From positions 1 through 27,328 of the IMG/VR virus record IMGVR_UViG_3300022845_000015: DNA of 27,328 nucleotides. One strand, given 5' to 3'. A program made the translations under genes and the position numbers. Origin of the DNA: a virus. Shown piece after piece: positions 1 to 27,328 of this stretch (position 1 is its first letter; each line of letters opens with the position of its first letter). Below the pieces are notes generated by a model, which worked only from the letters and a program-made list of their open reading frames with translations, was not told where the DNA came from and ran no database searches.

Positions 1-127
1 AAGCTTCATCTGGGCAGGCACCTTCGGCCCACTCATTACAAGTCAAACACATATATGCATCATACTTTTCGTCCAGGACGAGAACAGTTTCGCATGTCTG
101 ACACTTATTTTTCCTAGATACAGTCAT
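1..127 (-). CDS. Small zinc-ribbon protein, partial (cut by left edge)
   Basis: Reading the minus strand from ATG at 127 gives at least 42 codons, open to the window edge. Two CxxC pairs (C9/C12 and C27/C30), with a further Cys at 38, make a zinc-ribbon-like arrangement. The start has no good Shine-Dalgarno. The gene is the next minus-strand gene after the lipoprotein gene at 165-458. The product is seen only as a putative metal-binding small protein and no function can be given. Because the C-terminus is missing, total length and any extra domain are unknown. Confidence 0.55.
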   Translation of the reverse strand, partial: MTVSRKNKCQTCETVLVLDEKYDAYMCLTCNEWAEGACPDEA

Positions 128-164
128 TAGTCAAGTATACTACTATGTATTCCCTAAATGTTTT

Positions 165-458
165 TTAATTGGCTCCTGCGGTAATGATGGCCCCTGTTAA
201 GAACATAACAACTCCAGCAGTAACAACACTAATAATCAAGGGTTCTCTGCGGGCCGATGTCGTTGTCTCTCGTGAGGGTTCCTCTGGAGTACTTCGTTCA
301 GCAGCCGACTCCGATTCCTCGGTCGCATACACCCGTTCAGCCATTTCCGATGTCTGCGGCTCTACAGTAGTACGAGCTGTGTCTGCACTAGAAATGCACC
401 CGCTCATCATCAACCCCAATACCAAAGTAAAGGAAACTAGCTTGTTTTTATGGTTCAC
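165..458 (-). CDS. Small lipoprotein with C-terminal membrane segment
   Basis: This 97-residue protein starts at GTG 458, which is preceded on the minus strand by AGAAGG six bases away. Residues 1-21 form a lipoprotein signal: a basic N-terminus, a hydrophobic stretch and the lipobox LMMSGC with Cys21 as the lipid-modified residue. A Thr/Ser/Glu-rich, low-complexity middle follows, then a hydrophobic C-terminal helix at roughly residues 72-96. A lipobox plus a second membrane anchor is unusual. It suggests a phage envelope protein, possibly for superinfection exclusion or as an outer-membrane spanin-like factor, but that role is inference. A plus-strand ORF over the same bases lacks these signals and is a shadow. 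Confidence 0.7.
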   Translation of the reverse strand: MNHKNKLVSFTLVLGLMMSGCISSADTARTTVEPQTSEMAERVYATEESESAAERSTPEEPSRETTTSARREPLIISVVTAGVVMFLTGAIITAGAN

Positions 459-516
459 ACAACACCTTCTCTAAACTAGAGCACACTTCAATGACAATTT
501 AAACACGTATACTAAA

Positions 517-1368
517 TCAGGTCTTAGTAGCTTCTTTGTTCACAAGCCCGAGTTTTTTGAGTTCTTTAGGGCTCAGCTTTACCTTGTCGTAGCAGTGGAC
601 CTTTTTGCCGTATACTTTGTAGCATAGGCGCATTTTTCTCTCGGTTCTTTCGGCCAGGCGACCCCAACACCAACTGCCCATTCCGACAAAAATATCGTCG
701 AAATCAGGTCGGTCAATGACCTCAAACTTATATGTATAGTAATTGTACCCTTCAAATTCAACAGTCCTGGGTTGTTTTTTAGGAATGCGACGAAAAAGCC
801 CCTCGTGCCAAACGCCTTCTACTTTGATATAAATCTTACCACTGGCCTTGTGTATTGTGTTCTGTACCTTGTTCTTTACACGCTTCAAAAGCGGTGCTCG
901 GCAAAGGAGACCTTCCTTGTCAACGTAAAAGGTATTATCTTGACCACGGTCTACAATATAATGGCGGATACCGCTGTATCCGTAAGCAGAATCATAAGGC
1001 CTGCCGTCCTCGAAGGCGGGTTTAGTTTCAACATATCCCCAGAGGTGTTCGTAAATATGACCACTCACCGCACTATTATTAGGGCAAACTTTGGCAATCT
1101 CTGAATAAACATCGTCCCATTTACGACCCACCGAGCTTCTAAGGAAGCGGACGAGCGGACCCAAGTGTTCACCAAAAACTTTGGTGCCACGATGCCAACC
1201 ACCACGGGCTCGCATTGATTCTTTTTTAGGGAAATTCCACTCGCCGTAGTCCCCACGTCGGTTTTTCTGGGCCTTCTTTTTGTAGCCAGGCAGCTTGTTG
1301 AGTGCCTTGGCTCCCCTACGGAGCCGACGTGGCTCCTCGCACAGGACTTTTTTGAAATCGTCTCTCAT
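517..1368 (-). CDS. Conserved orphan protein, about 283 aa, function unknown
   Basis: The chosen start is ATG 1368 (MRDDFKKVLCEE). GGAG lies eight bases upstream, whereas a TTG 15 bases further out would place the Shine-Dalgarno inside the gene. The protein is basic and rich in Trp and Tyr. Its N-terminal block contains VLCEEPRR, then a KKESM segment and a WDDVYSEI motif near residue 90. I recall similar N-terminal blocks in uncharacterised proteins of assorted bacteria and phages, but no function is known to me. There is no signal peptide or membrane helix. Neighbours are a lipoprotein gene downstream and a tRNA gene upstream on the same strand. It is clearly coding: a long open frame with good codon character. 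Confidence 0.8.
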   Translation of the reverse strand: MRDDFKKVLCEEPRRLRRGAKALNKLPGYKKKAQKNRRGDYGEWNFPKKESMRARGGWHRGTKVFGEHLGPLVRFLRSSVGRKWDDVYSEIAKVCPNNSAVSGHIYEHLWGYVETKPAFEDGRPYDSAYGYSGIRHYIVDRGQDNTFYVDKEGLLCRAPLLKRVKNKVQNTIHKASGKIYIKVEGVWHEGLFRRIPKKQPRTVEFEGYNYYTYKFEVIDRPDFDDIFVGMGSWCWGRLAERTERKMRLCYKVYGKKVHCYDKVKLSPKELKKLGLVNKEATKT

Positions 1369-1545
1369 CGTTGCATTCTCCAATCAAATTGCATATGTCG
1401 GATACGCCGCTGTTGTGGCGTACTGAATTGATATGTTTAAGAAATGATTGTAGTTGTGTCATAGTACGTTTCGAGCAAAAGGCAGTTGTTGCTGCCAAAG
1501 TTGTTGTTTGATTGACCTAGAAACCATCTTGTTTCTGTTGCCAAA

Positions 1546-1635
1546 AGGAGGGCAGAGGAGTTGAACCCCACTCGCCATCTCTGACGAGCCCTCTGCTTTC
1601 GAGGCAGTGACAGCACCCATGCCGCATTACCCTCC
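1546..1635 (-). tRNA. tRNA-Ser (anticodon CGA), no encoded CCA
   Basis: On the minus strand, acceptor GGAGGGT (from 1635) pairs with GCCCTCC ending at 1547. The anticodon arm is CTGC-CTCGAAA-GCAG, with U33 and anticodon CGA, which reads serine codon UCG. A long variable arm (CTCGTC pairing with GGCGAG around a six-base loop) is typical of class II serine tRNAs. The T loop is TTCAACT. The T stem has one T-T mismatch and the D arm (CGGC-ATGGGT-GCTG) sits two bases further in than usual. The bases after the acceptor read TTTGG, so CCA is not encoded and must be added. A tRNA nucleotidyltransferase family gene lies upstream on the same strand. Confidence 0.78.
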
Positions 1636-1651
1636 GAGTTTTCTAACTAGG

Positions 1652-1870
1652 TTACCGTCGTCCAAAAGTCCAAACCCAGGCGACTATGTGATTTAGTATA
1701 TCAGGGTCGAGGCCATGTCGTGAACAAACTTTTTGAATTTCTGGATGATTCCTCCAAGTCGTTGGGTCGAAGCCTTCACGGTGAGCAATCCTCGCTGAAT
1801 ACATCAGCTTCTTTCTAGCACCGATTTTTTCGCCTATACCTGACTCATCCGTTTCGTTGTTTTCAAACAT
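1652..1870 (-). CDS. Small hypothetical protein (72 aa)
   Basis: This protein of 72 residues starts at ATG 1870, which overlaps the stop of the upstream tRNA nucleotidyltransferase family gene in a TAATG junction. AAAGG lies eight bases before the start, so translation is probably coupled. The sequence is mixed-charge and helical, with segments such as HREGFDPTTW and a Trp-rich tail. There is no membrane segment or metal-binding motif. It is not recognised. The junction and ribosome site make it a convincing gene although no function can be assigned. Confidence 0.75.
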   Translation of the reverse strand: MFENNETDESGIGEKIGARKKLMYSARIAHREGFDPTTWRNHPEIQKVCSRHGLDPDILNHIVAWVWTFGRR

Positions 1871-3414
1871 TAGATAAGCCTTTTGAACAGATCCATCTCT
1901 CTGCGTTCAATTTCCTGTCCAAGCTCACGACCCTTGAAGCCCTGTGCCAACAGTTCTTGCCCGTCCACCGTAGGTGTGTACTGGTTGAATGCCTTTACAA
2001 GCTGCATTTTAGGGTGGTTACTCAGCCTAGCGAACTCTTCGAGATCCTGGTCTGTCAATCTGGTTGATTTCCACAGCTTCTTCATTTGATATGCGTTTTC
2101 TGGTGTCAAACCCTGGAACATCGTTAAAAACATAATTTGACGAGTTTCAACGACACTGTATTTCAACTTGTTCATCTTTTTGCCCAGGCTCTTGGGAGGA
2201 TTCTCACGGAGAAGTAAAGAAAGCAGCACTGGAATGTTTTTTGTCTCTTGATACCACGTGTTGATTTTCAATCCTGGAAGGATTTGTCCCCAGAGATCAA
2301 AACTGTCGTAAAGCCTCATCAGGGCTGGAACTGACCTGGCAGTCTTGATTGACTTGAGGAACTCGTCACGAACCCTCTCAGGTGAGACACCTCTTAGTGT
2401 GTTGTCGTTGCGGATAGCTTCTTCAGTATTGTCATCAAGCCCTGCACCCATTCGTGCTGAGAACCTAATTGCACGTAGGATACGAAGCGGGTCCTCATCA
2501 AATCTTTCTTTGGCGTCGCCAACCGCTCGGATGCGCCCAGCCTCCAAATCTTTGATGCCGCCGACATAATCGATGATCTCTTGCTCAGCAATGTCAAAGA
2601 AGAGTGCATTGATTGTAAGGTCTCGTCTCTTTACGTCGTTCTCAATTGTAGTAAATTCAACTGCATCAGGCCGACGTCCACTTCCAATATCATTTCGATA
2701 GGTAGCTACTTCGTATTCATTCCCTTCGGGAGTGATTACGTTAATAACACCAAAGGATTTGCCGATTTCCAGTGTCTTGAACTGTGGGTGCCCTGCCAAC
2801 ATAGACAACACCTCGTCGGGCTGTGCGTTTGTTGCAACGTCGTAGTCCTTTGGTTCCTTACCCAATAGAGCATCACGAACCGCTCCACCCACAACAACTA
2901 GCTGAAAGCTGTTTAGGGTGAAGATATCTGCCAAGGTTAGTAGATCCCTAGGCAGGTCCATGTTGAAAGGCTTTCTAACTGCTTCACTTAGCACTTTACG
3001 CTTCTTTTCAGTAGTTGATTCCTGGAAGACTTTTTTGAGCAAAGCATCAATCGTAGATTGATACCATCGCTTAGCTTTGCCAGCAAACTCTCTGGAGTCC
3101 TCTGAATCCTTACCTTCCTCACGTGCGAGGTAGTCGATAAAAAGGCGGACACCATGTGTATCTCCTGAAGATCTCGGGTCAAGGTTTGGATCCGAATTCA
3201 ACAGACGATGTATGGTAACAAGTTTATCAGATGGTTTATACTTGTTTTTCGTAGCTTGGATGACAAACTCAGCATGCTGCATAAGGTCATTATACAGCTC
3301 TGGGTCTTTGCTTTTTATAGAAGCAACATAGTCAGCAGAAATGTCAGCTCGGTCCTCTTTGAGGACTTCGTCAACAATTCGCTCAATCAATATTGTAAGT
3401 TTTGGATTATTCAT
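1870..3414 (-). CDS. tRNA nucleotidyltransferase / poly(A) polymerase family, long N-terminal extension
   Basis: Class II nucleotidyltransferase, a family that adds CCA or A tails to RNA 3' ends. Counting from a TTG six bases upstream (3420), residues 178-183 are GGAVRD, followed by the metal-binding DYD at 192-194. An EVATYR strand near 237-242 and the RRDLTINAL block at 265-273 follow, then FDEDPLRILRAIRF. Together these make a complete head and neck. The first 170 or so residues precede the usual start of the family and are not recognised; the segment begins with an amphipathic helix (LTILIERIVDEVLKED). ATG 3414 and TTG 3420 are both possible starts and neither has ideal Shine-Dalgarno spacing (AAGGG is 13-19 bases away). 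A nearby tRNA lacking CCA suggests a CCA-adding role. Poly(A) activity cannot be excluded from sequence. Confidence 0.9.
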   Translation of the reverse strand: MNNPKLTILIERIVDEVLKEDRADISADYVASIKSKDPELYNDLMQHAEFVIQATKNKYKPSDKLVTIHRLLNSDPNLDPRSSGDTHGVRLFIDYLAREEGKDSEDSREFAGKAKRWYQSTIDALLKKVFQESTTEKKRKVLSEAVRKPFNMDLPRDLLTLADIFTLNSFQLVVVGGAVRDALLGKEPKDYDVATNAQPDEVLSMLAGHPQFKTLEIGKSFGVINVITPEGNEYEVATYRNDIGSGRRPDAVEFTTIENDVKRRDLTINALFFDIAEQEIIDYVGGIKDLEAGRIRAVGDAKERFDEDPLRILRAIRFSARMGAGLDDNTEEAIRNDNTLRGVSPERVRDEFLKSIKTARSVPALMRLYDSFDLWGQILPGLKINTWYQETKNIPVLLSLLLRENPPKSLGKKMNKLKYSVVETRQIMFLTMFQGLTPENAYQMKKLWKSTRLTDQDLEEFARLSNHPKMQLVKAFNQYTPTVDGQELLAQGFKGRELGQEIERREMDLFKRLI

Positions 3415-3449
3415 GGACAACCGTAAATATCACCCTTAGAATCAACAAT

Positions 3450-3761
3450 ATGAATGATTGGATAGAAAGCGGCTCAAGCCGCAAAATGAAGTTGGTAGCG
3501 GACGGTCAAATTGTTGTGGTAGCTCCTAAGGATCTTAGCGGGATTATACCACTCTTTTGCTCCTGTTGTGAACACCCTATGCGAACTTCAGACGATGGCC
3601 TAGCATATAGAACAAATGGTGTTTGCCATAAATGTAAAGAAAGATGGACAGGCTCACCAGGAGTTTCCTGGCCTGAAGGTCCCAATAAATCCTCGGAAGA
3701 ATGGGCTCAATATATAGCACTTCGTTCCTTGCTTGAGAGGCCAAGCCTAACCTTCAAATAA
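3450..3761 (+). CDS. Zinc-ribbon protein upstream of terminase (103 aa)
   Basis: First gene of the plus-strand block. ATG 3450 is preferred to an in-frame ATG at 3402, which would run into the divergent gene's start. Two cysteine pairs, CSCC at 37-40 and CHKC at 59-62, are about 20 residues apart and form a treble-clef or zinc-ribbon site. A Pro/Trp-rich tail follows. Similar small zinc-ribbon proteins occur in terminase neighbourhoods of marine and other myoviruses as far as I recall; their role is unknown. No clear Shine-Dalgarno precedes the start. The divergent gap of about 35 bases leaves little room for promoters. Confidence 0.72.
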   Translation: MNDWIESGSSRKMKLVADGQIVVVAPKDLSGIIPLFCSCCEHPMRTSDDGLAYRTNGVCHKCKERWTGSPGVSWPEGPNKSSEEWAQYIALRSLLERPSLTFK

Positions 3762-3813
3762 GTGATTTTGGTGCAGGCTTGCTACTTAACTGTAGTTTTT
3801 AGGAAAAGGCGCT

Positions 3814-4212
3814 ATGGAAACTGATTACAATAAACTCCTCCGAATTTCACAGGTACTAAACGGTTCGTTTGGTTCTGATGGCCCTGGTCACCAACATGTC
3901 GCTGGTATGAATGTCCGACTTGACCCAATCGACAGTGGGCTAATCAGGGCTCGATGCATCATGACAGTCACCTATCGTTCTGACCAAATGATGCGTGAAC
4001 TTCAGAGAGTTCATCGTAATGAAGCTCTAGCCATGATCAGAGGAGCTATTGAACGTGCTTCTGCGGACTATGAAGCTCGTTTTGATGAGAAACTGAAACT
4101 TGAAATGGATGACGGCACGTTTGAGGAGTCAACCGAGTTCATTCACATTTCACAATATTCAGCTCTCAGTAGAGCATTTTATAGGGTTAATGCGCTTGTC
4201 CGTGTGAAGTAA
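3814..4212 (+). CDS. Conserved small phage protein next to terL (132 aa)
   Basis: ATG 3814 follows a good ribosome site (AGGAAAAGG). The 132-residue product mixes beta segments (residues 30-55) with a long charged helix (roughly 58-100) and no recognisable motif. It ends six bases before terL, so the two are probably co-transcribed and the protein may act in packaging or head assembly. That role is inferred from position only; it is not a recognised small terminase. Confidence 0.8.
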   Translation: METDYNKLLRISQVLNGSFGSDGPGHQHVAGMNVRLDPIDSGLIRARCIMTVTYRSDQMMRELQRVHRNEALAMIRGAIERASADYEARFDEKLKLEMDDGTFEESTEFIHISQYSALSRAFYRVNALVRVK

Positions 4213-4218
4213 GTTAAA

Positions 4219-5919
4219 ATGGCCCGCATAAAAAAATCCAGGAAAAGCAAAGCACCTCCCAAAAAAATACAAATGGAAGAGGTGCTTAAATGCGGCACCG
4301 ACGCTCGCTACTTTATCAACAACTACGTAAAAATCTCCCATCCAATGAAGGGGGTGATTAAGTTTGACACCTTCCCGTTCCAGGACGAGTGTTTGGAGAT
4401 TTTTCAGCAAAACAGATTCGCCATCGTCAACAAGTCACGTCAGTTGGGTCTTTCTACAGTCTCTGCTGCGTACTGCCTGTGGATGGGTATATTCCGTAAG
4501 CAAAAGTTCCTCGGTGTCATCGCTACTAAGCTAAAAACCGCACAGCTCTTCATTCGAAAAGTAAGAGACATGTATATGTCCTTGCCCGATTGGCTTGTCA
4601 TGCCAGCAGTTACTGGAGATTCCAAGTCACACCTTGAGTTCTCCAATGGATCCCGTATCGAGGCTTCTGCAACCTCTCAGGATGCTTTCCGTGGTGCAGC
4701 ACTTTCTCTTTTGGTAGTCGATGAGGCCGCTCACGTTGAAGGAATTGAAGACCTGTGGCTTGCCCTTTGGCCTACTTTGTCCACTGGTGGTTCTGCCATC
4801 CTAATCTCTACACCTTCAGGTGTTGGTTCCTTTTTCCATAAAATGTGGAAATCCGCACAAGAAGGCGGAAATGACTTTGTGCCAATCGAACTTCCATGGA
4901 CAGTTCACCCAGAACGTGATCAGGAATGGTACGAAAAGGAACGACGTCAGTTAATCGAAGCTAAGGGTGAACGAGGAGTTGCACAAGAGCTTTTGTGTTC
5001 GTTTGCTGCATCTGGTGACACATTCCTGAATGTTGACGTGATGGACATGATTCATCAGGTTATCAAGAAGCCAATAGCCTTTTGGGGGCCTGACTGGACA
5101 ATACGAAAAGATATGTGGATCTGGGAGCATCCTAAACCCGAACACAAATACGTCATTTCCGCAGACGTAGCCCGAGGAGACGGTGCCGACTTCTCTGCTT
5201 TCCACGTAATTGACACAGTGGCCGATGAGGTTGTAGCCGAGTACAAAGGTAAAATGCCTCCCGATAAGTTTGGTGAAATGTTGGTCACGGCCGGCTTGAG
5301 ATACAATATGGCAATGGTTTGCCCAGAGCGCAACTCAGTAGGACTTCCTGCATGCTTGAAGTTAAAAGAGATGAATTATCCTAACCTTTTTTACCCAAAG
5401 CTTCAAAAAAACATCTACATGGCTTACTCAACCATAGAGTTGGCTAATGAGATCCCTGGTTTTGAGACCACTGAAAAAAGCAAACAAGAGATTCTAGCTC
5501 GATTAGAAGATGTCCTTAGGAACAAGCGGCTCAGCATCTACTCAGAGAGGTTCCATGCAGAACTTCAAACATTCGTCTGGAAGAAGAATAACAAATTATC
5601 GGCTCAGAAGGGCTACAATGATGACCTTGTTATGTCACTCGCCATTGGTAATTCTCTGTTCGAAGCAGGCGGGGCCTCAGCCTACAGCTCTGACGAAATC
5701 GCTAAAGCAATGATCGCTGGCATGTCTGTAAACACTCAAGTGTTCAATGCGGTAGATGCCCCAGATTCAGCAAACCAACATGCTGCTCCACCCATTATGA
5801 CAGATGGTAGCCTTACCGACTTCCTAGACCGAAATAGAGCCATGAACTCTAAGGCAGCAAGCGGTACACATAACTACAACGATAGTTTTTGGAAGCAGTT
5901 TAAATGGGTGTGGGACTAG
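4219..5919 (+). CDS. terL: Terminase large subunit (ATPase and nuclease)
   Basis: The motor that pumps phage DNA into the prohead and cuts it. The ATPase half shows the variant Walker A SRQLGLST at residues 73-80, Walker B LLVVDEAA with D168 and E169, and the coupling motif STPSG at 197-201. The RNase H-like nuclease half shows YVISADVARGD with D316, a conserved Glu in PERNSVG near 370, and GYNDDLVMSLA with D468/D469. These are the three acidic sites expected in T4 gp17-type terminases. At 566 residues it is a normal length for the family. No partner TerS is evident by sequence in this window. Confidence 0.95.
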   Translation: MARIKKSRKSKAPPKKIQMEEVLKCGTDARYFINNYVKISHPMKGVIKFDTFPFQDECLEIFQQNRFAIVNKSRQLGLSTVSAAYCLWMGIFRKQKFLGVIATKLKTAQLFIRKVRDMYMSLPDWLVMPAVTGDSKSHLEFSNGSRIEASATSQDAFRGAALSLLVVDEAAHVEGIEDLWLALWPTLSTGGSAILISTPSGVGSFFHKMWKSAQEGGNDFVPIELPWTVHPERDQEWYEKERRQLIEAKGERGVAQELLCSFAASGDTFLNVDVMDMIHQVIKKPIAFWGPDWTIRKDMWIWEHPKPEHKYVISADVARGDGADFSAFHVIDTVADEVVAEYKGKMPPDKFGEMLVTAGLRYNMAMVCPERNSVGLPACLKLKEMNYPNLFYPKLQKNIYMAYSTIELANEIPGFETTEKSKQEILARLEDVLRNKRLSIYSERFHAELQTFVWKKNNKLSAQKGYNDDLVMSLAIGNSLFEAGGASAYSSDEIAKAMIAGMSVNTQVFNAVDAPDSANQHAAPPIMTDGSLTDFLDRNRAMNSKAASGTHNYNDSFWKQFKWVWD

Positions 5920-6056
5920 GCAAATGTTACCTTTGTTATTTTAACTCTATACCCAGAATTGGCCAGTCTCATTCAACTATCAGAAGGAATTTGCTGACCA
6001 AGCAGGAACAATTCAAACATGCAGGTTGTTAATTTTAGTTCAACATATTTAGTTGC

Positions 6057-7061
6057 ATGACCAACTATTTCTTCTCTGCCTCTCTGTCACCAGCGACAGG
6101 TAATGACGCTGTCTGGATTCTGAAGGATACACTTGTTCAAGCAGGTTGGGTTGTTGTCTCTTCATCAGATGCGACAACTTTCTCTTCGGGTGATGTCCTT
6201 ACGGCTTCGTCCGATCTGGCAAATAGTAATGCTTGGTTTGTTGTTAAACAGCCTTTGGGTGCAACAGGTTCGCACGGAGGCGTCCGCCGTGAATATGCTT
6301 TTCAGAGAGGCACCAACTCATTGAGTTGGCGTGCCAAATATTCCTACAGCGCAAGTTTTACAGGAAGTGCTAATGCAACTACGTTACCAGATGCTTTGGA
6401 TCAAGTCAGACTTATCGGGACAGAACTTCCAAACTTTTCTTTTGAAACTTTCTATTTTGACACTGATGGATCATATACGCTCCACGTTGCGGCTGACCAA
6501 GATCCCCCTTACTCGTGGTATTTTGTACAAGTTGAACCAGGCGGCGCCAACATTGATGTGTGTTGGATATCTGATGGAATGGTTAGCGGCACTTTTGATC
6601 CAGGAGATGTTGACCCCTATGTAAATTATTGTGCTGATGGAAGTAGTGTATTAGATGGATTAACTGCGTCGAACACGGTCACCCACGCCATCACTTCCTC
6701 AATTATTTTAACTCCAGCAGCTTGGTTCGCAAAAAATACACCAAGTGAAGTTTATGGAGGAGTCGCAGCAATGGCGTATGGATTCTTTTTAGCTTCGCAA
6801 CAGGAATTTGCAGATGATAAAGGAAGAACAAACCATATAACTGGAAACGACGATCTTCTCCCAGTATTCTGGTTCAGGCCTGCTACTGCGAACCCTAGTG
6901 GCCCTGGCGGATACAAGGGCGCAAGTTCATTGTTAAAATCACCAGCTGGACCAGTTCGCTCTAATGGTTCCACCTATTCTATCGCTACATCATCGTCTAA
7001 AGATTTCATTCGACTTGGTGATTTTGCTTTTCCCTGGGATGGTACAAACCCTCTAGTATAA
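6057..7061 (+). CDS. Probable virion structural protein (334 aa)
   Basis: Large Ser/Thr/Gly/aromatic-rich beta protein with no charged helices, signal peptide or membrane helix. It begins with a WILKDTLVQAGWVVVSSSD segment, followed by a WFVVKQP strand and a WRAKYSYSASF strand. Proteins with this opening are common among phage tail, baseplate or fibre-associated proteins as far as I recall. It lies between terL and a small beta-rich partner. The 137-base gap upstream carries no gene. No Shine-Dalgarno is clear before ATG 6057. Structural assignment is likely but the exact virion location is not known. Confidence 0.75.
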   Translation: MTNYFFSASLSPATGNDAVWILKDTLVQAGWVVVSSSDATTFSSGDVLTASSDLANSNAWFVVKQPLGATGSHGGVRREYAFQRGTNSLSWRAKYSYSASFTGSANATTLPDALDQVRLIGTELPNFSFETFYFDTDGSYTLHVAADQDPPYSWYFVQVEPGGANIDVCWISDGMVSGTFDPGDVDPYVNYCADGSSVLDGLTASNTVTHAITSSIILTPAAWFAKNTPSEVYGGVAAMAYGFFLASQQEFADDKGRTNHITGNDDLLPVFWFRPATANPSGPGGYKGASSLLKSPAGPVRSNGSTYSIATSSSKDFIRLGDFAFPWDGTNPLV

Positions 7062-7068
7062 GGTTCAA

Positions 7069-7329
7069 ATGCCAAACTACGCAGCAAGCATTCCCCATAG
7101 TGGGACTATTACTTCATCCCAAATAATAGGTTATGACTCATTACGAGGTCGAACTGGTTATAATGGAACTAATTTCATTCAACTAACGAGTTCAAACATA
7201 ATCCAGGTGATAGAAGGTGGTTCCCCAACTGTGTTGGTGTTCCGTGGAGTCTCTGGAGGTGTCTACGTGTTTAGTGAAGGTAGTCCGCCATCTGGTGCTA
7301 CTCAGGTTACCATTATCGGGACCAAGTAA
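7069..7329 (+). CDS. Small beta-rich protein, possibly structural (86 aa)
   Basis: ATG 7069 lies seven bases after the preceding stop. The 86 residues are rich in Ser, Thr, Gly and Ile with alternating hydrophobics (TVLVFRGVSGGVYVF), suggesting a small beta sandwich or a fibre or decoration subunit. It is probably co-expressed with the larger structural gene upstream. It precedes the palindrome-rich gap starting at 7330. No named family is recognised. Confidence 0.65.
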   Translation: MPNYAASIPHSGTITSSQIIGYDSLRGRTGYNGTNFIQLTSSNIIQVIEGGSPTVLVFRGVSGGVYVFSEGSPPSGATQVTIIGTK

Positions 7330-7353
7330 GTCTGAAACTTTCTTATTGCTAGC

Positions 7354-7373
7354 TTGATCAGGAAGGTGATCAA
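7354..7373. repeat. Inverted repeat TTGATCA / TGATCAA
   Basis: Perfect seven-base arms at 7354-7360 and 7367-7373, each containing GATC, flank a six-base spacer GGAAGG. The T-run needed for an intrinsic terminator is absent, so a protein-binding or structural role is more likely. Confidence 0.7.
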
Positions 7374-7516
7374 AATTCCCTCATGATCTCCTCCAGTTCC
7401 AAATCGGACTTAAGAAGCTTTAAGTTAGTCAAACTCGAAAAGTGATCTAGTTTCAATTACTTACATAACTCTGAGTTACACAAGTTTCTGATCATAATGT
7501 AAACTCGGATCATCAT

Positions 7517-7526
7517 TGATCGATCA
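7517..7526. repeat. Perfect palindrome TGATCGATCA
   Basis: Ten-base perfect palindrome with two overlapping-phase GATC sites, set within further GATC/ATCGAT copies (7508-7531). It is one of the densest GATC points in the gene-free region. Confidence 0.65.
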
Positions 7527-7679
7527 TCGATTCAACAGATTCAAGTATCTTCGATTCCATCTCAGAAACCTGAATGTATCAAATCAATCTTCGTCAATTA
7601 GAAGATCCTCTATATAGAAGACTAATTTAACACTCAATTACTATCAATTGGGAGAGTCTGAGAGGGTTTTGTAGGTAAT

Positions 7680-7702
7680 TTGGTTTAAACCTAAGGTACC
7701 TT
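7680..7702. repeat. Adjacent palindromes GGTTTAAACC and AAGGTACCTT
   Basis: Two perfect ten-base palindromes lie one base apart (7682-7691 and 7693-7702). The 14-base stretch TTGGTTTAAACCTA (7680-7693) recurs exactly at 15660-15673 in another intergenic gap, suggesting a shared binding site, although a 14-base match alone could be chance in a window this size. Confidence 0.55.
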
Positions 7703-7721
7703 CCATTATACTACAAACAGG

Positions 7722-7774
7722 TGATTACCTCTCTGCGAGACTTCTGAGAAGTTGGGAATTTGTAATGGTAATCA
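7722..7774 (+). ncRNA. Possible branched RNA fold upstream of 7862 gene
   Basis: Outer arms TGATTACC (7722-7729) and GGTAATCA (7767-7774) pair perfectly over eight bases. Between them lie TCTC-TGC-GAGA (7730-7740) and ACTTC-TGA-GAAGT (7740-7752), so the transcript could form a closed stem with inner hairpins. Whether it is transcribed is unknown. A structured leader or DNA-level site are equal alternatives. Confidence 0.35.
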
Positions 7775-7808
7775 TGAGAGACCCAACAAGAAGCTCTGAA
7801 ACAATTCT

Positions 7809-7828
7809 TCAAGTGTACTTACACTTGA
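7809..7828 (+). repeat. Eight-base hairpin with ACTT loop near the 7862 start
   Basis: TCAAGTGT (7809-7816) and ACACTTGA (7821-7828) pair perfectly around a four-base loop. It stands just upstream of the ribosome site for the 7862 gene and has no T-run, so it could be an operator or a leader hairpin. Confidence 0.6.
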
Positions 7829-7861
7829 TCTTAGTGAGTTCCAACAGGTATAGGTGAATAA

Positions 7862-9232
7862 ATGAGTGAAAAGTCTACTATGAAGGTCACAGAGCATGTG
7901 ATTGTTACAGAGCGGAAGCGACATCCAAATGATGTACGTTACCCTTGCAGGGGTAGTCACGAGGTCCTGGATGCAGGACGCAAACTTATGACCTTCCTCA
8001 ATAATGATGACCCTGTCCAGCTGGATCAATTGAGAGACGGTCAATTGATCCTAGATGAAGAAGAAACTGCTGAACTCTTTGATTCAATTAAGAAGGAAGA
8101 TGTGATTGGCTTGGGAACATTCCGACAGACTGGACATCCTAATGCTGGTTTCACCTCCAACATGTATACGGTAGAAGAAGTTCACCCAGATGAGGACTAT
8201 CTGGAATGTAGGAACATGCGTTCTGAGGAGATTGAGGAGATCACTTTTCAGGATGTGTCTGTTGCGCTTGCTCTTGGACTCGCCGAAATTCTTTATCGTG
8301 GCGACAAACCGTTCGGTATCACGAATGACATCGAATGGAAGATCTCAGTACAGGAGAAGGAAGAGGAGGAAGAAGATTCAACTTCACCCAACGCTACATC
8401 AGCCACTCCTGCAACCCAGACAGAAGCATCGGATGTTCTAGAAGAAGAAGATACTTTAAGTGATATGTTTGGAGACCTTGGTGTACCTTCCTTGACTGCA
8501 AAGGAGTCAGAGCCATTGAAGCCAAAGATTCTTTCAGAAGAAGAACTCAAGGCTGCATTTGCTGAAAAGATGGACACCAAATTTCTGTCGAAGGGAATGA
8601 GGCTCAGTTATCTCCGTGTCCAGAAGTTGAAAGAGGGTGAAGTTATTTGGGTTCACGCAACCACGAACCTTGGTGCGGTAACCGCAAAGGGACCTCTGTT
8701 TCTTCGTAGCATCGAAAAGAGTCTTTACACGTTCATCTCTGCCACTGAAGTAGAGCATGTCATTGACATTGTTGACGGGTTCGACGATTATGCAGGCCAT
8801 TTCTTGAGCAATGGAGGCTTTTACAACCTTTTTGAAGCCCGAGATAGCCGACCAAAGCCTGAGAGTGCTGCAAGCGCTAATGATGATTCGGACAAGCTTA
8901 TCGAAGCTATGGGTCTCAACAAGAAGGCCAAAAAGGCTGAGACAGAGAGTTCTGAACCGTCTCTACCTCCAGTCCGATGGCCAGACTGTTACTTTGCTTT
9001 TGGGTACCTTAACGATACCTACAGCCTAGTTGTATGCCCTAAGGATCATTGGGATGAACATCAAGCTCTGGACGATGGGACGAGGGTAAAGCAGATTGCT
9101 GACCAAGTAGGAATCCAGGAGCGACTTCCTGGAGTGTTTGAGTATGCGGAATCCCATAGTGAGTCCGACCTCAGAATGCTCTTCAAAGCCTTTGGCTGTG
9201 TAGAGAATAAGAACATGGTAGACGACCTGTAA
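7862..9232 (+). CDS. Acidic hypothetical protein (456 aa)
   Basis: ATG 7862 follows AGGTGA eight bases away. The 456-residue protein is acidic and divides into three parts. The first is an N-terminal mixed domain to about 170, followed by a Glu/Ser/Thr linker (roughly 162-200, with an EEEEE run). The second is a central domain of about 220-330, and a second charged linker leads to the third, a C-terminal domain of about 365-456 ending MVDDL. No catalytic or binding motif is recognised. It stands alone between the palindrome-rich region and a strong terminator, so it may be an independently controlled single-gene unit. Confidence 0.85.
   Translation: MSEKSTMKVTEHVIVTERKRHPNDVRYPCRGSHEVLDAGRKLMTFLNNDDPVQLDQLRDGQLILDEEETAELFDSIKKEDVIGLGTFRQTGHPNAGFTSNMYTVEEVHPDEDYLECRNMRSEEIEEITFQDVSVALALGLAEILYRGDKPFGITNDIEWKISVQEKEEEEEDSTSPNATSATPATQTEASDVLEEEDTLSDMFGDLGVPSLTAKESEPLKPKILSEEELKAAFAEKMDTKFLSKGMRLSYLRVQKLKEGEVIWVHATTNLGAVTAKGPLFLRSIEKSLYTFISATEVEHVIDIVDGFDDYAGHFLSNGGFYNLFEARDSRPKPESAASANDDSDKLIEAMGLNKKAKKAETESSEPSLPPVRWPDCYFAFGYLNDTYSLVVCPKDHWDEHQALDDGTRVKQIADQVGIQERLPGVFEYAESHSESDLRMLFKAFGCVENKNMVDDL
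8023..8051. repeat. Ten-base perfect inverted repeat inside coding sequence
   Basis: GGATCAATTG (8023-8032) and CAATTGATCC (8042-8051) are exact reverse complements around a nine-base spacer. Each arm carries GATC and AATT. It lies about 160 bases into the 7862 gene and continues the GATC/palindrome style of the non-coding region upstream. Confidence 0.65.
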
Positions 9233-9254
9233 GTCTTAGACAAGTTAATAGAAT

Positions 9255-9278
9255 AAGGGGCGAAAGCCCCTTTTCTTG
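9255..9278 (+). terminator. Strong intrinsic terminator (GGGGC-GAAA-GCCCC)
   Basis: AAGGGGC and GCCCCTT pair perfectly around a GAAA tetraloop and run into TTTTCTTG. It lies 22 bases after the stop of the 456-residue gene and ends that unit. Confidence 0.9.
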
Positions 9279-9315
9279 TTTAACCACCAAATGGAGTAGG
9301 GTATACAATACCTCT

Positions 9316-10203
9316 ATGATTCAACCCGTTTTTTACATACCAGATGACATTGAATTCGTTGTCGTCTCTGACATGTTTGCAAAGGACTACACAGGTGGAG
9401 CCGAACTTACCCTCGATGCTATTCTGCAAAAAGCCCCTGGCGCCGTCTTCGAACTTCACAGCGCTTCATGTACCGCAGAACTTGTTGAGGCCAACAAGGG
9501 CAAATACTGGATTCTGGGGAACTTTACTCAGATGCCCAGGGCAGCCATAATTGAACTGGTTGTCTCAAAGGTCAACTTTGCGATTATTGAATGTGACTAC
9601 AAATTCTGCAAGCATAGGTCGACGCACCTGCACAAACTGAATGAAGGGAAAGATTGTGACTGTCACACACAGGAAAATGGTATCTTTATTCGAGGTCTGT
9701 ACCAGCGAGCACAAAAGGTTTATTTTATGTCCGAAGCACAGATGCAGGTGTATATCGATAAATTCCCACAAGCAAAGCCAACAAATTTCATAGTTCAGAC
9801 TTCCACATTCAAAAGTGAGACGCTTGACATGTTAGCGGGTCTCAGAGAGACACGAAGTCCTACAGAGACCTGGGCAGTTCTTGGTGGATATTCTTGGATC
9901 AAGGCGGAAGAGGAAACAAAGAAATGGTGTGAAGAAAAAGGCATGAAATATGAGGTTGTTGGTGGACTTCCTCCAGCTGCTTTCTTGCGGAAATTGAGTG
10001 GGTTTAAAGGCCTGGTATTCAGGCCAGCAGGGCATGACACATGCCCACGGGTCGTAATTGAGTCCAAACTTATGGGCTTAGAGTGTATTCTAAGTGAGAA
10101 CGTGCAGCACAAGGATGAGGGATGGTTCGTTGGTTCGGTTGATGAAACTGAACAACACCTTAGAGGCCGCACAGCATTCTTTTGGAAAACACTAGATAAA
10201 TGA
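9316..10203 (+). CDS. Glycosyltransferase, GT-B-like (295 aa)
   Basis: The C-terminal half carries a glycosyltransferase signature, PAGHDTCPRVVIESK at residues 237-251. E249 sits where GT4-type enzymes place the nucleotide-sugar-binding Glu. A Rossmann-like stretch near 186-216 (WAVLGGYSWI, MKYEVVGG) precedes it. The N-terminal half is short and divergent, with a Cys/His-rich patch at about 93-117. At 295 residues it is compact for GT-B enzymes. Its stop overlaps the next start (ATGA), so it is coupled to the GMP reductase family gene. A TATACAAT sequence just upstream is too close to the ATG to be a confident promoter. Likely targets are phage DNA bases, virion proteins or host surface sugars; this cannot be decided here. 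Confidence 0.78.
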   Translation: MIQPVFYIPDDIEFVVVSDMFAKDYTGGAELTLDAILQKAPGAVFELHSASCTAELVEANKGKYWILGNFTQMPRAAIIELVVSKVNFAIIECDYKFCKHRSTHLHKLNEGKDCDCHTQENGIFIRGLYQRAQKVYFMSEAQMQVYIDKFPQAKPTNFIVQTSTFKSETLDMLAGLRETRSPTETWAVLGGYSWIKAEEETKKWCEEKGMKYEVVGGLPPAAFLRKLSGFKGLVFRPAGHDTCPRVVIESKLMGLECILSENVQHKDEGWFVGSVDETEQHLRGRTAFFWKTLDK

Positions 10204-11162
10204 CAGAATACAAAGACGTATACATCGTACCCCAATACTCCTCTGTGACCTCACGGTCTCAGGTGAATACCGCATGTGTATTAGATCCAGCGCACCACAA
10301 AAACATCATTGACGTACCAGTGATTTCTGCAAATATGGATACAGTTACGAATGGATCAATGGCACTGGCGATGGCTGATGCTGGTGGAATCGGAGCGATT
10401 CATCGCTTTCTATCAATCGGTGACGCTGTAGAAGAGTATACAAAAGTGCAAGGCAGACCTTGTTTTGTCTCAATTGGTGTAGCAGGGGATGCACGGGAAC
10501 GTTTTCACGAGCTTCATACGGCAGGTGCAAAGCACTTCATCATTGATATCGCCCATGGGCACCATCACCTAATGAAAAGTATCCTGGGCCACCTTAGGTC
10601 TAACTACGGAGACGAACCCTATATTGTAGCAGGAAATGTAGCAACTGATGAAGGGGCCGCTGCGCTTGTTGCATGGGGCGCCAACGCTGTAAAGGTTGGT
10701 ATTGGCCCAGGTGCCGCATGCACGACAAAGAACGTCACGGGTGTTACTGTACCCCAAGTGACAGCAATCGAAAACGTTGTACGAGGTATCAAGGAACTAA
10801 ACAGACCAGATATCAGAATAATCGCTGATGGCGGAGTCCGTGAGATTGGAGATATTGCTAAGGCCCTCGGCCTTGGGGCCCACCTCGTTATGAGTGGGCG
10901 GATGTTCGCCTCGTGCCCCGAGGCACCCCATCCAGGGCTTTATCGGGGTATGGCATCTGCTGACGCCATGAGAGAAATTCGTAGTGGAGATGAGCTGCCG
11001 ACACCTGAAGGTAAGACAATGGCAATGCCTGTCGGCCAGCACGTCGCAGAGGTGGTTCAGCAGATTAGGGGTGGCCTACAGAGCGCATTCTCCTACTCAA
11101 ATGCATTGACACTAGATGAGTTCCGAGAGAACTGCAAAATTGGATACCGAAATGGCCGATAA
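10200..11162 (+). CDS. GMP reductase / IMP dehydrogenase family enzyme, GMP reductase-like
   Basis: TIM-barrel purine-interconversion enzyme. ISANMDTVTN near residues 43-51 and IADGGVRE (phosphate binding) fit the family. The catalytic loop GIGPGAACTT places the nucleophile at C174. The CBS domain pair of most IMP dehydrogenases is absent. The flap reads TPEGKTMAMP, closer to the SEGKT of GMP reductases than to the RYF segment of IMP dehydrogenases, so reduction of GMP to IMP is the better guess. At 320 residues it is slightly short for the family. The start overlaps the glycosyltransferase stop by four bases. It would alter the purine pool during infection, which is inference. Confidence 0.88.
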   Translation: MTEYKDVYIVPQYSSVTSRSQVNTACVLDPAHHKNIIDVPVISANMDTVTNGSMALAMADAGGIGAIHRFLSIGDAVEEYTKVQGRPCFVSIGVAGDARERFHELHTAGAKHFIIDIAHGHHHLMKSILGHLRSNYGDEPYIVAGNVATDEGAAALVAWGANAVKVGIGPGAACTTKNVTGVTVPQVTAIENVVRGIKELNRPDIRIIADGGVREIGDIAKALGLGAHLVMSGRMFASCPEAPHPGLYRGMASADAMREIRSGDELPTPEGKTMAMPVGQHVAEVVQQIRGGLQSAFSYSNALTLDEFRENCKIGYRNGR

Positions 11163-12054
11163 GAACCAAGATAAGATACAACTCCCTCTTTTTGAAGATA
11201 AAACGGTACTACCAACGCAGAAGTGGCATATCTCCTATTCGGAGATTGCCAACTGGATGGATTGTTCACACATGCACAAATTGAAGCATGTGAAGAAGCT
11301 GAATATGGACGGGCCTTCCATCCACACCGAATTCGGCCAGGTCATGCACGGTGCTATGGAGCAATATGTCCTAACGGGCACAGTTCCACCTCTTGAAGAG
11401 TGTGTAGCTGAGTTTCAAGAACGCCTCGGAAAATTACTCTTTAGCGAAAAGGCAGTGGATTCCGAGTCAGCTCAAGAGTTCATCGATGCCATGCCTGGTA
11501 TTCTTGAGAAAACGCCCCAATGGCTCGATGAAGAATTTCCAGGTTGGAAATTGGTATCAGCTGAGGAAAAGCTATTTGAGCCAATCGAGGGTCAGGTTAA
11601 TAAACATTTCAAGGGTTTTATCGACCTAGTAATCAAGGTTCCGAAAAAGAAGGCTGGGAAGAAGAACCGACTCAGTGGACTCAAGGGTGAAACCGTTCCT
11701 GGAGAATATGTCTATTGGATTCTCGATTGGAAGACAACTAATTGGGGCTGGCGTGCTGAGCAAATACGTTCGTTCCAAAAGCAGATGCAGATCATCCTCT
11801 ATAAGTATTTCTGGTGTTCAAAGCACGGTATTGATCTAAAAGACGCCCGTTGTGGGTTCGTTCTTCTTCGCCGTCGGCCTGCTAAAGATGGTAGTCGCAT
11901 TATCTTCCTGCCAATCTCGGCAGGACCCAAGACAGTCGAGAAGGCTCTTACAAATGTGCATGACGCCATCAATCAGATTATTTCTGGCCGAGCAGTCAAA
12001 AACAAATGGTCCTGTCGGTTCTGCCCGTACAAATTCACCGTTCACTGCCCCTAG
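11152..12054 (+). CDS. PD-(D/E)XK nuclease, Cas4/RecB-like with Fe-S cysteines
   Basis: Start ATG 11152 overlaps the preceding gene by 11 bases and has GGAT upstream; an in-frame ATG at 11116 is less likely. Residues 28-50 (SYSEIANWMDC) and the His motif VMHGAME with H66 match the start of RecB-family nucleases. D158 (GFIDLV) and D192/K194 (LDWKTT) supply the metal-binding core. C38 and the C-terminal C288, C291 and C299 form the four-cysteine set that holds an iron-sulfur cluster in Cas4 and AddB nucleases. Expected activity is single-stranded DNA exonuclease or end resection, in recombination-linked replication. No CRISPR array or other Cas genes are present. Confidence 0.88.
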   Translation: MADKNQDKIQLPLFEDKTVLPTQKWHISYSEIANWMDCSHMHKLKHVKKLNMDGPSIHTEFGQVMHGAMEQYVLTGTVPPLEECVAEFQERLGKLLFSEKAVDSESAQEFIDAMPGILEKTPQWLDEEFPGWKLVSAEEKLFEPIEGQVNKHFKGFIDLVIKVPKKKAGKKNRLSGLKGETVPGEYVYWILDWKTTNWGWRAEQIRSFQKQMQIILYKYFWCSKHGIDLKDARCGFVLLRRRPAKDGSRIIFLPISAGPKTVEKALTNVHDAINQIISGRAVKNKWSCRFCPYKFTVHCP

Positions 12055-12055
12055 G

Positions 12056-12292
12056 ATGTCGCAAAATCACATAAGTAATCTCAATGAGTATGTCTTTGGG
12101 AGTTGGGAGATTCCTCTATTCGTTATAGGAATTTACAACCTAGCCATTGCGATGTCACTCCTGGCAACCCCAGGGTTTTCCGTTATCAATTTCGCCGCCT
12201 CCTGTATATTTGGTATTGGAGTTCTCCTGAGGTTGTTGTTTCGAGTAGTTTGTGCTGTTAGGTACCGATATAAAATGAAGAGAAAAAAATAA
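12056..12292 (+). CDS. Small two-helix membrane protein (78 aa)
   Basis: ATG 12056 lies one base after the nuclease stop (TAGGATG). The 78-residue product has two hydrophobic helices, roughly residues 19-37 and 44-68, and a basic tail (YRYKMKRKK) that should be cytoplasmic. This start has a weak ribosome site, so coupling to the upstream gene is likely. It could be a holin-like or membrane-remodelling factor. No family is recognised. Confidence 0.6.
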   Translation: MSQNHISNLNEYVFGSWEIPLFVIGIYNLAIAMSLLATPGFSVINFAASCIFGIGVLLRLLFRVVCAVRYRYKMKRKK

Positions 12293-12333
12293 AGATAATC
12301 TGAGACTTACAACTCACAAAGAAAAACATACAC

Positions 12334-12367
12334 TGCCCTAAGGAAGCCCTCCTTAGGGCATCCTTTA
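12334..12367 (+). terminator. Terminator-like 11-bp hairpin
   Basis: TGCCCTAAGGA (12334-12344) pairs perfectly with TCCTTAGGGCA (12350-12360) around AGCCC and runs into TCCTTTA. The T-run is short, but stem strength and placement after the membrane protein gene support termination. Confidence 0.72.
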
Positions 12368-12388
12368 TGTGAAACGGTGGCAAACTAT

Positions 12389-13402
12389 ATGAAGATCTCA
12401 GGCTACACCACTACACGGTGCTGTGTAGAAATGAATTACCCTTTCGAGGAAGCAATCCGAAGCATGCTTGCTTTCTGCGACGAGGTTGTTGTCGGAGATT
12501 CCTCAGACAAGGACGATGGTACAATGGCTAAACTAGAAGAGTTGATGAACGAATTTGATCATCTCTTTGTATATCACGTGGATGTCCCCTGGGATGCACC
12601 CAACCACGGCATATATGATGGTCAGATGAAAGCTCTCGCACGATCCAAGTGCACAGGTGACTACTTGTGGCAGCAAGATGTGGATGAGATCGCCGAAGAA
12701 GGAATTCGTGCAAAGCTTGAAAATCTTATCGAACAAGCGGCTGAACATATAGACAAGGCTCCAGTGATGTGCCTTCCAGTTGTTGAATATTGGGGCAGTC
12801 TTGACAAAGTAAGGGTTGATGTAAACCCTTGGAAATGGCGCCTTAGCAAGAATTTGCCAAATATCACTCACGGCATTCCTAAACATCTGCGCAAGACGGA
12901 AGATGGTCTTTTGTATGCGCAGCGTGGAACAGACGGCTGTGATTACATCGACAAAAGTACGGGTAAGGTTATTGTATCCTCAAACTTCATGACCCAAGAT
13001 GTAGAAAAAATGCGACAGCTCGCAGTCACTGATGAAGCCGCTGCCAAGCAATACCAGATGTGGTTCAATATGATAGTTGGTCATCTACCAACCGTTTACC
13101 ACTTCTCCTGGTTTTCCATAGAGAGCAAAATCTTGAAGTTCAAGCACTTCTGGAATGGTTCGTGGCTTACACTTTACAACGAGAAGAAAAAGGAAGATTG
13201 GAACCCATTCTTTGCCGACAAGAGCCTGGACGAAGTCACTGATGAGGAGATTAGGGTATTGTCTGATAAACTTGCTACAGAAACAGGCGGGCATATTTTC
13301 CATACTCCATGGCAAGGTAATAGAACCAATTCAGTCACCCTCGAAGCTCGTCCACCCAAAATTATTTTGGAATGGTGTAAGAAACATGCCCAAAACATTT
13401 AA
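12389..13402 (+). CDS. Glycosyltransferase family 2-like (GT-A)
   Basis: ATG 12389 has GGTGG eight bases upstream and is preferred over an in-frame GTG at 12377. Residues 1-40 form a Rossmann-like start (CDEVVVGDSSD), and the metal-binding DxD motif is QQDVDE at 97-100. A long Trp-rich C-terminal region follows, with several segments (VYHFSWFS, FKHFWNGSW) suggesting an acceptor-binding domain. At 337 residues it is a full-length GT-A enzyme. It is followed after a short gap by a second GT2 enzyme. The acceptor is unknown; hydroxymethylated bases, capsid proteins or host glycans are all possible. Confidence 0.82.
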   Translation: MKISGYTTTRCCVEMNYPFEEAIRSMLAFCDEVVVGDSSDKDDGTMAKLEELMNEFDHLFVYHVDVPWDAPNHGIYDGQMKALARSKCTGDYLWQQDVDEIAEEGIRAKLENLIEQAAEHIDKAPVMCLPVVEYWGSLDKVRVDVNPWKWRLSKNLPNITHGIPKHLRKTEDGLLYAQRGTDGCDYIDKSTGKVIVSSNFMTQDVEKMRQLAVTDEAAAKQYQMWFNMIVGHLPTVYHFSWFSIESKILKFKHFWNGSWLTLYNEKKKEDWNPFFADKSLDEVTDEEIRVLSDKLATETGGHIFHTPWQGNRTNSVTLEARPPKIILEWCKKHAQNI

Positions 13403-13421
13403 AGCAGGAAGGATGTGATAA

Positions 13422-14177
13422 ATGACTGACACGCCTAAAATTTCGGTGATCGTAGCCAATTTCAATCATGCACAATTCATTGAACAAGCCGTCACGTCCG
13501 TTTTGAACCAGACATACAAAAATGTTGAAGTGATCATCGTAGATGATTGTTCCAACGACAACTCACGTGAGGTGATTAATAAACTCGTCACTCTTGATGA
13601 CCGAATTGTTGAGCCAATTTTCCTCCCTAGTAATCGTGGAAAGTGGTTCGCACTGAACCATGGCATCGATGCCAAAGCGACTGGTGACTTAGTGACAACT
13701 CAAGATGCTGATGATGCTTCATGTCCGCAAAGGCTGGAGTGGCAGGTAAAAACCCTTCAGAAAATGAAAAGCCATCATACACTATGCGGTTTTGCTAATT
13801 GTGGGACACAAGAGGAAATGGATAAAGCACAGGCAGTTTTAGTAGATTCAGACGGGCCAACCGAGTCAGACATCATGCCACATTCCGCAGTCGTGCAGCA
13901 CGTTTTTACGGGATTCAAAACGGGTGGCATCAACCACTACTACGTAGGTCCAAGCTTCGAGACGCATGGCGCATCAGCACTTTTCTACAGGCAGCTCTGG
14001 GATCATGGCATGAAGTTCATGCCAGGTAACTTGGGACTAAGGTGTCAGAAAGCCGAAGATAGTGACTTTAACACGAAGATGACACTTCTACTTCAACGAA
14101 CATCGGTTCTCAAGATGCCTTTCTATTGTTACAGAAGAGGCACAACAACGAACCCAGCATATTTGGAGTCGTTGTGA
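13422..14177 (+). CDS. Glycosyltransferase family 2 (GT-A)
   Basis: Clear GT2 start: ISVIVANFNHAQFIEQAV, then SVLNQTYKNVEVIIVDDCS at about 26-44, where the DD binds the nucleotide sugar. NRGKWFALNHGI follows, and the metal motif TTQDADD is at 93-98. A C-terminal ED pair (KAEDSDF) near 207-211 fits the catalytic base region. Strong ribosome site AGGAAGG precedes ATG 13422. At 251 residues it is a minimal single-domain enzyme. It is probably co-transcribed with the glycosyltransferase upstream. Confidence 0.92.
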   Translation: MTDTPKISVIVANFNHAQFIEQAVTSVLNQTYKNVEVIIVDDCSNDNSREVINKLVTLDDRIVEPIFLPSNRGKWFALNHGIDAKATGDLVTTQDADDASCPQRLEWQVKTLQKMKSHHTLCGFANCGTQEEMDKAQAVLVDSDGPTESDIMPHSAVVQHVFTGFKTGGINHYYVGPSFETHGASALFYRQLWDHGMKFMPGNLGLRCQKAEDSDFNTKMTLLLQRTSVLKMPFYCYRRGTTTNPAYLESL

Positions 14178-14234
14178 CGATATAAAACCTGCTCTCTAAC
14201 TCATAAATCAGGGCTCTGTACAAGGGTCAACAAG

Positions 14235-14248
14235 AAGAGCAAACTCTT
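14235..14248 (+). promoter_or_regulatory. Hairpin covering the ribosome site of the 14252 gene
   Basis: AAGAG (14235-14239) pairs with CTCTT (14244-14248) around CAAA. The left arm overlaps the only purine-rich Shine-Dalgarno-like sequence before ATG 14252, so folding could lower translation. The stem is only five base pairs, so this is tentative. Confidence 0.35.
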
Positions 14249-14251
14249 ATC

Positions 14252-14728
14252 ATGACCGACCGCCGTAAGAGAAAACAGCGAAAAAAAAGAATCACAGATT
14301 TAGAAGACCTTGGTCTTGTACCAGGTAAGCTATACTCTTTTCAAGGGCGCTTTCGATACCTATACAAGGAACAAAAGGCCGAGTGGCGTAGAAATCACAC
14401 AAAAATTCAACATGGTGATTATGTTATATTCCTTAAAGCGGATTTATGGGAGTCAGAGGGCACTAAGACCAATTTGGTCTGTGTTGCATCAAAGAAAGCA
14501 GCGGCAGCCAATTTGGTAAAAAAAGGCTACACTGTTGTTAGCACAAAACGCAGTTATTGGAATACGAATAGTGTCTGTATCCGTTACAAGTCCAAGGACA
14601 CAGTTTACTCTGGAATGTTGTATATTGGTTTTGGGGACAAGTTTGGTTGGGTCAACATTGTCCAAATGTCCAATAAAGCCATTTTGAAACAATTCAACAA
14701 GGTAAAATTAGGAAATGACAAAAGTTAG
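14252..14728 (+). CDS. Hypothetical basic protein (158 aa), SH3-like layout
   Basis: Very basic N-terminus (residues 5-13), then a beta-rich core with GKLYSF at 25-30, HGDYVIFL at 54-61, and later strands ending GWVNIVQM. The GKLY plus HGD-hydrophobic pattern recurs in the 123-residue protein at 15683, so the two may be divergent paralogues of a small SH3-like barrel. It overlaps the following gene by 14 bases. No function is recognised. Confidence 0.75.
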   Translation: MTDRRKRKQRKKRITDLEDLGLVPGKLYSFQGRFRYLYKEQKAEWRRNHTKIQHGDYVIFLKADLWESEGTKTNLVCVASKKAAAANLVKKGYTVVSTKRSYWNTNSVCIRYKSKDTVYSGMLYIGFGDKFGWVNIVQMSNKAILKQFNKVKLGNDKS

Positions 14729-15623
14729 CTGGAGAAAGTATAGGTCTTGGTCGGGAGCGAAAATTTTGGGCATCAAAGATTTCGTTCTTACGGATGAGCA
14801 AAAAAAGCGTCACATATGGCGTGGGCTTTGGCTAACAGCTATGGCTGAAGGTGGTGGTAAGTTCGGCGCAGTGCAGTCCTATGACGGCGCAGGGATATCA
14901 GCTGGTCTAGAACATAAAATTGGTGTATATCCACGTTCAATGAAACAAGGCTCAATTTGGCGTTTGCTTCGTGAGTTTGAACTTCATGCTCCATGTCAAG
15001 CTCTGGATAATCTTTGGAGTGAACTAAAAAGAGACAAGAAGTACATTGCTCAAGATGGTTCTCTCCGACACTGGGAAACAGGCCGCTTAATAACAGGCGC
15101 CGAAATTCGGGATCTGGTAGCCCCTCCAGGTGGACGTGTTCCACGTAAAGGTCCCAAGTGGGAAAAGGCGGAAATGTGGGCTGTTCTTTTCCACGATTTG
15201 TTTGCAGATGAGGTAACTTACCAAGTTCAGATTGACTCGGCAATTGAGTCTCTAGTCAAAGGAAATCAAAGAGTAGAATCTGCTGCGTATAAAGAGACAG
15301 TTGGTCTCGAACACCCGACAGCAATCGAGTTCGGGAAAAATATTTCGGCTGAGCATGACCTAGCTTGGAACGTATACCACTCGTTTTCCGTAAATGCCCC
15401 TAGTATGGGTCGAATAAGATTACAAGCCTCACGGCCCGATGCATCTTCTGAATGGCCTAAAAGGCTTATCAAGACGTTAGGGACAACCAATTATGGCAGA
15501 TGGCATGACACAGTTGATGGTGGAAATAGATACGATCGTACACGAGTGTTTGCCATTCGAAGCAATCTCTGGCCAGCTGAGCTATTCAACGGGCCTACCG
15601 CTATAATGCCAAGAAATATCTGA
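14715..15623 (+). CDS. Lysozyme-like protein, putative peptidoglycan hydrolase
   Basis: Residues 36-70 read as a lysozyme-like active site. LTAMAEGGG places a candidate catalytic Glu at 45, GAVQSYDGAG gives an Asp at 57, and ISAGLEHKIG resembles the T-x-G-L turn of muramidase and transglycosylase folds. The rest (residues 75-302) is charged and Trp-rich and not recognised. At 302 residues it is longer than simple endolysins and may carry a binding domain. There is no signal peptide, so it would need a holin or be virion-borne. Function as endolysin or tail-associated lysin is inferred from motif resemblance. Confidence 0.68.
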   Translation: MTKVSWRKYRSWSGAKILGIKDFVLTDEQKKRHIWRGLWLTAMAEGGGKFGAVQSYDGAGISAGLEHKIGVYPRSMKQGSIWRLLREFELHAPCQALDNLWSELKRDKKYIAQDGSLRHWETGRLITGAEIRDLVAPPGGRVPRKGPKWEKAEMWAVLFHDLFADEVTYQVQIDSAIESLVKGNQRVESAAYKETVGLEHPTAIEFGKNISAEHDLAWNVYHSFSVNAPSMGRIRLQASRPDASSEWPKRLIKTLGTTNYGRWHDTVDGGNRYDRTRVFAIRSNLWPAELFNGPTAIMPRNI

Positions 15624-15629
15624 ATATCT

Positions 15630-15646
15630 CCCGACTCGGGCGTTTT
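15630..15646 (+). terminator. Short terminator-like hairpin
   Basis: CCCG-ACT-CGGG (15630-15640) followed by CGTTTTC, seven bases after the lysozyme-like gene stop. The stem is only four GC pairs, so termination may be partial. Confidence 0.5.
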
Positions 15647-15653
15647 CAAATTT

Positions 15654-15673
15654 ACCAAATTGGTTTAAACCTA
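15654..15673. repeat. Overlapping palindromes with second GGTTTAAACC copy
   Basis: ACCAA-A-TTGGT (15654-15664) overlaps GGTTTAAACC (15662-15671). The 14 bases TTGGTTTAAACCTA (15660-15673) are identical to 7680-7693. Placement 10 bases before the next start suggests an operator or a phage-specific promoter element. Confidence 0.5.
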
Positions 15674-15682
15674 GATGCGGGC

Positions 15683-16054
15683 ATGTCACAATGTGTTATG
15701 TTCTGTAAGGGCAAGTTGTATCGTGTTAAACATGATTTCAAGACCTATAATGCCCAGATGCAATTTGAGATATCAGAAGCCGAGTTCAGAACATGTGAAG
15801 CAAACGGAGTAGTACTACACGAGTCGTTCCTGCACGTCGAATCGAAAAACCGCCCCTTTGAATTTAAACTAAAGCATGGAGACCTGCTAATGTACCTGGC
15901 TAGCACAAGGTGCACCACATTATTCAACCTCCCTTATATAGGGAGGTCGTTTTTATATGGCGAACAAGTTATTCACTTGTATCTGGCGGCAACGGAAGGA
16001 AGTGAATCTTTACTTTTAGCGCCCATGCTTCCATCGTATGAAGTTTCGAAGTAA
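15683..16054 (+). CDS. Hypothetical protein (123 aa), SH3-like layout
   Basis: ATG 15683 opens a 123-residue protein with GKLYRV at 10-15, HGDLLMYL at 65-72 and a beta-rich tail. It shares the GKLY and HGD-hydrophobic pattern with the 158-residue protein at 14252, from which it is separated by the lysozyme-like gene. Its start lies just past the GGTTTAAACC palindrome. A terminator-like hairpin falls inside its coding sequence (15927-15954). Function is unknown. Confidence 0.7.
   Translation: MSQCVMFCKGKLYRVKHDFKTYNAQMQFEISEAEFRTCEANGVVLHESFLHVESKNRPFEFKLKHGDLLMYLASTRCTTLFNLPYIGRSFLYGEQVIHLYLAATEGSESLLLAPMLPSYEVSK
15927..15954 (+). terminator. Intragenic terminator-like hairpin
   Basis: ACCTCCCT (15927-15934) pairs perfectly with AGGGAGGT (15940-15947) around TATAT and is followed by CG and five T residues. 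It has the form of an intrinsic terminator but sits inside the 123-residue gene, 169 bases ahead of the split polymerase gene, so it could attenuate transcription into dnaE. Confidence 0.5.
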
Positions 16055-16122
16055 CTCTGGTTATAAAAAAGGCCTATATAAGATTTGGGATTGTGGCCAG
16101 TCCCTTCACATGAAAGTTATTA

Positions 16123-17865
16123 ATGAATAAGAAATACCCTAAGAAGTTTGTGGGATTGCATTCCCACAGTACGTTTTCGATTGGTGATGCAATCGGCATG
16201 CCGCAAGATCATATCAATTATGCCATTGATAACGGAATGGATGCCCTGGCGCTTACAGACCATGGCAACATGAATGGTTATTCACACCAGTTTTTTCACC
16301 ATGAAAAGCTGGTAAAGAAGGGCGTGAACTTCAAGGCACTGCCAGGCATTGAAGCTTACTTCATTGATTCACTTCCACGATGGCAGGAAATTTATGATGG
16401 CCGTAGAGAAATCAAGCGTCTAGAGAAGCTAGTAAAGAAGGGTAATGTCGATGCTAAGGACCAGCTCAAGAGACATCTAGAGCTTCTTGGGGATGCATAT
16501 GCCTCAACAAAACTTGATTTGGAAGATACGGTTGCGGGCACGGTAGTAGAAAACGAGGAAGAAACGAAGGGCAATAAATATGGCGACCCTCTGAACCAGA
16601 GAAATCACCTTGTTTTACTTCCAAAAAACCGTGAGGGCCTTACAGCACTTAACCAGCTTGTTTCTGAGTCTTACGTTGATGGCTTTTATCGCTACCCCAG
16701 GATGGACCTGGAGATGCTCAAGAAGTACGCAAAGGGTAACATCATTGCTCTAACGGCATGTGTAGGTGGAGTACCCGCACGGAAGGTATTTGACCGACAG
16801 AAAGACCCAAACTTCGAGAACTGGGAGCCCAATGACCTGCACTTTGATGAGATTCAACAGGAATTGAAAAAGGTTGTTGATGGCTTCAAGTGGGCTCTTG
16901 GTGAAGAGAATTATTATCTCGAACTTCAGTTCAACTCCCTGGGAGCGCAGCATCTTGTAAACCAACATCTCATTGAAGCGAGTAAGCGTACAAATACTAA
17001 GCTTGTTGTAACAGTGGATGCACACTACTCTCACCCAGACCACTGGAAGCAGCGTGAGATTTACAAGATGATGGCGTGGTCTTCCAGAGGCCAAGGCTTG
17101 GATACTTCCAAACTCCCGCAGAAGATGGAAGAGTTGAAATGTGAACTTTATCCAAAGAATGCCGAGCAGGTTTGGGAATCATACCACAGGTATAAGGAAG
17201 GCAAGGGCTGGGATTTCTATGATGACGATCTGGTGTGCGAGGCTATTGAACGAACACACACAATTGCTCACGACCAGATTGATGATATCACGCCAGATCG
17301 TTCTGTAAAACTACCATCGATCAGTCGCATGGTAGATAAGTTTGAGTTGGAAACAATCTATGATAAGGTTGGGACCGAGGCGACCGAAGACCAGGTTGCT
17401 TTTCAGGAACTGAAGCGTCAGGCAATTGCAGGTATAAAACGCAGAGGGTTTGCTGAAAACCAGGAGTACATTGCCCGACTCAAGCACGAGCTGAAGGTCA
17501 TCAAGCATCTGAACTTCTCAAAGTATTTCCTCACGTACTCCAAAATTATGGAGATTGTAAGTGAACACATGCTGATTGGAAACGCCCGAGGATGCTTTCT
17601 CCCAGGGTCTCGTGTGAAAATGGCGGATGGGTTGCATGCCAAAATTCAAGATATCATCATCAGCGATAAAGTAATAGACGCATTTGGTAATGAACAATCT
17701 GTGGAAAACACTATGACATATGACATCGATGAAGAATGTATTGAACTTGAACTCGACAACGGTAAGGTGATTAGATGTACCAAGAACCATGAGATTCTAA
17801 CTTCAAATAGAAGCTGGGTCGAAGCTCAACACCTCACCGAAGAAGATGTTGTCGTTGAAGTATGA
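16123..17865 (+). CDS. dnaE: DNA polymerase III alpha, N-terminal part, fused to N-terminal split intein
   Basis: First half of a fractured replicative polymerase. Residues 9-80 are a PHP domain with metal-binding motifs intact: LHSHST (H13, H15), LTDHGN (D46, H47), GIEAYF (E77), and later VDAHYSH at 298-304. The polymerase region then starts and stops after IGNARG at residue 490. From Cys491 the protein becomes an intein: CFLPGSRVKM, then a block with RCTKNHEIL matching the TxxH intein block B. The ORF ends 90 residues into the intein. The missing half begins at 18937. The stop overlaps ATG 17862. Expected product: the N-extein, joined by protein trans-splicing to the C-part. Confidence 0.95.
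   Translation: MNKKYPKKFVGLHSHSTFSIGDAIGMPQDHINYAIDNGMDALALTDHGNMNGYSHQFFHHEKLVKKGVNFKALPGIEAYFIDSLPRWQEIYDGRREIKRLEKLVKKGNVDAKDQLKRHLELLGDAYASTKLDLEDTVAGTVVENEEETKGNKYGDPLNQRNHLVLLPKNREGLTALNQLVSESYVDGFYRYPRMDLEMLKKYAKGNIIALTACVGGVPARKVFDRQKDPNFENWEPNDLHFDEIQQELKKVVDGFKWALGEENYYLELQFNSLGAQHLVNQHLIEASKRTNTKLVVTVDAHYSHPDHWKQREIYKMMAWSSRGQGLDTSKLPQKMEELKCELYPKNAEQVWESYHRYKEGKGWDFYDDDLVCEAIERTHTIAHDQIDDITPDRSVKLPSISRMVDKFELETIYDKVGTEATEDQVAFQELKRQAIAGIKRRGFAENQEYIARLKHELKVIKHLNFSKYFLTYSKIMEIVSEHMLIGNARGCFLPGSRVKMADGLHAKIQDIIISDKVIDAFGNEQSVENTMTYDIDEECIELELDNGKVIRCTKNHEILTSNRSWVEAQHLTEEDVVVEV
17593..17862 (+). other. N-terminal split intein (IntN, 90 residues)
   Basis: The coding segment for residues 491-580 begins with Cys1 (TGC at 17593). 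It contains the block A region CFLPGSRVKM and block B CTKNHEIL, with Thr and His spaced as TxxH. Ninety residues is the usual size for IntN of naturally split phage inteins such as gp41-1. No endonuclease domain is attached; the endonuclease is a separate gene downstream. Confidence 0.93.
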
Positions 17866-17989
17866 AGCTGGCAGTGAAATTTGAACCACGTGATTTGTGG
17901 GTTGGTTTGTTTTGGGACAAAAAGCAGATGGTTTAAACTTGCATTTTTGCCCTTTGCCAATGTTTCTAATCCATGTATTGGTTTCATAA
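17862..17989 (+). pseudogene. Small conserved phage-type protein needing a -1 frameshift
   Basis: ATG 17862 overlaps the dnaE-N stop (ATGA). The zero frame gives 24 residues, MKLAVKFEPRDLWVG then LFWDKKQMV and a stop at 17936. In the -1 frame the sequence continues ADGLNLHFCPLPMFLIHVLVS to a stop at 17989. Joining the two gives a protein with the layout of a small phage family I recall (RDLWVG near the start, CPLP followed by a hydrophobic strand near the end). The shift point is GAC AAA AAG, a C AAA AAG slippery site. Possible explanations are a programmed -1 frameshift, a decaying gene or a sequencing error in an A-run. Confidence 0.55.
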
Positions 17990-18032
17990 CCAGTCCCTCG
18001 GCCTTTACCATTGAACACAACTATTCACGAAC

Positions 18033-18989
18033 ATGGGTGGCCGTGTAATTTGTCCAAAGTTGACCGCAGAACAACTACAGACAATCGAGAACATAGAATC
18101 TCCATGTCTGACAGAGGACATGCTAGCACCTATGTTAACAGAGTGGAAGATGACCTGGCATTCATTGAAGCGACGAGCCTGGCGCTCGGGCATCGAAACT
18201 AAGTTTGGGTACTCTTGGATGGAGTTTCAGGCAAATCAAAAACTTCACAGCAAATACAATAAAAACAACCTCTACATCCAATGTCCGTGTGGTAAGGACT
18301 ATGTTTGTATCGTATTTGGGTTTATGAGAAGGAAACACCAAAAACCAGTTTGTGATAGTTGTTACAAAGAACAGTTTGCCTACGATACCGAATGGCGAGC
18401 CAACAATAGCAAAGCCCAACTTATAGCGCAAAATCGGCCTGAAACTCTTGCAAGGCAAACAGCTTCACAGAAAAGAAGACATGCACAACCTGGCATGAAA
18501 GAGAAGTATAGACAAATTGAGAAAAGGCTTTGGAAGAGCGCAGAATACCGTGAAAATGTAATCAAAAATTCTATTGCGATATCTGGTATGTATGAAGGTC
18601 TTACATACCAAAGTTCTTATGAATTGGCGTTCATTATCTGGTCACTAGAAAAAGGTTATTCGCTTAAGCGATTTGATCTAGAGGGGATTCCGTATGTATT
18701 TGAAGGAAAAGAACATCGATACTACCCAGATTTCATTGTAAATCAAAATCGAATTGTTGAAGTGAAAGGTCGTGGTGGCCTCTATTACAAAAAATTGCAA
18801 TGGCGCTGCAACGCAAAAGACCATGCACTGAAGGCGTGGTGCAAAGACAACGAGTTTTATGCTAGACTAGTATTTGACTCTGACATTCCGAAACAACTGA
18901 TTAAAGAAGCTCGAAAGTGGCACAAGGAAAATAACATTGGCAAAGCTAACAAAAAAGACTCTATTCCATTACACAGGCAAGGTTCATGA
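18033..18989 (+). CDS. Free-standing homing endonuclease, PD-(D/E)XK/Vsr-like
   Basis: Sits between the two halves of the split-intein polymerase. Residues 84-110 hold a zinc finger (CPC, then CDSC). A basic helical segment at about 120-180 (SKAQLIAQNRPETLARQTAS, WKSAEYRENV) resembles NUMOD-like DNA-binding repeats. The catalytic domain follows: E197 in SSYELAF, D233 in YYPDFIV, and E243/K245 in IVEVKG, the core of Vsr-like and PD-(D/E)XK nucleases. The start lacks a Shine-Dalgarno; ATG 18120 or 18132 are alternatives. Its 3' end overlaps the C-half ORF by 53 bases. Probable role: spreading the fractured gene to uninterrupted dnaE alleles. Confidence 0.9.
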   Translation: MGGRVICPKLTAEQLQTIENIESPCLTEDMLAPMLTEWKMTWHSLKRRAWRSGIETKFGYSWMEFQANQKLHSKYNKNNLYIQCPCGKDYVCIVFGFMRRKHQKPVCDSCYKEQFAYDTEWRANNSKAQLIAQNRPETLARQTASQKRRHAQPGMKEKYRQIEKRLWKSAEYRENVIKNSIAISGMYEGLTYQSSYELAFIIWSLEKGYSLKRFDLEGIPYVFEGKEHRYYPDFIVNQNRIVEVKGRGGLYYKKLQWRCNAKDHALKAWCKDNEFYARLVFDSDIPKQLIKEARKWHKENNIGKANKKDSIPLHRQGS

Positions 18990-19044
18990 TCTCACCGTCA
19001 GTGAATCTCATTCATATAACATTGAAGGATTAGGAGTACACAAT
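18937..19044 (+). other. C-terminal split intein (IntC, 36 residues)
   Basis: Block F reads VHDLTVSESHSYNI and block G ends in HN, with Ser (TCT 19045) as the first C-extein residue. All residues needed for the last splicing steps (penultimate His, terminal Asn, +1 nucleophile) are present, so the pair looks active. Confidence 0.93.
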
Positions 19045-21267
19045 TCTGCTGGCGGGTCTTTGCTTGCTTATGTTCTGAACATTACTCAGCTAGACCCGAT
19101 CAGGTATGGCCTACTTTTTGAGCGTTTCCTCACACGCTTCAAGAAAGGCTTTCCCGATATTGACTCTGATTTCTCAGACCGTGAGAAAGCAGTTCAGCTT
19201 ATTGCTGAACACTTTGGTGAAGAGAACGTCATCCCGATTTCTAACTTCAACCAACTTCAAATGCGCTCATTGGTTAAGGACTTGTGTCGCTTGAATGGAG
19301 TGCCATTCGAAGAGGTCAATAAATACACACGTAAAATTGAAAGTGAGGCATTGGGTGAGGCGAAGAAGAAGCCAGGCTTCGACCGACAGCTGTGGACATT
19401 GACATTTGACGAGGCAGCTGAGAAGTCCAAGACTTTTCAGGAGCTTATGGTTGAGTTCCCTGACCTTGAAAACAACATCAAGGTGTTGTTCAAGCAAATG
19501 AGAAACGTCTCACGACATGCTGGCGGCGTCATCATTACGGAGACTCCCAATAAGCACATGCCGCTCATCAAGAGCGGTGGGGTTCTTCAAACGCCTTGGC
19601 AAGAGGGATTGAATTTTCGTCACCTTGAAGGTTTCGGGCTTCTAAAGTTTGATATTCTTGGGCTTGGTACGCTTAGGATATTTGAGAACACAATTCGACG
19701 TATTCTAAAGAAACAGGGTACCAAATACCCAACATTCCGAAATGTGCAGGACTGGTTCTATACGAACCTTCATCCAGACAACAATCAGATGGATGACATC
19801 AAAGTCTACAAACATGTGTATTGGAACGGCAACTGGGCTGGAGTTTTTCAGTTCGTCCAGCCTCCCGTACAGAAATTCATTAAGAAGATGAAGCCAAGGA
19901 CCATCCTTGATATCGCAACAGCAACTTCGATTTTCCGCCCTGGACCTCTAGCCATCGGAGCTGACAAGTTGTATTTGAACAACCGCAAAAACCCTGAGAG
20001 CATCATCTACAAACATGAGTTACTCGAAGAGGTGCTGGATGTCACCTGTGGACTAATTGTTTTCCAGGAGCAACTACAGCTCATCTACCATCAGATGGCT
20101 GGGGTTCCTCTCGAAGAGACCGACATGGTTCGTAAATCCTTCACAAAGAAGGACAAATCTAACAAGGGTGCAGCTGACGCACAGAGAAAGCAGATGCGTG
20201 AAGATTTCGCCATCAAATGCAAAGAAGTACACGGCACGCAGCTGATTACCAGCTACAAGATTTTTGACGAGATGGAAGAGTTCGTAGCATACTCGTTCAA
20301 TAAGAGCCACGCTACCGCCTATGCCATCACTTCATATCAGTGTGCTTGGCTTCTCACCTATCATCCAGATGAGTGGATGGCCAGTTATATCGATTACTGT
20401 GCAACTGATAAGGGACACGTTACAGGCAAAGAAGCGCCTATCTCAATCGCCCTTGGTGAAGCTAAGGGTCTTGGTTACAAGGTTGGGAAGCCTGACATCA
20501 ACGAGTCTGAGGCAGATTATCAGGTCAAAAACGGAGTGCTAATTCCAAGTTTCCAGGCACTGAAGCATGTTGGCATGCCCACACTAAGGGAAATTCAAGA
20601 ATTCCGACCCTACAAAACGGTTGAGGAGCTTCTATGGAATCAGGATCAGACATGGAGGCACAGCAAATTCAACAAGAGAGCCCTTTCAACTCTTATAAAG
20701 CTTGAAGCTTTTGAGTCTATGGACCTTGTCGGTGAAGACAAGATGTTCAAGAACTATCGCCAAATGCATTATGTGCTTGTCGACCAAGCTGATAATCTAA
20801 AAAGAGCCTGTTCACGGAAAAAAGAACCACGTCCACCAGAAATCCTGGAAGACCTTATTAAGGAGGCTCAGGGGCTTAAGGACTGGACGATTGATGAGAA
20901 GATCGAGCACAGTCAGACGCTTGCAGGTTCAGTGAACATCAACCTTATCATCACAAAGGAGATCAAGGCCTACTTCGAAGAAAATGGTATTGGGTCTGTT
21001 GATGAATGGCGCAGTGAAAACAGTTATTATTGGGCAGTTGTAAAACGAAGTGTAGTAGCCAAAACAAGGAATGGAAAACCATATCTGAGAATGAAAGTCT
21101 ATGGAGAGTCTGGCTCAGAGCAGGGGTGTTTTATCTGGGGATTCAACCCTAAGCGTGATGCAGTGATTCCTAGCAATACACTTGTGTTAGCTAGATTTAA
21201 AAAGTCAGATTTCGGCCTTTCAACACATTTTACCAAGTTGGATGTAATCGAACGTAAAGATGACTAA
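18937..21267 (+). CDS. dnaE: C-terminal split intein fused to DNA polymerase III alpha, C-terminal part
   Basis: Second half of the polymerase. The start is TTG 18937, set by AAGGA at 18924-18928 eight bases upstream. Residues 1-36 are IntC (GKVHDLTVSESHSYNI, ending GLGVHN), followed by extein Ser37. The extein resumes SAGGSLLAYVLN, completing the GRG-SAGGS motif of bacterial DnaE. Palm catalytic acids follow: PDIDSDF with D74 and D76, and LLKFDILGL with D239; VSRHAGGVII is at 191-200. The tail (about 690-776) looks like a nucleic-acid-binding OB-like region. Trans-splicing would give 490 plus 740 residues, about 1230, typical of DnaE. Confidence 0.95.
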   Translation: MAKLTKKTLFHYTGKVHDLTVSESHSYNIEGLGVHNSAGGSLLAYVLNITQLDPIRYGLLFERFLTRFKKGFPDIDSDFSDREKAVQLIAEHFGEENVIPISNFNQLQMRSLVKDLCRLNGVPFEEVNKYTRKIESEALGEAKKKPGFDRQLWTLTFDEAAEKSKTFQELMVEFPDLENNIKVLFKQMRNVSRHAGGVIITETPNKHMPLIKSGGVLQTPWQEGLNFRHLEGFGLLKFDILGLGTLRIFENTIRRILKKQGTKYPTFRNVQDWFYTNLHPDNNQMDDIKVYKHVYWNGNWAGVFQFVQPPVQKFIKKMKPRTILDIATATSIFRPGPLAIGADKLYLNNRKNPESIIYKHELLEEVLDVTCGLIVFQEQLQLIYHQMAGVPLEETDMVRKSFTKKDKSNKGAADAQRKQMREDFAIKCKEVHGTQLITSYKIFDEMEEFVAYSFNKSHATAYAITSYQCAWLLTYHPDEWMASYIDYCATDKGHVTGKEAPISIALGEAKGLGYKVGKPDINESEADYQVKNGVLIPSFQALKHVGMPTLREIQEFRPYKTVEELLWNQDQTWRHSKFNKRALSTLIKLEAFESMDLVGEDKMFKNYRQMHYVLVDQADNLKRACSRKKEPRPPEILEDLIKEAQGLKDWTIDEKIEHSQTLAGSVNINLIITKEIKAYFEENGIGSVDEWRSENSYYWAVVKRSVVAKTRNGKPYLRMKVYGESGSEQGCFIWGFNPKRDAVIPSNTLVLARFKKSDFGLSTHFTKLDVIERKDD

Positions 21268-21279
21268 TTACACCATAGT

Positions 21280-22797
21280 ATGTCCAAACAACTTCTCCGT
21301 TTAATTGAGTCAGCGATTGATAGTGAAATCAGCCTATACCTGAGCGAAGCCCGTGGGGTAGCTGCGAGAGAAACTGGGCAATTGCTAGTTGATAATGATG
21401 GAACAGAATATGAAATTGCCAACATCCGAAAGTTCCCAGGTGAATCTGATTCATTCGATTCCTCAGAAGAGCTTTCAGATGCTGTCGATTCATTTCTGGA
21501 GCTGAACACTGAAGAAATAGATGTTGAGTTAATAGAAGTTAACTCAATCACTGCTGACAAAAAAGGTGCCATCTTAATTTATCTCTTAAATAAAGAGGAT
21601 AACACCTACCGTGGTTATATCAGGTATGTCCAAAATACAAAAAATGGTGGATATGGCAAATGGACGATGGCCAAGTTTGCTAGAGACACGGGCCTGAAAC
21701 TCAAGAAGGGGGCCGCAGCCCTTGAAGGTTTTGCGCTAAAGCCTAGTGACCTCATACAGGATGAAAATCTCCGTACTGTGGCAGAAGTAGTATCAACTGC
21801 GAAGACCAACACTGCACTAATGGTAAAATCTGGAGGCTTGCCTGCTGAAGCTGGAGAGCACGTTGAGATGCTATTAGACGCCGCCTTAAAAGGCGGGCAG
21901 TCCCCAGTTTTGCCTGGTGGTAACAAATATGCGAAGGCATACAACAAGTATCTTGGCGAGATACTTGCACCAATATCCGTCGTGTCCAATTGGGTGTCCA
22001 CAGGAGACAGAGCTTCTTCCGAGAAGATACTGTTACCACAAAGTTCATATGCTCAGTGCAGAATTCGCTTCTTCCAGTCAGCCACCAATGCTCTTGTAGA
22101 TTCAGAGTTGGAAGCGCCAAATGGAATGAAGGTTGGAATTAGCTCTAAGGCTGGCACAGGTGCAGCAGCATCTGTGACTTCACTTCTTTCTATTTTGAAC
22201 GAAATTCAATCTAAGAACCCTAAGGGTTATCAGCATATCCTGAGCGAATATGGATTTCCAATCAGCATCATTCAAACAATTAACAACAACAACGCAATCC
22301 TCGGTGTCTTGGAATCAGCTAAAATTATGGGTATTGTAGACGACCAGGATATGAAGGTTGTCGTCAACATGAGAAGGATGCGTAGGGACAAAGCTGTTCA
22401 GGGAATGAAGGCAAACCACCCAAGCTTGTCTACACCAAATCTCATTGAGCTTTCTAAGCAAATGTGGGGCAAAACTCCTTGGGAGATCATCGACCCACCA
22501 CCTACCTACCACCCATTCTTTCATCTGCTCGCAGGAATTGCAAAGAGACTAACAGCTCAGATTAACAGAGAAGACTCATTTGATGCAGCTGTTAGAGCAA
22601 TTTTAAATCATAGCTCTGTCATCCAAGTTAATAGTAAAATGGGTCGTGTGAACAAGGTCGATGCCTTCTTTAAAGACTTTAATGTGGTATACCCACCAAA
22701 CTTCCAGGGTAAAATCTATGCTAACTCAGGGAAGAACTTCTTTACTACGGGCATCAAAGGCAAAATTAGCTTCAAGATTAAAACAAAGGTAGGCTAA
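21280..22797 (+). CDS. Hypothetical protein (505 aa)
   Basis: ATG 21280 lies 12 bases after dnaE. The protein has an amphipathic N-terminus (LLRLIESAIDSEISLYLSEA), an acidic segment at about 50-85, and a central domain containing VGISSKAGTGAAASVTSLLS near 285-305. A C-terminal region ends in a beta-rich segment (YPPNFQGKIYANSGKNFF). The SSKAGTG region recalls uncharacterised phage proteins but I cannot name a family. An L-S-E site at residues 21-23 could be a prohead protease site. Function is not assigned. Confidence 0.85.
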   Translation: MSKQLLRLIESAIDSEISLYLSEARGVAARETGQLLVDNDGTEYEIANIRKFPGESDSFDSSEELSDAVDSFLELNTEEIDVELIEVNSITADKKGAILIYLLNKEDNTYRGYIRYVQNTKNGGYGKWTMAKFARDTGLKLKKGAAALEGFALKPSDLIQDENLRTVAEVVSTAKTNTALMVKSGGLPAEAGEHVEMLLDAALKGGQSPVLPGGNKYAKAYNKYLGEILAPISVVSNWVSTGDRASSEKILLPQSSYAQCRIRFFQSATNALVDSELEAPNGMKVGISSKAGTGAAASVTSLLSILNEIQSKNPKGYQHILSEYGFPISIIQTINNNNAILGVLESAKIMGIVDDQDMKVVVNMRRMRRDKAVQGMKANHPSLSTPNLIELSKQMWGKTPWEIIDPPPTYHPFFHLLAGIAKRLTAQINREDSFDAAVRAILNHSSVIQVNSKMGRVNKVDAFFKDFNVVYPPNFQGKIYANSGKNFFTTGIKGKISFKIKTKVG

Positions 22798-22858
22798 GCT
22801 ACAATAGTGTTTACTTCAATTTGTTCGGCTGTTACAATGTTTATTGTTAGGAAATACA

Positions 22859-24007
22859 ATGGCGTACTCAGCAACAATCCCAAAACATATAATATTCAAT
22901 GGTTCATTCAAAGGCAAGAAGACCCCAACAAGAGCTGACTGGGACAGATTACCAACTACAGACCCACATCAGGGAGATGCAAGAAGGTTTTCTGAGAAGT
23001 TGTTTAACTGGGTTTACTGGGGAACGTCCTCAAAAAAGGAAGTAGAGCAACGTGCTAAGGAAAAGCTAAAATATATTCACTTGAACAAGCCTACAAAGCT
23101 TGCTGTAGTTGGTTGGAGTGCCGAATACATGCAGGCTTGTTTACCTACTGGACATGTTGTTGAACTCACGCCTGACATCCTATTCAATGCTATCCGAAGC
23201 AAAGGTTTCGAAAAGGATAAAAGGACATTGAAGGGTGAATTTATTTTTGTGCAGGCCAATCGTAAGCTCATACCGATTCAAGTAGGCTCGGGCATCTATA
23301 AAAGCATACTCAGGCGTGCAGGAAAGAAGGCCCAGGCTTCGATCAAAGTCAAAGACTTGGTTGTTGGCAATGTTTACAAAACGGCCGTCGGAAATTCCGC
23401 ACTATTTTTAGGTTATGTGAACACAGAGACCATTGTGGTCGATTTACCGATAGGAGTAAAGTCTCACCTTTCCTGGAATCATCAGCAGCTAACCAAAAAA
23501 ACGCCAGTTCAAGACTTCAAGGTTCGGTTCTTAAAAAAGAAGTTGGCGTCGCTCTGGTTTGAATTCCATATAGTAACCTGGAACGGTAATAAACAGACGT
23601 CAGAAACTCTTATGAAACAAGTCAATGACTATATTCATAGTCCACACGCCAGCTACGCTTTTCAGTGTAAAAAGAGTCACAGCTATATTACCAGGGAACC
23701 AAAATTTCAAGTCGACTTACCCACGGACATTGTCAACAGTGTGCGAAGAAGCTGCGAAAACCAAACCAGGAAGAAAATAAACCATTACCGATTACGTCGA
23801 GGTTGTGGCGCCAATTACAACATACCCATCGCCAAACTCAAGGGAGAACCAGACCATTTGAGACACCTGGATGCCATTATGGTGACACACCAATCTGCTT
23901 TATGTAATATGACCTTGTATGGTTTGGATGTGATTCGATCGGATGTCTTCAAACAGTTTGAGCCCTGGGAGACCAAAAGTAAACCAAGGAAAAATAAGAA
24001 GAGCTGA
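22859..24007 (+). CDS. Hypothetical basic protein (382 aa)
   Basis: ATG 22859 has AGGA seven bases upstream and is preferred to an in-frame TTG at 22844. The protein is basic. Its N-terminal part (residues 1-75) carries Lys-rich helices, a central beta segment contains LVVGNVYKTAVGNSALFLGYV-like strands that could be an SH3-like barrel, and the C-terminal part ends in a Lys/Arg tail. No catalytic motif is recognised. Upstream, 22798-22858 is non-coding. A terminator-like hairpin follows the gene. Confidence 0.8.
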   Translation: MAYSATIPKHIIFNGSFKGKKTPTRADWDRLPTTDPHQGDARRFSEKLFNWVYWGTSSKKEVEQRAKEKLKYIHLNKPTKLAVVGWSAEYMQACLPTGHVVELTPDILFNAIRSKGFEKDKRTLKGEFIFVQANRKLIPIQVGSGIYKSILRRAGKKAQASIKVKDLVVGNVYKTAVGNSALFLGYVNTETIVVDLPIGVKSHLSWNHQQLTKKTPVQDFKVRFLKKKLASLWFEFHIVTWNGNKQTSETLMKQVNDYIHSPHASYAFQCKKSHSYITREPKFQVDLPTDIVNSVRRSCENQTRKKINHYRLRRGCGANYNIPIAKLKGEPDHLRHLDAIMVTHQSALCNMTLYGLDVIRSDVFKQFEPWETKSKPRKNKKS

Positions 24008-24024
24008 GTATTGTAATAAAACTT

Positions 24025-24057
24025 AGGCACCACGCTTAGGCGCCTTCCTAGGGTTTT
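24025..24057 (+). terminator. Imperfect terminator-like hairpin
   Basis: AGGCACC (24025-24031) pairs with GGCGCCT (24039-24045) with one A-C mismatch, loop ACGCTTA. It is followed by TCCTAGGG and TTTT (24054-24057). The gap before the T-run lowers confidence. Confidence 0.45.
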
Positions 24058-24108
24058 CTTTTGGATTGCTGCACATACTTAACCGTGTTGCGCAACGAAA
24101 GAATTCCC

Positions 24109-25032
24109 ATGGATTTGAAGCAAATCATCAACGGTGCTATCCGTGACTCTCTTCAGAGGTCAGGAAAGCTACCTGAATACACGAAAAAAGAAGTGGCCAG
24201 GCCAACCACAAATTTAGTGGAGTCTGTGAAGACCGCCAAAAGAGTAATCAAAGAAGCACTAGTGGCAATACCACAGGCCTTTACTTTAAACACAGAATCA
24301 TTGTCGGAAGTTACTAAACGAGTACACCAACAGCTTTATAACTCTTACGTTGACACTTTCAACAAATCAAGCTCGGCGCTTGACGGGGCTGGCAAACATG
24401 AGGCGAATTCCAACTCTTCTGAGTATCGTTCCCTGAAGGTTGACGAAAACTATAACTTGAATTCAATCAAGCTTCATGAACTTTACTTTCACAACGTCGC
24501 TGATAGAGCATCAGAAATCAGTGTGGACGCATTGCCATATATGAGGCTTGCAAGAGACTTTGGCACCTTTGAGAATTGGCAGTTCAACTTTATGGCAGCT
24601 TGTAGGTCAGCAAAAAGTGGTTGGGCTGTATTGGTTTACGAGCCTTACAAAAACACCTACATGAATGTCGTGATTGACTCACACAACATTGGCATTCCGC
24701 TAGGTGCTGTACCTGTTCTCGTGATGGACATGTGGGAGCATGCTTACATTTGCGATTACGAAAATGACAAAAATGATTACATAGTTGCAATGATGCGTGA
24801 AATCAACTGGAACGTGGTTGAAGCTCGTATGGCGCTTGCTGAAAGATGTGATCTGGATGCACTTTTCATGATTAAGCCTGTGTATAATGCAGTTCCACAG
24901 GAAATGCTCGACAATGCTATGAGTCCGCCTATCGATCAAGTGACCACTTCAGGGGAGGTCGACGTTCCACCAACGACGCCTCCAGGACCTGAAACACCCT
25001 CACCAGTACGTCCAGAAGAGGAGCGTTACTGA
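24109..25032 (+). CDS. Fe/Mn superoxide dismutase-domain protein in phage
   Basis: ATG 24109 is preferred to an in-frame TTG at 24061. Residues 69-95 (VHQQLYNSYVDTFNK) and 110-242 match the two domains of Fe/Mn superoxide dismutase. KLHELYF gives ligand H123; MDMWEHAY gives D207 and H211; SGWAVLV and REINWNVV are also typical. The first-ligand position needs care: aligning on Y77 and Y80 puts V72 where the usual His sits, with H73 one place later. An unrelated N-terminal segment (1-60) and a Pro/Thr-rich tail (274-307) are extra. The stop overlaps the next start (TGATG). Enzyme activity is uncertain; a structural use of the fold is possible. Confidence 0.85.
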   Translation: MDLKQIINGAIRDSLQRSGKLPEYTKKEVARPTTNLVESVKTAKRVIKEALVAIPQAFTLNTESLSEVTKRVHQQLYNSYVDTFNKSSSALDGAGKHEANSNSSEYRSLKVDENYNLNSIKLHELYFHNVADRASEISVDALPYMRLARDFGTFENWQFNFMAACRSAKSGWAVLVYEPYKNTYMNVVIDSHNIGIPLGAVPVLVMDMWEHAYICDYENDKNDYIVAMMREINWNVVEARMALAERCDLDALFMIKPVYNAVPQEMLDNAMSPPIDQVTTSGEVDVPPTTPPGPETPSPVRPEEERY

Positions 25033-25697
25033 TGCGCAAGAAAAACAAAAACAATCTTGAAGTGTTGCTTGAGAGCTTACTAAAAGAATATCAACCACAA
25101 GAACGCCCAGAAGCCATGCAGGATTTTGCAAGTGTGGCTGACAAGGCTTTTTCGTTGGACCAAGCAATCGATCGGTACTTCGTTCAATATGAACGTGAAG
25201 CTATTCCTACCTCTGAAATGTTCGAATCGGCAAATGTTGACTCACTTGTTGATTTCCTGCTTGAACAAGATGAAGAACCAGTTGACGACGAAGCTGACGC
25301 AGAAGGCGGCCTTGACCTCGGAGGGGATTTGGGTGGTGACCTAGGTGGTGATCTAGGTGGTGATCTAGGCGAAGAAGACCCAGCCGCAGATGGTGAAGAC
25401 GCAGGTGCTGGCGAACAACCAGTTATAAACACCCCTAAGATCAACCTACAAGACTTTACAAGAAGCGTGGCGAGGCTTACTAATAACCTTCCATCACTGA
25501 TTGATCTAAACACACTGATCCTGAACCGTGCTGAAAAGTATGTTCAGAGTAACTACGATGAGAGAACAGCAAAAGAAATGATGGAGATTCTTGACACAAG
25601 CTACGACCTTAGGCCAACGGAAGATGAGGTAAGTTCTCAGAACTTGCCACAAAACCCTGAGCCACGTGCAGGTGTCACTGGCCCCGTTGGAGGCTAA
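25032..25697 (+). CDS. Acidic protein with GGDL repeats (221 aa)
   Basis: Begins at ATG 25032 in a TGATG overlap with the superoxide dismutase-like gene. The N-terminus is an amphipathic helix (NLEVLLESLLKEY) and residues 75-130 are strongly acidic. A run of four GGDL units lies at about 97-112, encoded by 12-base tandem repeats. The C-terminal half has helices (LQDFTRSVARLTNNLPSLID) and a Pro-rich end. Such acidic, helix-tipped proteins suggest a scaffold-like or internal head protein, but no family is recognised. Confidence 0.8.
   Translation: MRKKNKNNLEVLLESLLKEYQPQERPEAMQDFASVADKAFSLDQAIDRYFVQYEREAIPTSEMFESANVDSLVDFLLEQDEEPVDDEADAEGGLDLGGDLGGDLGGDLGGDLGEEDPAADGEDAGAGEQPVINTPKINLQDFTRSVARLTNNLPSLIDLNTLILNRAEKYVQSNYDERTAKEMMEILDTSYDLRPTEDEVSSQNLPQNPEPRAGVTGPVGG
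25320..25367. repeat. 12-base tandem repeat (GGTGGTGATCTA-like, four units)
   Basis: Four consecutive 12-base units encode Gly-Gly-Asp-Leu. The last two are identical and the third differs from them by one base; the first is more diverged. The number of units could vary by replication slippage. Confidence 0.8.
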
Positions 25698-25698
25698 A

Positions 25699-25980
25699 GT
25701 GTCCATCAAAAAGACGAAAATCGTCCTTGATTTCGATTCTGATTCTTTAAAAGAGCTTCGCAAGGTGCTCTTCAAGAGAGGTCTTACGCCTCAACAATTT
25801 TTGACTTATGTTGTTGAGCTTGTTTCTTTAAGGGACGATAGAGTGTCACAATTTATGGATGAGGCACTTACACATAAGCAAACGAACTCGGGAAGACATC
25901 GTGCTAACCAGCATGATGCCGAGTTGTTATATAAGCTCATTGAGGACCGCCTCAAGGAGAATAATAAAAATGGAGTTTAG
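25699..25980 (+). CDS. Small ribbon-helix-helix-like protein (93 aa)
   Basis: The best start is GTG 25699, with GGAGG at 25689-25693 five bases upstream. An in-frame ATG at 25666 would lie inside the preceding gene. The sequence fits a ribbon-helix-helix layout: strand KIVLDFD, helix LKELRKVLFKRG, then helix TPQQFLTYVVELVSL. A DNA-binding regulator is possible, although many phage structural proteins also carry short helices like these. The stop is followed two bases later by the next start. Confidence 0.75.
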   Translation: MSIKKTKIVLDFDSDSLKELRKVLFKRGLTPQQFLTYVVELVSLRDDRVSQFMDEALTHKQTNSGRHRANQHDAELLYKLIEDRLKENNKNGV

Positions 25981-25982
25981 CC

Positions 25983-26318
25983 ATGTCGTTCAAAACGAAA
26001 CTAACCGAAGCCCTAGAGACAATCTTGGAAGATGCCAGAAGTTCCGAAAAGGACGCCTCAATACACCAAAAGGCGTTTACAAAGATCTCTCAGGAGGAAC
26101 CCGACAAAAACTATCTAGACCTGACTACACTCGTAAGCAATTTAAGCATGAAGGTTTCAACCTTGATTGACAGGGTCGAGCTGTTAAATGAACAAGTTGT
26201 AAACTGCTCGACACTCGCAGAAGAATTGATGTACACCATTGATCAATTTGAACAACAGACAGACAACACACCCAAGTTGACCGTACACTCCGAAGAGAAG
26301 AAGTACGGGTTAAACTAG
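25983..26318 (+). CDS. Small coiled-coil protein (111 aa)
   Basis: ATG 25983 follows GGAG eight bases away. The product is mostly helical with heptad-like leucines (LTTLVSNLSMKVSTLIDRVEL) at about 47-70. The N-terminus reads FKTKLTEALETILEDA, an amphipathic helix with I-L-E at 14-16, similar to others in the window. No function is recognised. Confidence 0.75.
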   Translation: MSFKTKLTEALETILEDARSSEKDASIHQKAFTKISQEEPDKNYLDLTTLVSNLSMKVSTLIDRVELLNEQVVNCSTLAEELMYTIDQFEQQTDNTPKLTVHSEEKKYGLN

Positions 26319-26327
26319 GGTTTATTC

Positions 26328-26741
26328 ATGGAAAAACTTAAGAAGTTCTTCGGCGCAGTCTGGGACTGGGTCAAGAAGAACTGGTTAACAATTCTTATTG
26401 TGATTGGTGTCTGCCTTCTTACGGCTAGTGCATTCTCACAGTTTGATCAAACTAAGTCATATAAAAATCTGTTGGAGCAGTATCACCAGGAATCTAGGGA
26501 TCACCAGCAGCAAATCAAAGAATTGAGACTAATTGTTGAAGAAGAGCGGATTGAACAAGCGAGGCTCCTGCAAGAGTATTTAGTAGAGCAGAATAGGCTT
26601 GAGACTGAGTTCAAGGAGGTTCTTGGTCAAATCGACGACACCCGTGATAATACGCAAACTCAAATTGTGCGCAGACACGATAGGGACCCAACAACTCTCA
26701 CAGGGGCTGTTACTAACACTTTCGGGATTCCTTCGGAATGA
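26328..26741 (+). CDS. Membrane-anchored coiled-coil protein, spanin-like layout
   Basis: A basic N-terminus is followed by a single transmembrane helix at about 18-37 (NWLTILIVIGVCLLTASAF) and a long charged coiled coil at 45-105. This is the layout of an inner-membrane spanin (Rz-like) or other periplasm-facing anchor, with the coil outside the cytoplasm. The stop overlaps the next start (ATGA), and the next gene encodes a secreted coiled-coil protein, so a paired envelope function is plausible. Spanin identity is inference; the 137-residue length fits. Confidence 0.75.
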   Translation: MEKLKKFFGAVWDWVKKNWLTILIVIGVCLLTASAFSQFDQTKSYKNLLEQYHQESRDHQQQIKELRLIVEEERIEQARLLQEYLVEQNRLETEFKEVLGQIDDTRDNTQTQIVRRHDRDPTTLTGAVTNTFGIPSE

Positions 26742-27328
26742 ACATGCATAAGATAACTACCATAGTCGCTTTTAGCGTTTTCCTAACCCTTGGTCTAAAT
26801 TCTTCTGGTGCATACGCCCAAGAAGAGTCTGGGGCTTCTGAGGAGGTTACAGAGGATTCTACAGAGGATACTGTTCGTGCAACAATTGATTGGCCTGAGC
26901 TTGATTTAACACTTGCTCCACTTGAGGAAGTTGAACTACCCCCTGCACAACTTTCAAATGGCTTACGAGGCGAACGCCAGACGTACCTGCAAAGAGGTGA
27001 GGTGGCGCCATGGCCAGGAGTACTCCTAAATCCATCAGCGGTAGCTTACCTAATCGCCGAAGCAGAAGCGGCACGCAGTCGAGCAGAAGCAGCTTTGCAA
27101 CGTCAACGTGAATCTGACTGGAACCGTTTGAGGCTTGAAGTGGGTCAGCTGAGACTAAGGGTAACTTCTGACCGACGTCAGGCCGATGTAATCATTGCTG
27201 GCCTAGAACGTGAAGTAGAACGACGCATCCAAATACACGAAAGTTATGTAGAAGAACGCAATGGAGGATTCTGGAATACAGATTTTGGTGAAATACTCCA
27301 GTGGGGACTTGTAGTAGTTGGTGCAGCT
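26738..27328 (+). CDS. Secreted coiled-coil protein, partial (cut by right edge)
   Basis: ATG 26738 overlaps the preceding stop, and the frame stays open for 197 codons to the window end. Residues 1-27 are a signal peptide ending GAYA before Q28. An acidic segment follows, then a VAPWPGVLLNPSAVAYLIAE motif near 90-108, then a long Arg/Glu coiled coil at about 106-170. A hydrophobic helix begins at about 187 (LQWGLVVVGAA). The layout suggests a periplasmic coiled coil with a C-terminal membrane anchor, perhaps a partner of the upstream membrane protein in lysis. The C-terminus is missing. Confidence 0.8.
   Translation, partial: MNMHKITTIVAFSVFLTLGLNSSGAYAQEESGASEEVTEDSTEDTVRATIDWPELDLTLAPLEEVELPPAQLSNGLRGERQTYLQRGEVAPWPGVLLNPSAVAYLIAEAEAARSRAEAALQRQRESDWNRLRLEVGQLRLRVTSDRRQADVIIAGLEREVERRIQIHESYVEERNGGFWNTDFGEILQWGLVVVGAA

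What the first reader, a model, noticed from the sequence alone, without database searches (positions are those of the whole stretch)
16123..21267. Fractured dnaE: split intein halves separated by a free-standing endonuclease
Sequence shows DnaE (490 residues) ending at IGNARG and continuing into a 90-residue IntN. A separate ORF starts with 36 residues of IntC and resumes with SAGGS. An intact PD-(D/E)XK endonuclease lies between them. This matches the 'fractured gene' arrangement described from marine metagenomes by Dassa and colleagues (2009) for phage-type genes. A phage-borne PolIII alpha carrying it would be a good new example and a potential source of a fast trans-splicing intein.
Basis: partly seen in the sequence, partly recalled or inferred. 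Interest (0 to 1): 0.88.

Follow-up and report, generated by a model that had tools for sequence, protein, structure and literature searches.

The report
Phage DNA polymerase split by intein
In this virus the gene for the main DNA-copying enzyme is broken in two by a mobile element that carries its own DNA-cutting enzyme, and the two protein halves most likely find each other and weld themselves into one working polymerase; relatives show the same element in several stages of its life, which makes it a good place to study how genes come to be split.

Summary
ORF 16123-17865 is DnaE-N (490 aa) plus a 90-aa IntN; ORF 18937-21267 is a 36-aa IntC plus DnaE-C; a 318-aa nuclease ORF lies between, in another frame. 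A second record of the same virus differs at 3 of 14,223 bases, none inside the element. All intein catalytic residues are present. Related loci settle the interpretation: another phage has an unsplit 129-aa mini-intein at the same site, and the window's split falls in its 5-residue linker. Of 29 classifiable viral loci with an intein here (the window's virus included), 25 are split, 22 of them with a homologous nuclease, and all 25 have a start codon 34-36 codons before the IntC end. The ten nearest dnaE rows lack the element; occupancy changed at least 13 times on the dnaE tree. Best reading: a 'fractured gene' joined by protein trans-splicing and spread by a PD-(D/E)XK homing nuclease. Splicing and cleavage are inferred, not shown. 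The window is a new member of a known kind; relatives show rarer forms (two fractured sites in one dnaE, nuclease-less splits, a nuclease overprinted on a cis intein).

The parts
16123..17592 (+). DnaE N-extein, 490 aa (PHP domain and start of the polymerase domain), ends ...LIGNARG
   Evidence: contiguous with the C-extein in empty alleles L004, L005, L006, L008
17593..17862 (+). IntN, 90 aa, Cys1 and TxxH (CTKNH) present; stop at 17863-17865
   Evidence: 52% id to contiguous mini-intein L108; 54% to L175 IntN; best PDB sequence match NrdJ-1 8ubs 3.6e-06
17866..18032 (+). 167-nt spacer between IntN stop and nuclease start; no folding signal above shuffles
   Evidence: z -0.06, 17866-18060 folded
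18033..18989 (+). Free-standing nuclease ORF, 318 aa; predicted order: winged-helix-like N-terminus, Cys-rich ribbon, helical linker, PD-(D/E)XK core (about residues 185-300); domain names read from the model by eye
18621..18767 (+). Nuclease active-site residues E197 (18621), D233 (18729), E243 (18759), K245 (18765), invariant in 17 of 17 aligned homologues
18924..18928 (+). AAGGA, Shine-Dalgarno-like, 8 nt before the TTG of the IntC ORF
18937..19044 (+). IntC, 36 aa, TTG start, ends ...GVHN; overlaps the nuclease ORF by 53 nt
   Evidence: (start aligns with the ATG of L175 IntC)
19045..21267 (+). DnaE C-extein, 740 aa, begins SAGGS (Ser+1); stop included
17593..19044 (+). Whole element, 1452 bp, absent from empty alleles

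Best explanation
This is a fractured dnaE gene. Two proteins are made: DnaE-N-IntN (580 aa) and IntC-DnaE-C (776 aa, translated from the TTG at 18937 inside the 3' end of the nuclease gene). IntN and IntC bind each other and splice in trans by the ordinary class 1 route: acyl shift at Cys1, transfer to Ser+1, cyclisation of the last Asn. This leaves a 1230-aa polymerase III alpha joined at GNARG-SAGGS, with no intein in it. The free-standing PD-(D/E)XK nuclease most likely cuts intein-less dnaE alleles at this site in mixed infections, so that repair copies the whole 1452-bp element into them. Shown: gene layout, conservation of residues and layout, empty alleles, repeated gain or loss. Inferred: translation of both halves, splicing, cleavage, homing of this particular element.
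For: Layout and domains. Cys1, TxxH, terminal HN and Ser+1 in 32 of 32 site-A inteins, the window among them. The split lies in the 5-residue linker of the unsplit homologue L108. 25 of 29 classifiable site-A viral loci are split, the window's virus included, and all 25 have ATG, GTG or TTG 34-36 codons before the junction. L175/L250: same site, same 90 + 36 split, homologous nuclease at 35% identity although its DnaE-N is only 37% identical. Nuclease active-site residues invariant in 17 of 17; model with mean pLDDT 85.8, best structural match TnsA, Z 8.7 over 142 residues. The ten nearest dnaE rows are empty at this site (nearest 86.5% identical), while the nearest intein sits in a dnaE 61.6% identical; at least 13 changes of occupancy, 11 forced by well-supported branches. 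No PolA or PolB family match in the 90,967-bp record of this virus. Transfer signature in a sister element at another dnaE site: element C 99.76% identical between L021 and L026 against 91% in the flanking dnaE.
Against: No splicing, expression or cleavage data. The nuclease ORF has no Shine-Dalgarno-like site. Only 3 of 23 gene starts that I picked from the ORF list have one of 5 nt or more, the IntC TTG being one of the three; as 24 of all 600 TTGs in the window also have one, it could be chance. L245, the nearest intein by identity, is split but has no nuclease, so the split can persist without it. No near-identical pair of occupied and empty alleles was found for this element. The site-A intein tree is poorly resolved, 15 of 26 inner branches open, so the order of events is not shown. 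The block F histidine, as searched, is missing in 14 of 32 site-A inteins, though not in the window. Foldseek gave no PDB match at E 0.001 or better for the nuclease, and the model's pTM is only 0.47.
Confidence: 0.87

Rival explanations
1. A cis intein broken by decay: the insertion wrecked an ordinary intein and dnaE is now dead.
For: Some relatives have damaged nucleases (L253 has one in-frame stop).
Against: Both window halves are open and intact; all four splicing features kept; the split form recurs in 25 of 29 site-A viral loci with a conserved IntC start; no PolA or PolB match in the same record to take over, though 5 of the 17 records searched, none of them the window's virus, do have a PolA match.
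Confidence: 0.05
2. Assembly or sequencing artefact that broke one reading frame.
For: IntN and IntC are in the same frame.
Against: Second assembly agrees at every base of the element; a 167-nt spacer and a separate homologous gene in another frame cannot come from one indel; independent homologue L175 has the same layout.
Confidence: 0.01
3. The C half is made as a nuclease-IntC-DnaE fusion through ribosomal frameshifting, or by stop-codon coupling, not from its own independent start at 18937.
For: Nuclease and IntC ORFs overlap by 53 nt; L268 has the nuclease fused in frame to IntN, so fusions occur in the family.
Against: Start codon at a fixed place in 25 of 25 split loci; three split loci have no room for a nuclease at all, 56-224 nt between the halves.
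Confidence: 0.05
4. Split intein is real, but the nuclease is not a homing enzyme for this site (a passenger, or a resolvase-like enzyme of the phage).
For: Weak resemblance to T7 endonuclease I (profile against 1m0d, E 0.0012) and to TnsA; split forms without nuclease exist.
Against: Homologous nuclease at the same place in 22 of 25 split site-A loci, one of them weak (L248, 23% identity); other dnaE sites carry other nuclease types in the same position, by eye, and element C shows a transfer signature.
Confidence: 0.1

Closest known systems
Fractured genes of Dassa et al. 2009 (NAR 37:2560; not held, content recalled)
   Same: Conserved DNA-synthesis gene broken by a split intein with a free-standing endonuclease gene between; phage setting.
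   Different: Nuclease here has D-x9-E-x-K and no Vsr/EDxHD motif; whether their eight enzyme types include dnaE at this site could not be checked.
Split PolB intein of Pseudomonas phage MIJ3 (PMC6892783, passages read)
   Same: Phage DNA polymerase split by an intein with a homing nuclease gene between the halves.
   Different: Family B polymerase and HNH nuclease there; family C polymerase and PD-(D/E)XK nuclease here.
Lactococcus phage P1048 DnaE intein (MN552145.1; phage 949 gives a similar hit)
   Same: Same insertion site, GRG before Cys1 and Ser+1 after HN.
   Different: One uninterrupted 376-aa cis intein; the embedded nuclease looks LAGLIDADG-like (by eye).
NrdJ-1 split intein (PDB 8ubs)
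   Same: Best PDB sequence match for IntN and for the L108 intein.
   Different: Different host gene (ribonucleotide reductase, recalled from its name).
Cyanobacterial split DnaE inteins (Npu, Ssp)
   Same: DnaE, split at the usual endonuclease position.
   Different: Site is near CFNKSH (recalled), about 420 residues downstream of this one; halves lie far apart in the genome and no nuclease lies between (recalled).
ShiLan hidden HNH element (PMC11855218, abstract and passages read)
   Same: Out-of-frame homing nuclease inside a phage gene, the precedent for relative L283.
   Different: No intein there; in L283 the open frame is an intein.

Membership tests
Fractured gene (Dassa type; definition recalled) | Conserved enzyme gene cut in two by IntN and IntC in separate ORFs | tested here: met
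Fractured gene (Dassa type; definition recalled) | Free-standing endonuclease gene between the halves | tested here: met
Fractured gene (Dassa type; definition recalled) | Uninterrupted alleles of the host gene exist (supporting, not strictly defining) | tested here: met
Class 1 split intein | Cys1, block B TxxH, terminal His-Asn, Cys/Ser/Thr+1 | tested here: met
Class 1 split intein | Split at the endonuclease position | tested here: met
   position described in PMC11923092 (passage)
Class 1 split intein | Trans-splicing activity | not testable with these tools
   needs the bench
PD-(D/E)XK nuclease superfamily | Core fold and D...ExK residues | tested here: met
   invariant residues; model; TnsA Z 8.7; T7 endonuclease I 0.0012; no Pfam match over cut-off in the window protein
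Vsr-like (EDxHD) homing endonucleases | EDxHD active-site motif (recalled) | tested here: not met
   17 of 17 aligned homologues have the Glu and Lys of ExK; the fold is near (Vsr Z 6.4, I-Bth0305I Z 6.3)
Homing endonuclease | Cuts the empty allele site-specifically | not testable with these tools
   only indirect: patchy occupancy
Cyanobacterial split DnaE intein | Insertion at the CFNKSH site (recalled) | tested here: not met
   junction is GNARG-SAGGS; FNKSH is uninterrupted in the window's C-extein

The most novel reading that the evidence does not exclude
Phage dnaE is a hot spot where one split-intein element at the GRG-S site moves as a unit with a dedicated lineage of PD-(D/E)XK nucleases (known to Pfam only in part, as DUF7487 of unknown function), and where most stages can be seen at a single site: unsplit mini-intein, cis intein with an overprinted nuclease, nuclease fused to IntN, full fracture, and nuclease-less split. 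Some phages carry two fractured sites in one dnaE, so one polymerase would need two orthogonal trans-splicing reactions.
Probability: 0.5. Interest if true: 0.75.

Novelty: new member of a known kind. Interest (0 to 1): 0.6.

Why it matters
How split inteins arise is an open question. Here a single insertion site in one phage gene offers a graded series: empty, unsplit, overprinted, fused, fractured and nuclease-less forms. That makes the order of events testable, and gives some two dozen split-intein pairs to assay for speed and for mutual orthogonality, including, at other dnaE sites, pairs that would have to work side by side in one protein.

Tried and rejected
Promoter and terminator scan of 15600-21400: promoter-like sites as many as in shuffles (9 found, 8.7 expected); terminator-like 9 against 5.1 (sd 2.2), not pursued. 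RNA folding of the spacer: no signal. Rfam at gathering threshold over the whole window: 0 matches, so no known intron family reached threshold. The first nuclease model, from two sequences, was poor (pLDDT 58.2) and was replaced by the 17-sequence model. Foldseek alone found nothing at E 0.001. A regular expression for IntC blocks F and G over the 70 nuclease-scan loci found 0, although L175 clearly has one by eye: the pattern was too strict, and the 0 means nothing. The tree of site-A inteins does not settle whether split came from cis or the reverse: the unsplit L269 (same contig as L108) falls in a set with the window (support 88/92); four near-duplicate rows were dropped before it; L311, whose frame is broken, was entered there as cis. 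Rows left out of the 29-locus count: L266 (contig ends before IntC), and L273, L274, L284 (GGGC or GNGC instead of GRGC, so perhaps another gene or site; two of these three read as split, none with the nuclease). Three genome-collection loci (L310-L312) are outside that count but inside the 32. At 90% nucleotide identity the 30 site-A loci form 25 clusters, and the 25 split ones 21. For the dnaE tree 189 rows were reduced to 152 by coverage and 97% identity. Passages of PMC7090010, PMC3229294, PMC10448857, PMC3653736, PMC10343443 and PMC7765530 were also looked at and named no such case.
Full report
OBSERVATION. The window is a 27,328-base virus record. ORF 16123-17865 encodes DnaE-N and a 90-residue IntN; ORF 18033-18989 encodes a 318-aa nuclease in another frame; ORF 18937-21267, from a TTG, encodes a 36-residue IntC and DnaE-C. 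Pfam puts PHP and polymerase III alpha domains on the two DnaE parts. The same stretch in a 90,967-bp record differs at 3 of 14,223 bases, none inside the 1452-bp element; that record is the same virus.

EMPTY ALLELES. In L004 (8,696-bp contig, 85% and 87% identical in the two DnaE parts), L008, L005 and L006 the two DnaE parts are joined with no insert at this place. The junction in the window is GNARG-[C...HN]-SAGGS; in L004 it reads GMARG-SAAGS.

UNSPLIT AND SPLIT HOMOLOGUES. L108 has a contiguous 129-aa mini-intein at the same site. Window IntN matches its residues 1-89 (52%) and IntC its residues 95-129 (60%), so the split falls in five linker residues. L041 has another unsplit one, 135 aa. 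Lactococcus phage P1048 has a 376-aa cis intein at the same site. L175/L250 (one contig) is a distant dnaE with the same site, the same 90 + 36 split, a homologous nuclease (35%) and an IntC whose ATG aligns with the window's TTG; its DnaE-N is 37% identical to the window's while IntN and IntC are 54% and 58%.

SURVEY OF THE SITE. A profile scan with four IntN sequences gave 66 viral loci and 3 genome loci. Thirty viral loci, the window's virus included, have GRG followed by Cys1; one ends before IntC. Of 29, 25 are split and 4 unsplit. Of the 25, 22 have a nuclease homologous to the window's between the halves (L248 only weakly, 23%; in L268 it is fused to IntN; in L253 it is broken by one stop); L245, L252 and L258 have none. 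All 25 have ATG, GTG or TTG 34-36 codons before the IntC end. Cys1, TxxH, HN and Ser+1 are present in 32 of 32 (29 viral and 3 genome loci); the block F histidine, as searched, is in 18 of 32, the window included. These loci are related, so the counts are not independent; at 90% DNA identity the 30 make 25 clusters.

MOBILITY. On a tree of 152 DnaE rows (132 empty, 17 split, 3 unsplit at this site) occupancy changes at least 13 times, 11 forced by well-supported branches; shuffled labels give 19 on average, so there is also some inheritance. The ten rows most identical to the window's DnaE are all empty at this site, led by L015 (86.5%; same contig as L004); four of the ten (L021, L096, L019, L025) carry inserts at other dnaE sites. 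L245, whose intein is nearest by identity, has a DnaE only 61.6% identical to the window's and is itself nearest to empty L030 (81.4%). Gains and losses are not told apart.

OTHER DNAE SITES. A search of 166 loci with the joined exteins showed inserts over 150 bp in 17, several of them the same contig fetched twice. Beside site A these are: site B near residue 273 (L019, L021: split intein with a GIY-YIG-like nuclease), site C near residue 524 (L021, L026: split with a Zn-finger PD-(D/E)XK-like nuclease), site D near 795 (L024, L025: cis with HNH), site E near 205-214 and a site at FNK-SH near 910 (L040: both split with Vsr-like nucleases; L041, L044: same FNK-SH site), and L143, not clearly an intein. 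The nuclease types at these other sites are read by eye from motifs, not from a family search. L021 (B and C) and L040 (two sites) have two complete fractured sites in one dnaE; L175 has a second IntN at site C, where the contig ends.

TRANSFER SIGNATURE AT SITE C. Element C is 1273 of 1276 identical between L021 and L026, against 680 of 747 and 1917 of 2109 in the flanks; downstream identity falls from 95.7% to 84-88% with distance. L019, 93-98% identical to L021 in the three DnaE stretches compared, lacks C. This fits transfer with co-conversion, but it is a sister element, not the window's.

NUCLEASE. Seventeen homologues align with E197, D233, E243, K245 and three Cys invariant. The model (mean pLDDT 85.8, pTM 0.47) has a winged-helix-like start, a Cys-rich ribbon, a helical linker and a PD-(D/E)XK core (domain names by eye). 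Best structural matches: TnsA Z 8.7 and 8.6 (rmsd 6.2 and 5.6 A over 142 and 141 residues), Vsr 6.4, I-Bth0305I 6.3; Z under 8 may be only a common arrangement. The profile finds T7 endonuclease I at 0.0012. Of the 17, 11 match Phage_endo_I, 9 TnsA-like and 6 DUF7487 (best 2.9e-36) at E 0.01, so part of this lineage is catalogued in Pfam as a family of unknown function. PHROGs finds an unknown family at 1.6e-16 and an endonuclease family at 2e-09 for the window protein. Relatives of the nuclease also occur in T4-like terminase genes.

WHAT IT DOES. No PolA or PolB match was found in the virus's 90,967-bp record (the record may be incomplete; 5 of the 17 records searched, not this one, have a PolA match), so DnaE is probably the replicase, and only the spliced product would be whole: the cut lies in the conserved RGS motif, with the PDIDSD residues in the other half (motif roles recalled). 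Most likely the halves are made from two starts, splice in trans, and the nuclease spreads the element. Splicing and cleavage remain inferred.

LITERATURE. Dassa 2009 could not be read; its content is recalled. MIJ3 PolB (PMC6892783, passages), the usual split position (PMC11923092, passages) and ShiLan (PMC11855218, abstract and passages) were read in part. In eight searches no listed title or abstract start named a fractured phage dnaE; three listings were cut, and the library lacks most subscription journals.

Noticed in passing
L283 4998-6360 (IMGVR_UViG_3300013122_000379): Site-A intein is one open frame from IntN through IntC, yet a homologous nuclease ORF of 314 codons (5284-6225) lies in another frame inside it. 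The intein frame has 0 stops there; 2000 codon shuffles of the nuclease gave a mean of 14.9 and a minimum of 7. Precedent without an intein: ShiLan, PMC11855218.
   Followed up: partly
L021 1774-5003; L040 2852-7511: Two fractured split-intein sites in one dnaE, so three DnaE polypeptides and two nucleases; in L021 an assembly hybrid is not excluded.
   Followed up: partly
L021 3728-5003 against L026 3727-5003: Element C 99.76% identical while flanking dnaE is 91%, with identity falling off downstream: looks like recent transfer with co-conversion.
   Followed up: yes
L245, L252, L258: Split inteins at site A with no nuclease; the IntN of L245 has a 49-aa tail.
   Followed up: partly
L012 467-3567 (Shewanella phage Thanatos-2); L011 2555-5666 (Escherichia phage vB_EcoM_G2494): Terminase gp17 broken in two ORFs: a short IntN fused to a nuclease related to the window's, then a long IntC carrying the rest; by eye an atypically split intein.
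   Followed up: partly
L253 2377-3108: Nuclease reading frame interrupted by a single stop, i.e. a decaying nuclease in a still-split dnaE.
   Followed up: no
L108 about 6852-8956: A second intein-like start after PDID (CIASNH...) followed by about 2 kb without clear DnaE; not resolved.
   Followed up: no
window, 23 gene starts picked from the ORF list: Only 3 of 23 starts have a Shine-Dalgarno-like site of 5 nt or more; some starts may be misplaced, or the host may not rely on such sites.
   Followed up: no
window 1546-1635, - strand: tRNA-Ser (cga) gene.
   Followed up: no
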